DNA of 49,963 bases, from IMG/VR virus record IMGVR_UViG_3300005613_000095, positions 1 to 49,963 of that record. One strand, given 5' to 3'. The DNA comes from a virus. The position numbers and the translations under genes are program-made. The stretch's first letter is position 1, and each line of letters begins with the position of its first letter. Under the pieces are notes generated by a model that saw nothing but the letters and a program-made list of their open reading frames with translations, made no database searches and was not told the DNA's origin. Shown piece by piece: positions 1 to 49,963 of this stretch.

Positions 1-77
1 AAGGTCCACTAAACACAGACAAGGAAAAACAAAAAGGTCATCTAAACACAGACAAAAGGTCCACTAAACACAGACAA
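1..77. repeat. Three iteron-like direct repeats
   Basis: Three 22-bp copies of AAGGTCCACTAAACACAGAC plus AA start at 1, 34 and 56. The middle copy differs at two positions (CA to AT in the CCACT part). Starts are 33 and 22 bp apart, so the last two are head to tail. Such arrays usually bind an initiator or packaging protein. Together with the palindromes at 49657-49799 they make this region the best candidate for the replication origin or packaging start. This is inference. Confidence 0.6.
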
Positions 78-123
78 GAAAGAACTGTTTTTTACCTCTA
101 CACTCAGACGGGACAGCTTAAAA
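1..123. repeat. Terminal direct repeat, left copy
   Basis: Bases 1-123 are identical to 49841-49963. This is either assembly overlap of a circular or circularly permuted genome, or a genuine short terminal repeat. The sequence alone cannot separate these. The unique genome length is therefore about 49,840 bp. Confidence 0.95.
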
Positions 124-176
124 TACGTAAGCATAATTACGCTATAACACTACTATTTGCATTTGGGGAAGTGCCC

Positions 177-296
177 ATGCTTAAGAAATGTGCAGCGATT
201 ATACTTATTATATCAATATGTTATAAAGTGCGCTCTAGTATTTTCAATAGGTTATCCCTGATTAAATGTTGTGCAAATGTCAAAAATTTCCCTTGA
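177..296 (+). CDS. Possible 39-residue membrane peptide
   Basis: A short frame starts MLKKCAAIILIISIC, with a hydrophobic stretch that could be a membrane anchor. A GGGGA sequence lies 8 bases before the ATG. It ends inside the -35 box of the promoter at 293. No family recognised. The frame may be chance in an otherwise gene-free control region. Confidence 0.2.
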   Translation: MLKKCAAIILIISICYKVRSSIFNRLSLIKCCANVKNFP

Positions 297-321
297 CAAA
301 GTTTCGAAAATAGTGTACAAT
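293..321 (+). promoter_or_regulatory. sigma70-type promoter
   Basis: TTGACA at 293-298, a 17-bp spacer, and TACAAT at 316-321. Transcription would start near 328 and read a leader of about 215 bases before the first clear gene at 544. Confidence 0.75.
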
Positions 322-327
322 ACGAAG

Positions 328-540
328 TATTGTACGTATACAAAGGAAACCAAAATCCTTACGCGAGCATACGTGGCGATATGCGAGTGCAGTGAACGAA
401 GTGAACAGAGGAAGTAATAACTTGTTTATTACTTGTGAGTGAGAACGAGTGGATAAGGGTATGCTGGTTGACTGGAAATAACTGTGAGATAACAGTGTTA
501 ACGAACAGGCAAAGATATATATAAACGACTATGGAGGTTA
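328..540 (+). promoter_or_regulatory. Long structured leader RNA, no gene
   Basis: No convincing open frame lies here. A 9-bp hairpin pairs 412-420 with 426-434 (AAGTAATAA with TTATTACTT, 5-base loop). Two further pairings, CCTTA 357-361 with TAAGG 454-458 and AGCATAC 366-372 with GTATGCT 459-465, are ordered A-B-A'-B', so they form a pseudoknot or exclude each other. ACTGT 481-485 can pair with ACAGT 492-496. This may be a regulatory leader or a small RNA. No known RNA family recognised. Confidence 0.45.
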
Positions 541-543
541 TAT

Positions 544-777
544 ATGGAACAATTAATAGAAGTTAGTAAATACTTCGTATCTATGCTTATCGGCGGTTGC
601 CTGTGGTGCATAGTTAACACATGGTTAACTCAACACAGAGACACGGCGACATGGAAGGCTGATCTAGAGAAGTTAGCTAAAAAGTCAAAACAGAGGAGTT
701 CTGAAAAGGGCACAGGCATCGAGAATAGTCCTGTTATAAAACATTATAATGCTTGGAAAAATACTGCGCTTGACTAA
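544..777 (+). CDS. Small membrane-anchored protein
   Basis: 77 residues. Residues about 8-28 (KYFVSMLIGGCLWCIVNTWL) are hydrophobic enough for one membrane span. The rest is charged and lysine-rich. GGAGG lies 7 bases before the ATG. It is the first solid gene behind the promoter at 293 and is followed by another promoter at 805, so it may form a single-gene unit. No family recognised. Confidence 0.7.
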   Translation: MEQLIEVSKYFVSMLIGGCLWCIVNTWLTQHRDTATWKADLEKLAKKSKQRSSEKGTGIENSPVIKHYNAWKNTALD

Positions 778-804
778 CAAATAGACAAACACGTTATATT
801 TCCC

Positions 805-833
805 TTGACAAATCCATAATAAAATGCTAATAT
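805..833 (+). promoter_or_regulatory. sigma70-type promoter
   Basis: TTGACA at 805-810, 17-bp spacer, TAATAT at 828-833 with TGC just before it (extended -10). It has the same CCCTTGACAAA context as the promoter at 293. It should drive the gene at 868, starting near 840. Confidence 0.75.
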
Positions 834-867
834 ACATAAAGATGACAGATTACCAGGAGGATTAAGA

Positions 868-1176
868 ATGGCAAGAATTCAGAAAAAGGCAGTCCGGTGG
901 GATACGCCAACAGATCAGAGTGTGGTAAAACACAGATTGTACATTGTTCCGGAATCAGGTGACCTTGACTATAATAGTCCGCATGCTGACATAGATATGC
1001 CGGAAACAGAGTATGGCCTTCCAGGCGACTTCACGTTTGCTGATGAAGGCAACTATAGAATTGGGCTAACAGCGATGGACGATGCTGGCAATGAATCAGA
1101 TATGGTGGAAATAGTAAGTTTTTTCGACCTTGTTCCCCCTGTAGCTCCTGCCGGTTTATGTATCGTGGACATATAA
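868..1176 (+). CDS. Fibronectin type III/Ig-like small protein
   Basis: 102 residues after GGAGG (9 bases before ATG). The segment GDFTFADEGNYRIGLTAMD followed by DAGNESDMVEI has the strand pattern and D-x-GN-x-S turn of fibronectin III/Ig-like beta-sandwich domains. The end (FFDLVPPVAPAGL) looks like a start-of-next-domain linker. There is no signal peptide, and one domain fills the protein. Its target is unknown. A secreted lipoprotein on the other strand (44266-45054) carries related modules. Confidence 0.7.
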   Translation: MARIQKKAVRWDTPTDQSVVKHRLYIVPESGDLDYNSPHADIDMPETEYGLPGDFTFADEGNYRIGLTAMDDAGNESDMVEIVSFFDLVPPVAPAGLCIVDI

Positions 1177-1239
1177 AAAGTAGGATAGTTTGTTTGCTCG
1201 CAAGGTGGACTGGATATTGTAAAAAATATGGAGGAAAAT

Positions 1240-1488
1240 ATGTTTAGAAGGACAAAGCATTTCGTACACAGGCCAACTGGAATAGTTATGAAACTCAAAA
1301 AAGTTAATCCGAGAAGGTATGAAGGGTATATGTATTCGGATGACGTAGAGTTCGTGTTCGATAACCCGAGAGGTGTTGTAGCAAGTTGGCTTGATTATAA
1401 ATATGATGAAAAGTGTAAGATAATACTTAACTTGGATGAAAAGAGAGAGACTCTTAAGAGTTTTGGGATATATGATTTATGGTCATAA
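1240..1488 (+). CDS. Hypothetical protein, 82 aa
   Basis: The ATG at 1240 is chosen over one at 1228 because GGAGG (1230-1234) fits only the later start. Product MFRRTKHFVHRPTGIVM followed by a charged, beta-rich sequence without recognisable motif. It overlaps the next gene by 10 bases, suggesting coupled translation. Confidence 0.65.
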   Translation: MFRRTKHFVHRPTGIVMKLKKVNPRRYEGYMYSDDVEFVFDNPRGVVASWLDYKYDEKCKIILNLDEKRETLKSFGIYDLWS

Positions 1489-1703
1489 AAGAAGAAAAAA
1501 ACAATACAGTTAAACAGTTAACAGATAAAGATAGGGTAGAGAAGTTAATTAGTTCTGGATATCTAGCACTTCTCGCAAAGGCTTACGACAGATGTTATCA
1601 TCGTGGAGCTTTCGTAAAACACGTGCTTATAACAATGTGCAATTATAAAATAGTTGACGTGAGAGAGGGAGCAAGGAAGGCGATTGAGGTACTAGAGTTC
1701 TAG
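1479..1703 (+). CDS. Hypothetical protein, 74 aa
   Basis: Overlaps the preceding gene by 10 bases. The sequence is helical and charged (LTDKDRVEKLISSGYLALL). No motif recognised. It is followed by a strong terminator at 1741, so it is the last gene of the first small transcription unit. Confidence 0.55.
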   Translation: MVIKEEKNNTVKQLTDKDRVEKLISSGYLALLAKAYDRCYHRGAFVKHVLITMCNYKIVDVREGARKAIEVLEF

Positions 1704-1740
1704 TTGGGTGCTCTACACACAGGACACTCCTTATATGCTG

Positions 1741-1770
1741 AAATGGGCGGGATTTGACTCGCCCATTTTT
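1741..1770 (+). terminator. Rho-independent terminator
   Basis: AAATGGGCG 1741-1749 pairs perfectly with CGCCCATTT 1760-1768 (9 bp, 10-base loop), and the T run extends to 1770. It ends the unit 868-1703. Its loop contains the -35 box of the next promoter. Confidence 0.8.
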
Positions 1771-1782
1771 ATATGGTATAAT
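1754..1782 (+). promoter_or_regulatory. Consensus promoter nested in terminator
   Basis: TTGACT 1754-1759, exactly 17 bp, then TATAAT 1777-1782 with TGG before it (extended -10). The -35 box lies in the terminator loop, and the spacer is the terminator's 3' arm plus T run. Transcription would restart near 1789 and serve the genes from 1868 on. Confidence 0.8.
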
Positions 1783-1788
1783 AATAGT

Positions 1789-1908
1789 GTGATAGGGTGC
1801 ATCATACAGTTTTTTGTTCTGTTTTTATATATAGTTATGTTTATAATGGTAGGCGGTGGAGTAGTAAATGCTATCAAATTTTTTAAAAGATGGCTCTGTA
1901 GATGGTAG
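1789..1908 (+). CDS. Possible tiny membrane protein
   Basis: A 39-codon frame starting GTG at 1789 (in-frame ATGs at 1837 and 1846) encodes one long hydrophobic helix (IIQFFVLFLYIVMFIMVGGG) and a basic tail (KFFKRWLCRW). No ribosome site is seen for the GTG. If real, translation may be leaderless from the promoter at 1754. An upstream extension to 1708 would cross the terminator, so I do not accept it. Confidence 0.3.
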   Translation: MIGCIIQFFVLFLYIVMFIMVGGGVVNAIKFFKRWLCRW

Positions 1909-2137
1909 GGCAGCAGTAGTTAACTATGTTGGTCTATTAATGGAGGAGGACTACAAGGGTATGCTACGTCATTGTATTTACTCTATAATTAATGATATAG
2001 ACAGGATGGAAGAGTGGAATAAGGTTATTGACGGATTAACAGGAAAGGAGGTAGATGAATTACGCAAAAAGCTGATATTTAACTCATCCTATGTGCTTCA
2101 AGGCAAATCAGCTATTATATGTGACGTGGAGAATTAA
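1868..2137 (+). CDS. Hypothetical protein, 89 aa
   Basis: ATG 1868 follows GGTGGAG. A charged, helical, probably cytoplasmic protein (VNYVGLLMEEDYKGMLRH). No motif recognised. Twelve bases separate it from the phosphoesterase gene. Confidence 0.6.
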   Translation: MLSNFLKDGSVDGRAAVVNYVGLLMEEDYKGMLRHCIYSIINDIDRMEEWNKVIDGLTGKEVDELRKKLIFNSSYVLQGKSAIICDVEN

Positions 2138-2148
2138 CAGGAGTTAAT

Positions 2149-2895
2149 TTGAAGAAATCAGTTCTATTATTTGACCTACACTGTCCCTTTCAGGACAATG
2201 GACTGGTAGGTTCTATTCTTAAGTTCATTAAGGCATTAAAATTAAATAAGGGTGACGAGGTGATACTTGGTGGAGATTTTATCGATTTTTATTCGATTAG
2301 TAAATTTGATAAATCTAATAACCGTATTGTTGACGGTCTTCAGGACGAACGCAAGGTTGCTGTCGAAGTTCTTAAGAATATCAGGAAGGCTGCTGGAAAA
2401 GCACGGATTATATTCATTAAGGGGAATCATGAAGTACGTTTGGAAAAATATTTATCACGTGAGGCAAATGCTCTATCTGGACTACCTGAGCTACAGCTTG
2501 GTAATTTTCTATCATTTGATAAATATAATGTTGAGGTAAGAAATTATGTATACAATGTTAATAACAATTTTATTGTTAAGCATGGTACTGCATTTGGTAA
2601 GTACCCGTCAAGGTCGGAGCTAGATAAAGAGTTAATAAATGGTGCATCTGGACATGCTCATAGGACAGACATGTCTTACAAGAGGGGATATAACAAAAAC
2701 ATGCGATGGTATTCCTTTGGTCATCTTGCGGATAAAGCCGTTATAGATGAAGTTTGTAAATTTTCAGAAGCATTACGATGGTGCCAGAGCTTTGGGCTAT
2801 TGGTAGGAGATGACGACAGTTGGGACATCGAGGTTATGCATTGTGACAACAACAAATTCTATTCTAAATATCTTCGTAAATGGTTTGGAGGATAG
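2149..2895 (+). CDS. Calcineurin-like metallophosphoesterase
   Basis: 248 residues, TTG start after AGGAG. Metal-binding motifs appear in family order: D-x-H in FDLHCPF (residues 8-14), GGDFID (41-46), GNHE (91-94) and SGHAHR (about 167-172). Family members are two-metal hydrolases of phosphomono- or diesters (nucleotides, DNA ends, proteins). The substrate here cannot be read. Phage examples are often linked to DNA repair or nucleotide signalling. It sits directly before a putative protease and the terminase operon. Confidence 0.85.
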   Translation: MKKSVLLFDLHCPFQDNGLVGSILKFIKALKLNKGDEVILGGDFIDFYSISKFDKSNNRIVDGLQDERKVAVEVLKNIRKAAGKARIIFIKGNHEVRLEKYLSREANALSGLPELQLGNFLSFDKYNVEVRNYVYNVNNNFIVKHGTAFGKYPSRSELDKELINGASGHAHRTDMSYKRGYNKNMRWYSFGHLADKAVIDEVCKFSEALRWCQSFGLLVGDDDSWDIEVMHCDNNKFYSKYLRKWFGG

Positions 2896-2898
2896 TTG

Positions 2899-3261
2899 AT
2901 GATACCAAGAAGTATAAACATTTTTGGCGAGAAATATAAAGTTATTATGACTGACAATCCAACATATGATGGAGATGATTGCTATGGTGTGTTTCATGCA
3001 CTCGAAAAAACCATAGAGCTAAAAAAGGGTTTAGACTTTGAAAACCTTATATCTACATTTTTTCATGAATGTTTTCACGCAGTATCATATGAAACAGGCA
3101 TACAGAGAATAGTTGCAAATGAGGTAGACGAATTATATGCTGACAATTGTTCAAAGATGGTTGCCAAGTATTTGAAGAAGATATTTGAAGATAACCAGAA
3201 GAAGAAGGAAAAGAAGAAAAAAGTGAAAAAAAACAACAAGAAACTTGACAAAGCAGAATAA
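2899..3261 (+). CDS. HExxH zinc metallopeptidase-like protein
   Basis: 120 residues from ATG 2899. A TTG at 2896 is closer to GGAGG (2886-2890) and less likely. FFHECFHAVSYE (residues 54-65) is a classic HExxH zinc site, and the later acidic VDELYAD may supply the third ligand. The size and layout recall minimal SprT/ImmA-type peptidases. The C-terminus is a lysine-rich tail. It overlaps no neighbour but contains the -35 box of the terminase promoter at its end. The target protein is unknown. Confidence 0.75.
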   Translation: MIPRSINIFGEKYKVIMTDNPTYDGDDCYGVFHALEKTIELKKGLDFENLISTFFHECFHAVSYETGIQRIVANEVDELYADNCSKMVAKYLKKIFEDNQKKKEKKKKVKKNNKKLDKAE

Positions 3262-3273
3262 ATATGGTATATT
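3245..3273 (+). promoter_or_regulatory. sigma70-type promoter for packaging operon
   Basis: TTGACA 3245-3250, 17 bp, TATATT 3268-3273 preceded by TGG. It shares the ATATGGTAT block with the promoter at 1754. It should start RNA near 3280, giving a leader of about 65 bases before the small terminase gene. Confidence 0.8.
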
Positions 3274-3287
3274 ATCTATAGTCGGAC

Positions 3288-3328
3288 TCCAGGACCCGCC
3301 CTCTGGCCTGGATAAATAAACGGAGGGC
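3288..3328 (+). promoter_or_regulatory. H-type pseudoknot in terminase leader
   Basis: Stem 1 is TCCAGG 3288-3293 with CCTGGA 3307-3312. Its loop holds GCCCTC 3298-3303, which pairs with GAGGGC 3323-3328. Both stems are perfect 6-bp helices, and the nesting is that of an H-type pseudoknot. It lies 17 bases before the ATG at 3346 and just before the AGGA ribosome site, a place where protein or ligand binding could control translation. No riboswitch class recognised. Confidence 0.6.
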
Positions 3329-3345
3329 AAACCTTAGGATGCGAT

Positions 3346-4017
3346 ATGGAAATTAGCAAAAGCAAGAGTTTAATACAAGTAAAAGAAGAGGATTATAAGT
3401 TCTTATATAATCCATCTGACCCACTAGCCATAGTTAATATGGTCCCTCTTTCTTTATCTAATGCCATACGTGCGCTTCCAAGACAATTCTTGGAGATGTC
3501 CAAAGAAGAGCTTGAACAAGGATTAAGATTGTCAAAGACAGATAGGGCTTTTCGAAAATCATTTTGGAGAGAATACAACAGATCGGCAATGCTTGGCGAA
3601 ACAGTTAACCTGAGAGATACGTGTAGGGGCGTCTGTTGTTTTTCATATACGAAAGCGTTAAGAAATAATTCCAGAAAAGTAGCATGGCTAATAAAGAGAG
3701 ACATGGACGACGAGCTAATGATGAGCTTGCTATATGAAAGGAGCATGGAGCGACTTGATGAGATACTGGAATCTGATATAACAAAGGCTAATGGGACGCT
3801 AGATCCAAGCAAGGCGAATGTTGTATTGAAAGCTATACAGATGATTGAGAATAGGGTTAAGGGTATGGCTACACAGCGCACAGAGTCAAAGCATTTAAAG
3901 GTTAGTATAGAAGAGAGAGCAGATGGGTCAGAAACAAGAGAAGAAACTATCGAAAGAATCAGAGAAAAGCTCGGGAAGCTTGAGCAATCTCAGCAACGAA
4001 CAGTTGGTACAGCTTGA
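3346..4017 (+). CDS. Terminase small subunit (putative)
   Basis: 223 residues, directly upstream of and overlapping (95 bases) the large terminase, the usual place of TerS. The sequence is mostly helical with a long middle helical part (residues about 120-175) and a charged C-terminal coil (ETREETIERIREKLGKL). No helix-turn-helix is certain. The family is assigned by position and composition rather than a diagnostic motif. TerS would recognise the packaging site and hand DNA to TerL. Confidence 0.65.
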   Translation: MEISKSKSLIQVKEEDYKFLYNPSDPLAIVNMVPLSLSNAIRALPRQFLEMSKEELEQGLRLSKTDRAFRKSFWREYNRSAMLGETVNLRDTCRGVCCFSYTKALRNNSRKVAWLIKRDMDDELMMSLLYERSMERLDEILESDITKANGTLDPSKANVVLKAIQMIENRVKGMATQRTESKHLKVSIEERADGSETREETIERIREKLGKLEQSQQRTVGTA

Positions 4018-6580
4018 ACAAGAGATAGAGATTAGAGAGGGACTACCTCATCTGTTTGGATGGAAATGGTATCCCTGGCAAAAAGAGTTTTTTGAGTCAA
4101 CCAACAGAGATAATTTTGTATGTGCTGCTAACCAGATTGGTAAGCAGATCCGATTGTTTGCAGAGCTGCCTACCCCTACAGGATGGAAGAAGAATGGTGA
4201 TTTAGTTGTTGGGGATACTGTGTATGGTAGAAACGGAAAAGAAGCAACCGTTACAGCATTGTCAAAGATAGAAGATGTAGATGAGTATATAATAACATTT
4301 GATGATGGTAGTAGTGTTAGTGCATGTCTGGATCATCAATGGATATGCAAAACATCAAAAGAACGTTTCAGAAAAACATATACAAAAAATAGAGACAGGG
4401 ATAAACATAAAGGCGAGAAGTACCCTAATCCAACATATAATCAGTGGGTAGTTAGAACAACAAAAGAAATAATATCTGCTGGCCAATACAGTCCTTTACC
4501 AAAAAGCAATTATACCAAGTGTAGTATCCCTGTATGTGAGCCAGTAGAGTATCCGGTGAAACAGCTCGTCGTCGACCCATATTTACTAGGTTTATTAATC
4601 GGAGATGGAAGTATAACAAGCTCAGTAACATTTTGTACCGGAGATGAAGAGATACGAGACAGTATAGAGCAGTTTAGCTGGAGAAAGAAAGGTAATAAAT
4701 ACCTGGGTGGAGTTAAAGGTATAAGAAGCTCAATAAAAAGATTGGGTCTATTAGGGTCTAGGTCGGACACCAAGTTTATCCCAGATATTTATTTATTGGC
4801 GTCTAAAGAGCAGCGATTTGCTTTGCTGCGCGGGTTAATGGACACAGATGGATCTATCTATGGCAAAAACACATTAGAATACTGTACAGTGTCTGAAAAA
4901 CTAAAAGATAATTTTGTCGAGCTAATAAATTCGCTTGGTGGAATTGTAAACAGTGTAAGCGAAAAGAACCCTTTTTACTACAACAGTGATGGAAAAAAGA
5001 TATCTGGCAAAAAAGCATATAGTATACGGTTTAAGATGCAAGTAAATCCATTTAAACTAAAACGCAAGTCAGATAAATGGAGAAAAAACATAAGGTATAG
5101 GCACGAGAGAATCATAGAAAAGATTGAGAAAAGCAATGGTGGTAAGGTGCCAATGCGTTGCATTGCAGTAGACAACGAGGACCATTCATACTTGGTTGGT
5201 AAAGAGTATATAGTTACACATAATAGCACAATACAAATATGCAAGGCTATACATTGGGCTACAGAAACAAGCCTGTGGCCGAAGTTATGGCACAGCAAGC
5301 CTACGCAGTTTTGGTATTTCTACCCATCGTTAAAACTTGCGTCAAAGGAATACAAAGAGAAATGGGTAAAAGAAATACTCCCAAGAAACGGTTATGAGAA
5401 TGATGATAAGTATGGGTGGAAAGCAGACATACGCCAAAAAGATATATATGCTATAAATTTTAATTCTGGCGTAACCATATATTTTAATTCATATTCTCAG
5501 AACGAAGCGGACTTACAGGCGGGAACAGTTTATTCTATATTTTGCGATGAGGAGCTTCCAGAGAATTTATGGGGAGAATTACAGGCAAGGCTTCGATCAA
5601 CAAGGGGGTATTACCATCAAGTCTTTACTGCCACATTGGGACAGGAAATGTGGCGAAGAACTATTGAGGAGCGCGGTAAGCTTGAGTATTTCACTAGTGC
5701 ATTTAAAAAGCAAGTATCATTATTTGATTGCCAAAAGTATGATGATGAGTCGGATTCTCCATGGACAGATGAGAGGATAAAAGAGGAAATAGCCAGATGC
5801 GGTACGCAAAACGAGGTAGACCGCAGGATAATGGGAAAGTTTGTACTTGAGGGTGGTCTGATATACTCGGCATTTGATAGAAGCAAGAATGTAAAAGAGG
5901 ACCATAAGCTGCCGGGAAACTGGTTAATATACTCTGCCGTTGATATAGGGTCTGGTGGTAAGAATGGACATCCTGCGGCAATAGTTTTTGTTGCTGTATC
6001 TCCCGATTTTCAAAAAGGACGTATGTTCAAATGCTGGAGAGGTGACGCTATACAGACAACTGCTGCAGATATACTGTTAAAATATAGGGAAATGAGGGGC
6101 GATCTGGTTGTACATCAACAGATATACGACTTTGCCTCAAAAGATTTCGAAGTTATTTCTTCAAGGTTAGGCGAAACATTTTTACCTGCAGAGAAAAACC
6201 ACGAAATAGGCGAGCATATAGTTAATTCCCTGTTCCAAAACAACATGTTACACATATATGATAGTGACGAGGAGTCAAGGAAGTTAGTTGCTGAGCTTGT
6301 TGGGCTACGAAAAGAAACACCCAAAAAGGTTGCCCATGATGATCTATGCGATGCTTTAAGATATTGTGTGTGCGCTGTTCCATGGGATTTTAGTTGTGTT
6401 GACACTGGGAAGCTTGAGAAGCAGAAAGAGAATAAGCCAATACGTAATGAGAGAGAAGAATTTATCTTTAAACAGAAGTGTGGGCTTGGGCAGGAACCGC
6501 CTGAGGAGCTAAAAGAATTGTTAAGCCTATGGGCACCTGAGGCGTTTGAGTGGGAGGAATATCATAATGAGTACTACTAA
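3923..6580 (+). CDS. terL: Large terminase, interrupted by intein
   Basis: 885 codons. Residues 75-434 are an intein, leaving a normal 525-residue TerL after splicing. The packaging ATPase begins around WKWYPWQKEFF (48-57). Its Walker A motif NQIGK/ST is cut by the intein between K74 and S435. The Walker B-like segment is VYSIFCDEELP. The C-terminal RNase H-like nuclease shows VDIGSGG and HDDLCDALRY, holding its metal-binding aspartates. TerL cuts and pumps phage DNA into proheads. Until the intein is removed the ATP site is broken, so packaging depends on splicing. ATG 3923 follows a GAAGAGAGAG purine run; a TTG 19 codons later is an alternative. Confidence 0.95.
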   Translation: MGQKQEKKLSKESEKSSGSLSNLSNEQLVQLEQEIEIREGLPHLFGWKWYPWQKEFFESTNRDNFVCAANQIGKQIRLFAELPTPTGWKKNGDLVVGDTVYGRNGKEATVTALSKIEDVDEYIITFDDGSSVSACLDHQWICKTSKERFRKTYTKNRDRDKHKGEKYPNPTYNQWVVRTTKEIISAGQYSPLPKSNYTKCSIPVCEPVEYPVKQLVVDPYLLGLLIGDGSITSSVTFCTGDEEIRDSIEQFSWRKKGNKYLGGVKGIRSSIKRLGLLGSRSDTKFIPDIYLLASKEQRFALLRGLMDTDGSIYGKNTLEYCTVSEKLKDNFVELINSLGGIVNSVSEKNPFYYNSDGKKISGKKAYSIRFKMQVNPFKLKRKSDKWRKNIRYRHERIIEKIEKSNGGKVPMRCIAVDNEDHSYLVGKEYIVTHNSTIQICKAIHWATETSLWPKLWHSKPTQFWYFYPSLKLASKEYKEKWVKEILPRNGYENDDKYGWKADIRQKDIYAINFNSGVTIYFNSYSQNEADLQAGTVYSIFCDEELPENLWGELQARLRSTRGYYHQVFTATLGQEMWRRTIEERGKLEYFTSAFKKQVSLFDCQKYDDESDSPWTDERIKEEIARCGTQNEVDRRIMGKFVLEGGLIYSAFDRSKNVKEDHKLPGNWLIYSAVDIGSGGKNGHPAAIVFVAVSPDFQKGRMFKCWRGDAIQTTAADILLKYREMRGDLVVHQQIYDFASKDFEVISSRLGETFLPAEKNHEIGEHIVNSLFQNNMLHIYDSDEESRKLVAELVGLRKETPKKVAHDDLCDALRYCVCAVPWDFSCVDTGKLEKQKENKPIRNEREEFIFKQKCGLGQEPPEELKELLSLWAPEAFEWEEYHNEYY
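4145..5224 (+). mobile_element. LAGLIDADG intein, class 3-like
   Basis: 360 residues inserted in the TerL Walker A motif. The C-terminal junction is VTHN followed by Ser (+1 nucleophile). The first intein residue is Gln, not Cys or Ser. The W-C-T set that defines class 3 inteins is present: Trp140 in DHQWIC (block B), Cys413 in RCIAVD (block F) and Thr432 in VTHN (block G). In such inteins the block F Cys starts splicing. The centre carries a homing endonuclease with two LAGLIDADG motifs, YLLGLLIGDG (about 218-227) and LLRGLMDTDG (about 299-308), so the element should be mobile between intein-free terminases. Confidence 0.9.
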
Positions 6581-6863
6581 TTTGACATCAAAGGATATTT
6601 GTGCTATAATAGATGCATGTGGTAAATCTGGTGTTTTAGAGTTTAAATATGGCAGATTAAGCTTAAAATTCGCAGGATTTGTGCAGTATGAAGAGACGTT
6701 GCCAAATATATGTGCAACTGACATGGATGTGATAAATGATATTTCTGACAGAAAGGATGACATTAACGAGTCACAGGAAAATCTGGAGGAAATGTTGTTA
6801 ACGGACCCAGAGAAATATGAAGAGCTTGTGTCACGGGGAGAGCTAGAACATGCCGAATCTTAA
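6567..6863 (+). CDS. Hypothetical protein between TerL and portal
   Basis: 98 residues from ATG 6567, which has GGAGG 9 bases upstream. An in-frame TTG at 6546 lacks a site. It overlaps TerL by 14 bases and the portal gene by 14, so translation is probably coupled. The C-terminal third is acidic (DISDRKDDINESQENLEEML). No motif recognised. Position suggests a packaging or assembly accessory. Confidence 0.7.
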   Translation: MSTTNLTSKDICAIIDACGKSGVLEFKYGRLSLKFAGFVQYEETLPNICATDMDVINDISDRKDDINESQENLEEMLLTDPEKYEELVSRGELEHAES

Positions 6864-8928
6864 AATAGGTGATTTAAACAGTCTGTATAATGAGGCGAGT
6901 TCCGCTGATAAAAAGCTATTTGCGGAGCAGAGGTCTAATGTTTTACTGGTTACAGGCAATCAGCACGCAAGTGGTACATCCAGGGACCTCAAAAGAATAA
7001 GGTTAAGCAGCAAAATACCATATGAACGAAAACTAAGACTAACAAAAAACCATATAGCAAAGATAACAAAGATATACCTGAACAATCTATTAAGTCAGGC
7101 TCCGATGGTTGCTATTTTCCCAAACAACGAGAATGAACTTCAGGATCAAAAGGCTGCTGAGCTTAATCAGGCAGTATGGGAATATATAAAGGATAACCAT
7201 AACTTATCAGAGAAAATAGCAAGGTTAGCGTCTGATTTCATAGAAATAGGTGAAGCTTTTGTAAAGGTAAAATGGGACCCAAACAAGGGTGAGAAAATAC
7301 CAATTGAAGAGATTATAGACGAGTCTAGCGGCGAAGTGCTTCAACGTATAGAATTACAAACAGGTGATCTTGATTTCGAACCAATATATGGATTTAACTT
7401 ACTAAGAGATCCTTCTGCTACAGAATTTAGCGATGCGCGCTGGTTATGTTGCAGAAAGATGTTGGACAAGAAAGAAGCTATAAAACGTTTTGGCGATACT
7501 GAAGAGAAGCGTCAGTTCATAAACGATTCATACAAGGATACATATGTTGTATTCGGGTCTGATGCTCCAGAGTATGACGAGAAACATAAGAAAATCAACA
7601 TAAGAGAGTTTTATTTTAGACCATGTGTGACATACCCAGACGGGTATTATTATGTTACTACGACAAAAGGGATACTTGTTGAGGGTAAATTACCTGGTGG
7701 ATTTTTTCCAATACTACATGCCGGATTCGATAGAATTCCAACAAGTCCTAGATCACAAAGCATTATAAAGGTATTGAGACCATATCAGGCTGAAGTAAAT
7801 AGATCAGCTAGTAAAATGGCCGAACACTTAACGACAGTTGGCGACGACAAGTTATTGATACAATCTGGAACAAAAATAGCTAAAGGCGATATGCTTCCCG
7901 GTATACGCGGAATACAGTATACCGGGCGTCCCCCTGAAATATTAAGTGGTAGGAATGGAGCGCAGTACCTCGATTACATGAATAGTCAGATTGATGAGAT
8001 GTACAAGGTTTCAGGTGTACAGGAGCATATGGCAGATAAGACTGAGGGCGGTAAGCTTGAAGTGATGGCGATGCTGTACAGGTCAATGCGTGAGAAGCGG
8101 GCATTTTCATATTATGCCGAGAAGTTTGAAAGATTTCTGAAGGACATATGCTTCCTTTCACTTGAGCTGTACAAGTTCTATGCCCCTGAACAGATGGTAA
8201 TACCGGCTATAGGCAGAAGCGAAGCTATAAATATAGAAGAGTTTAAATCAACAGAAAAGCTTAATTACCAGATAAAGGTTGAGGCACGATCTGAAGACGT
8301 AGAAACTGTAATGGGGAAACAGTTAACACTTAACCATATATTACAGTATTCTTCAGCGCAGATGAAACCAGAAGACCTTGGCCAGGTAATCAGGAATATG
8401 CCGTTTGTAAACAAGGAGGAGATCCTAACCGACCTTACCCTTGATTATGATAATGCAAAAAATGTTATGCTTGCTATGGAGAGGGGCGAGTTTATTCCTG
8501 TCGAGAAATATGAGACACATGATTATATGATACGTAAACTGGCTCACAGAATGAGGCAGGCAGAGTTTAAGACGCTTAATCCGCAGATACAGCAAATGTA
8601 TATGCAGAGGATAAAAGCGCATGAACAGATAATGGCCCAGCAACAGCTTGAAGTACAGCAGGCAAATGCCGGGTTTATACCAACAGGAGGGTATCTGGTT
8701 TCTTGTGATTTCTATGCAGAGGTGCCAAACGCAAAGGGAGATGGTGTAAAGACGCAAAGAATAAGAGTCCCGTATGAAGCACTAAACTGGTTATTGCAGA
8801 GACTAGAACAACAGGGAATGTCACAGCAGACACTAGATCAACTACACCAGTCGAATCTAGCTGAGGTGGCTAATATAATGAAAGCTGGTCAGGCATCTGT
8901 CCAATCACAGATGGCGCCTGTCCAATAG
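6850..8928 (+). CDS. Portal protein, P22-like
   Basis: 692 residues, a length typical of P22-type portals. Typical portal features include an N-terminal helical part, the segment YGFNLLRDPSATEFSDARW (about 180-198) followed by CCRKMLDKKEAIKRFGD, and a conserved core around VLRPYQAEVNRSASKMAE. The last 150 residues are glutamine-rich and helical, consistent with the P22 barrel. Twelve copies form the DNA entry ring at one capsid vertex. It docks TerL during packaging and the adaptor (19581-20501) afterwards. Confidence 0.9.
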   Translation: MPNLKIGDLNSLYNEASSADKKLFAEQRSNVLLVTGNQHASGTSRDLKRIRLSSKIPYERKLRLTKNHIAKITKIYLNNLLSQAPMVAIFPNNENELQDQKAAELNQAVWEYIKDNHNLSEKIARLASDFIEIGEAFVKVKWDPNKGEKIPIEEIIDESSGEVLQRIELQTGDLDFEPIYGFNLLRDPSATEFSDARWLCCRKMLDKKEAIKRFGDTEEKRQFINDSYKDTYVVFGSDAPEYDEKHKKINIREFYFRPCVTYPDGYYYVTTTKGILVEGKLPGGFFPILHAGFDRIPTSPRSQSIIKVLRPYQAEVNRSASKMAEHLTTVGDDKLLIQSGTKIAKGDMLPGIRGIQYTGRPPEILSGRNGAQYLDYMNSQIDEMYKVSGVQEHMADKTEGGKLEVMAMLYRSMREKRAFSYYAEKFERFLKDICFLSLELYKFYAPEQMVIPAIGRSEAINIEEFKSTEKLNYQIKVEARSEDVETVMGKQLTLNHILQYSSAQMKPEDLGQVIRNMPFVNKEEILTDLTLDYDNAKNVMLAMERGEFIPVEKYETHDYMIRKLAHRMRQAEFKTLNPQIQQMYMQRIKAHEQIMAQQQLEVQQANAGFIPTGGYLVSCDFYAEVPNAKGDGVKTQRIRVPYEALNWLLQRLEQQGMSQQTLDQLHQSNLAEVANIMKAGQASVQSQMAPVQ

Positions 8929-8936
8929 GAGTATTT

Positions 8937-9953
8937 ATGGAAGAAGCTACGTCAGAAAACCTTACTGATAAGTTGAACAAAATTGCTGAAGAGTACCGTT
9001 CTACACGGGACTTGTCAGAAGAACCTGATGAAACCAATCAGGAAAATGTTACAGAAGAGCCAGAAGATAACCAAATCTTACCTGGCGAAGTTAGTGATGA
9101 GGGTGGCGAAGAAGGCGAACCAGAGCTAGACGAGTACACACCTAATTACGTTGTTAAATCTTACGGCGAAGAGAAAGAGATTGAAGATTGGGCTAAACCA
9201 TTAATTAATCAAGAGAATGAAACCATGTTTCGTCAACTCTATGAGAAAGCGTATGGTCTCGACAAAACTAAGGAGAGGCTAGAAAAGACAAGAGCAGAGT
9301 CAGAAGCAGTGCGTAGTGGGTTAGACAATTTCCAAAAGCTTCTCGAAAGCAAGGATATGGACACTGTATTTAAAACGTTGAAAATATCAGATGATGATGT
9401 ATTCGATTATGCTAATAAAAAGTTAGATTATTTACAGATGTCCCCTGCAGAAAAAAGCCGTATAGATGAATCGGCTGCTGCTAAAGCAAGAAGAGATGAG
9501 CTTGAAACGCAGAACAAGATGATTATGGAACAAATGCGTGACATCAACGCAAGGGCACATAACATGGAGTTTAAGGAAGAGCTTAATAAGAATACTGATA
9601 TTGTAAAAGACTTTGATACTAAATTTGGCGATGGTGCTTTTGAGCAATCTGTAAGAGATATAGCTATAGCACATTGGCATAATGCACAAAAAGACCTTAC
9701 GGTATCAGAAGCTGTTGCAGTAGCAAAAAAGAGATTTGGGTATGGTGATGACTTTAAGCCACAGGCTGTTGCTAAAGGAACACCTAAAAGAACAATAACA
9801 AAAAAGACCACAAAGGAGACAATAAAGGATGCTGGTGGGACTACTGCTGGATCTGAAGTGTCTCAAAAGATAACCTCCATGGATGATCTACTCAGACTTA
9901 AGAACGAGGCTTTGAAGAAGACCGGAGGTTATTCTATGGTCAGAAGAGGATAG
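8937..9953 (+). CDS. Capsid scaffolding protein
   Basis: 338 residues between portal and major capsid genes, the standard scaffold position. The first 75 residues are very acidic (DEGGEEGEPELDEY), followed by long coiled-coil helices (about 100-220) and a lysine/threonine-rich C-terminus (TPKRTITKKTTKETI) of the kind that binds the capsid protein. It would guide prohead assembly and leave or be degraded before packaging. No protease domain seen. Confidence 0.8.
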   Translation: MEEATSENLTDKLNKIAEEYRSTRDLSEEPDETNQENVTEEPEDNQILPGEVSDEGGEEGEPELDEYTPNYVVKSYGEEKEIEDWAKPLINQENETMFRQLYEKAYGLDKTKERLEKTRAESEAVRSGLDNFQKLLESKDMDTVFKTLKISDDDVFDYANKKLDYLQMSPAEKSRIDESAAAKARRDELETQNKMIMEQMRDINARAHNMEFKEELNKNTDIVKDFDTKFGDGAFEQSVRDIAIAHWHNAQKDLTVSEAVAVAKKRFGYGDDFKPQAVAKGTPKRTITKKTTKETIKDAGGTTAGSEVSQKITSMDDLLRLKNEALKKTGGYSMVRRG

Positions 9954-9956
9954 ATA

Positions 9957-11231
9957 ATGGCTACTACATATACTGGCCAGGAGGACTTACCTTTTAACGA
10001 TATGTTGAAAGTATTTATGCCTTTCGATCTTCTTAACGAAGAAATGAAAAAGCGTAATTACTTTTGGAACAAGGTCCCGAAGGATGAAAACTGGTTTGGT
10101 GGCTCCATGCAAGTTCCATTTGAGGGCGGAGAATATAGCTCACTGTCATTTGGTAATCTTACGGCATCGGATGATATTGCAGAGGGAAAATATGTTCTTG
10201 GGACAGTAACAAACTATAGGGAATTGTGGGGAACTATGATTTTCTATGAAAAGGATCTTGACCTTCATGGTAACATGCAGGCATCTTTCTTGTCGATTCT
10301 ACCAGGAAAACTTAATCAATTTCTTAGCAGGATGGCTGAAAGAGTATCGCATACGCTTTTAAATGGAGCATGGATAGATACGTTTACAGCGGATGGCGGA
10401 GATGCTGGAACAGGTATAATTAACGTAAACCACCCGGAAAGATTTACAATTGGTGAAAAAGTCTATATTGATGACGACGATAGTACAGCAGGGTATTCTT
10501 ATGTTATATCAATAGACATGAATGCCAAGACAATAACTGTTTCCACAGCAAGAGGCGGTGCTGCATCTAATACAGTCACAGGTAGCGATGGTGCTTTAAC
10601 TGATATGACTACTGCGCAGAACGCTAAGCTGTATACACCAGGTGCTCAGCCTGGAACTGCTGTTGCATTTACGTCGCTCAGGTCACAACTTCTTTCATCT
10701 ACTAATGGTGGAGATGCTACAATATTTGGAGAAACCAAAACGACATATCCGTATCTTCAGGCACAGAATATTGATGGAAGTGCTATAACTGCTGCTAATA
10801 TTCTTGATAGCTTGTTTGATGCTTACTATGAAGTAGTTACTCTTGGAAAAGGTAATCCTACTGAAATGATTATGCATCTGTCTCATTTTGCTGAATGTGC
10901 TAAAACACTCGAAGTAAACAAGAGGTATACTAAAGGTGATACTTCTGGCGGATATGGATGGAGAAAACTAAGTGTTCTTGGTCCTGAAGGTGAGCTTACA
11001 CTTACGGGCATCAGGGATATAGATACTGATGTAATACTGGTTATGGACTGGAGTGCTCTTAAGTTCTACGGTTCCCATTTCTTTGACAGGAAACGTCACG
11101 GTGGGAATGAGGAATATTTTATGAGTCGTGCTGCAAGTGGATATACATATATCGTTGATATACGTTTGTTCGGTGAGCTTGTTGTGCATGCTCCGTCTCA
11201 TTGTGGTATTATACATACTATAAGCTACTAA
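9957..11231 (+). CDS. Major capsid protein
   Basis: 424 residues directly behind the scaffold gene, with a good AGAGG site. Sequence character fits an HK97-fold capsid protein: a long N-arm (about 1-60), a beta-rich insertion (about 135-235, with GEKVYIDDDDSTAGYS), and a C-terminal A-domain-like part ending in VVHAPSHCGIIHTISY. The assignment rests on position, length and overall pattern. It is followed by a GC-rich hairpin at 11248. Confidence 0.85.
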   Translation: MATTYTGQEDLPFNDMLKVFMPFDLLNEEMKKRNYFWNKVPKDENWFGGSMQVPFEGGEYSSLSFGNLTASDDIAEGKYVLGTVTNYRELWGTMIFYEKDLDLHGNMQASFLSILPGKLNQFLSRMAERVSHTLLNGAWIDTFTADGGDAGTGIINVNHPERFTIGEKVYIDDDDSTAGYSYVISIDMNAKTITVSTARGGAASNTVTGSDGALTDMTTAQNAKLYTPGAQPGTAVAFTSLRSQLLSSTNGGDATIFGETKTTYPYLQAQNIDGSAITAANILDSLFDAYYEVVTLGKGNPTEMIMHLSHFAECAKTLEVNKRYTKGDTSGGYGWRKLSVLGPEGELTLTGIRDIDTDVILVMDWSALKFYGSHFFDRKRHGGNEEYFMSRAASGYTYIVDIRLFGELVVHAPSHCGIIHTISY

Positions 11232-11247
11232 GCGACTAACGAGGACC

Positions 11248-11270
11248 CCGGGGAGTTAACAGCTCCCCGG
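11248..11270 (+). promoter_or_regulatory. GC-rich intercistronic hairpin after capsid gene
   Basis: CCGGGGAG 11248-11255 pairs perfectly with CTCCCCGG 11263-11270 (8 bp, 7-base loop). No T run follows, so it is not a classic terminator. It may stabilise the upstream capsid mRNA end or reduce read-through to the next genes. Confidence 0.6.
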
Positions 11271-11291
11271 CCTTAAAGAAGGGAATATAAA

Positions 11292-12215
11292 ATGTCTGGA
11301 ATAGGATCGGAAGCTAGATTTAGATTCAACTCGCTACATGGCGTAGCAAAGCAATACGGTCTTGGTGATCTCCTAGATAGTAATAAAACGTTCTTACCGG
11401 AAGGCGATGTTTTATATGTCGACGGAACCAATGGTAGCGATCTTGCTTCAAGAGATGGCCAAACATGGGATCAGTCATTCAAGACTATAGTTTATGCTAT
11501 TTCAAGAGCATCTTCTTATGATGCCATATACATTGGCCCAGGAACATATGAAGATGAACAAATAATAATAGATGTACAGGGATTAAAACTTTTTGGATGT
11601 GATACCTCTAACAATCATTATAAAACATTACTTTACAGTGATGCTGCATATCCAATGATACAGATAAGCGCACACGAGGTTGAGATTGCACACCTTGGGT
11701 TTGCCCATGCTTATGCTGATACAACAATTGAACTAGGAAAAGCTAATGCAGATGCTTGCTATAAAGTTCATATACATGATTGTAAATTTGATGGATGGGG
11801 TACTGCTACTGCTGCAATAAAAGAATATGATTCAACATGTGATACACCTGATCTACATGTAGAAAATTGTTTATTCAGGTCGTATGCAGGGGATGTTATC
11901 TACTCAAATTATACAAGAGCCCGCTATAATGATAACATCATACTTGTTGAGGCAAACTATTCAGGGATAACACATGTACCAACTGCTGCTGGTAGACCGG
12001 ATACGATAATAGCAGGTAATAAAATAATTGGTGCTAACAGCGGAGATACGGGAATAGAAGTGGTAAATGCTCCAACAGCAGGGATGTTAATAGTTTATGA
12101 TAACTATGTAATGAACTGTGCAACTAGTATAACTCAGGGTGCAACGCATACTGGTTTTTGCAACAACTACGTTGGTGGAGACGCTGGAGGAACTCTTTTT
12201 GATCCGATAGCGTAA
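11292..12215 (+). CDS. Right-handed beta-helix virion protein
   Basis: 307 residues. The motif YVDGTNGSD (about 42-50) with a following QTWDQSFKTIVYAISRA is the usual entry to pectate-lyase-like beta-helices, and the rest consists of short beta-strand turns (GLKLFGCDTS, VHIHDCKFDG, LHVENCLFRS). Right after the capsid gene, it could be a capsid decoration or head fibre protein. A tailspike role is less likely because the large fibre is elsewhere. No catalytic residues can be assigned. Confidence 0.7.
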   Translation: MSGIGSEARFRFNSLHGVAKQYGLGDLLDSNKTFLPEGDVLYVDGTNGSDLASRDGQTWDQSFKTIVYAISRASSYDAIYIGPGTYEDEQIIIDVQGLKLFGCDTSNNHYKTLLYSDAAYPMIQISAHEVEIAHLGFAHAYADTTIELGKANADACYKVHIHDCKFDGWGTATAAIKEYDSTCDTPDLHVENCLFRSYAGDVIYSNYTRARYNDNIILVEANYSGITHVPTAAGRPDTIIAGNKIIGANSGDTGIEVVNAPTAGMLIVYDNYVMNCATSITQGATHTGFCNNYVGGDAGGTLFDPIA

Positions 12216-12241
12216 CTTAAATAGGAGAACTAGGAGGATAA

Positions 12242-12727
12242 ATGGAAGTGTATAACCATGATTTGGTTGGTCTTATTCAGAGGCTTGACAGGTTTCGGTT
12301 TGAACTATGGAAATCTGTTTCTAGTGGCGGAAGCGAACTAAATGAATTTGATAAGGCAAGGTTGTATGATTACCTAAACAGCTTTAACACTTATCTTGAT
12401 TGGGTTGTAGCGCAGCCACAGCTTGATCTTCCAGAGTCACACCCGAGAAAGTTTTCTATCTCGGCAGCTCCAGAAGATTCAATAGTTGAGTCTGAGATCG
12501 TCAATGACGTTCTTAGGATAATGGCTGTTACTCGTGAGGAAGTTGTAGATTCACAGAGTGCAAGAAAGGGCTCTGGACTTATTTCGTTTGACGAATTAAG
12601 GCTTCGTGCTCTTCTTGAGAAACTGAAAAACTTTCTTGACAATTATGTAGAAAGCGTAACCCCTCTTGATCTTCCTGAGAGTTCACCTCAGGCAGAGATG
12701 AGTGGTGCTGGAAGAAAAGGCGTTTAA
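12242..12727 (+). CDS. Hypothetical structural-block protein with internal duplication
   Basis: 161 residues with two similar halves: FDKARLYDYLNSFNTYLDWV...LDLPESHP and FDELRLRALLEKLKNFLDNYV...LDLPESSP. Each is two helices followed by the LDLPES(H/S)P tail. No known domain recognised. The position between capsid and fibre genes suggests a virion component. It is followed by a strong hairpin. Confidence 0.7.
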   Translation: MEVYNHDLVGLIQRLDRFRFELWKSVSSGGSELNEFDKARLYDYLNSFNTYLDWVVAQPQLDLPESHPRKFSISAAPEDSIVESEIVNDVLRIMAVTREEVVDSQSARKGSGLISFDELRLRALLEKLKNFLDNYVESVTPLDLPESSPQAEMSGAGRKGV

Positions 12728-12738
12728 TTACGAATTGA

Positions 12739-12768
12739 GGGTGGTCTTGGGTATACCCCGGGCCGCCC
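12739..12768 (+). promoter_or_regulatory. Strong intercistronic hairpin
   Basis: A 30-base segment folds on itself: GGGTGGTCT pairs with GGGCCGCCC (G-T wobbles included), one mismatch, then GGG-TATA-CCC. No T run follows. It is the second GC-rich hairpin in this operon, in the same position (just after a structural gene) as that at 11248. Confidence 0.6.
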
Positions 12769-12786
12769 TTGTCCATTGGAGGATGT

Positions 12787-12987
12787 ATGCGTAAGTTTCT
12801 CATCACGGAAGCTTTATTGCAAGAAGTTATAAACTATTTAGCGGCACAACAGTATGTAAATGTATATAAACTAATAGAAAAACTGCAAGTGCTTAGGGAA
12901 ATAAATGAAGAGGCTGGAAGTTTACGGAGCGATAGTGGCGGCAGTGATAACAACGATGTTGGCAGTGCATCTGGTGTACGCGACTAA
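12787..12987 (+). CDS. Small helical protein (MRKFLITEALLQ type)
   Basis: 66 residues from ATG 12787, with GGAGG 6 bases upstream. An earlier in-frame ATG at 12769 lies within the hairpin and has no site. The N-terminus MRKFLITEALLQEVINYL is a pattern I have met in phage structural regions, without known role. The C-terminus is Ser/Gly/Asp-rich and is overlapped in another frame by the next gene. Confidence 0.65.
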   Translation: MRKFLITEALLQEVINYLAAQQYVNVYKLIEKLQVLREINEEAGSLRSDSGGSDNNDVGSASGVRD

Positions 12988-13084
12988 CATAAGGGTAGAT
13001 TCAATAATTGATTTAATAGTTAGCAGGTTTGATAGTATAGAGGCAAACCAAAGAACAATGCTGGAGATACTTAATGGGAAGTAG
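12905..13084 (+). CDS. Small signal-anchor protein, overlapping gene
   Basis: 59 residues: MKRLEVYGAIVAAVITTMLAV is a membrane anchor, followed by a short heptad-like helix (IIDLIVSRFDSIEANQRTML). It overlaps the previous gene by 83 bases and the next by 11, in a different frame. Anchor plus coil recalls inner-membrane spanin or holin partners, but no proof. A weak AGGG site precedes the ATG. Confidence 0.5.
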   Translation: MKRLEVYGAIVAAVITTMLAVHLVYATNIRVDSIIDLIVSRFDSIEANQRTMLEILNGK

Positions 13085-13358
13085 TGAGCCATATGTTGCA
13101 TATACAGAGGGAGCAGAGTCTGATTACCAGAAGTTAATAGTCGATGCTAATGGGAGTTTGCTAGTTAATATTGCATCTAGTCTTGTTCCCAAAAAGTATG
13201 ACTATATCGCGTTAACATATGTTACTGGAATTGCTCCAGGAGCAGGAGAGATAGAAACAGTTACCTATAAGACAGGCGGGGCAGGTGGAACAACAGTTGC
13301 CACACTTACTCTTGGGTATGATGTAAGTGATAGACTTGAAACTATAACGAGGTCATAG
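13074..13358 (+). CDS. Hypothetical virion protein, 94 aa
   Basis: ATG 13074 has GGAG 7 bases upstream. The sequence is beta-rich (LIVDANGSLLVNIASSL, GGTTVATLTLGYDVSDRL) and of a type common beside phage tail fibre genes. The stop overlaps the GTG start of the fibre gene (TAGTG), suggesting coupled translation and perhaps an accessory or adaptor role for the fibre. Confidence 0.65.
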   Translation: MGSSEPYVAYTEGAESDYQKLIVDANGSLLVNIASSLVPKKYDYIALTYVTGIAPGAGEIETVTYKTGGAGGTTVATLTLGYDVSDRLETITRS

Positions 13359-16237
13359 TGTCGTATAAATTTAATCCATTTACTGGCTCATTAGATTTAG
13401 TCGATGTTACTGCTTTACCGTTAGACCACACAGACCCAACGAAAATATCTAATGTCGGAGTTAATACTCATGGGGCAATAGATACGCATATAGCTGATGC
13501 TACGAAACATTTCACAATGCTGGACGAGGATGATCTATCTTCTGATAGTGAAACGCAAGCAGCAACGCAACAAAGCATAAAAGCGTATATAGATGCACTT
13601 TGTACTAATCCTGAAAAGAGTTACACTATATCTCCGAGTGGTGGAGACTATACAAGCATACAGGCAGCACTAGACGCAAACACGTCTGGAGGGGAGTTGT
13701 TTATTGTATACCCCGGTACATATACTGATACTATTAATTTTACTGCTGACAATCAATGTATTGCTGGTATCGCCAGGCCACCACAAATTATAGTTACCCA
13801 GGCTGATTCCACTATATGTGATTTTGGAGCACATACTGATTGTAGGATTGTAAATATTCAACTTCAAGTATCTGCTGCAACAACTGCCATACCAGTTGTA
13901 ACAGGCTCTGGGGAAATTAAGCTTTTTGTTTGCCGGTTAAACATGACATCAAGCGCAAATATAGCAGGTGTTAGCCAACCGAGTATTTTTAGTGGCACTG
14001 GAACAATAATTGTTGACCACTCAATAATGAAATATATCCATACTGGGAACTGTACTGCCGGTGGCGGAGGATCTTTTAAGTCTGCTATAATTCAAGGAGC
14101 AGGCTCTAGTATTATTTTTTGTTATAGCGATTTAGACATTGAATGCAGTGGGACAGCGTTTGGTACAACACTTTCGTATGGAGATAATAGCGGGACGTGC
14201 GTTATTGACAGATGTGATATAGATGTTTTAGATGATGATGCAGATATTACTGGAGCAATATATATAGCTGGTTCCATTAGTGGTGAAACAGAGTATAATG
14301 ATATATACGTTAGAAATGACACAAATAATGCATACGGATTTTATATTGCAGGTACGGTAAACCAAGTTGTAACAGGAAATAACATAAAAATAGAATCATC
14401 AGGGGGGAATGCAAGATCATTTTATGTAGGGGCTACTGCAACAGTTAATTCACACATGAATCACATAGTAGCGGCAGACGGAAAAACAGTTAACGGAACC
14501 TTAAACATTGTAGGATCTGAAGAAGAGGGTAAGCTTATCATATCTGATTCTTTAAACATTGGTGATACAACAGAAGTTTCTGGAATATTAGATGAAGATG
14601 ATATGGCAAGTGATAGCGCAACAGATTTATGTACCCAGCAATCTATAAAGAAATACGTAGATGATAATGCTGGCGGAGGTGGGCTTGGATATTCTGATGG
14701 TGCAGACAATAGAATAGTTACGTTTACTGATGCGGATAACGTACATGGTGAGGCAAACTTTACGTTTGATGGAAGCAAACTGTTGTTAACCGGCAGCATG
14801 TATATGACAGAACAAGCTGCTGCTGCAGCAGATACTGCAGGTCAGGGCCAGCTATGGGTAAAAAATGCTGCGCCAAACGAATTATGGTTTACGGATGATA
14901 CCGGGACGGATACTAATTTATTAACGAGTGCGGCGGGATTTGATCCAGATGTTGATGCCTTTGATATAGGAAGTGATGCTGTTGCTTCCGGGACAAGTGG
15001 GATAGGACTTGGACATGATGCTAATTCTACTGGTGATGAAGCAATAGCAATAGGGTATGCTGCTCAAGCAACTCAAAACTCAGCGGTAGCTATTGGAGAT
15101 TCTGCTGATAGCGATGGTGTTTGGGCTATAGCAATAGGTGACGCATCAAGTATAGATTTAAGTGGTACAGATGGAGTTGCTATCGGAAGAAGCGCAACTA
15201 TAACAGCAAACAGATGTGTTGTTATAGGGGCTACAAGTTCTTCTGGTAATGTTGGTGGTATTTGCCTTGGATGGGATGCCATTGTATCTGCAAACTATGG
15301 AATTGCAATAGGGTATAACTCGGATGCCACAGCAGCAAATGGAATATGTCTTGGTCAGGGAACAGATGCTACAGGAATAAGTGCTATTGCTATTGGTGTA
15401 GGCTCACAGAGCACGTCTACTGATACAATTGCAATTGGCGAGGGGGCTACAGCATCTGCCGATGGGTGTATCGCCATTGGTGATGCTGCTACGGCTAGCG
15501 CAGACAGAGCAATCTCCATAGGAGACAATACTACAGCTCTTGCAGCATATACTGTTGCGCTTGGAAATGGAGCCGATGCTACCCAAATAGGTACGATTGC
15601 TATTGGCGGGAACGCTCAAGCTTCCGTGTCAACATATGGCATTGCAATGGGTTATTATTCGATAGCCTCTGGTGGGCAGTCTGTAGCAATTGGAAGGGGT
15701 GCCGTAGCAAGCGGAACTTCATCTACAGCCGTATGCTACAACACAGATGCTACTGGAAATTTTTCCTCTGCTCTTGGTTATGCAGCGCAAGCAACAGGAG
15801 ATCATTCAACTGCTTTTGGAAGTTCTGCAAACGCTTCTGCTGGATCAACCACATGTATTGGGCGAAGTACGGTGGCTTCCGGGGCACAAGCAATTGCTAT
15901 TGGTTATCATGCTGACTCAACAAATACAGGATCTTTGGCTATGGGAGGAAATGCACAGGCAACGGCGTCGTATTCTATAGGGATTGGACAGTCTGCAAAT
16001 GCAGCGCACACAGACTCAGTTTGTATTGGTAAAGATAGTGCGACAACCCTTAATAATCAAATCGTGCTCGGAGACTCAACAAACACATGTGTGTATATAA
16101 CAGGAAGTTTTGTTATGAAAGAACAGGCTGATGGTCTTGCTGATGTGGCTGGTTATGGACAGCTATGGGTTAAGAACACAACGCCATGTGAATTGTGGTT
16201 TACTGATGATGCGGGGACGGATACGCAAATAGTATAG
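13358..16237 (+). CDS. Giant tail fibre/spike with YadA-like beta-roll
   Basis: 959 residues, GTG start. Order: a linker with LDEDDLSSDSETQ (from 54) and TQQSIKAYID; a pectate-lyase-like beta-helix (about 88-390, opening SPSGGDYTSIQAALDAN); a second copy of the linker (LDEDDMASDSATDL from 410); a GQLWVKNAAPNELWFTDD module; about 370 residues of the AIAIG-x-x-A-x-A repeat (528-900) typical of the left-handed beta-roll of trimeric YadA adhesins; and a final repeat of the GQLWVKN module. It should be a trimeric receptor-binding protein. No peptidase-S74 chaperone is seen at the C-terminus. Confidence 0.85.
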   Translation: MSYKFNPFTGSLDLVDVTALPLDHTDPTKISNVGVNTHGAIDTHIADATKHFTMLDEDDLSSDSETQAATQQSIKAYIDALCTNPEKSYTISPSGGDYTSIQAALDANTSGGELFIVYPGTYTDTINFTADNQCIAGIARPPQIIVTQADSTICDFGAHTDCRIVNIQLQVSAATTAIPVVTGSGEIKLFVCRLNMTSSANIAGVSQPSIFSGTGTIIVDHSIMKYIHTGNCTAGGGGSFKSAIIQGAGSSIIFCYSDLDIECSGTAFGTTLSYGDNSGTCVIDRCDIDVLDDDADITGAIYIAGSISGETEYNDIYVRNDTNNAYGFYIAGTVNQVVTGNNIKIESSGGNARSFYVGATATVNSHMNHIVAADGKTVNGTLNIVGSEEEGKLIISDSLNIGDTTEVSGILDEDDMASDSATDLCTQQSIKKYVDDNAGGGGLGYSDGADNRIVTFTDADNVHGEANFTFDGSKLLLTGSMYMTEQAAAAADTAGQGQLWVKNAAPNELWFTDDTGTDTNLLTSAAGFDPDVDAFDIGSDAVASGTSGIGLGHDANSTGDEAIAIGYAAQATQNSAVAIGDSADSDGVWAIAIGDASSIDLSGTDGVAIGRSATITANRCVVIGATSSSGNVGGICLGWDAIVSANYGIAIGYNSDATAANGICLGQGTDATGISAIAIGVGSQSTSTDTIAIGEGATASADGCIAIGDAATASADRAISIGDNTTALAAYTVALGNGADATQIGTIAIGGNAQASVSTYGIAMGYYSIASGGQSVAIGRGAVASGTSSTAVCYNTDATGNFSSALGYAAQATGDHSTAFGSSANASAGSTTCIGRSTVASGAQAIAIGYHADSTNTGSLAMGGNAQATASYSIGIGQSANAAHTDSVCIGKDSATTLNNQIVLGDSTNTCVYITGSFVMKEQADGLADVAGYGQLWVKNTTPCELWFTDDAGTDTQIV

Positions 16238-16244
16238 GAAATAT

Positions 16245-19200
16245 ATGGAAGCAAAGAAATTAACTATAACTAACTTTAAAGGCTTGACCGATCATAAGAA
16301 TACTGGTGATCCTGGGTATGCACAAACACAAGATAATCTGGAACCATCAAAAGATGGTGGACTTGAGACAAGACCGGGATGTACTTTTTATGATGATACT
16401 AATAAAAAATTTCAAGCTTCTACATCATATAGAACGAACAAGTTGTTTGAACACAACGATGAAGTACTAGGACATGTTCAAGGCAAAATACTAAAATCAG
16501 ACACAACATGGATACCAGATCCTGAGTATAGTGCTGCCGACAGTTCAAATGTGCTTGATGATTATAATTCTTGGACAACAAGTGGTGATTTTACTGTAAA
16601 TGCAGGTACTGAAATAGAATGTGATTCGGGCTTTGGGTTTGGATCTTCTTCTGACTATGCATATATCGTATTAAGCGGGGGGACAGTTAGTTCTGGAACA
16701 TATGTTTTAAAGACTGATTACTTTGATGTTTTTAAAGGTGTTTTTAGGATAGGAATAGATAAGTCATCGTCATATGACTCATCGCATGCTAATGATGCTG
16801 GGCATACGTATTATGTTGGGTGTACAAACACTTCTACTGGATTGCTTAACGAAGATTATGTTGGGTACACTTCTGGGTCAAGCGGTCTTTCTGTTGGTGT
16901 AATAGATATAGATGGTAGTGAAGATTATTGTATATATATTGAATGGAAAGCAGCAGATTATCAAGGACTCACTGATGAACACGCTATAATAGGTGAAACC
17001 ATGTTGCTTCCTGTTAATCAGAATACAACTAGTAATTTTACAAGTTGTGATGAAACAAATTCTTGTATACCACATAATAAGCTTATGTTAGTTACTGGTG
17101 ATGCTCCTGTTTACCCTCATATGGTATTCACAGATGATATACGTCAAGATAACAATAGTGTAATAGTTAGAACAGGTGGCTTAAGCGTCAATGAAGATTC
17201 AAATTTATATGTGAAACATTATAAGGTAATCAATTATCGTGATACAGATAGAATTTATTTTCGTACAGATACTGGGCTTGCTCCTGGAAATGTTGGAGAT
17301 AGTATAACCATATGTGACAGTCATGGTGCTGCTGTATTTACAAGTACTATATCAGGTGTTGCCACTTCAAGCTCTGTAGATATAACGAATCTTAATGCTA
17401 ATGCTCCAGAGGTGGGGGGAGGTTATTTTGTTGAGGATACAGAGATAGGTGAAAATGGATCAAGCTCGTATACCTATAAAGCTATATGCAATCATAAATA
17501 TACAATAGATGGAAAGCAATATGAAATTCGTGGTGTTCCGATAACTATTCCGCTACATTCAGACCATACGTCAGGATCTCAAACAACGGTAGGAGGAGAT
17601 GGTGCTGCAATTATAACACTATCAGATATATCGGCTGCGTCAGAAAGTGATGGCAGGGATACCACGAACATGGAGATAGAGATTTATCGAACTGATGATG
17701 GTGGGACTGAGTGTAAATTTGTAAGCTCTATATATAATTCTGACAATGAAGAGAACTCTACTGTAACTATATGCGATAATACAGCAGATAACGAGCTTGG
17801 TGCCACAATGTATACATATGGTGGAATATTAGAGAACGATCCGCCGCCAATGTGCAAATATGTAGCCAGCACAAACAATGGTTACACTTGGTACGCAAAT
17901 ACTAGTGACGGGACAAATGATTATACAGACAGGATTCAACAGTCGAAACAATATAATTTTAATGCTGCCCCATTACAAAACTATATAGATGTACCTGATG
18001 AAATAAAGGGAATAAATAATTTAGACAAATACCCAATAGTGTTTGGTGAGAATGCTATATGGAGACTAGAGGGCGTATATAGCAATACTGGTGGAGGGTA
18101 CGTATTTGTAAAAGAAGTTAGTAATATAATAGGGGCGGTTGGAAATAATAGTATTGTTAAGGCAGATAACGTATTATACTTTATGCATACTTCCGGGTTC
18201 TATGCTACCGACGGAACGAGAATAGTGTTAATATCCCGTGGTCTGGAAGAGACCATTACCAACATATTGTCTGCGGGGGATGACGCAAAGCAACGAGTTA
18301 TGGGAACATATGATGCTAAGAATAGGCGAGTATACTGGGCTTGTTATGAAGATTCTGGATCTACAGAGAATGAAATAATCATGGGGTACGATATAGACAG
18401 TAAGAGTTGGTTTAAATGGGGAGGGTCAAATAGCTCATTTGCACCAGCATCTATTTTGGTCGACAAAGATTTTAACTTATTGCGAGCAAATGACGATAGC
18501 TATTTATTTAAACATAATAGTGACTATACTACAGACTTGCACATATCTGGAAGCGACACGTTATATGATTATATACCGCATACCTATAGAACAGTTAATC
18601 TATATTTTAACTCAGCAACTAATTATAAATGGGTTCCATCTGTTACTATTACTGCAGAATATGTAGATAATGCTACGTTAACCCTTTTGCTTAAATCTTA
18701 CGATATGGACAATTCTACGGCAAAAGAGCTACACCAGATAAGATACGTTAACTATGGTGAGACAGACTTCTATAGTAAATCATATACATTACCATCTGGA
18801 ATACCAACATCGTTAGGTTCTTCATCTATAATAAAGACAAGAAATTTTCCCGGTGCCGCGCTACGGACAAAATATAAATCGCTACAGATATCTAACCCGG
18901 ATGATGATACAGATACATGTTTGTTTGCATCAGACAACTATGACACCGTTACGGTGTCTGATGGTGCAACAACGACTCCATCGCTTACGCTTGCTAGTGG
19001 TACATGGCCAAGTAATATACTTGGTCTCAGGGTGTATATAGACGGTGGATATTGGCCAATAGCGTCAAGAGATTCTAACACAGAGATACAGATAACTACT
19101 CCTGCTGATACAATCTCAAATGGTGCTGGATATGAATGGGAAATGTATGGTGTGCCTGATGGCGAGATATTAAGGCTAAAAGCCATAACATTTGACTACG

Positions 19201-19262
19201 CAGTTATTGGTGATACAGGCGGGGAATATAAGTCAGCAAAGGATGATTACGGTAATGATTAA
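16245..19262 (+). CDS. Tail nozzle / DNA-stabilisation protein (P22 gp10-like)
   Basis: 1005 residues. The N-terminus MEAKKLTITNFKGLTD followed by QDNLEPSKDGGLETRPG matches proteins forming the podovirus tail tube or nozzle (P22 gp10, T7 gp12 type). The middle (about 585-735) has propeller-like repeats: PIVFGENAIWRLEG, NVLYFMHTSGFYATDG, NRRVYWACYEDSG, IMGYDIDSKSWFKWGG. It would close the portal channel after packaging and carry the fibre. No enzymatic motif seen. Confidence 0.75.
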   Translation: MEAKKLTITNFKGLTDHKNTGDPGYAQTQDNLEPSKDGGLETRPGCTFYDDTNKKFQASTSYRTNKLFEHNDEVLGHVQGKILKSDTTWIPDPEYSAADSSNVLDDYNSWTTSGDFTVNAGTEIECDSGFGFGSSSDYAYIVLSGGTVSSGTYVLKTDYFDVFKGVFRIGIDKSSSYDSSHANDAGHTYYVGCTNTSTGLLNEDYVGYTSGSSGLSVGVIDIDGSEDYCIYIEWKAADYQGLTDEHAIIGETMLLPVNQNTTSNFTSCDETNSCIPHNKLMLVTGDAPVYPHMVFTDDIRQDNNSVIVRTGGLSVNEDSNLYVKHYKVINYRDTDRIYFRTDTGLAPGNVGDSITICDSHGAAVFTSTISGVATSSSVDITNLNANAPEVGGGYFVEDTEIGENGSSSYTYKAICNHKYTIDGKQYEIRGVPITIPLHSDHTSGSQTTVGGDGAAIITLSDISAASESDGRDTTNMEIEIYRTDDGGTECKFVSSIYNSDNEENSTVTICDNTADNELGATMYTYGGILENDPPPMCKYVASTNNGYTWYANTSDGTNDYTDRIQQSKQYNFNAAPLQNYIDVPDEIKGINNLDKYPIVFGENAIWRLEGVYSNTGGGYVFVKEVSNIIGAVGNNSIVKADNVLYFMHTSGFYATDGTRIVLISRGLEETITNILSAGDDAKQRVMGTYDAKNRRVYWACYEDSGSTENEIIMGYDIDSKSWFKWGGSNSSFAPASILVDKDFNLLRANDDSYLFKHNSDYTTDLHISGSDTLYDYIPHTYRTVNLYFNSATNYKWVPSVTITAEYVDNATLTLLLKSYDMDNSTAKELHQIRYVNYGETDFYSKSYTLPSGIPTSLGSSSIIKTRNFPGAALRTKYKSLQISNPDDDTDTCLFASDNYDTVTVSDGATTTPSLTLASGTWPSNILGLRVYIDGGYWPIASRDSNTEIQITTPADTISNGAGYEWEMYGVPDGEILRLKAITFDYAVIGDTGGEYKSAKDDYGND

Positions 19263-19584
19263 TATTGATCTTAAAAATATAAAAGACAAGTATATTTATG
19301 ATGCATTAAAAGGTATAGAGGAAGAGCTTACGCAAGAACAACCATGGATGAAAGGAAAATGGCAATATATAGAAAAACAGTTTTCCGCTGCATCCGCTGA
19401 TGCTGCCATAGCACACAACTTGAAATTTGCCCCAAAAGATGTTATAATATTATCGAAGACAAATGACGATAGCACAAGTGTTACAATACACTGGGATGAT
19501 TTTGATGATACATATATATATTTGACAACTGATGGTGCAGTAAATATAAGGATGTATGTAGGAACGCATGAGGAGGAACTGTGA
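19255..19584 (+). CDS. Hypothetical tail-associated protein
   Basis: 109 residues starting MINIDLKNIKDKYIYDALKG. Upstream in-frame ATGs (19192, 19243) are inside the nozzle gene and have no better ribosome site. The C-terminal half (AHNLKFAPKDVIILSKTND, TIHWDDFDDTYIYL) is a beta-sandwich-like module found next to podovirus tail genes. The role is unknown. It overlaps the adaptor gene by 4 bases (GTGA). Confidence 0.65.
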   Translation: MINIDLKNIKDKYIYDALKGIEEELTQEQPWMKGKWQYIEKQFSAASADAAIAHNLKFAPKDVIILSKTNDDSTSVTIHWDDFDDTYIYLTTDGAVNIRMYVGTHEEEL

Positions 19585-20501
19585 CTTTAAGTGAATTAAT
19601 AACCAAAATCAGGAGAGATATTGGTTTTGATGAGGATGACTCTGTTACGGACCCTGAGTTAACTAGCTATATAAATGAGGGTATATCTGAGGCTGAACGT
19701 GAAATACATACCCTGTATGAGGATTATTTTCTTTCTCGTATATATCTACCGTTAACAGATGGCGTTGAAACCTATAGTTTGCCTTCTGACATATATGCCA
19801 ATAAGATAAGAGCTATATATTATGAAGGAGATGATAATGACAAATATGAGATTAAACGTATCAGATATTTTGATGAGGAAGCACTTATTGATACCGATGA
19901 TACATTTGATTATATGTATTTCATTATTAATCCTGGGGATTCTGTAGCCATAGGGACAGCGATTACTGATTATACGGATAAAGTCATTACATTTTCCTCA
20001 AGCCATAACCTTGGTATAGGGGATGAAATACAGGTATTTGATTCTACTGGAGCTACAAATAGGGGCTCAGATATAGTAAGTGCTGTCGGAAGTTCTACTA
20101 CTGCAACACTTACAGATGGTATAGCTGGAACTATAGCAACCGATATAGTTAGGATGGTAACAGGTCCAAAGATTAAACTGTACCCTCCAGCAAGTGAGGA
20201 TTCTGTTTCTAATGTAAAGGTATGGTACATAAGGGATGCAAAGCAGTTGTCTGATGATGATGATGAGTGTGATATACCAGAGTTTGAAAGTTTTGTAATA
20301 TGGTATGCAAAGGTTAGATGCTTAAAGAAAAAAGGTATTGACCCAATGTTGCAGACAGCAATAATGGATCTTAATAATGAAAGAAAGATGATGGTAGAGA
20401 CATTAAACAGGATGGTTCCAGATAGTGAATCTGCCAAAATTAGGCCAGACATGAGTTATTACGACGACTTCTATGGCTCATTTTATAATAACTGGAGGTA
20501 A
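19581..20501 (+). CDS. Head-tail adaptor protein (putative)
   Basis: 306 residues, GTG start with GGAGG. The helical N-terminus MTLSELITKIRRDIGFDED with SYINEGISEAEREI is characteristic of podovirus adaptors (P22 gp4, T7 gp11 type). The region 125-215 (DSVAIGTAITDYTDKVITFS) is a beta-rich insertion, and the final third returns to helices (FVIWYAKVRCLKKKG). It would join the portal to the nozzle. Confidence 0.75.
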   Translation: MTLSELITKIRRDIGFDEDDSVTDPELTSYINEGISEAEREIHTLYEDYFLSRIYLPLTDGVETYSLPSDIYANKIRAIYYEGDDNDKYEIKRIRYFDEEALIDTDDTFDYMYFIINPGDSVAIGTAITDYTDKVITFSSSHNLGIGDEIQVFDSTGATNRGSDIVSAVGSSTTATLTDGIAGTIATDIVRMVTGPKIKLYPPASEDSVSNVKVWYIRDAKQLSDDDDECDIPEFESFVIWYAKVRCLKKKGIDPMLQTAIMDLNNERKMMVETLNRMVPDSESAKIRPDMSYYDDFYGSFYNNWR

Positions 20502-20503
20502 TA

Positions 20504-20959
20504 ATGGCTATTAATACTACATCTCCATGGGACTATCCTGCAGAGTTTAGGGATTTGCTTGAGGCGCAGGCACCAGAAACTGGTCCAAGTGCATCAACGC
20601 GATATCAGCTTGGTAGATTTGGTGCTGATATGGGATCTGTTTGGAATAGAACGCGTGGACAAATAGCAGGTGCCGGACAATATGCTCAGCAATCTAAGGC
20701 TATGGCAGGCGGATTAACTGCTCAGGACACAAAGGCCATAAACAGGCAAGTTGGTAATACGCAAAGCATGGTTGGACAACAATTGCGCGGTGCAGAAAGT
20801 GTTGGGAAACAATCAATATTGGGTGCCGGGGAACAGCAAAAACAAAGTATATATCAACAGCTATATGATGAGGGAATGAAGGCATGGGCAGCCAGGCAGA
20901 TGTCTCATAGGATAGAATACAATGCAGCAAAAGACGACAGTGGTATCCTCCCGTTTTAG
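20504..20959 (+). CDS. Internal virion (ejection) protein, paralogue A
   Basis: 151 residues rich in Gln, Gly and Ala. It shares with the next gene the pattern GPSASTRYQLG (here) / GPSAAAQYTLG and the tail GMKAWAARQMS / RMKAWASRNLA, so the two are diverged duplicates. Small Gln/Ala-rich proteins beside the adaptor in podoviruses are usually ejected with the DNA. Function is inferred from position. Confidence 0.6.
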   Translation: MAINTTSPWDYPAEFRDLLEAQAPETGPSASTRYQLGRFGADMGSVWNRTRGQIAGAGQYAQQSKAMAGGLTAQDTKAINRQVGNTQSMVGQQLRGAESVGKQSILGAGEQQKQSIYQQLYDEGMKAWAARQMSHRIEYNAAKDDSGILPF

Positions 20960-20971
20960 AAGGAGTAAACA

Positions 20972-21481
20972 ATGGGTTTGTGGAATGAAATAAAAAAAAC
21001 AGTTAAAAATCCAACACATGCTATAACTGGTCCTGTCGATTATGTGTTGAATTCGTTGCCTGGTGCTGGTCCTAATGGACCGCAAGGGTTTGGCCCAGGT
21101 GTAACACATGGTGATCCTTCAATATGGCAATACCCAAGTGGGTATGAACGGCATTTACATGGTTTAGCAACGCAGGGAGGACCTAGTGCTGCAGCACAAT
21201 ATACATTGGGTGCGCAGAAAGGCCAGCAGCAATCTAAATGGGGACAGACAACGCAGGGATTATATTCAGGAATTGGTGGCGATCCTCGCGCTGCTATGGC
21301 CAACATAGGAAACATTGGTAGTGCGGCAGCGCAACATGGTGTATCTGGAGCGTATGGCAGGGCTGGTACAATATCGCAAGATGAACAAAACAAGCTTAAT
21401 CTAATGAATCAGATGTACAAGCAGAGGATGAAAGCATGGGCATCTAGAAACTTAGCGCAGGAAGTATCTTCGGATTATTAG
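20972..21481 (+). CDS. Internal virion (ejection) protein, paralogue B
   Basis: 169 residues. The N-terminus MGLWNEIKKTVKNPTHAI is amphipathic, then a Gly/Pro-rich part (GAGPNGPQGFGPG), then the segment shared with the previous gene (see above) ending KAWASRNLAQEV. AAGGAG precedes the ATG. A probable virion-internal protein that may line or open the ejection path. Confidence 0.6.
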   Translation: MGLWNEIKKTVKNPTHAITGPVDYVLNSLPGAGPNGPQGFGPGVTHGDPSIWQYPSGYERHLHGLATQGGPSAAAQYTLGAQKGQQQSKWGQTTQGLYSGIGGDPRAAMANIGNIGSAAAQHGVSGAYGRAGTISQDEQNKLNLMNQMYKQRMKAWASRNLAQEVSSDY

Positions 21482-21490
21482 GAGTAACAT

Positions 21491-21781
21491 ATGTCGTACT
21501 GGATAATGAATATACCTAAAGATGATTTCAAGAGACGCATGAGGGATGGTAGTGTTGTAGAAGACATTAATAAGGCGAGGGAACTTATTGTTGAATATGG
21601 GAACGAAGCACAGGAAACAAAGTGGTTATATCAACATATAAGCGAGTTAACAAATGCAATGAATATAGTTAATGGTGATGAGAATAAAGAAGCAGAGTCT
21701 AAGTTTTTAAGAAAGAATTTTGATTTATATTATGACGAGGATCAATCTGGTATGGTTGAGCCCGCTGTATCGGAGGTGTAA
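21491..21781 (+). CDS. Hypothetical virion-block protein, 96 aa
   Basis: Helical and acidic, MSYWIMNIPKDDFKRRMRDG at the start, tail FDLYYDEDQSGMVEPA. No motif recognised. Tight spacing in the ejection-protein cluster suggests a co-assembled part. Confidence 0.6.
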   Translation: MSYWIMNIPKDDFKRRMRDGSVVEDINKARELIVEYGNEAQETKWLYQHISELTNAMNIVNGDENKEAESKFLRKNFDLYYDEDQSGMVEPAVSEV

Positions 21782-21782
21782 A

Positions 21783-22271
21783 ATGGCAGGATGGGTACTT
21801 CCCGCAATAATTATGGGTGCGTCATTAGCTAAGGCAGCATATGACGAAAAAAAAGAGAAAAAAGAAAAGAAGGAAGCAGCACGAGATTATGCACTGGAAA
21901 CAGTGTATTCACCATGGTTGGGCAATAAACCGCAAAAAAGGGAACATTTCAGGGCTGATCCGTTTGGAACTTTATTGCAGGGTGGCGTTGCAGCAGCAGC
22001 AACATATCAACAGGGGAAAAATACTGAAGCTGTAAAAGATTTAAAGAAAGGTAGTCCTGAATGGGAAGCAAGCAGGGCTGCTGGACTGAAAGGAATTGAT
22101 GCTGGGAATCTATATGGGCCAGAGGAGGCAAGCTCAATGTGGATAAAAGAGCAGGTCCCTGAGGAACTAAATCAATATATGACTCAACAATCATGGGATA
22201 ATATGAATCCATATGAGAGACGATCCCTTATTCGTCTGTATCAAAACATGTATGCTAAAAAAGGTTACTAA
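21783..22271 (+). CDS. Probable ejection protein with hydrophobic N-terminus
   Basis: 162 residues from ATG 21783 (GGAGG upstream). An in-frame frame extends to 21720 without a site. MAGWVLPAIIMGASLAKAAY is a hydrophobic helix followed by a Lys/Glu run (DEKKEKKEKKEAAR), a pattern of proteins that insert in membranes after ejection. Further on, GTLLQGGVAAAATYQQG is a second weakly hydrophobic stretch. Confidence 0.6.
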   Translation: MAGWVLPAIIMGASLAKAAYDEKKEKKEKKEAARDYALETVYSPWLGNKPQKREHFRADPFGTLLQGGVAAAATYQQGKNTEAVKDLKKGSPEWEASRAAGLKGIDAGNLYGPEEASSMWIKEQVPEELNQYMTQQSWDNMNPYERRSLIRLYQNMYAKKGY

Positions 22272-22280
22272 GGAGATATA

Positions 22281-23540
22281 ATGGCAAGTTATCCGATAAA
22301 CAAAAAAAAGCCTGCTGCGTCGCCAGATGCGCTTGCTGATCCTAACTTTTTAAAATATTACGCAGAGGTTGCTAAGCAGCCATGGGCACAACAGGCATAT
22401 AAAGAGCGTGGGGATCTTCCAGATAGAAAAAGTGAAGACTATACGTGGTTTTGGGAACCTGAATATTATATGAACCAGTCAGGTCTTGATCCAACCAAGA
22501 GTGCGACAGCGTTACGTGGTGACGCGGTAGATTATCCAGATAAAAATATTATAAATTTTGAGCCTACCTTTAAAGGGGAAAAGCAAAAAGAATGGGATAG
22601 CCCTCTGTATATGAATTATGACGAGGAGCAGAAGGAAGAAATTGCTCAGGGAATGATGCCGAGGTTGTCCCCTATGCAAGATTATTTAGGTCTTGCAACC
22701 AAACTATTGAAGGGCACCCCAAGAAGCGGACCTGAGGCAACCTTGAAGCTTGAGAGTTTACGTGGATTACTCAATAAACTCAAGAAGATACATCGTCATG
22801 AGAGTACCGGATTAAAAGGAACAGAGGATTTATTAAGAAAATTAAAGAAACGTAGCATCAAAACAGACTTGTCTCCGGCTATAGCGTTGGTAGATTCATG
22901 GACAGGATCTAATCTGTTGGCGTCATATGAGAAGCCAATGACACGTGATGAAAGAGATTTGCTCGTATCTCAGCTACAAGACAAGTTAGCTATATATAAA
23001 GATAAGAGACTACAACGTAATGAAGACATAGCCATAAAGGAACTTGAATTTGAGACAAAGTTGAGACAAAATGAGCTAAATCGTAAGGTTGAAATATTCA
23101 AATCGAAACAGCAACGTCAAGGCAAGAATCTTAGCAGAGCTAAAGATGCAGCAGACCTGGCACTTAAGCTACAGCAGCTTGATATAAGAAAAAGCGATGA
23201 AGAAAGAAAACGGTTAAAGGCTATGATGGGCGGAGGCGATGAAGACTTTTTAAAAGGTGCAAAGAAGCAGGCAGATATACAGAGCGTATATACCAAAATA
23301 ATAAAAGGTGTTCAGGATAATGATGTGCTTGAACGTGCAGCAAAGGGTCTGATTGAAGAAGAAAAGGGTATGGCAGAGAACGTAGAAGGATATAAACCTA
23401 GGACAAGAAATCAACTGTATGCTCAGGCTGCTAATATAATGAGAGCAGGTCAAGCTACTACGATCAATGAAGCGTTTGAGGTGTTAAGCAGACAGCAGGA
23501 AGATTTCATGCGCAAACAAGGGTTTGAAATAACTGAGTAG
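22281..23540 (+). CDS. Internal virion protein, coiled coil
   Basis: 419 residues. The N-terminal half carries aromatic, proline-containing segments (EDYTWFWEPEYYMNQSG). Residues about 225-320 form a long charged coiled coil (KDKRLQRNEDIAIKELEF onward), and the C-terminus is helical. It precedes the 1204-residue ejection protein, as in podoviruses that inject a set of core proteins to extend the tail across the cell envelope. Confidence 0.6.
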   Translation: MASYPINKKKPAASPDALADPNFLKYYAEVAKQPWAQQAYKERGDLPDRKSEDYTWFWEPEYYMNQSGLDPTKSATALRGDAVDYPDKNIINFEPTFKGEKQKEWDSPLYMNYDEEQKEEIAQGMMPRLSPMQDYLGLATKLLKGTPRSGPEATLKLESLRGLLNKLKKIHRHESTGLKGTEDLLRKLKKRSIKTDLSPAIALVDSWTGSNLLASYEKPMTRDERDLLVSQLQDKLAIYKDKRLQRNEDIAIKELEFETKLRQNELNRKVEIFKSKQQRQGKNLSRAKDAADLALKLQQLDIRKSDEERKRLKAMMGGGDEDFLKGAKKQADIQSVYTKIIKGVQDNDVLERAAKGLIEEEKGMAENVEGYKPRTRNQLYAQAANIMRAGQATTINEAFEVLSRQQEDFMRKQGFEITE

Positions 23541-23547
23541 GTAGTTA

Positions 23548-26500
23548 ATGGCTAAAGTTTACAAATCAAGATATAGGGCAGCGCAGCGTGAGCCTAGTGC
23601 GTGGGACTGGGTAGATAACGTAACTCGCGGGCTTGATTATCTTGGTAATATTACACGTACAGCAGAGATGGCAGCAATTAATCCATCTATGGCAAGGTTA
23701 CGTAATGTGTTGGATGCTATAAAAATAGAACACTATACATCACCAACAGAAGTAAAGGATGCAATAACTGAAAAACTATTCGGTAAAAAGCTGCGTGCTG
23801 GTGTTGATGACGGCAAATTTCAATTAGGAGATGTGTTTGATTTTGCAGCAGACTTTGGTATAGACCTTGTGAGCGATCCACTTGTTATAATGAGTGGTGG
23901 TGTTTCAAAAGCAATACAGGGTGTAGCCAAGACTACAAGAGCCGCAAGACTGGGGGCGAAAGCATCAAGATTAAACAGAGCATTAAAAGTACTGGGTACT
24001 CCGTTTGCTGCAGTTAGACCAGTTGTAGGAGCTGCTACAGGGGCTGCTGCTGTACCGGACGATGCTCCATTAGCTGCAAAAATACTTGGGGCTGGAGCAG
24101 GGCTGGCGACACTTGGCATGGCTCCTCGCCACCTTGGTAAGTTCTTACAGAAATATGACATTGGTACAAAATATATGGCCGCTCAAGCCGTTAAGAATAT
24201 GGGCGGGTTTCCTGATAAAATACAGAAAACATGGGACGCTAAAGGTGCTGAAATATTAAAGAAGGCTGCTAGTGATTGGAAATATATTACTGGCGTATCG
24301 AAATATGCTCTTGGCGGTATGTATGGCTACTCCATGTCTAACCCTGACAGTCATATTGCCAATAAAGTTATGAATGGGTTACTTGGGGCTGTTGGCGTAT
24401 GGGGGGCAGGAAAGATATTCCCGACGCTCAGGAAGGTACTATCTACTGGGTCTAATAGGGTAGTAGATGCATACCATGAAGTAGCTAGAGGATTTAAAGA
24501 AGGTAAGGTTCCGGGTCATCTTGGTATGCTTGAAAAAGACATACGAAATATGGCAGAGGTTAAAGTTAACAAGGTGCTAAAGAAGAAATTTCCAAAACCT
24601 AAAACGTTAACTCCTGCTGAAAGGACAAAGTACGAGGCTACCAAAAAGGCACTATATAACGCCGAGGCAGAAAAGCTAAAACAACCAGTTGCCGTATCTG
24701 AATCATTCGTCGGTGCCCGTGATGCAGGTGAGAAGTTAAGAACTACTGTAAAAATAATTCAATCAGAAGAAGCTGCTGCGCTAGGAAGCAAACTGTCTCC
24801 TGCCGAATTTGTAGCTGCTGTGTCTATGGAACGTAGGCTTAAGGCTGCCATGCTTAAGGAAAGAGCAAGGCTAATTAAAGAACGTTTGGGTATAGATGTA
24901 GCGAAAACCAAAAGTGTTCCATATGAAAAAGCTAAGGAACTGGACGAAATAACAAAAGAAGCTAATGCGTGGTCAAGAGAAAACATTGAACAAATATTAG
25001 GCAAAGATATAGATAAAGATGTGTTTACCAGATTTGATAAACACAGAGCATTTATGCATCGTATCAAAGAGAAGTATAATCTTGAGACTGAATCTAACCT
25101 CGTTGGTTTAGAATTTTATGTACCAGAGATACATGCAAAACAAGACGTACGTACCATGAATGAGTATCTTAATGCTATAACCAGAGATAAGGCGCAAATA
25201 CATTTTGCTACTGGTACGTTGTATGATGAGGCAGGAAACCTTGCTAACCCTCGCATGGTCCCTTTGCGTTATGCTATAAGTGATCCTGTTGCTACTGCCA
25301 AGATAGGCAAGCTGGATAAATGGGCAAAAGAACAAACTACATCAATTAATCAGGCTATAGATTTCTTGAAAGGTAGGAAGCCGGGCAAGAATATGAATAA
25401 GGCTGCCCGTAAAGCGTTTAAGGAAAGACTTGATACTGATATTGCATATCTAAAGGCTAACATAGACGATATAAATGCATCGGCAGATATAGAAGCAAGG
25501 TCAATTCTTGATGGAATAAAGGTTACAGAAGATGGCATTATGCGTGAACATGCTGAGTATTACAGGAGGATGGCATATAACTTCTTGGACAAGAAGGAAC
25601 GGCAAATGCTGCAGATTGCGGGCGCGGTTAAGAATATGCGCCCAAAAGATAAATACCTGGCCGGCTTTGAGGACTTCCTAAAAGGTTATGACAAGATACA
25701 TCATTTCATTAAGACACTGATGCTTGGTGGTAATATATCATGGTTACGTACAAACTATTGGAGTAACCTTGGCAGGGCTTATATCGAAAACGATATACCA
25801 ACCACCATAAGAACTGCTGCTTTTGGCTACAATAAGAAGCTATGGAAAGATATATTAGATATAACAAAAAACAAAACGGGCATATTCAGACATAAAGATA
25901 GTGCAGACATACTTAAATATGGAGTGCTTGAAAATCCTATGTATTCCATGATAGGAGATCCGCATGCAGATATAGTAAGATTGTATCGCGGTAGGTCTAA
26001 TATTGCTGACGAGTTCACAAAGGACCCTAAAAAATTTGCAGATAAGGTTAAAAAGTTTTTTGACAAAGCTGCAACACCATTCAGGGCACAGATGGATTTT
26101 CTACAAAAAGGCCGTATACCATTCACAAAGAAAGAAATGTGGATGATAGCCCCGTTTCAATTAGGTACAATGATGGAGTCCACAGCAAGGTCTACTACAT
26201 TCCTGAATCAGGTAGACTTTCTTAAGAAAAATGGTTTCGAAGACTTTCTTATGGATACTATATATAAGGGACAAAAGAAAGGACCCAAGTTGAGCGCGAT
26301 ACTTGATGACCATACAAAACGCGTTGCAGCAGATATAACTAAGAAAACGTTTTTTGATTACCAGAAAGTACAGGAACTTGAACGTACACTGGCAAAGAGG
26401 TTAATACCTTTCTGGACATTCTATACACGTAATATACCGTACTGGTTTAATGGCCTGCTTGATCTACAGAAAGTTGGCAAGATAGCAGTTATGGATAAGA

Positions 26501-27162
26501 TACGTAGAAATATAGGTACAGCCCCTACTGCTGAGCAGCGAGAAGGTATGCCAGAATGGTTAGCCGGGTTAACCCCTAGATATATTTCAGATACTGCCGG
26601 TGGACGTAGATATGCTACATTTCCGTATAGTGATTTATATGAGGCTATAAGGTCTACTGATCCTTCAAGGGTTGGCCGTATATTAACGGAGAAAATGTCA
26701 CCGTTGGTTAAGACACCATACGAGTTTGCAACTGGACAGGAGCTGTTTACGGACTCTCCATTGCTACCAAGCAAAAGCAGGAAGGGGCAAAAGTATGCAT
26801 TTTCACGTGGATGGAAATGGAAGTTTGTGCAGGATTGGCTGAATAAACTAGGGTTAGATGGTAAACCACTTGGTGTTGACTTAGATGTTAACGGTAACCC
26901 AATATTTACCAAAGACACGGTGAAAGCAATAGATAAACTATTTGAAACATTTTACCCACTAGGGATAGTAGATAAGGCTGCTGGCACTGTTGGTAAATAT
27001 TTGAATGATAAGGAGAATCCATTTATAACTGCAGTACAAACAGTTACTCCGGTACAATTACCAGAACAAAGTGATAACTCTGCGCGGTATTATCGCAAGA
27101 GATTTAAGATACAGGAACGATTAAAGAAGAAAATTAAACGTCAATATGGGGGTAACCAGTAA
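23548..27162 (+). CDS. Very large internal virion/ejection protein
   Basis: 1204 residues. Alternating amphipathic and hydrophobic helices near the N-terminus (about 110-195: LVIMSGGVSKAIQGVAK, AKILGAGAGLATLGMAP) and about 250-300 (YALGGMYGYSMSNPDSHI, GLLGAVGVWGAGKIF) are suited to form a membrane channel. Long charged helices follow, then FIKTLMLGGNISWLRTNYWS and KRLIPFWTFYTRNIPYWF, which recur in giant phage ejection proteins. No lytic transglycosylase motif recognised. The product probably leaves the capsid with the DNA and spans the envelope. Confidence 0.75.
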   Translation: MAKVYKSRYRAAQREPSAWDWVDNVTRGLDYLGNITRTAEMAAINPSMARLRNVLDAIKIEHYTSPTEVKDAITEKLFGKKLRAGVDDGKFQLGDVFDFAADFGIDLVSDPLVIMSGGVSKAIQGVAKTTRAARLGAKASRLNRALKVLGTPFAAVRPVVGAATGAAAVPDDAPLAAKILGAGAGLATLGMAPRHLGKFLQKYDIGTKYMAAQAVKNMGGFPDKIQKTWDAKGAEILKKAASDWKYITGVSKYALGGMYGYSMSNPDSHIANKVMNGLLGAVGVWGAGKIFPTLRKVLSTGSNRVVDAYHEVARGFKEGKVPGHLGMLEKDIRNMAEVKVNKVLKKKFPKPKTLTPAERTKYEATKKALYNAEAEKLKQPVAVSESFVGARDAGEKLRTTVKIIQSEEAAALGSKLSPAEFVAAVSMERRLKAAMLKERARLIKERLGIDVAKTKSVPYEKAKELDEITKEANAWSRENIEQILGKDIDKDVFTRFDKHRAFMHRIKEKYNLETESNLVGLEFYVPEIHAKQDVRTMNEYLNAITRDKAQIHFATGTLYDEAGNLANPRMVPLRYAISDPVATAKIGKLDKWAKEQTTSINQAIDFLKGRKPGKNMNKAARKAFKERLDTDIAYLKANIDDINASADIEARSILDGIKVTEDGIMREHAEYYRRMAYNFLDKKERQMLQIAGAVKNMRPKDKYLAGFEDFLKGYDKIHHFIKTLMLGGNISWLRTNYWSNLGRAYIENDIPTTIRTAAFGYNKKLWKDILDITKNKTGIFRHKDSADILKYGVLENPMYSMIGDPHADIVRLYRGRSNIADEFTKDPKKFADKVKKFFDKAATPFRAQMDFLQKGRIPFTKKEMWMIAPFQLGTMMESTARSTTFLNQVDFLKKNGFEDFLMDTIYKGQKKGPKLSAILDDHTKRVAADITKKTFFDYQKVQELERTLAKRLIPFWTFYTRNIPYWFNGLLDLQKVGKIAVMDKIRRNIGTAPTAEQREGMPEWLAGLTPRYISDTAGGRRYATFPYSDLYEAIRSTDPSRVGRILTEKMSPLVKTPYEFATGQELFTDSPLLPSKSRKGQKYAFSRGWKWKFVQDWLNKLGLDGKPLGVDLDVNGNPIFTKDTVKAIDKLFETFYPLGIVDKAAGTVGKYLNDKENPFITAVQTVTPVQLPEQSDNSARYYRKRFKIQERLKKKIKRQYGGNQ

Positions 27163-28064
27163 TGGATATGCTTAAATATAAACGTAGATTTGAGGATGAG
27201 CACTGGGAGGTACTTGAACCTATACCCCAGCCAGCGTATGAGAAATCTGAGAAAACTGTTGGCAGATATATAGATGAAGGCGTCGAATATATGGCTAATA
27301 GGTTTAAAGAACGTTATATAAAGATGATGGATTTTCATAAGAATCCTGACTGGGAAAAGTTTCAGGATGTGTGGCTGCCGGAGGTAGCTAGTGTTCAAGA
27401 TGCCATGATGACATCTGTAGCCAAACAGGTATCATCCGCTGTGTCATGGTTAACAGATAAATTATCTACACTTGGTGAGGCATCGCCTATCGTAAAAACA
27501 GCGAAGAAAGCAAGTGAAAGACGCGGTACGTTTCGCAAACTCTGGGATGTTATTGAGAAGCATGATGATGCCAAGGATGCATTGTTTATATCTCCTGATG
27601 GAAAGTATGTTGGGAAGGGAAGTGTTGACGGAATGCATATCGCAGCAATACAAAGGCTTATACTTAATAAAGGTACTGCTGTGAGAAAAGTGTTCAAGGA
27701 CGATAAAAAGATGATGGACCTATTTGATAAAATGGGGACATATAGAATAGCGATAGATGATAATTTTAGTGGAATACGCATAGCATCACCGGAAGTCTAT
27801 CAAACAGGGAAAATTACTGCAAGAAAATTAAGCAGCATAAAGAAATACATGAATGAGCTACAGGACTCCGGTTATGTTTATGATGATAACGCTACTATAT
27901 TTATAGAATCAATGAATAATAAGACTGGTGATATCTTTAGTTATGAAGTGCCAAATGATGTATTCAGAAAGGTGCATGTTAATGGTTTGGAAAAGTACAA
28001 AAAGATAGTAGAACGCCAGTCAAGTATCTTTAATGAAGATAACATTAGAGGCAAGATATTTTAA
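27162..28064 (+). CDS. Hypothetical last gene of virion operon
   Basis: 300 residues. The ATG overlaps the stop of the ejection protein (TAATG). Charged and helical with no hydrophobic segment; segments such as VSWLTDKLSTLGEASPIV and RKLSSIKKYMNELQDSG give no family. Probably another internal protein, by position. Its stop overlaps the stop of the convergent gene at 28061, and no terminator hairpin is visible between them. Confidence 0.65.
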   Translation: MDMLKYKRRFEDEHWEVLEPIPQPAYEKSEKTVGRYIDEGVEYMANRFKERYIKMMDFHKNPDWEKFQDVWLPEVASVQDAMMTSVAKQVSSAVSWLTDKLSTLGEASPIVKTAKKASERRGTFRKLWDVIEKHDDAKDALFISPDGKYVGKGSVDGMHIAAIQRLILNKGTAVRKVFKDDKKMMDLFDKMGTYRIAIDDNFSGIRIASPEVYQTGKITARKLSSIKKYMNELQDSGYVYDDNATIFIESMNNKTGDIFSYEVPNDVFRKVHVNGLEKYKKIVERQSSIFNEDNIRGKIF

Positions 28065-28345
28065 TTTTCTGCCTTTTGCTTAAGTAGCTCACGGATACCT
28101 TTAGTTAATTTATTCTCCAAGTTCTTTGGATGAATCACCAACCACCCTTCCAAGTCTAATAAGTCCTTACAAAAAAGGTTTTCTTGATCTTCCCAGTCTG
28201 ATGCCCTCTTGGTAGAGCATACTTTTCCGTCATGTATCCCGTATATAAATTCGTATGGTTTAAGTTTTCTTAAGGTATTACAGCTACTTGCGTTTAAATA
28301 TATGCATCCAATTAGCAGGATTGCTGCCAGCTTTCTTAATTTCAT
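28061..28345 (-). CDS. Small lipoprotein (possible lysis accessory)
   Basis: 94 residues from ATG 28345 (AAGGAAA upstream); a longer frame to 28387 lacks a site. MKLRKLAAILLIGCIYLNASSC is a lipoprotein signal with lipobox-like NASSC, so the product should be an exported, lipid-anchored protein. The mature part is not proline-rich, so it is not a standard outer spanin. It overlaps the preceding gene by 62 bases in another frame, a nesting reminiscent of Rz/Rz1 pairs. Last gene of the minus-strand run. Confidence 0.65.
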   Translation of the reverse strand: MKLRKLAAILLIGCIYLNASSCNTLRKLKPYEFIYGIHDGKVCSTKRASDWEDQENLFCKDLLDLEGWLVIHPKNLENKLTKGIRELLKQKAEN

Positions 28346-28478
28346 TTTCCTTATTCTCCAATTTCCGAATAGCGAAAAAGCGAGCAAGTGATGTTATCCC
28401 CTTAATAGAAGCATCAAATACTCGCTTAAATAAATCCGCTACGGAACCAATAGCCTGTATAGTTCCTAATAAATTCAT
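28284..28478 (-). CDS. Small amphipathic protein, lysis-like module
   Basis: 64 residues: MNLLGTIQAIGSVADLFKRV is amphipathic, then FDASIKGITSLARFF and a basic tail. A membrane-active peptide or spanin partner is possible. The ATG overlaps the stop of the upstream tiny gene (ATGA) and the 3' part overlaps the lipoprotein gene. No family recognised. Confidence 0.55.
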   Translation of the reverse strand: MNLLGTIQAIGSVADLFKRVFDASIKGITSLARFFAIRKLENKENEIKKAGSNPANWMHIFKRK

Positions 28479-28579
28479 TTCTTTGTTCCTGTTCTACCTT
28501 TGTTACCTTTACATGGACCCATACCTCTACCGGTATTAGGACCATTTCCCCGTGGGCCAGTTCCATCACGATTAGGCAT
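28475..28579 (-). CDS. 34-residue DUF5320-like peptide
   Basis: MPNRDGTGPRGNGPNTGRG followed by MGPC and a basic tail. This matches the well-known start DGTGP-x-G-x-GP-x-TGRGMG-x-C of the DUF5320 family of tiny bacterial proteins, function unknown. GAGGAAG precedes the ATG, and the stop overlaps the next start (ATGA), so it is a coupled gene and not a chance frame. Confidence 0.7.
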   Translation of the reverse strand: MPNRDGTGPRGNGPNTGRGMGPCKGNKGRTGTKK

Positions 28580-28600
28580 TACTTCCTCGCTTTCCTGTTC

Positions 28601-28870
28601 TTATGCTTCTTTTTTGAGTTCTTCGAGTACTTTGTAAACGAATGCAATTCTGGATGCAATAAGCTCAGTAATTTCGTTTTTATCCAAATCTTTAATTTCA
28701 GCGGGGATGTCGCTAAAGCCTTCATAAGCCACCTTGATTTTGTCGAAATTATTGGTGAATACCGTAATGTCGTCAAAACCAATGCCGTCTTTAAGAGCAG
28801 CAATTGCGTCAAGGGCCAACGATTCGATTGCTTCGATAACCTCTTTAAGCTCTTTAATCCCTGTTTCCAT
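28601..28870 (-). CDS. Small helical protein, first gene of terminal module
   Basis: 89 residues, METGIKELKEVIEAIESLAL at the start and FSDIPAEIKDLDKNEITEL in the middle. Fully helical and acidic, of a type I have seen repeatedly in phages but without known role. GGAGG lies 7 bases before the ATG, and the promoter at 28903-28931 stands directly upstream. Confidence 0.65.
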   Translation of the reverse strand: METGIKELKEVIEAIESLALDAIAALKDGIGFDDITVFTNNFDKIKVAYEGFSDIPAEIKDLDKNEITELIASRIAFVYKVLEELKKEA

Positions 28871-28879
28871 ACTTTCCTC

Positions 28880-28931
28880 CTATAGTTTTTATCTATAGAA
28901 GTATTGTACCACATTCTTACGTCCATGTCAA
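28880..28931 (-). promoter_or_regulatory. sigma70-type promoter with initial hairpin
   Basis: On the minus strand TTGACA (28931-28926), 17 bp, TACAAT (28908-28903) with TGG before it. The first transcribed bases contain an inverted repeat, CTATAG 28893-28898 with CTATAG 28880-28885, which may be an operator or an mRNA 5' hairpin. It makes the last four genes (28870-28061) an independently controlled module. Confidence 0.75.
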
Positions 28932-28943
28932 ATCCTCCAAAGT

Positions 28944-29186
28944 CTATTCTGTATATTCTGCACTGTGCCCAAATACTGTTGCTGATGACCCGCGAGCTAC
29001 GGTTGACGCGTAGGCACCAAACATTTCCCTTAGAAGGGGTACTTCCTCTGGCAATATTGGACCGCCCTCCTCTTGCAAAATACCCTCCGGGTTATACCGC
29101 TTTATTTTTGTTTTTGGATTTTTAATATTTTCTACCCACTCATCTTCTTTGTTTTCAAGTTTACGTATATATTCTCTAAAACCCAT
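28944..29186 (-). CDS. Hypothetical protein, 80 aa
   Basis: Start overlaps the helicase stop (TAATG) after GGGGG. MGFREYIRKLENKEDEWVEN then a PEEVPLLREMFGAY segment. No motif recognised. Translationally coupled to the helicase, so possibly a partner. Confidence 0.55.
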   Translation of the reverse strand: MGFREYIRKLENKEDEWVENIKNPKTKIKRYNPEGILQEEGGPILPEEVPLLREMFGAYASTVARGSSATVFGHSAEYTE

Positions 29187-30763
29187 TAGTCCCCCTTATA
29201 TTTCATGATTAAGCTGGCTACATTTGAATGAGGATAGTTCATCAACACATAGCGTTTATAAAACGGCGGCAGTTCTTTAACGTGCTTTCCCATATATTTT
29301 CCACTTGGAACAATAAATTTACCTTCCGCCTTCCATTGTGCTCTCATGTTTATAATAGCCGCAATCATATTCGATGCATCAATCTTGTTCATTTGTTCTA
29401 TCTGCTTCTCTGTGAACCCGTTCATTTTAAGTGTTTTCTTCTGCCTGTCTGTTGGCAATGCTTCAGTTCCCTCAAGCTTTGCATTTTCAGGTAATGCTGC
29501 TATAAGTTTAGGCAGGTTAGATAGATACCTGCGTGGGAATTGTTTCTTGATTATTAGCTTCTCTAGCCCTTCACTTGATAAATGGCGAAGCTTATCTACT
29601 GCCGTACATAAATCAGCAGTCCAATGATACTCTTCACTAGACTTTTTCCCGGTTAGCTCAAGGTATTCTAATAACTTGTGCGGGTCATCAGGCTTTCTTC
29701 TGGACCCACCAGTTAATGCAAGCTCATGTATCCTATAATATACACCACGTTTTATACTTGGTGCGTCACCAAAGCAGTATATTCTACATGATTTCTTGCC
29801 CGGATATGGACGTAAACCCCTACCTATTCGTTGCATATACAGGGTAGGAGAATTGGTTGAGAAAGGCATGAACACACATTCCATTATTGGAGCGTCAAAG
29901 CCCGCAGTCAGCACGTTTACTGTTGTGAGTACCTTGGTATTCCCTTTACGAAAATCGTCGAGTATGGCGTCTCTGGAGGTTCCTGACACATCACTGGTAA
30001 CACATCGAGCGCTGATCCCTTCATTAGATAATAACATCTTCATGGCTTTTGCGTTTTTAATAGTATCCATAAAGATAACTGCGCTCTTGTTTTTCTCCTT
30101 TTCCAGATATATATTGGCTACCCTAGCCATTTTTTCGTTAACATCTCCTCCACCACGAGGCATACTTATTCCATGTAGATCGGGTTTAACCAGATATCCG
30201 TCCTCTATAAGGTCTTGTAGCGATAGGGTATAAGGGACATCCTGAAAGTAATTAGTCATAAGCTTACCATCTCTATACGGAGTTGCCGTAACCCCTAATA
30301 CTTTTATATCGCCGAACTGTTCAAGCGCCTTATCGTATGAGGACGTATATAGATAGTGTGCTTCATCTATGATGACCAGCCCTATGTTAACCTTTGCTTT
30401 GTCAAACAAGGATAACCCGGCAATCCACCCGGACATTTTTTCCTCATTTCGTGACGATTGCATTGTTGATATAATAACATCAACTTTCTCTTTCGGGTAT
30501 GTATTCGCCTGAAGTATGCCGACACTGATTTCGGGATACCTTAACTGAAACCTGTCATGTGTCTGGCGTGTTAGAAGAGAAAGATGCGATAAAAGCAGCA
30601 CAGAGCTAGATGGGTGCTGTTGCAAATGGTGCCGACATACTTCTATGAAGATTTCAGTTTTTCCTCCCCCCGTGGGAAGCACTATCCCAACTTTGTCATT
30701 ATCCTTGAAACTGTTAATTATACTTTCTACACATTTAGATTGATAGTCGCGCAACTCAAACAT
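29186..30763 (-). CDS. Superfamily 2 DNA/RNA helicase
   Basis: 525 residues with the full SF2 motif set: Q-like MFELRDYQSKCVESI, Walker A LPTGGGKTE (29-37), DEAH box VIIDEAHYL, motif III VTATPYRDG, motif V LTTVNVLTAGFDAP and motif VI YMQRIGRGLRP. The architecture resembles phage UvsW/RadD-like DEAD-box helicases. The C-terminal part (about 420-525) has KKTLKMNGFTEKQIEQMNKI and a SGKYMGKHVKELPPFY element. It probably unwinds recombination or replication intermediates. AGGGAGGG precedes the ATG. Confidence 0.92.
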   Translation of the reverse strand: MFELRDYQSKCVESIINSFKDNDKVGIVLPTGGGKTEIFIEVCRHHLQQHPSSSVLLLSHLSLLTRQTHDRFQLRYPEISVGILQANTYPKEKVDVIISTMQSSRNEEKMSGWIAGLSLFDKAKVNIGLVIIDEAHYLYTSSYDKALEQFGDIKVLGVTATPYRDGKLMTNYFQDVPYTLSLQDLIEDGYLVKPDLHGISMPRGGGDVNEKMARVANIYLEKEKNKSAVIFMDTIKNAKAMKMLLSNEGISARCVTSDVSGTSRDAILDDFRKGNTKVLTTVNVLTAGFDAPIMECVFMPFSTNSPTLYMQRIGRGLRPYPGKKSCRIYCFGDAPSIKRGVYYRIHELALTGGSRRKPDDPHKLLEYLELTGKKSSEEYHWTADLCTAVDKLRHLSSEGLEKLIIKKQFPRRYLSNLPKLIAALPENAKLEGTEALPTDRQKKTLKMNGFTEKQIEQMNKIDASNMIAAIINMRAQWKAEGKFIVPSGKYMGKHVKELPPFYKRYVLMNYPHSNVASLIMKYKGD

Positions 30764-30797
30764 ATACCCTCCCTATTAGAGGATATATTATATACTA

Positions 30798-31190
30798 TTA
30801 TTTAGTGTGGCGCAACTGAAAATTTGCAAACGCTGGTTTCTTTTTAAGCTTTGTATTGTTAATCATATACTTAGAAGGTAAATAAAGCACGCTACTCTTG
30901 CTTACGTTTTTAGCACTCTTTTCACCAACATATCCTGCGTCTATAAAGGAATGGTTTGCATCCTCCCTGCGCAGCTCTATTGTATATTCTTTACCCATGA
31001 CTATCGATGGAGAAAACTTCTTTAGAAACTCTATTGCCTGACTAATCTTACCCCTGTAATATCGTGTGTTGTCAAACGTTATTATGCATATCCCATTTTT
31101 ATAAGAATCTGCATTTGCTATCAGGGTTTTTATTGGATCAATTAATGGGTTTGAAGCATCTATTATAGATGTATTTCTCATTGGGGGCAT
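30798..31190 (-). CDS. Hypothetical protein, 130 aa
   Basis: ATG 31190 follows AGGAGG. Segments KNGICIITFDNTRYYRGKIS and IVMGKEYTIELRREDANHS look like a small mixed alpha/beta fold. The C-terminus is basic (KLKKKPAFANFQLRHTK). No family recognised. Lies between tiny gene 31199-31375 and the helicase. Confidence 0.6.
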   Translation of the reverse strand: MPPMRNTSIIDASNPLIDPIKTLIANADSYKNGICIITFDNTRYYRGKISQAIEFLKKFSPSIVMGKEYTIELRREDANHSFIDAGYVGEKSAKNVSKSSVLYLPSKYMINNTKLKKKPAFANFQLRHTK

Positions 31191-31198
31191 GTTTCCTC

Positions 31199-31375
31199 CT
31201 ATTCATGTATAATTATATGATAACACTCATTACTGTTTGCTGCAAGACTTAATGCTTCTTTGTATATATGTGTAGCACAAACTACGTGAAATGAAGTATC
31301 CGGTGGGCATACCACATATATTTTCCCTGTTGCGATGTAACATAAACCACTCCATATTCTTTTTAATATCTTCAT
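31199..31375 (-). CDS. 58-residue hypothetical protein
   Basis: MKILKRIWSGLCYIATGKIY then VVCPPDTSFHVVCATHIYKE. The ATG overlaps the upstream stop (TAATG) and TGGAG lies 7 bases before it, so this frame is preferred to a 68-codon alternative in the neighbouring frame. HVVCATHIYKEALSLAAN resembles a short alpha/beta unit. Function unknown. Confidence 0.6.
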   Translation of the reverse strand: MKILKRIWSGLCYIATGKIYVVCPPDTSFHVVCATHIYKEALSLAANSNECYHIIIHE

Positions 31376-31800
31376 TATAATACTCCATCAACAAATAGAC
31401 TTGAAAAAGACTTCTCGTCAGAAAGCTCACATTCATATGGGTTAGTATTATCCCTGTCTGCTCTAACTATTACATCTGGCATATTAACACAATCATATAC
31501 ATAGTTCTGAAGCTCTGCATCCTTAACAAGCTCCTTTGCATATCCCTCTGATATATCTGACCACACCACTATCTTGTGTCCATTGTTAGCCGCCATCTTT
31601 AAATGGTTAATAAAGGGGGTACAGGTTGAGACACCTTTCCTGTCTTTTATTCTAGTAAGAACTTCGGCATCTACATATACAGTCTTATCATAATCGAATA
31701 TATCAAGTATGTTGCGCGGTTCAGTATCCGGTTCTTCGGAAACATTTACGTCTGATTCTTCAGGATAATATGCAGTCATCCCTTGATGTCTTTGTATCAT
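31375..31800 (-). CDS. HAD-like protein, probably inactive or atypical
   Basis: 141 residues. TVYVDAEVLTRIKDRKGVST and GHKIVVWSDISEGYAKELVK have the spacing of motifs I and II of HAD phosphohydrolases, but motif I reads YVDAE instead of D-x-D-x-T, so normal phosphatase chemistry is doubtful. ADRDNTNPYECE follows. AAGGAG precedes the ATG. It might be a binding-only HAD fold or a nucleotide-related enzyme; family assignment is tentative. Confidence 0.45.
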   Translation of the reverse strand: MIQRHQGMTAYYPEESDVNVSEEPDTEPRNILDIFDYDKTVYVDAEVLTRIKDRKGVSTCTPFINHLKMAANNGHKIVVWSDISEGYAKELVKDAELQNYVYDCVNMPDVIVRADRDNTNPYECELSDEKSFSSLFVDGVL

Positions 31801-31824
31801 ATGTAACTCCTTTTATTGGGAAAG

Positions 31825-31858
31825 AGGGTGATGAGGGGAAATGAAACCTCACCACCCT
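31825..31858. promoter_or_regulatory. Intercistronic inverted repeat
   Basis: AGGGTGATGAGG (31825-31836) pairs with CCTCACCACCCT (31847-31858) with one mismatch and a 10-base loop. It lies between the zinc-ribbon gene (31866-32078) and the HAD-like gene, without a T run on the minus strand. Probably an mRNA structure rather than a terminator. Confidence 0.5.
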
Positions 31859-31865
31859 ATAGGAT

Positions 31866-32078
31866 TTAGCCCTTATTGTTTCTTTGCTGACGTTCTCTGT
31901 TGGTGTAATCTGTCTTGTGAAATCCCATACACTTGAACTTATGATTAACACCTGTAGGGAATTGCTTCTCTACAACCCCATCACACCGTGGGCATTTTTC
32001 CGGTGGAGGGTCTCCCCTATTTAATATTATATCAAATTCGTTACTGCATTTCGCACAACGAAAGGTGTATATAGGCAT
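31866..32078 (-). CDS. FmdB-type zinc ribbon protein
   Basis: 70 residues. MPIYTFRCAKCSNEFDIIL then PPPEKCPRCDGVVEKQFPTG is the CxxC...CxxC pattern of the FmdB family of small zinc ribbons. Two more Cys/His positions (KFKCMGFHKTDY) follow. Usually thought regulatory or RNA/DNA binding. TGGAG precedes the ATG. It overlaps the end of the resolvase gene by 38 bases. Confidence 0.8.
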   Translation of the reverse strand: MPIYTFRCAKCSNEFDIILNRGDPPPEKCPRCDGVVEKQFPTGVNHKFKCMGFHKTDYTNRERQQRNNKG

Positions 32079-32535
32079 CTTTTACTCCATATATTCGTAC
32101 CACTACATAGCTTTCCCTATCCCATATTTTATATTGCTGACCACCAACAATATTTTTGTCGTCATCCAATATGCTTGCCTTAACTAGGGCGTCGTTAACT
32201 CCCTTACGCAAGTTATCCTCGTCGCCTAGCTGCAATACTGTAGGGTGCCTATACTCTCTTCCACGCTTATCAAAATAATAGAACTGGTCCACTATTACCG
32301 GTGTGTTTACCAGCTTCTTTATTCCGTTTACATATATCTGAGATCCTTGCTGAGAGTATCGCAGTAACTCATTTATTAACTGTTTCTGGTTATCTATTGG
32401 TTGATATACACGGCCATTTGATATCCTAGGACGTTCTAATGGCTGTATCTCACACCATAATATAAACTCGTATATTAATTCACCCCTGTCAGGGATTGCA
32501 TAATTATTATATGTTTTGTTTTCTACCGTAGCCAT
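32041..32535 (-). CDS. RusA-like Holliday junction resolvase
   Basis: 164 residues. RPRISNGRVYQPIDNQKQ in the first third and GDEDNLRKGVNDALVKASIL with DDDKNIVGG carry the conserved aspartates of RusA endonucleases, and a hydrophobic strand follows (SYVVVRIYG). It would cut four-way junctions formed by the phage recombination genes before packaging. The ATG overlaps the preceding stop (TAATG). Confidence 0.85.
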   Translation of the reverse strand: MATVENKTYNNYAIPDRGELIYEFILWCEIQPLERPRISNGRVYQPIDNQKQLINELLRYSQQGSQIYVNGIKKLVNTPVIVDQFYYFDKRGREYRHPTVLQLGDEDNLRKGVNDALVKASILDDDKNIVGGQQYKIWDRESYVVVRIYGVKDAYIHLSLCEMQ

Positions 32536-32849
32536 TATTGTTTCTCTAAGCTGTCTTCGATTGCATCAATGGTAGCCATGTCTGCTGGTGTAAAAATTCT
32601 TGGCTTTCCGTTGCGCTCAATTATCTGGCTATCTTTCTTGTTCTCTTTCTCTTTGTCCCTGAGCATTACCTGTAGTTGTTCAGTAAACTTCTTCTTCATC
32701 GCACCTTGGTCCGTAGCCGTCAAGATGTCCCGCAAATTCTGGATTGCTGATTCGAAACCCTTCAGAAATGTCCACAGGGCTAATTCCCCCATGTCGTCCA
32801 AAGTCACCTCGTAAGTCTTTTCTTTCATTACTGTCTCCTGATTGTTCAT
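32535..32849 (-). CDS. Hypothetical protein, 104 aa
   Basis: Starts MNNQETVMKEKTYEVTLDDM; a second Met at residue 8 also has AGGAG before it. Highly charged helices (MKKKFTEQLQVMLRDKEKEN). The first 170 bases overlap the upstream gene in another frame, unusually long for this genome. No family recognised. Confidence 0.6.
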   Translation of the reverse strand: MNNQETVMKEKTYEVTLDDMGELALWTFLKGFESAIQNLRDILTATDQGAMKKKFTEQLQVMLRDKEKENKKDSQIIERNGKPRIFTPADMATIDAIEDSLEKQ

Positions 32850-33189
32850 ATTTCCACCTTAAAGCCCATCCACAATCAGGACACCACGTACCTTTTGTTA
32901 CGTTTTCCTTATATACTGCATATTCTTCTACTGCTATCTGGTCAAATTTGTCATCCAGATACTTTGTCATTTTTGATATATCTTTTTTTACGCTATCCAG
33001 AAATTTATCATGCTTCTCAGTCCACTGTATATCTTCGCAATCTGCTTTACGTATCTTAAGCAGAGCTGTTCGCATGGATACTAATACGGGGTACATCTGT
33101 TTATAACGCTTATATTTAGAATTTTTACCGCACAAGTATTCATTTATACATTTGTCTGAGTAACAATAAGCTTTCTTAACTCCTGGCAT
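32680..33189 (-). CDS. Cysteine-containing hypothetical protein
   Basis: 169 residues from ATG 33189 (GGAGGTGG upstream). CPDCGW near residue 105 and earlier CYSDKCINEYLC suggest a zinc-binding unit. The middle is helical. The last 56 residues are read through the start of the next gene, and their Gly/Asp-rich composition looks less protein-like, so an ancestral stop may have been lost. Confidence 0.55.
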   Translation of the reverse strand: MPGVKKAYCYSDKCINEYLCGKNSKYKRYKQMYPVLVSMRTALLKIRKADCEDIQWTEKHDKFLDSVKKDISKMTKYLDDKFDQIAVEEYAVYKENVTKGTWCPDCGWALRWKYEQSGDSNERKDLRGDFGRHGGISPVDISEGFRISNPEFAGHLDGYGPRCDEEEVY

Positions 33190-33424
33190 TATCAACCACC
33201 TCCATTCTTGGCTTGCCTTCTTTGGTATATGCTACTCTAAACCCCACTTTAAACGTGTCACAGTTTTCACATAAATGGATACCTTTTCTATATGAAGCAG
33301 GACAATATGTTTCTTCCGATAACTTACCTCTTCCTTTAATAGGCGTGTCGCCAACTACGCTAATACAGATTTGTTTTTCACGATTAGTTTGCTTTCCACA
33401 ATTATCACAAAAATACTTTACCAT
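33176..33424 (-). CDS. Small zinc ribbon protein A
   Basis: 82 residues from ATG 33424 (AAGGAG upstream); the longer frame to 33520 lies in the upstream gene. YFCDNCGKQTNREKQ and LCENCDTFKVGF supply two CxxC knuckles. It resembles the next gene upstream (33435-33674), so the two are tandem duplicates. Likely zinc-stabilised, role unknown. Confidence 0.7.
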   Translation of the reverse strand: MVKYFCDNCGKQTNREKQICISVVGDTPIKGRGKLSEETYCPASYRKGIHLCENCDTFKVGFRVAYTKEGKPRMEVVDNARS

Positions 33425-33434
33425 ATTTTCTCCT

Positions 33435-33674
33435 TTAAAAGCTATAAAGACCCTGCTTGTCAGAATGGATGTCACCAACATTAATCTCAGAACTCTTAAA
33501 CTTCTTGTGGCATTTCTCACATATATCTATATACTTATACCGCGTATTGCTACCACGCACTGAAATGCCTCTCAAGCTTCTTGGCCTACATGTGTTAACA
33601 GAAAGTGTAACTGCATACGCATTGTCACAATTTTCTATTAGCTTACCACAACTATCACACACAGTTTTCCTCAT
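33435..33674 (-). CDS. Small zinc ribbon protein B
   Basis: 79 residues. MRKTVCDSCGKLIENCDNAY and ICEKCHKKFKSSEI give two CxxC knuckles at the same spacing as protein A. GGAGG precedes the ATG. The middle (VNTCRPRSLRGISVRG) is basic, so nucleic-acid contact is possible. Confidence 0.7.
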   Translation of the reverse strand: MRKTVCDSCGKLIENCDNAYAVTLSVNTCRPRSLRGISVRGSNTRYKYIDICEKCHKKFKSSEINVGDIHSDKQGLYSF

Positions 33675-33683
33675 ATATTCCTC

Positions 33684-34118
33684 CTATATTGGCATTGCAA
33701 ATTTTATATTCTCATACTTCCAATCACCTAGCCTACGCAACTTAACATATGCGTCCGCTGCCCTTGCTTCACTTTCAGTATTAATATGTCTCCCTCCATT
33801 TGATGCACCTAATGTATACCCTAATCCTGCGTATATTTCAACATGGTAGATGGAACCGTTATCCCTATGGTAGAACACCAGACAACCAAATTTAGGCGAT
33901 TCTATAGCTTTCTTGTTGCTCTTAAGTATATTATAGATACTGGCAGCAGAATGGTCCTCGTCATCTTTACATGTACCAAGTGCTTTTAAATACTCCATAG
34001 CAAAACCAGAGCAATCATACCCTTCAAGCGGATTATCTCCTCCCCAATTATACCTTGTTCCAATGAAACTACTCATATATTTTAGTGCCATATAGATAAT
34101 TATTTGTTTCAAAACCAT
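33684..34118 (-). CDS. NlpC/P60 peptidase, probable endolysin
   Basis: 144 residues. RYNWGGDNPLEGYDCSGFAM (catalytic Cys36 in DCSG), YHVEIYAGLG (His92) and a later RHIN (about 110) form the Cys-His-polar triad of NlpC/P60 cell-wall peptidases that cut peptidoglycan stems. No signal peptide or wall-binding domain, so release would need a holin. It overlaps the primase by 10 bases and is the only clear lysin in the genome, unusually placed amid replication genes. Confidence 0.85.
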   Translation of the reverse strand: MVLKQIIIYMALKYMSSFIGTRYNWGGDNPLEGYDCSGFAMEYLKALGTCKDDEDHSAASIYNILKSNKKAIESPKFGCLVFYHRDNGSIYHVEIYAGLGYTLGASNGGRHINTESEARAADAYVKLRRLGDWKYENIKFAMPI

Positions 34119-35128
34119 ACCTCTTCTTTGCTAAATTTACACAATGGGTCACAGTATTTCGTCATAATTTCTTTGTTAGGGGAGTATTTGCATCCAACAC
34201 CTGATACCTTAGGTGATCTATATATACTTTTTACAACCTTTATAACATCTTTTTCCTTCTGCTCTCTGGCATAATAATGGTCTTGGTCCATAAGGATATC
34301 AATTGCTTCATCTAAGTCAACACCGCAGCTTTTGAAGAAGCGAGACAGTATAACTATGGTAGCATTACAGCTTCCGTCATCCGGCATATTCTCTATCATA
34401 TGACGCAAACATGGAGTAACCTCTGCCAGCCATGAGCATTTTTTTATACAATTTCGAGTACGCTTTGACTTAGTTACTCTGTCCACTTCTTCAACAGCTT
34501 TGGTAGACAACAGATCAAGTTTTTTAATACCTTCATCACTTAACGATTCACCATACATGAATTGTTTACCTGGCTCTCTGGCGAACTCAGCAATGTCACT
34601 AAGTTCTAGTGTAAACAATTCGGTTGGAGTTATTGGAATTTTAAAACGCTTTCCACCTAGATTATAGGTGTTCACGTACCTCAATAGTCTCCTGTCGGTA
34701 TATACCTTTAAATCTAATGAGAACCAGTTTTTTGCACCTTGTAATTGTCTCACAATGTGCCCTGCCACTTGATGACAATTCTTTCCTTTGACGTAGTACG
34801 GTACGATAGCATGGAATCCTTTATGCCCGCTAAAGTATAATTGCGGAAATGAGCCGCTAATTTTCTCTATGGTGCGGGCAAAATCTCTGATGTCCTTGAT
34901 AGCTGACACACCATCAAAATCAGCATAGATAGGACAACCGATTGCATTGCCATCTTTGTCAAAGTCTTGAACAGTGACGTATGTTTCCTGACACTTTGGA
35001 CATGTCAAGACTAGGCTGGATATTATCGTATTGGCTTGCACCTCATTTAATAACTTCCAGCCCCTATAGAAATGCTCGTTCTTGTTATGCCATGCAACAT
35101 ATTTAAACTTATTAGAACGGTATGTCAT
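34109..35128 (-). CDS. Archaeo-eukaryotic-type DNA primase
   Basis: 339 residues. Catalytic pieces of the AEP superfamily: CPIYADFDG (D70, D72 metal ligands), LYFSGHKGFHAIV (nucleotide-binding SGHKGFH 100-106), and DLKVYTDRRLLRYVNTYN followed by GKRFKIP (third acid plus basic residues). Two Cys groups, CPKC (43-46) and, at the C-terminus, CKYSP...YCDPLCKF, may bind zinc or iron-sulphur as in PriL/PriCT. It would lay primers for a host polymerase, as none is encoded here. The start overlaps the SSB gene. Confidence 0.85.
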   Translation of the reverse strand: MTYRSNKFKYVAWHNKNEHFYRGWKLLNEVQANTIISSLVLTCPKCQETYVTVQDFDKDGNAIGCPIYADFDGVSAIKDIRDFARTIEKISGSFPQLYFSGHKGFHAIVPYYVKGKNCHQVAGHIVRQLQGAKNWFSLDLKVYTDRRLLRYVNTYNLGGKRFKIPITPTELFTLELSDIAEFAREPGKQFMYGESLSDEGIKKLDLLSTKAVEEVDRVTKSKRTRNCIKKCSWLAEVTPCLRHMIENMPDDGSCNATIVILSRFFKSCGVDLDEAIDILMDQDHYYAREQKEKDVIKVVKSIYRSPKVSGVGCKYSPNKEIMTKYCDPLCKFSKEEVWF

Positions 35129-35543
35129 TCGTCTTTTGTTCTTCTTTCTTTGCTTCTACTATTCCAAGATCGACATACTTTGAAAAATCCTGAAACATCT
35201 TACCTTTATACTCACGTGGAGCATCGGCAATAACATTAACTGTGCGTCCAATAAGTTTCGTAGGCTCCATCTTGCCACCCAGTATTTCTTCTCTTGTCCA
35301 GAAAGCTTTTACGAACGGTACAAATGATCTTTTAGCTTTCTTTCTGATAAAAAATTGGTGAATAGATCCTTCATGTTCACCTGACAAAACCTTACTTACT
35401 ACCATTAGATAACCTTTTTCATTATCCTGTTTATAATCTTGAATCAAAAGCTGTACTTCTCCCGGCTCAAATATCAAGTATTCAGGCATATTAAGGTCTT
35501 CTTCTGATATATCAAAAAAGTCTCTATTCTCATTATTTTCCAT
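35112..35543 (-). CDS. ssb: Single-stranded DNA-binding protein
   Basis: 143 residues, GGAG-preceded ATG. Beta-rich core (EVQLLIQDYKQDNEKGYLMV, IHQFFIRKKAKRSFV) of an OB-fold type and the tail KTNDIPF, equal to the acidic DIPF tip by which SSBs recruit partners. It sits between the RecA-like ATPase and the primase with overlaps on both sides. It protects single strands at the phage fork. Confidence 0.8.
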   Translation of the reverse strand: MENNENRDFFDISEEDLNMPEYLIFEPGEVQLLIQDYKQDNEKGYLMVVSKVLSGEHEGSIHQFFIRKKAKRSFVPFVKAFWTREEILGGKMEPTKLIGRTVNVIADAPREYKGKMFQDFSKYVDLGIVEAKKEEQKTNDIPF

Positions 35544-36312
35544 TCACTACTCCTACATTTGTCTTAAAATATTCAGCAACATCTGTATAAGATTTTTGCA
35601 TGTCCATATAGTTAAGCTCAAAGTCTTTTGTCGCTAGAAAATTGAAGCGGGAACCGGCTATTGCCATTTTAGATGGCCTGAATGTTAGATAAGGTTTATC
35701 ATTCTTTGTTCCTGCCGGTACTATCCACCCGATCAAATCAACTTTTCCATTGACATAATCGAAGCAGCGAGACGACATTGTTGGGGCTTGTATTTTTACT
35801 TTTTCCCCGTTATATGTCCAATCTTTTTCCCTTGAGTGGGTAATGAACACAACAGGCAGCACATCAAACAAAGGGGTAATACCGTCCTTAAATTCAGCGT
35901 GCTGCAATGTCCATCCCTTACCCCATTCTAAATCGGCTAACGCACTAACTTTGAATTTCTTGAGTATATAGTCTGTTGCCATATCATCAAGATCAGATAC
36001 TAAATCAATAACTATACAACTATAGCTCTTTCGTATCTCCTCCCTATTCTTAACGATGAAGTCACGCACACGTAGAAATTTTTTCCAATGCTTTTCCTTT
36101 TGGTCAGGAAGCGCAGTTTCCTCAAGAACACTTTGGGCGTAGACCTCTATTGCACCGTGTCCATCTTCCGTGGTAATAAACAAAGGTTCTTTATCACCAG
36201 ACTTCATCATACTAGCAAGCGTTGTTTTGCCAGTTTTAGGAAACCCATAAATTAGTTTATTAAGTTGACTGAAATCATCCTTTTGCTTGGTTTTCGCAAA
36301 CGGTAGAGCCAT
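35533..36312 (-). CDS. RecA-like ATPase (Sak4/AAA_24-type)
   Basis: 259 residues from ATG 36312, the only start with a ribosome site (GGAGG) downstream of the promoter at 36345. Walker A GFPKTGKT (23-30), Walker B-like SCIVIDLVSDL, and sensor-like VVFITHSREKDW match small RecA-core ATPases of phages that act as single-strand annealing or recombination helpers next to SSB. The C-terminus (TDVAEYFKTNVGVVNGK) abuts SSB, with overlap. Confidence 0.85.
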   Translation of the reverse strand: MALPFAKTKQKDDFSQLNKLIYGFPKTGKTTLASMMKSGDKEPLFITTEDGHGAIEVYAQSVLEETALPDQKEKHWKKFLRVRDFIVKNREEIRKSYSCIVIDLVSDLDDMATDYILKKFKVSALADLEWGKGWTLQHAEFKDGITPLFDVLPVVFITHSREKDWTYNGEKVKIQAPTMSSRCFDYVNGKVDLIGWIVPAGTKNDKPYLTFRPSKMAIAGSRFNFLATKDFELNYMDMQKSYTDVAEYFKTNVGVVNGK

Positions 36313-36982
36313 ATTTACCTCCAACATTATTGTCATTGGTAAATATTATACCATATCGAGCTAAGATGTCAAGGGAAATCTCCGCATTTTTACGACATGA
36401 TTGCTCAATTGTTGACCAGTTTTCGATACCAAGTCGTATCATTGGCAGCACACTTGCTGCATTAGGCATTTTCTCATTGTAACTGAGGCCAAGAGCATGA
36501 GCGTAGCGTGCTAAACTAGCTCGCTGACTACTGGCTTTGGAATACCCAAAAATTTTATCCACATCATCTATATTACTGTTCCGTAGGATAGGAGGTATTC
36601 CAGTTTTATGTACTAATGCACGACCAATTATAAATGGGACATGAAAATCCTGGCTACCTTTGCCACTGCATCTACTTATATACTCTTTCACCAGCATATT
36701 AAAGAAGCCTTCAATGATAGCCTTTTCATCATCACCAGTATAGCAATTTGTAGCTGTATGGCAACCACTTATACTATCAAGTATTGCTGCACAAATGCAT
36801 ACGACCTTGCCTGTTGTCCAGTGTTTAGATAACTTTTCAAGCTCTTTCGCTTTTGCTTTCTTTTTGTATCTTTCTATAGCATCTTCACTTTTATAGTTAG
36901 CAGGTGCGGAGTACACCTTTTTGTCGATGTACTCCAAACCTTTCTCACTAACTACAGTGTCTATACTAACTACTGCAATCAA
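36275..36982 (-). CDS. Possible PolB-type 3'-5' exonuclease
   Basis: 235 residues, TTG start after GGAGG. The layout IAVVSIDTVVSE (motif I, with D but T in place of the usual E), EKAIIEGFFNML, GKGSQDFHVPFIIGRALVHK and CRKNAEISLDILARY parallels DEDDy exonucleases related to the PolB proofreading domain. The altered motif I makes activity uncertain. It stands before the RecA-like, SSB and primase genes, suggesting recombination or end processing. Confidence 0.5.
   Translation of the reverse strand: MIAVVSIDTVVSEKGLEYIDKKVYSAPANYKSEDAIERYKKKAKAKELEKLSKHWTTGKVVCICAAILDSISGCHTATNCYTGDDEKAIIEGFFNMLVKEYISRCSGKGSQDFHVPFIIGRALVHKTGIPPILRNSNIDDVDKIFGYSKASSQRASLARYAHALGLSYNEKMPNAASVLPMIRLGIENWSTIEQSCRKNAEISLDILARYGIIFTNDNNVGGKYGSTVCENQAKG
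36345..36372 (-). promoter_or_regulatory. sigma70-type promoter inside upstream gene
   Basis: Minus strand TTGACA (36372-36367), 16 bp, TATAAT (36350-36345) with TGG before it. Start site near 36338, giving a leader of about 25 bases to the RecA-like gene. It lies inside the 3' end of the exonuclease-like gene, so replication genes can be expressed apart from the upstream run. Confidence 0.75.
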
Positions 36983-36994
36983 TAGTTACCTCCA

Positions 36995-37321
36995 TTAGTC
37001 GAGGACTTCCCATCCGCCTTCCTCATATCTTGATACGAGGTCGCTTAATGGACATAGCCCATCTTTGTCTGGAGTTCCGCGTGAAGTAGATGCATACTCC
37101 CCTGCATGTTTACCTTCAAGTGTGGTAAGAGCAAGCTTACCATTCGTAAGTTTAGATACCATTCTCTTTTTTGAAGAGCCATACCCACCGCGTACGATGT
37201 CACCCTTCTTTACCATTGGGACATCGTCTTCCTCAATGATATCATGAAGATCCTCAAGGAAATCTCCGAGCCTTTCTTCAAGCTCTCTGCGTTTTCTGTT
37301 GCTTTTGTAACGCTTTCTCAT
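36995..37321 (-). CDS. Hypothetical protein, 108 aa
   Basis: MRKRYKSNRKRRELEERLGD is basic and helical. The middle (VPMVKKGDIVRGGYGSSKKR, TLEGKHAGEYASTSRG) looks like a small beta-barrel, perhaps nucleic-acid-binding. AGGAG precedes the ATG. No family recognised. Confidence 0.6.
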   Translation of the reverse strand: MRKRYKSNRKRRELEERLGDFLEDLHDIIEEDDVPMVKKGDIVRGGYGSSKKRMVSKLTNGKLALTTLEGKHAGEYASTSRGTPDKDGLCPLSDLVSRYEEGGWEVLD

Positions 37322-37387
37322 AAAACACTCCTATAGCACTGGTTAATAAAATCGAAAAACATTTGTGCCAGAATGAATTTCGATAAG

Positions 37388-37780
37388 TTAGATGTGTTCG
37401 GTAATACTCATTATGAATATTGCCGGACTCCCTTCATCTGTCATTTTGCATATAGCTTTAATTGGTATATCTATATGTCCATCTGATGTAGCTATTCTAG
37501 TTTCATAACTTATGAGTGCTTCCTGCCCTTTCTTCTCTCTGTCATGCTGCCGTATTCTGAATAGCAGGGTAGTTAACAGATTGAATACCCTGCTCGTTTG
37601 CGTTTGGCCAAACAATTTTTCCTCTTCGCTAGCCTCAAGCATGTCATACAATCTTCTTGTAAGATATACTGGATATAGAAAGCCTACTTTAGACGATTGT
37701 GCCGTTATGTCTAGTATTACATTTTTGCTGAGAAGCTCGTCTATTGTAAGCTTCCCTCCATGTATAAGTGTGAATTCCAT
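37388..37780 (-). CDS. Hypothetical protein, 130 aa
   Basis: The ATG overlaps the amidotransferase stop (TAATG), so it is coupled to that gene and may belong to its pathway. MEFTLIHGGKLTIDELLSKN then LYPVYLTRRLYDMLEASEEE and ISYETRIATSDGHIDIPIK. Mixed alpha/beta, no motif recognised. Confidence 0.6.
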   Translation of the reverse strand: MEFTLIHGGKLTIDELLSKNVILDITAQSSKVGFLYPVYLTRRLYDMLEASEEEKLFGQTQTSRVFNLLTTLLFRIRQHDREKKGQEALISYETRIATSDGHIDIPIKAICKMTDEGSPAIFIMSITEHI

Positions 37781-38766
37781 TAGTTTAACAACTCCTTGTT
37801 GTTTACAGACTTAACAATCTCATGGACATCTTCAAGTTCTCTTGCTATCTTTGAATATCTTGACTTAACGCTATTGGTAATAGGAGTTGTTTTTCTTTTT
37901 TTTTGGCTCACACCACTGTTAGCATTTTCGGACATCCAGCTATCATACTCCCTATAGTTCCTATTTGATGTCTCTGTATTATAGTATGTACTATATTTTG
38001 TATGGCTATAATCATATTTGCTGCTTAATGTTGCCGCCTTCATCTCTAGTATCATTTTCCCTGTAGTTGCATCCCTGCGCAATAATGTGTTATTCGGTAC
38101 TGCAAAATAATCGTCAAGTTTATATCCAGCAAGCTTTATAGCATCTTTTGCATACTCTATTGACGTGCTATATATAAATCCCTTTACATTTTTAACCGTT
38201 ACTTCGTATAGCTGCGTAGATGAGCTTTTAAAAATATCAACGCAGTAGCTTCCATTTGATTTAGACAGGACGCAGCAAGCAAAATATCCATTACCTCGTA
38301 AAAGAGTTTCGTGTAAGAATTTATAGTTATCCGGGTTATGGGTTATGTTTAAACTTAAGTATGCTGTTAATATTCCTTCACTATCACATGTTCCTTCATG
38401 AAACTTCATACCATGTTTTTCTACCACTCCATTATGTATTAACGCTGTGTTATTTCTAACAAACGGGTGTGTATTTTGGATGATCTTTGAGCTTGTTTTT
38501 AATCGTGCATGTGTCAGCAGAGTTGAGACATTATCATTTCGTTTACCTGTTTTCCTGAATAGTTTACCCTGCTCCATCTTTTCTATCTTCCACGCATCTT
38601 CAGGATTTATAAACTTTTCAGTCCACATCTTTTTACTTTCTGGAGAATACCCCGCCATACCAAAACCATCGTTATCATATCTTGTTATAATTGGTCCAGC
38701 GAAACCTGCTATTTTCCATAATGTTTTATAATTGTCAAACCCTACACACGTAAAAATCTTACACAT
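37780..38766 (-). CDS. Class II glutamine amidotransferase (Ntn hydrolase)
   Basis: 328 residues. MCKIF puts Cys at position 2, the N-terminal nucleophile after Met removal. THARLKTSS (85-93), NTHPF (98-102), HNG (111-113) and DSEG (128-131) are the glutamine-binding signatures of GATase II domains. The enzyme would release ammonia from glutamine. There is no synthase domain, so another protein must use the ammonia, most likely the amidoligase just upstream. The C-terminal third (about 230-328) is Ser/Tyr/Lys-rich and of unknown role. AGGAGG precedes the ATG. Confidence 0.88.
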   Translation of the reverse strand: MCKIFTCVGFDNYKTLWKIAGFAGPIITRYDNDGFGMAGYSPESKKMWTEKFINPEDAWKIEKMEQGKLFRKTGKRNDNVSTLLTHARLKTSSKIIQNTHPFVRNNTALIHNGVVEKHGMKFHEGTCDSEGILTAYLSLNITHNPDNYKFLHETLLRGNGYFACCVLSKSNGSYCVDIFKSSSTQLYEVTVKNVKGFIYSTSIEYAKDAIKLAGYKLDDYFAVPNNTLLRRDATTGKMILEMKAATLSSKYDYSHTKYSTYYNTETSNRNYREYDSWMSENANSGVSQKKRKTTPITNSVKSRYSKIARELEDVHEIVKSVNNKELLN

Positions 38767-38781
38767 TCATTCCTCCTGATA

Positions 38782-40161
38782 CTAATAATATCTATAGTTG
38801 GTGTTTATTATATAGTCACCATGGTTTGGTATTACAACCTCGCTACGATCTTCTGGAAAATAAAAGTTTTTATCCAGTTCCGATTCCTTTTTTATTGAAT
38901 CAGATATTGTAATAGGCTCAAAGTTTTTTATCCATTTGGGTCCTTCAATTTTATAATGCTCTGCATACGCATTTATTCTACCCAAAATATACTCTATCAT
39001 ATCACTACCTAAATGTAGATACTCCGATAACATTTTTGGTGTAACATCAAACTCCTTTTTCTCTGGCACCTTACGTGTTGATTTTATTGCCTCCAGTATT
39101 CTTATCCAGTTGTTTATTTTTGTCGCATTTGTAGTGCCAACATGCATTCGTATCTCTATTGTACCAAATTTACTTAGTGCTCGCGGGTTTATCCCTGTGT
39201 ACCTATCTCCCCAATCACTGGGAAACCGTTTATTAAATGTATTTACACGCTTAGAAAATGTTGACTCCCTGAATCCCGGATTCATTGCATATAACAAGTC
39301 TTGCCATAGACAAAAATTATACCATATTCTATCTAGGGTAGATTGTGTATACCCTCTTAAATCCAAGTGAACATGTAGGCCACATGATTTATTCACGGCA
39401 GCATTAACTTCCTCTTTGTTGTTGAGGACTTTACACACTTTTTCAACTGTTTTACGTATGGTTGACGACTGATCCAATATAGTAATCTCACACTCATTAG
39501 TGTATCCGTTTGTTCTGTGTATACTTCCATCTCCTTTTATGTGGCAGTATTCTTCCAACCCGTTTTCCGATATAAACCCTGCTATTGAGTCATTGCTAAC
39601 TGTAGATATAAACTCTAGCTCAACACCGGTATGTCTTTTCTGCGAACCCGGCTCTTTCCTATTAAATGCTACCGCGGTGTTTTTACGTTTTGATATTGCT
39701 TTAAATGCTTCCATTGGAGTTTTATATGGCCTATGCTCACCGTTTACAGCATTGCACACCAGTAAACCTCCGGCTTTATACCCGGTAAAGGCAAAACCTT
39801 TTAGTGAATATGCTTTCCTCTCGGTTTTAATTGACCGCAGCTTCCTACGCTTTTCTTGCACCTGTGCCAGTATACGCTTTTTCAAGCCAATAATAACATG
39901 ATGCACGTCATCAGATGATATTGCTATTCCGTTTAATGAAATCGCGGGTATGTTTTTTGTTGCAATTCTGGTCAGAGTTATCTTCTTGTACGGCTTGTTG
40001 CCATCAGCTTTATTCTTTAGTGATACAGACAAAAATTTAAGGTAATCATCGTTAGGATATAGTGCTAAAATCTTCTTTGTAATAAGGTATAAGCCGTATA
40101 TTTTAGTTAGATTTTCTTTTTTCTCCTTTACCTCTTCTACTGCTAGCGTGTATAGCTTCAA
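38782..40161 (-). CDS. Amidoligase (COOH-NH2 ligase, Amidoligase_2-like)
   Basis: 459 residues from TTG 40161 (AAGGA upstream); a GTG at 40188 lacks a site. The glutamine synthetase-like amidoligase core is clear: GVELEF (179-184), KGDGSI (209-214) with ECEI, CGLHVHLD (260-267), and GTIEIRMHVGT (about 333-343). These carry the acidic, His and Arg residues that hold ATP-Mg. Known families join a carboxyl to an amine with ATP and are often encoded beside class II amidotransferases, as here. An N-terminal domain (1-170) is not recognised. Substrate unknown. Confidence 0.88.
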   Translation of the reverse strand: MKLYTLAVEEVKEKKENLTKIYGLYLITKKILALYPNDDYLKFLSVSLKNKADGNKPYKKITLTRIATKNIPAISLNGIAISSDDVHHVIIGLKKRILAQVQEKRRKLRSIKTERKAYSLKGFAFTGYKAGGLLVCNAVNGEHRPYKTPMEAFKAISKRKNTAVAFNRKEPGSQKRHTGVELEFISTVSNDSIAGFISENGLEEYCHIKGDGSIHRTNGYTNECEITILDQSSTIRKTVEKVCKVLNNKEEVNAAVNKSCGLHVHLDLRGYTQSTLDRIWYNFCLWQDLLYAMNPGFRESTFSKRVNTFNKRFPSDWGDRYTGINPRALSKFGTIEIRMHVGTTNATKINNWIRILEAIKSTRKVPEKKEFDVTPKMLSEYLHLGSDMIEYILGRINAYAEHYKIEGPKWIKNFEPITISDSIKKESELDKNFYFPEDRSEVVIPNHGDYIINTNYRYY

Positions 40162-40585
40162 GGCTCTTCCTTCCTGCCAGCCATCCACCTAAATCTTTAA
40201 ACAGCTCTATCGCATCATTTTCGCCAATAAAAACTCCATGAAAAAGCAATCCATTTTCTGCTAGAGTTAATATATTGTTACGTTTTTTATCTATTGGTAA
40301 TAATGTTTCTATATCATCAGAATGCAAAAATACTAGCTGGCTAAGCTCTCTTGGTGTCGAATATGGAACAGTATAATAGCGTTTAATATATATGCCTATT
40401 TTACTATCACTGAAAACATGATAGACCCGATAATCCATTCCCTTGTCAAACATTACATCCATTGTTTTCTTATCATATCCATATGTTAGCCCGTCTTTTG
40501 TGCATCCTGGCAAATCTTCTGGTTGTTTTAACTCTATATACACAATGTCTCCGTCTTCTATACCTTTAAAATTTATTTTACCCAT
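40103..40585 (-). CDS. Hypothetical protein in amidoligase cluster
   Basis: 160 residues from ATG 40585 (GGGAAAG upstream). The end overlaps the amidoligase start by 59 bases. MGKINFKGIEDGDIVYIELK and LVFLHSDDIETLLPI suggest a beta-rich small domain, with a basic tail (SSRRGKGEKRKSN). No cyclotransferase signature. Coupling suggests a function with the amidoligase. Confidence 0.55.
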   Translation of the reverse strand: MGKINFKGIEDGDIVYIELKQPEDLPGCTKDGLTYGYDKKTMDVMFDKGMDYRVYHVFSDSKIGIYIKRYYTVPYSTPRELSQLVFLHSDDIETLLPIDKKRNNILTLAENGLLFHGVFIGENDAIELFKDLGGWLAGRKSLEAIHASSRRGKGEKRKSN

Positions 40586-41090
40586 ATCTTTCCCATTCAG
40601 CATCAAACACTATGTCACCAGTATTTCCCTTTTTGTTACGTATATATTTCTCGACTGGGCTTCCGGTTTCTATGCCAGACTTCCATAGTAAATCAATTGG
40701 TACTATTTTACCTTTCCCATTATCCATGAGAGCATTGTTCCCGCCGGTAACTCTAACCTCACCGCATTTACATGATGCAACATGGTATTTATACACAGAA
40801 TATACAGTTTCTTTACATAATGGGCAATATACGCCATTCATATATCGTAACTTGTTCATGCCTTTCTTGCTTAGCCCTTTTACCTTCCATCCAGAATGAG
40901 TATCTCTGTATATCAGCATGAATCTTTCCTCTCCTTTTGCTGGACTACCATTTTTATATACAGCACAAGGAAAATACTGGTTTGGGAATACGCCCCATGT
41001 CCCGATATATTCCATATTGCCACCAAACTTTTCATTTACCTTTTCGTGTCTTATCCCATAGACATTGTATTTTTCTAAATCACCAATCAT
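40578..41090 (-). CDS. Zinc-ribbon protein in amidoligase cluster
   Basis: 170 residues from ATG 41090 (GGAG upstream; stop-start overlap TAATG). YCPLCKETVYSVYKYHVASC then KCGEVRVTGG forms a zinc knuckle (about 112-140). The N-terminal part contains IGTWGVFPNQYFPCAVYKNG and FMLIYRDTHSGWKVKG. No family recognised. It may bind the substrate of the nearby enzymes or nucleic acid. Confidence 0.6.
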   Translation of the reverse strand: MIGDLEKYNVYGIRHEKVNEKFGGNMEYIGTWGVFPNQYFPCAVYKNGSPAKGEERFMLIYRDTHSGWKVKGLSKKGMNKLRYMNGVYCPLCKETVYSVYKYHVASCKCGEVRVTGGNNALMDNGKGKIVPIDLLWKSGIETGSPVEKYIRNKKGNTGDIVFDAEWERYG

Positions 41091-41398
41091 TAAAACTCCC
41101 ACGGGTATCTTCTCTGACCATAGTGATACCCTGTTCTAGGATCATAGTTTCCTGTATCTAAAATACATAACTTTTTTCTGATGGATTTCCACTTTAGTGG
41201 GCTTGTTTTTATACCTGATGAATTCCGTAGCACAACCATGTCGTCCTTATAATTTCCACGGACAGAAAGGGGCATATCCCACGGTCTAAGCTTATCTGAT
41301 ATTATTTCTGCAACGGTAACCTGCTCACCGTGAAAATAATATTTTTGCCCTGCCCTTACTCTTGCTATACTTTTTCCCTTCATAGTCTTTTTTGACAT
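41090..41398 (-). CDS. Hypothetical protein, 102 aa
   Basis: MSKKTMKGKSIARVRAGQKY then a small beta-rich body (YFHGEQVTVAEIISDKLRPW, DDMVVLRNSSGIKTS) and an aromatic, basic tail. GGAG precedes the ATG. Overlaps the previous gene by 74 bases. No motif recognised. Confidence 0.55.
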   Translation of the reverse strand: MSKKTMKGKSIARVRAGQKYYFHGEQVTVAEIISDKLRPWDMPLSVRGNYKDDMVVLRNSSGIKTSPLKWKSIRKKLCILDTGNYDPRTGYHYGQRRYPWEF

Positions 41399-41528
41399 AT
41401 CTATTGCTCCGAGTAAATTTATTAGCTGACTTAAAATTAGGCAAATCTGTCACTGTGTGGCCACCAGAAATGCTATGCTCTCTCAGCATTTGTTTTATAT
41501 CTGGAGGCAGACCATTTTCTGTGCTCAT
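41325..41528 (-). CDS. Hypothetical protein, 67 aa
   Basis: MSTENGLPPDIKQMLREHSI, followed by a strongly basic, Ser/Lys/Tyr-rich half (SNRYVKKDYEGKKYSKSKG). Probably nucleic-acid binding. GGGAG lies 7 bases before the ATG. No family recognised. Confidence 0.55.
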   Translation of the reverse strand: MSTENGLPPDIKQMLREHSISGGHTVTDLPNFKSANKFTRSNRYVKKDYEGKKYSKSKGRAKILFSR

Positions 41529-41553
41529 TGTAATCTCCCATATTAATAATATA

Positions 41554-41919
41554 CTATAGCTCTCCTATTTTTGAAATCATTTTACACTTAACTCCTTCTT
41601 CCTCACTCAAGTGGTCAATAAGTTCTTGGTAACTTACACTTTTACCAGCGTTATATAATTCTTCGCCCAGTAAAGGGTAACCCTCTTCCCCCCAATCACT
41701 GCCAACAGGTTTCTGCATTATTAAAACGTAAAGATCGCCCCCGCTAGTTATTAGCGAAAACCTGTCCCCTTTTTCGTTCTGCAATATGTCTCCAGATTTA
41801 AAAGTAATATCTAGGCTCTCTGCAAAATTTTCCAACTCTTCCGTAGCGTCAAGTATCTTCTTGCGAAGAACTGCGAGTTTCTCAAAATCAGCCTTTGTTG
41901 GGCTTTTCTTTTTAGCCAT
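41554..41919 (-). CDS. Hypothetical protein, 121 aa
   Basis: MAKKKSPTKADFEKLAVLRK and a helix, then a beta-rich part (ILQNEKGDRFSLITSGGDLY, VLIMQKPVGSDWGE) and the ending YQELIDHLSEEEGVKCKMIS. GGAGG precedes the ATG. It is the first gene after the Gly-X array. Similar composition to the 113-aa protein at 43276, though no clear alignment. Confidence 0.55.
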   Translation of the reverse strand: MAKKKSPTKADFEKLAVLRKKILDATEELENFAESLDITFKSGDILQNEKGDRFSLITSGGDLYVLIMQKPVGSDWGEEGYPLLGEELYNAGKSVSYQELIDHLSEEEGVKCKMISKIGEL

Positions 41920-41943
41920 ATAATCCTCCGTAAATTTAATATA

Positions 41944-42240
41944 TTATATACAATCATCACCGCCATCGCCACAGCCAGAGCCACAGCCAGAGCCATTACC
42001 ATCGCCACAGCCAGAGCCACAGCCAGAGCCATTACCATCGCCATAGCCATCGCGATAGAGGCCGTAGCCAATTCCAGAGCCATTGCCAGAGCCATTGCCA
42101 GTTCCCGCACCATCGCCATAACCGTCGCCATCACCATAGCCTGACCCACAGCCAGAGCCATTGCCATCACCCCAAACATTGCTACTACGGAAAATATTAT
42201 GACCATGATACCCTATTTTAATCCTCAATGTATTTATCAT
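41944..42240 (-). CDS. Gly-X repeat protein, copy 4
   Basis: 98 residues. Head MINTLRIKIGYHGHNIFRSS, then about 75 residues where every second residue is Gly and the others are mostly Asp, Asn, Ser, Tyr and Cys (blocks such as GDGNGSGCGSGCGDG, present several times). It has the most Cys of the four copies. ATG overlaps the stop of copy 3 (ATGA). See the array entry for origin. Function unknown; disordered or rod-like, possibly metal-binding or a substrate for modification. Confidence 0.7.
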   Translation of the reverse strand: MINTLRIKIGYHGHNIFRSSNVWGDGNGSGCGSGYGDGDGYGDGAGTGNGSGNGSGIGYGLYRDGYGDGNGSGCGSGCGDGNGSGCGSGCGDGGDDCI

Positions 42241-42428
42241 ATACCACCACTGCCATCACCAGAGCCAGCGCCATAACCGGGGCCGAAGCCATCGCCATAG
42301 CCAATGCCATCGCCATAGCCGGAGCCATCACCATTGCCCCCACCGTTGCCATAGCCGGAGCCATCACCATCGCCAGAGACCATATTATGACCATGATGAC
42401 GTGCTTTAATCTTCAATGTATTTATCAT
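42237..42428 (-). CDS. Gly-X repeat protein, copy 3
   Basis: 63 residues, the shortest copy. Head MINTLKIKARHHGHNMVSGD, then (Gly-X)n with Asp, Ser, Tyr, Asn, and GDGFGPGYGAGSGDG near the end. ATG overlaps the stop of copy 2 by 4 bases (ATGA). No Cys in this copy. Confidence 0.7.
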   Translation of the reverse strand: MINTLKIKARHHGHNMVSGDGDGSGYGNGGGNGDGSGYGDGIGYGDGFGPGYGAGSGDGSGGI

Positions 42429-42685
42429 ATACTACCACTACCATCACCATAGCCATTTCCATTTCCATAGCCATAGCCATAGCCACTGCCATTTCCTCTT
42501 CCGCAGCTATCGCCATCGCCATTGCCATAGCCAATTCCATCACCAGAACCATAGCCATTGCGATAGCCATTACCATAGCCAAAGCCATTGCCGGAGCCAT
42601 CGCCATCGCCATTGCAATAGCAATTGCTACTACCAGAGATCATGCCATTACCATGATGCCTTATTTTAATCTTCATATTCACCAT
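42425..42685 (-). CDS. Gly-X repeat protein, copy 2
   Basis: 86 residues from ATG 42685 (GAAGGA upstream). Head MVNMKIKIRHHGNGMISGSS, a diverged form of MINTLKIK. Then NCYCNGDGDGSGNGFGYG and further Gly-X. The same frame stays open upstream through copy 1 DNA, but this is a by-product of the 6-base repeat and lacks a start. Confidence 0.65.
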   Translation of the reverse strand: MVNMKIKIRHHGNGMISGSSNCYCNGDGDGSGNGFGYGNGYRNGYGSGDGIGYGNGDGDSCGRGNGSGYGYGYGNGNGYGDGSGSI

Positions 42686-42911
42686 TTCCTTCACCAGAGC
42701 CAGAGCAATAGCCATCTCCATAGCCATCTCCATTGCCATTGCCAGAGCCATAGCCTGAGCCATAACCAGAGCCATCGGCATGCCCATGACCATCGCCAGC
42801 GCCATTGCCATGGCCATAGCCATCGCCACCGTCATATTCATAGTCATAGCCATCGCAAGAACCGGGGCCATTGCTATGATACCCTATTTTAATCCTCAAT
42901 GTATTTGACAT
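42666..42911 (-). CDS. Gly-X repeat protein, copy 1
   Basis: 81 residues. Head MSNTLRIKIGYHSNGPGSCD, then (Gly-X)n with acidic and aromatic X (GYDYEYDGGDGYGHG). Its first codons lie inside the end of the DUF6948-like gene in another frame. Its own last residues (GEYED) reuse the old YIED-stop of that gene, a duplication scar. Confidence 0.7.
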   Translation of the reverse strand: MSNTLRIKIGYHSNGPGSCDGYDYEYDGGDGYGHGNGAGDGHGHADGSGYGSGYGSGNGNGDGYGDGYCSGSGEGNGEYED

Positions 42912-43263
42912 ATGTATTCTCTGCGGCTGGCGTTGTTGGGATATACTCTATCGCATTTGTTAAAAACACCTCTCCGGTCCTATTTAAACGACCTTTCTTA
43001 ATGCCATTGTTCGCAACAGCAGAAAGTGACAGACCGCCGCCTTCCCATTTCCACAGCCGTAAAGCGTGCTTAAGCCTTACCTCCATAGAATTTTCTGGAT
43101 TCACCCACTCGACGTTACCAATATGAACTCCGGCGCTATACGTTCTTATTATGCACCGTTTTCCAAGCATTGGATGATCTGCTTTTTCTGTTTGATTAAA
43201 CACGCAAGCTATTTTGGCAATTTCTTTCAACTCACCGATTTTTAAATCATCAATTTTAATCAT
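42889..43263 (-). CDS. DUF6948-like phage protein
   Basis: 124 residues. MIKIDDLKIGELKEIAKIAC, CIIRTYSAGVHIGNVEWVNP, LKHALRLWKWEGGGLSLSAV and EVFLTNAIEYIPTTPAAENT match, from memory, a phage family (DUF6948) of unknown function that I recall often standing next to Gly-X proteins. The final 23 bases overlap copy 1 of the array. It may be the functional partner of the Gly-X proteins. Confidence 0.7.
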   Translation of the reverse strand: MIKIDDLKIGELKEIAKIACVFNQTEKADHPMLGKRCIIRTYSAGVHIGNVEWVNPENSMEVRLKHALRLWKWEGGGLSLSAVANNGIKKGRLNRTGEVFLTNAIEYIPTTPAAENTYVKYIED

Positions 43264-43275
43264 TTCCTTTTCCTT

Positions 43276-43617
43276 TCACAACTCTAAATCTTCCAGACTC
43301 CAAAACTCTCCCAAATCTTCTTCCAATACAGAAAAGCCATGATCCTCAAGAATATCCTTTGTCAAAACTCCCCCGGATTTAATCATTTCTTTTGGCTTGA
43401 TCCTGTACTCAATATTGCCGTCATCTGACATTAAGTAGCATTCCCCTTCTGCTTCTTCTTTACCATATAAAACAGCATATGCTCCTGATTTTTCAGTCCA
43501 ATTGTTTTTTAGTTGAACTACTGTAAGCCCCCTAATCTCTTTCTCCTCAAGCCCCCTTAACTTTTCTTCAACCTGTTTTTTAAGTTCTTTTAATTCTAAT
43601 ACTGTTTGTTTGTTCAT
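43276..43617 (-). CDS. Hypothetical protein, 113 aa
   Basis: MNKQTVLELKELKKQVEEKL is a short coiled coil; then beta-rich SGAYAVLYGKEEAEGECYLM and an acidic end (SVLEEDLGEFWSLEDLEL). GAGGAGAGG precedes the ATG. No family recognised. Confidence 0.6.
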   Translation of the reverse strand: MNKQTVLELKELKKQVEEKLRGLEEKEIRGLTVVQLKNNWTEKSGAYAVLYGKEEAEGECYLMSDDGNIEYRIKPKEMIKSGGVLTKDILEDHGFSVLEEDLGEFWSLEDLEL

Positions 43618-43892
43618 TTCCTCTCCTCTTCTAACAATGTTATTATTTTTTCGCAGGTTTCTTGGTCTGCGTTACCAGACGAACTCATAGTTTTTATCTT
43701 ACCTATAATACGAACTTCTCTCATTGCTGCATGGCGTACAGCATTTCTCAGTTTCCCAAATGCTGACTTCTGAGCTTTCCAGTAGTATATACCAAAAATA
43801 TCATTGTGGTTTATACAAGCTTTTGCTTCCCTTTCACATTCATCTGAAAATGTAGATGTGGATATCCAAATATATTTATATCTCTCCGGCAT
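43614..43892 (-). CDS. Hypothetical protein, 92 aa
   Basis: MPERYKYIWISTSTFSDECE then KACINHNDIFGIYYWKAQKS and a basic middle (FGKLRNAVRHAAMREVRIIG). The frame is open to 44126, but protein-like sequence moves to the other frame (43876-44124) there, so I start this gene at ATG 43892, overlapping that gene by 17 bases. Ends 4 bases into the next gene. No family recognised. Confidence 0.5.
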   Translation of the reverse strand: MPERYKYIWISTSTFSDECEREAKACINHNDIFGIYYWKAQKSAFGKLRNAVRHAAMREVRIIGKIKTMSSSGNADQETCEKIITLLEEERK

Positions 43893-44124
43893 CGTGAATG
43901 TCCATAAGCCAATTTCGTCTAGCATTAAACGGCATACTAAAGTACTTCTCAAAAACTTTTTCTGCATCATTTCTGTTAATGTATGTATAATAGAAGGTAA
44001 TGTACCTTTTGGCATGTTCACGAATACTGCCATCAATATTAATATTGTCAACACGACCATTGAAGTCGTGAAGTGTCCGGGTGGCACGCTCAGTGTAAAA
44101 TCTGTGTTTAGGTTTTTTCCCCAC
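43876..44124 (-). CDS. Hypothetical protein, 82 aa (GTG start)
   Basis: Frame GKKPKHRFYTERATRTLHDF and HAKRYITFYYTYINRNDAEK is charged and protein-like. It starts at GTG 44124, 7 bases after AGGAG. The overlapping ATG at 44126 opens the other frame with the same ribosome site. Ends MDIHDAGEI. No family recognised. Confidence 0.5.
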   Translation of the reverse strand: MGKKPKHRFYTERATRTLHDFNGRVDNINIDGSIREHAKRYITFYYTYINRNDAEKVFEKYFSMPFNARRNWLMDIHDAGEI

Positions 44125-44126
44125 AT

Positions 44127-44258
44127 TTATTCTCCTTGTCTCAATATATCCTCTACTACTTTAGAGATATCTTGTTCTTTTTTTTCGTTCGATAACTTCA
44201 GGAAATACTCAAATTCATCTACTTCATCCGGCCAACAATCATTAATTATGCAATCCAT
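44127..44258 (-). CDS. 43-residue acidic protein
   Basis: MDCIINDCWPDEVDEFEYFL then KLSNEKKEQDISKVVEDILR. AGGA lies 5 bases before the ATG, and the stop directly abuts the next start. Well-behaved charged helix; no family recognised. Confidence 0.55.
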   Translation of the reverse strand: MDCIINDCWPDEVDEFEYFLKLSNEKKEQDISKVVEDILRQGE

Positions 44259-44265
44259 AAAAATC

Positions 44266-45054
44266 CTATTCTATAATTATGTTTGAAGGTGCAGGCAACA
44301 TCCAGTAAACTATCCAGTTACCCGGAACTGTTGAACCGCCAATATGTACTCTTGCATTTATTGCATCATCTGAACTAGCCCACTCTGAGCAATTTATTGA
44401 TGTATCACATGCACGCACATAAAATTTAAACAACCCTACCACACTTGGTCTGCTAACTTCTTTATTTGCTACATGCGTTATCCCCATATTATATGTTGTT
44501 ACGTGCTCTTCATCGTTTATATATTCTGCTTTAAGCTCATAATATGATAAATCTTCCTCAGTATTTTCATTCCACGATAACTTGATATCTTTGCCTGTTT
44601 TATATAGATATCCATGCCACGGGTCATCACCAAAACTCATTAATGATATTTTTGCTGGTTTTCGTGGCCAATATACTACATCTGATGCGAATGAAACATT
44701 TCCTCTTGAGTCATATGATTTCATATAGAACTGGTATGTAATATCTTTGTTTACCCTAAAGCGATAAGATGTTCTATAACCTGCGTCAATCATATGGTCA
44801 AATCCGTTTATGTCAAAGTTTGCTGGTGGAGCTATCATGTTTTTTGTAGCTCCTATCATTCCCCAATAAATATAATATCCTGCAATATCAGTACCCTTAG
44901 CGTGTTTCCAGTTTATTAATATCTCTGTCCCATTAGGAGATATTTCAAATATGGGAGGTTTAACAAACTCGTATCCTTTTCCGCATGATACCATAAACAG
45001 GAATAAGAAAAACAATAATCCCATAAACAGGAATAAGAAAAATAAACTTTTCAT
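44266..45054 (-). CDS. Secreted lipoprotein with two fibronectin III domains
   Basis: 262 residues. A hydrophobic signal containing LFFLFLFM twice ends in a lipobox MVSCGKG, so Cys about 24 would be lipid-modified. Two beta-sandwich modules follow: PPIFEISPNGTEILINWKHA...ITYQFYMKSYDSRGNVSFAS and PAKISLMSFGDDP...FKFYVRACDTSINCSEWASS, both with the final D-x-(R/I)-N-x-S turn of FN3 domains. An early-expressed, host-envelope phage lipoprotein could block superinfection or alter the surface. Inference only. Confidence 0.8.
   Translation of the reverse strand: MKSLFFLFLFMGLLFFLFLFMVSCGKGYEFVKPPIFEISPNGTEILINWKHAKGTDIAGYYIYWGMIGATKNMIAPPANFDINGFDHMIDAGYRTSYRFRVNKDITYQFYMKSYDSRGNVSFASDVVYWPRKPAKISLMSFGDDPWHGYLYKTGKDIKLSWNENTEEDLSYYELKAEYINDEEHVTTYNMGITHVANKEVSRPSVVGLFKFYVRACDTSINCSEWASSDDAINARVHIGGSTVPGNWIVYWMLPAPSNIIIE
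44991..45050 (-). repeat. 30-bp tandem duplication in signal peptide
   Basis: Two adjacent 30-bp units (44991-45020 and 45021-45050) share the same first 22 bases. They duplicate ten codons (LFFLFLFMGL-like) of the hydrophobic core of the lipoprotein signal, doubling its length. Typical of replication slippage. Confidence 0.8.
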
Positions 45055-45233
45055 ATTCGCTCCCCTTTATAGTTAAAATCACTTAACCGAAAAACCCAAT
45101 AATAAACATCTTTATGTTTACAACTATCTTTTTGTTGCTTTATCCAGCCAACAAATTTCTCCACCTCCCCTGCTGTTTTAAATTTTTTAGACATCTCTCG
45201 CCCTGTATCGAAAGCATATCTTACCTCATACAT
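45051..45233 (-). CDS. Hypothetical protein, 60 aa
   Basis: Starts MYEVRYAFDTGREMSKKFKT at ATG 45233 (GGGTGAG upstream); a GTG at 45245 lies inside the previous gene. FKTAGEVEKFVGWIKQQKDS and CKHKDVYYWVFRLSDF. Small alpha/beta domain of the type that recognises peptides or metabolites; family unknown. Confidence 0.55.
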   Translation of the reverse strand: MYEVRYAFDTGREMSKKFKTAGEVEKFVGWIKQQKDSCKHKDVYYWVFRLSDFNYKGERI

Positions 45234-45234
45234 T

Positions 45235-45417
45235 TCAATACTCACCCTTTTCTGGTTTACTCATCTTGAGATATTCGCTACATGATTTCCCATATTTGTA
45301 ATATGGCACATATAATAAAAAATCGTCTTTACTAACCTGATTAAGTTTTAGCCAATAACGATAACATGTTTCTTTTAATGGGCATCTTGTACCTTCACAT
45401 TTCAGTATTTTAGTCAC
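45235..45417 (-). CDS. Cys-rich 60-residue protein
   Basis: GTG start after GGGGGG. KILKCEGTRCPLKETCYRYW holds three Cys in C-x4-C-x5-C, and a fourth Cys comes in KSCSEYLKM: a plausible zinc or iron-sulphur site. No family recognised. Coupled to the next gene (1-base gap). Confidence 0.6.
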   Translation of the reverse strand: MTKILKCEGTRCPLKETCYRYWLKLNQVSKDDFLLYVPYYKYGKSCSEYLKMSKPEKGEY

Positions 45418-45698
45418 AATCCCCCCTGTTAGCAGTACAAACAGGAGGACAAGTCAAAGCTTGGTTAGTCGGGCTTATCGTATTCTAACTCAGGACTTAA
45501 CCATATTCGGTCATAAGGACGTAAGCTATTGTATGTTATCATATTCGGAATTACGTAGCTACTGGCTACACAGTCTTGTAAAAAGAAAAAACAATTCCAA
45601 TGTTTTCTGTATGATTATGCACATAGTGATTCCGAACCACACGTTTAAGGCACGTTGCGAGCCGTTTGCTTTACGCACTTATCCTCCTCTTTGCAACG
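45418..45698 (-). other. Gap with two short candidate frames or an RNA
   Basis: 281 bases without a normal gene. After AGAGGAGGATAA on the minus strand, a GTG (45672 region) opens 39 codons (MRKANGSQRALNVWFGITMC...), which stop. A second frame then gives SSYVIPNMITYNSLRPYDRI and WLSPELEYDKPD before a stop. The second peptide looks protein-like, as if a gene had been shifted or the DNA encoded a structured RNA. No family recognised. Confidence 0.35.
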
Positions 45699-46007
45699 CT
45701 AATCTTCGGTAGGATCTGTATAGTCATCCATAACGGATTCCTGTACCTCTATCTCGGTAGTCCAATTAGCCTGCTGTATTGCAGCGTCTGTTAGACGTAG
45801 TTGCCTTGCGTGCCAATCAAATTCTGCTGTTACTTGACTGGCTTTTAATTTAGGAACTTTTGCTACTATATCATCTATACTGTCTGATACTTGTTTCCTT
45901 GTGGCCCTTACCTCAAAGATGTTATTGTCTTTTATCGACCTTAACATCTCAACCTTATTCTGTAATTCTTTTCTTCTCAATAATGCCTCAGCTAACTTTA
46001 TTTTCAT
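45699..46007 (-). CDS. DIP1984-like small protein
   Basis: 102 residues. MKIKLAEALLRRKELQNKVE, then DSIDDIVAKVPKLKASQVTA and RLTDAAIQQANWTTEIEVQE match the helical DIP1984 family, also found in phages, function unknown. AGGA precedes the ATG. The acidic tail (SVMDDYTDPTED) is extra. Confidence 0.7.
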   Translation of the reverse strand: MKIKLAEALLRRKELQNKVEMLRSIKDNNIFEVRATRKQVSDSIDDIVAKVPKLKASQVTAEFDWHARQLRLTDAAIQQANWTTEIEVQESVMDDYTDPTED

Positions 46008-46031
46008 TTCCTACTCCTTTAAAAATTATCA

Positions 46032-46099
46032 TGGCGGAAGGCACGGGATTCGAACCCGTATGCCCTGCTTAGCATGGCCAGGCAGATCACTTACCATCT
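46032..46099 (-). tRNA. Partial tRNA-like element lacking 5' acceptor strand
   Basis: Read on the minus strand from 46099: D-arm AGAT-GGTAAGTG-ATCT, anticodon arm CCTG(GC)C-ATGCTAA-GCAGG (loop with U33, anticodon GCU, two-base bulge), 4-base variable region, perfect T-arm ACGGG-TTCGAAT-CCCGT, acceptor GCCTTCC, G73 and encoded CCA (46034-46032). The 5' acceptor strand GGAAGGC is not next to the D-arm; the only match is at 46356-46350, at the end of the upstream gene. It may be a degenerate tRNA, an interrupted one, or an attachment-site-like tRNA fragment. Confidence 0.45.
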
Positions 46100-46346
46100 T
46101 GTTAATATACCATAGTTGAACAATCTTGGTAAACCACTTCATACAATCATTCTCGGTAACGTTTTTCAATAAAAACGCTAAAAGCATTGTGCTTCAAAGC
46201 TTTTTTGACAACATGCTACCGGTTAGCCTATTTGTGGAGCTTATACCACACAGCACACGCTAATTCCGCTCCGCACATGCACTTATCAGAGCTTCACCAA
46301 TACCTACTATATGTATGTTCTAACTTGGCACACAAGGTTTTTTGTG
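46100..46346 (-). other. Hairpin-rich non-coding stretch
   Basis: No gene found. Several local hairpins on the minus strand, among them CGTTTTT-ATTG-AAAAACG, AAAAGC...GCTTTT and TGTGG...CCACA. It lies between the 67-residue gene and the tRNA-like element, and may belong to one RNA of about 325 bases (46356-46032) whose ends pair over 9 bp (GCGGAAGGC with GCCTTCCGC). Confidence 0.4.
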
Positions 46347-46550
46347 TTAGCCTTCCGCAACTGCAACATTACATGACACATAAACTCCATCACTAAAAGT
46401 TTTATGTCCTTCGTAATGAACGCATTTAGTAATAGTTCGCCCGTCAAGGTGATATTTTATACAATTATGGGTATGCATTGGGCAATGATCGCTATGTATA
46501 GAGTATATATGCATATCACGCCGTCTTGCTTTAACGTTGTACTTATCCAT
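46347..46550 (-). CDS. Cys/His-rich 67-residue protein
   Basis: MDKYNVKARRRDMHIYSIHS, then DHCPMHTHNCIKYHLDGRTI and TKCVHYEGHKTF. Four Cys and many His suggest zinc binding. The start overlaps the upstream stop. The final codons (GCG GAA GGC TAA) coincide with the sequence complementary to the tRNA-like 3' end. Confidence 0.55.
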   Translation of the reverse strand: MDKYNVKARRRDMHIYSIHSDHCPMHTHNCIKYHLDGRTITKCVHYEGHKTFSDGVYVSCNVAVAEG

Positions 46551-47026
46551 TATTGTTCCTCCGTATTTTCAGATGTAGTACTGTTTTCATGTATATTGTT
46601 TATAACTAAATTGTTACGGTATTTTTCAACATAATAGTTTTTAATTAGCTCCGATACTATGTCAAAGGACACATCTCTTGTTCGTGTACTTTCATACAAT
46701 AGTGCACTGGTAGATGCTCTATTTCGCACAATTATTTCATTATTTATATTTTTCCACACAATACAACCCTCATAAAGACCTATTGTGCTATTTTCGTCAT
46801 GGCTTTTTATGGTGCCTATCTCAGCCATATGCTCAAGGGTATCAACAAGGGAAGAATATATATCATCAATTGACATAACATCGTGCATATATTCACTATA
46901 TATCTTTTTGTCTGTATTGCTGTAATATTTAAGCTGTATCTGGTTGTTATTTCTATTATCACGCTTATTTACAGAATATATCCTGATATTACCGGCAATA
47001 AGCAGACTATTTTTTACTAGATACAT
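46550..47026 (-). CDS. Hypothetical protein, 158 aa
   Basis: MYLVKNSLLIAGNIRIYSVN, then IYSSLVDTLEHMAEIGTIKS and ASTSALLYESTRTRDVSFDI. Mixed alpha/beta, with an Asn/Thr/Glu-rich tail. AGAGGAAA precedes the ATG. No family recognised. Confidence 0.6.
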   Translation of the reverse strand: MYLVKNSLLIAGNIRIYSVNKRDNRNNNQIQLKYYSNTDKKIYSEYMHDVMSIDDIYSSLVDTLEHMAEIGTIKSHDENSTIGLYEGCIVWKNINNEIIVRNRASTSALLYESTRTRDVSFDIVSELIKNYYVEKYRNNLVINNIHENSTTSENTEEQ

Positions 47027-47189
47027 ACTTTATTTCCTCTTTTTTTTGTCTCTCACATTCACCTAAAATTATTGCACATTCTTTAAGCTCATGTTCTAAT
47101 GTGAAATTCTCTTTTTCTAGTTCATCATTCCTTACTGTTTCAACTATTATTACAACCTGCATTAATACGAACATAATTATTGCGGACAT
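47007..47189 (-). CDS. Membrane-anchored coiled-coil peptide
   Basis: 60 residues from ATG 47189 (GGAGAAAAG upstream). MSAIIMFVLMQVVIIVETV is a signal anchor and RNDELEKENFTLEHELKECA a coiled coil. This is the plan of an inner-membrane spanin (Rz-like), though short and far from the lysin. A longer frame to 47225 is less likely. Confidence 0.55.
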   Translation of the reverse strand: MSAIIMFVLMQVVIIVETVRNDELEKENFTLEHELKECAIILGECERQKKEEIKYVSSKK

Positions 47190-47298
47190 TTCTTTTCTCC
47201 AATGCTTGTTTAAGTATGTCACCAAAATTTTGAGTTAGTGGCATAGATTGTTTGTTGTTACTGTTTTTCTTTTCATTTTTTTTCTGTTCGTTTTGCAT
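47140..47298 (-). CDS. 52-residue basic protein
   Basis: MQNEQKKNEKKNSNNKQSMP, then LTQNFGDILKQALEKRNVRN. AAGGAGG lies 7 bases before the ATG, and the start overlaps the upstream stop (TAATG). It overlaps the next gene by 50 bases in another frame. No family recognised. Confidence 0.5.
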   Translation of the reverse strand: MQNEQKKNEKKNSNNKQSMPLTQNFGDILKQALEKRNVRNNYVRINAGCNNS

Positions 47299-47621
47299 TA
47301 ATCCTCCTTGTATATTGCTGTTAATGTTTTTTCTATACCAGACAAAGCTTTCTTGGCATAGTTATCATTTTTCAACCTTTCTTTAAGTTTATTTATCAAT
47401 CCTATTTCTAATCTAATTCTTCTGTTTTTAGCCAAAGGAGCTTCCACAGTAATTTTGTCAATATTGTTTGACACTACAAAGACATTAGTGCTGTGCATAC
47501 TTCTATATTTTTCCAGCTTTGCCTTAACTTCATCAGGGTTATTACCTACAGGTTCACATATTGACGAGTTTGCTGTTCCCGTAAAAGCGCCAGAGAAAAT
47601 GGTCTTAATAAATCTTCCCAT
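47298..47621 (-). CDS. Hypothetical protein, 107 aa
   Basis: MGRFIKTIFSGAFTGTANSS, then NNPDEVKAKLEKYRSMHSTN and NRRIRLEIGLINKLKERLKN. Basic, helical; GGAGAAAG precedes the ATG. It is the first gene after the large hairpins at 47681-47782. No family recognised. Confidence 0.6.
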   Translation of the reverse strand: MGRFIKTIFSGAFTGTANSSICEPVGNNPDEVKAKLEKYRSMHSTNVFVVSNNIDKITVEAPLAKNRRIRLEIGLINKLKERLKNDNYAKKALSGIEKTLTAIYKED

Positions 47622-47680
47622 TGCTTTCTCCGCATATTAAATTGTATTATTATTTCAACTTTGACCTATCCAGTCGTTTT

Positions 47681-47782
47681 AGTTACTGTACCGAGCGTAT
47701 AGTAACTCTAACTGGCCGCAAACTGTAATAACAGCTTGCTACTGCCACGCTACAAGGAGAAAACGTGGCAATAGTAAGCTGT
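47681..47782 (-). promoter_or_regulatory. Two large adjacent hairpins
   Basis: Hairpin 1: 47731-47749 with 47764-47782, 19 positions with 1 mismatch and 1 wobble, 14-base loop. Hairpin 2: 47681-47691 with 47697-47707, 11 bp with one wobble. Hairpin 1 begins at the last base of the 54-residue gene's stop codon. No T run follows, so termination would be factor-assisted, or the structures protect or process mRNA. The rest of 47622-47730 holds nothing else that I can identify. Confidence 0.6.
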
Positions 47783-47946
47783 CATTGACGAACTAGCTTA
47801 TAATATCTTGTGCACACCTCTTTATGCTTTTTATATGTCTTGCATACTGTTTTATAGGTATTATTCTCTTTCTGTGGAAAGTCTATGCTGCCATTACTAA
47901 CAGCGAATCCGGTTACGAAACCAATGAAAAGTAATAATGCTGTCAT
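47782..47946 (-). CDS. 54-residue exported or membrane protein
   Basis: MTALLLFIGFVTGFAVSNGS is a signal peptide or anchor. The rest is basic with two Cys (TYKTVCKTYKKHKEVCTRYY). GGGAGG lies 6 bases before the ATG, and the start overlaps the upstream micro-gene stop (ATGA). It might act at the membrane against the host or other phages; family unknown. Confidence 0.6.
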   Translation of the reverse strand: MTALLLFIGFVTGFAVSNGSIDFPQKENNTYKTVCKTYKKHKEVCTRYYKLVRQ

Positions 47947-48002
47947 TCAGCCTCCCTTCTCTTAACTTGTTCAAATTTCTTAAATGTTGTTTCTATTTTC
48001 AC
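47943..48002 (-). CDS. 19-codon micro-gene
   Basis: GTG start, product MKIETTFKKFEQVKRREAE. GGGAGG stands 5 bases upstream; the start overlaps the preceding stop (GTGA) and the stop overlaps the next start (ATGA). This exact chaining suggests a translated coupling peptide, though the product could be without function. Confidence 0.4.
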   Translation of the reverse strand: MKIETTFKKFEQVKRREAE

Positions 48003-48193
48003 TTTTCCTCCCTGTCAATAGTTTCTAGTTCTAAAAGTAATATTTGCTTTATTATGTTAAGATAATCTCCTATTAACTCAAAATCTTGCCTTACCCGGTT
48101 TTGACCATGACGCAAATATTTATCTGCTCTTGATTCCGTCATTGCAATTACTTCGTTAAGCCTGTTTAGTATTTCTATCACTTTCCACCCCAT
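47999..48193 (-). CDS. Hypothetical helical protein, 64 aa
   Basis: MGWKVIEILNRLNEVIAMTE, then FELIGDYLNIIKQILLLELE. All-helical, perhaps a dimer. Overlaps the preceding gene by 38 bases. No family recognised. Confidence 0.55.
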   Translation of the reverse strand: MGWKVIEILNRLNEVIAMTESRADKYLRHGQNRVRQDFELIGDYLNIIKQILLLELETIDREEK

Positions 48194-48431
48194 TAACTAC
48201 ATATTGACACAATTTGTCAGTGCCAACAAAAACATCAAACTCGTCTGTATATTTTAATTTTTTTATTCTATTTTTAGCAGATTCAATGATTAAATGTAGC
48301 TCCATAATTGCCCTATTTTTAATCTCGTTAAAGTCTTTAACCGATCTTTCTGAAAACCCTTCTGGAACTGTTTTAATTATTGTAACAAATTGACCTGTGA
48401 ACACCATATACTCTCTAAATATCGAATCCAT
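48156..48431 (-). CDS. Hypothetical helical protein, 91 aa
   Basis: Start at ATG 48431 (GGGGAGG upstream) gives MDSIFREYMVFTGQFVTIIK, then KDFNEIKNRAIMELHLIIES. Helical bundle-like. Overlaps both neighbours. A longer frame to 48458 lacks a site. No family recognised. Confidence 0.55.
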   Translation of the reverse strand: MDSIFREYMVFTGQFVTIIKTVPEGFSERSVKDFNEIKNRAIMELHLIIESAKNRIKKLKYTDEFDVFVGTDKLCQYVVNGVESDRNTKQA

Positions 48432-48615
48432 TGTCTTGCTCCTCCCCATGTTTTTCAAACAAATCCCTTACCGATATTGCTTCCGAGAGTAGTTCGGCCG
48501 ATCTTACCGATATACTTTTTAATTGTTGTGTTATGGATGCAATCTCGTCTTGCTGTGAATGTGCTATATTCTCAAGCACATCAAGTGATTCCATCAAGCG
48601 TTTTATCTTATTCAT
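48415..48615 (-). CDS. Coiled-coil protein, 66 aa
   Basis: MNKIKRLMESLDVLENIAHS, then QQDEIASITQQLKSISVRSA: a continuous coiled coil. The ATG at 48615 overlaps the upstream stop by 8 bases; no separate ribosome site, so translation is probably coupled. A TTG at 48627 is an alternative. Confidence 0.55.
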   Translation of the reverse strand: MNKIKRLMESLDVLENIAHSQQDEIASITQQLKSISVRSAELLSEAISVRDLFEKHGEEQDNGFDI

Positions 48616-48775
48616 TTGGAGTACCAAGCTCTATATAGCCTAGCTTTTCAAAGTTAGTATCTGCTGGCACATATGAGCCTTCCTTCTTGCTCCAATCAAT
48701 CCAATAGCCGCTCCCTAATGGTGTAGGCTCTGCTGTTATCAACATGTCATAGATTGGCAAATAAAAATATCGCAT
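48608..48775 (-). CDS. 55-residue hypothetical protein
   Basis: MRYFYLPIYDMLITAEPTPL, then GSGYWIDWSKKEGSYVPADT. GGGAGG lies 7 bases before the ATG. Compact, aromatic, beta-rich. It is the second gene of the early run, behind the switch-like RNA at 48806-48877. No family recognised. Confidence 0.6.
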   Translation of the reverse strand: MRYFYLPIYDMLITAEPTPLGSGYWIDWSKKEGSYVPADTNFEKLGYIELGTPNE

Positions 48776-48805
48776 ATAACCTCCCTGTGTTAGACCCCTA
48801 TTGTT

Positions 48806-48877
48806 ATGGGGCAGGCTCTTAATTTTAATAAACTGGAGAACGTTTATGTTATACCTGCCCCATTTACATTCATGGGG
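48806..48877 (-). promoter_or_regulatory. Switch-like RNA between first two early genes
   Basis: In order of minus-strand transcription: A = CCCCAT (48877-48872), B = ATGGGGCAGG (48863-48854), C = CCTGCCCCAT (48815-48806). B pairs with A (6 bp) or with C (10 bp), not both. A small extra hairpin (ATAAAC with GTTTAT) sits in the B-C loop. Alternate pairing is the plan of attenuators and riboswitches. No T run follows C, so it may act on translation of 48608-48775. Confidence 0.45.
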
Positions 48878-48886
48878 TGAATGTTA

Positions 48887-49243
48887 CTAACTATTGGCAA
48901 ACGCTTTTATGTCATCGGCATGCTTAAGTAATAACTTGCATGTATTTTTTGACCAGCTTGCCTTACCGCGCAGCTCCGGGTACTCTGCCATTTTTTGATT
49001 ACTTGTCTTGTCAACGCGATATATCTTGAGATATGGGTCGCCCTTGTAATTCTCTATGAACGCTCTCGTAGTAGTATTGCTGTCCATGACTTCTTTAGTC
49101 GCAGCGTTTACTTCTGTTAAGCGTCCTCCAGCTTTAACAAAGCCTAACGCTGCTGCACTAGCTATACGCTGTAAGGCTTCTTTGTCGTTAACGCTTTTGA
49201 GTAACTCTAGTAACGCTTGACTGTTTTCCGTGTTTTCTGACAT
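48887..49243 (-). CDS. First gene of early run, 118 aa
   Basis: MSENTENSQALLELLKSVND, then IASAAALGFVKAGGRLTEVN and YLKIYRVDKTSNQKMAEYPE. Mixed helical/beta, GGAGG-preceded ATG. The first gene transcribed leftward from the control region, often a host-takeover or regulatory protein in phages; nothing specific recognised. Confidence 0.6.
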   Translation of the reverse strand: MSENTENSQALLELLKSVNDKEALQRIASAAALGFVKAGGRLTEVNAATKEVMDSNTTTRAFIENYKGDPYLKIYRVDKTSNQKMAEYPELRGKASWSKNTCKLLLKHADDIKAFANS

Positions 49244-49410
49244 AATGTCCTCCTTGTGTGGTTTTAAAATAACCGAATCGAAGCGGCAACGTTGCAGTTT
49301 CCATGCCAGTGTTGATTGTAGGAAAATGATGTCGGCAGGATTTCGTGGTCTAACGTATGCGTTGAAAGAAAATAAAAAAGTTTTTCCCCTGCAAAATCAC
49401 ATATATATAG

Positions 49411-49558
49411 GCAAAAATTGTCACCTTGTTCAGTTATATGAAATACAGTGTGTCGGCGGTGTCAAAATGGTACTTTTCGGTGACATTTTTGGATATAAAT
49501 TATAATGATAAGGTGAATGCTGAATGATTTCAATGGCTTAAGTGGTGTCATTTTGTGG
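49411..49558. promoter_or_regulatory. Four-copy GGTG(A/T)CA motif, possible operators
   Basis: Copies of GGTGWCA followed by a T/A run and G: 49425-49411 (minus), 49458-49470, 49479-49492 and 49544-49558 (plus). Copies 2 and 3 start 21 bp apart, two helical turns. They lie in the gene-free stretch upstream of the early genes, where repressor or initiator sites are expected. No convincing promoter is seen among them. A 59-codon frame from 49327 spans part of this and is probably chance. Confidence 0.45.
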
Positions 49559-49656
49559 TGCGCTGTGATCTCGGTATATTATGTTATGTCACTATGCATA
49601 AATCTCCAGTAATATCATATCGTTACATGTGCTATGAAAGTATGCATTTTTGTATT

Positions 49657-49799
49657 CTCAGCCGCCTTACGTTATAGAGGCCGCTGAGCGTCATTGATCA
49701 TGTAGCTGAGCGTATTTGTCTATGTAATGGGCTGGTTTAGTACCCTACCGTATGAGACCCCTCTAAAAGCGGCAAACACTCTCTATGAGCGGCTCATAG
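49657..49799. repeat. Two palindromes near the genome ends
   Basis: CTCAGCCGCC 49657-49666 pairs with GGCCGCTGAG 49679-49688 (one mismatch). CTATGAGC 49783-49790 and GCTCATAG 49792-49799 form a 17-bp palindrome around one G. With the three direct repeats starting at 49841 (=1) they mark a probable origin or packaging site. Bases 49560-49840 contain no gene I can support. Confidence 0.5.
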
Positions 49800-49840
49800 G
49801 GGGAGGGTGGTTTGAATCGCGCACGTGTTTTCATTATATG

Positions 49841-49963
49841 AAGGTCCACTAAACACAGACAAGGAAAAACAAAAAGGTCATCTAAACACAGACAAAAGGT
49901 CCACTAAACACAGACAAGAAAGAACTGTTTTTTACCTCTACACTCAGACGGGACAGCTTAAAA
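49841..49963. repeat. Terminal direct repeat, right copy
   Basis: Exact copy of 1-123. Joining the two copies places the minus-strand gene run (starting at 49243) and the plus-strand genes (starting at 544) back to back around one control region of about 1.1 kb. Confidence 0.95.

Follow-up and report, generated by a model that had tools for sequence, protein, structure and literature searches.

Amidoligases of the Amidoligase_2 family paired with a class II glutamine amidotransferase are already known in phages, with a predicted role at the cell wall, and are not a new observation. The two occur together in LUZ24-like phages (PMC3890496, PMC3517423) and form a two-gene system in the OM43 phages MEP401 and MEP402 (PMC10580990), while in RIO-1-like podoviruses they belong to a larger gene set, the "peptidoglycan modification cassette", for which a role in blocking superinfection was put forward (PMC5498523, after Iyer et al., 2009; Hardies et al., 2013). 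An amidotransferase and an "ATP-graze" enzyme from the early region of phage SU10 were seen by proteomics (PMC4281155), and an evolved Pseudomonas phage had missense changes in both its amidoligase and an aminotransferase-like gene (PMC11450229). In the literature on these pairs we found no demonstrated activity or substrate, nor a demonstration of ATP-dependent activity for Amidoligase_2.

The window analyzed here, the whole of the 49,963-base virus contig IMGVR_UViG_3300005613_000095, encodes the same two enzyme families as the Arthrobacter phages Kovu (97–98) and Ottawa (65–66) and as MEP401/402, at ∼21–24% identity to these two-gene systems. Order and orientation, with the ligase directly ahead of the transferase, are shared with the Arthrobacter phages. 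However, a cyclotransferase is annotated next to the pair in Kovu, and the cyclotransferase profile matches an ORF in Ottawa, whereas the window has neither, and it also lacks the member of a small partner protein family that follows the pair in Ottawa. With the peptidoglycan modification cassette of the LUZ24, PaP3, RIO-1 and phiEco32 type (PMC5498523, PMC3890496) it shares Amidoligase_2, the class II amidotransferase and a location in the non-structural region, but not the COOH-NH2 ligase, ATP-grasp and gamma-glutamyl cyclotransferase genes: profiles built from cassette phages found none of the three in this terminally repeated genome, which thus carries a minimal two-enzyme form. YbdK/GCS2 carboxylate-amine ligases have the fold of the window ligase and its ExE, GLHVH and TIEFR-type motifs, but belong to another Pfam family and are not known to depend on a partner amidotransferase. 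MurT-GatD of Staphylococcus aureus (PMC3267633), in which a ligase and a separate glutaminase amidate the wall peptide, is a functional analogy only, its Mur-ligase and class I amidotransferase families being unrelated to either window protein.

Phage Genome and Gene Order of the Module

The ends of the contig form an exact 123-bp direct repeat (positions 1–123 and 49841–49963); IMG/VR classes the record as without end repeats. Given this repeat, the window very likely represents the entire genome, ∼49.84 kb long, of a podovirus-like phage. Virion and packaging genes include a P22-like portal, an SU10-type adaptor and a large terminase. Within the terminase gene (3923–6580, 885 codons) lies a segment of LAGLIDADG homing-endonuclease type that is probably an intein; over this part, helicases and terminases of other phages match best. 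Genes run rightward to ∼28 kb and leftward thereafter, and the pair lies in the leftward block together with genes for helicase, RusA, NlpC/P60 wall hydrolase, primase-like, AAA and exonuclease-like proteins. The hydrolase (33684–34118) is a free-standing protein of 144 aa whose gene adjoins that of the primase-like protein. At 41944–42911, immediately upstream of the genes analyzed here, is a run of short leftward ORFs of glycine-rich repeats (GYGDGxGxG), with 6–36 bp tandem repeats that can be read through in more than one frame; each ORF ends close to a recurring MI/S-NTLRIKI start.

A portal protein scan of IMG/VR returned a single relative (L129:3550-5571, 43% identity) on a 9.7-kb fragment that stops short of the amidoligase module, and scans of viral contigs with the ligase, transferase, terminase or primase as single proteins returned none. 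The phage is a member of a sparsely sampled lineage. Defence-system models had no match in the window.

In order of transcription the module comprises a 102-aa protein, a DUF7695 protein, a ∼160-aa protein, the ligase, the transferase and a 130-aa protein, with the following features:

40578..41090, minus strand: putatively coupled protein of ∼170 aa with a DUF7695 zinc-ribbon-like segment (28.9 bits, cut-off 25; start overlaps the preceding stop)
40103..40585, minus strand: putatively coupled protein of ∼160 aa (ORF and overlapping start; no family match)
38782..40188, minus strand: predicted Amidoligase_2 carboxylate-amine ligase (Pfam E-value 2.9e-13, invariant motifs, model matching YbdK and glutamine synthetases)
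37780..38766, minus strand: predicted class II (Ntn) glutamine amidotransferase, nucleophile Cys2 (catalytic columns, model matching GlmS glutaminase, PurF and EgtC)
37388..37780, minus strand: putatively coupled downstream protein of 130 aa (TAATG overlap; DUF6573 at E 0.015, below cut-off)

The ligase ORF (40188..38782, 468 codons) can start at a GTG at 40188 or at a TTG at 40161, the latter being better placed, with AGGAAGG ahead. Its stop is separated by 15 bp from the transferase ORF (38766..37780, 328 aa, N-terminus MCK), whose ATG is preceded by AGGAGG; the two genes are thus adjacent and co-directional, as had been noted from the letters before any search was run. That sequence-only reading also placed two coupled proteins upstream and a coupled 130-residue protein downstream, and the ORFs agree: 40585..40103 and 41090..40578 overlap their neighbors, the start at 41090 coincides with the boundary it gave, and the 130-aa ORF (37780..37388) begins within the transferase stop (TAATG). 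Given these overlapping or near-touching stops and starts, and the clear AGGAGG at the transferase, the genes of the module are likely to be translationally coupled. The "zinc knuckle" of the sequence-only reading, in one upstream protein, was mistaken, since the cysteine spacing there is CX2C-X14-CXC, zinc-ribbon-like as in DUF7695, and not CX2CX4HX4C.

The Ligase and the Transferase

The profile searches proposed with the sequence-only reading placed the ligase above and the transferase below the family cut-offs. The ligase matched Amidoligase_2 (PF12224) with 50.7 bits (E 2.9e-13, cut-off 22), and also the PHROG amidoligases. In an alignment with 58 viral relatives, G188, E190, E192, D220, E232, G270, H272 and H274 were invariant, as were R307, N334, G342, E345, R347 and W361; these include the metal- and ATP-site residues E190, E192, E232, H272, H274, E345 and R347, with the motifs ExE, GLHVH and TIEIR. 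The AlphaFold2 model was confident over approximately residues 186–420, the catalytic core, and poor elsewhere, and an N-terminal extra region of ∼180 residues lies outside the aligned core. The first 23 matches of this model in the PDB were YbdK-type ligases and glutamine synthetases, with YbdK the best and GshA and gamma-glutamylcysteine synthetase ranking lower; TM-scores were low because around half of the chain was poorly modelled. Sequence-only PDB searches gave nothing meaningful, whereas the structure model did give matches. In profile–profile alignment (hhalign), ExE and GLHVH aligned with two GCS2 ligases (E 8e-4, low probability), and bacterial glutamine synthetases gave no match, GCS2 being the one family matched. 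An ATP site, on which the earlier amidoligase assignment had been staked, is predicted in that the model has the fold and motifs of YbdK and glutamine synthetases. We conclude that the protein is an Amidoligase_2 member with a modelled GS/GCS fold and predicted ATP-dependent ligase activity.

The transferase fell below the Pfam cut-offs for both GATase_6 (E 3.1e-4, 21.2 bits, cut-off 27) and GATase_4 (E 2.2e-3, 17.4 bits, cut-off 23). It nevertheless keeps all columns invariant among its phage relatives (M1, C2, H86, R88, T91, N98, H100, P101, H111, N112, G113, and D128), and Cys2 and the glutamine-pocket residues (C2, R88, T91, N112, G113, D128) are common to it and to relatives that score well in Pfam. 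Its model (mean pLDDT 70; confidence is low in the C-terminal tail, beyond about residue 248) matched GlmS glutaminase in the PDB (Foldseek E 1.6e-9, probability 1.00), in addition to PurF and EgtC; in a library of viral structures it also matched phage amidotransferases. From the PDB, a profile of five phage transferases, the window's included, retrieved GlmS, PurF and asparagine synthetase. The MCK start and an NDGFG stretch resemble short forms in locus L018 and phage C75C1, unlike the MCG...RG-ATG form of the majority of phage transferases; no stretch in the transferase alignments was conserved enough for a scan. The earlier identification of a free-standing Ntn amidotransferase with nucleophile Cys2 thus stands on catalytic columns and fold, with the glutamine pocket retained, and by its model the protein is a divergent member of class II.

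The main rival interpretation comes from the same structural matches. EgtC is among the best for the transferase, which has a weak NCBIfam match to it too, and the ligase's best match, YbdK, acts on the gamma-carboxyl of glutamate; the Ntn protein might then be a gamma-glutamyl amide hydrolase, trimming a gamma-glutamyl conjugate made by the ligase. Many sister loci carry a gamma-glutamyl cyclotransferase, in one case fused to the amidotransferase, which also favors this interpretation. However, GlmS and PurF match the transferase equally well or better and the sister transferases are mostly of the GlmS-like form, and we regard EgtC-like trimming as unlikely.

Recurrence of the Pair and a Small Protein Family Beside Related Ligases

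Co-occurrence rates for viruses describe a sample of the best 80 of 244 IMG/VR ligase loci, which formed 59 clusters at 90% ligase identity. A transferase was present in 23 of these 80 loci (11 of 59 clusters), in every case on the ligase strand and starting 8–391 bp downstream, and none was found elsewhere in the 0.79 Mb of locus DNA. Within the same best 80 of 244, the remaining 48 of 59 clusters had no transferase nearby, indicating that the ligase can do without one. By tblastn, 36 of 50,697 phage records had a related ligase and none a transferase detectably similar at the single-sequence level. Among 11 annotated phage neighborhoods read, seven contained a class II amidotransferase: Arthrobacter Ottawa and Kovu, Pseudomonas TL (where the annotation shows it only as miscellaneous features, in split form), Vibrio 1.293.O, Aeromonas APT65, Pseudoalteromonas Slicky01, and C75C1. 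The neighborhood survey therefore shows the pair recurring in other phages, contrary to the possibility, raised with the sequence-only reading, that the homologues never occur together. None of 27 bacterial-genome loci had a transferase beside the ligase, which in this sample makes the pairing a property of phages. The C75C1 protein (L007:6705-7598), encoded near an Amidoligase_2 gene and annotated as cyclotransferase only, is a fusion in which a short domain resembling class II amidotransferases is joined to a gamma-glutamyl cyclotransferase.

In 42 of 59 viral clusters (best 80 of 244 loci) and 24 of 27 bacterial-genome loci, the gene immediately after Amidoligase_2, or after its amidotransferase, encodes a member of one family of small proteins (∼80–110 aa) and is in every case on the same strand. 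Examples, from loci L002–L119, are L115:6800-7036, L017:1360-1617, L005:6541-6810, and L049:7776-8141. The family profile was seeded with the gene that follows the transferase in other phages; as a held-out check, a profile from the bacterial loci alone picked out 42 of 7,786 ORFs, each of them a member found before, and added no other at E < 1e-3. Pfam has no family for this protein, and only single members touch PHROGs, with function there unassigned. The family may represent an adaptor or a substrate.

Small coupled genes on both sides of the pair in the window, together with one protein family adjoining most related ligases elsewhere, raise the alternative that the target of the pair is a protein or peptide encoded by the phage, such as a coupled small protein, rather than the wall. 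Yet the other ligase loci contain no relatives of the window's coupled small genes, and the window itself has no recognizable copy of the small family; a phage-protein target is accordingly improbable. The broader proposal, in which phage Amidoligase_2 systems modify peptides or proteins with a dedicated small partner, a role filled here by a coupled protein that the pair would amidate, strikes us as quite unlikely too.

Proposed Function of the Pair

We infer the partnership, the transfer of ammonia, the substrate and the purpose; the mechanism follows the known chemistry of both enzyme families. The two proteins would form a two-subunit, glutamine-dependent amidating enzyme, in which Cys2 of the transferase hydrolyzes glutamine and frees ammonia, and the ligase, with its GS/GCS fold, uses bound ATP and metal, converts a substrate carboxylate to an acyl phosphate and joins it to the freed ammonia or, less likely, to another amine. 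Profiles, active-site columns, models and recurrent pairing all support this division of labor, which the sequence-only reading had put forward, and we consider coupled chemistry of this kind somewhat more probable than its alternatives taken together. The missense changes in both genes of the evolved Pseudomonas phage (PMC11450229) also speak for it, whereas the transferase's scores below the Pfam cut-offs and the 48 of 59 viral clusters (best 80 of 244 loci) with no transferase nearby count against it. The substrate would most likely be a glutamyl-type carboxylate in a peptide.

The substrates suggested at the outset ranged from a peptide, a protein or the cell wall to a DNA base. Of these the cell wall, the published prediction, leads, with the host peptidoglycan stem peptide as the foremost candidate; by acting on it the phage would alter the host wall during infection. 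Published reasoning (PMC5498523) and the NlpC/P60 wall hydrolase in the same block point weakly to the wall, which we propose tentatively as a possible target. A role in DNA base modification could be argued from the class II amidotransferase domains of phage 7-deazaguanine pathways and from a match of the transferase model to a Vid5 protein annotated as 7-cyano-7-deazaguanine synthase, but the ligase is of the wrong kind for that pathway and no base-modification gene was present among the window proteins scanned. With nothing seen in the genome to support it and no pathway gene among the proteins scanned, this role is very improbable and was set aside.

Phage amidoligase/amidotransferase modules are widespread, and the substrate proposed for them is so far a prediction. 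The minimal two-enzyme version described here is a convenient system for finding the product, and the small partner family, the most useful lead of this analysis, offers a concrete and testable one across phages and prophages.
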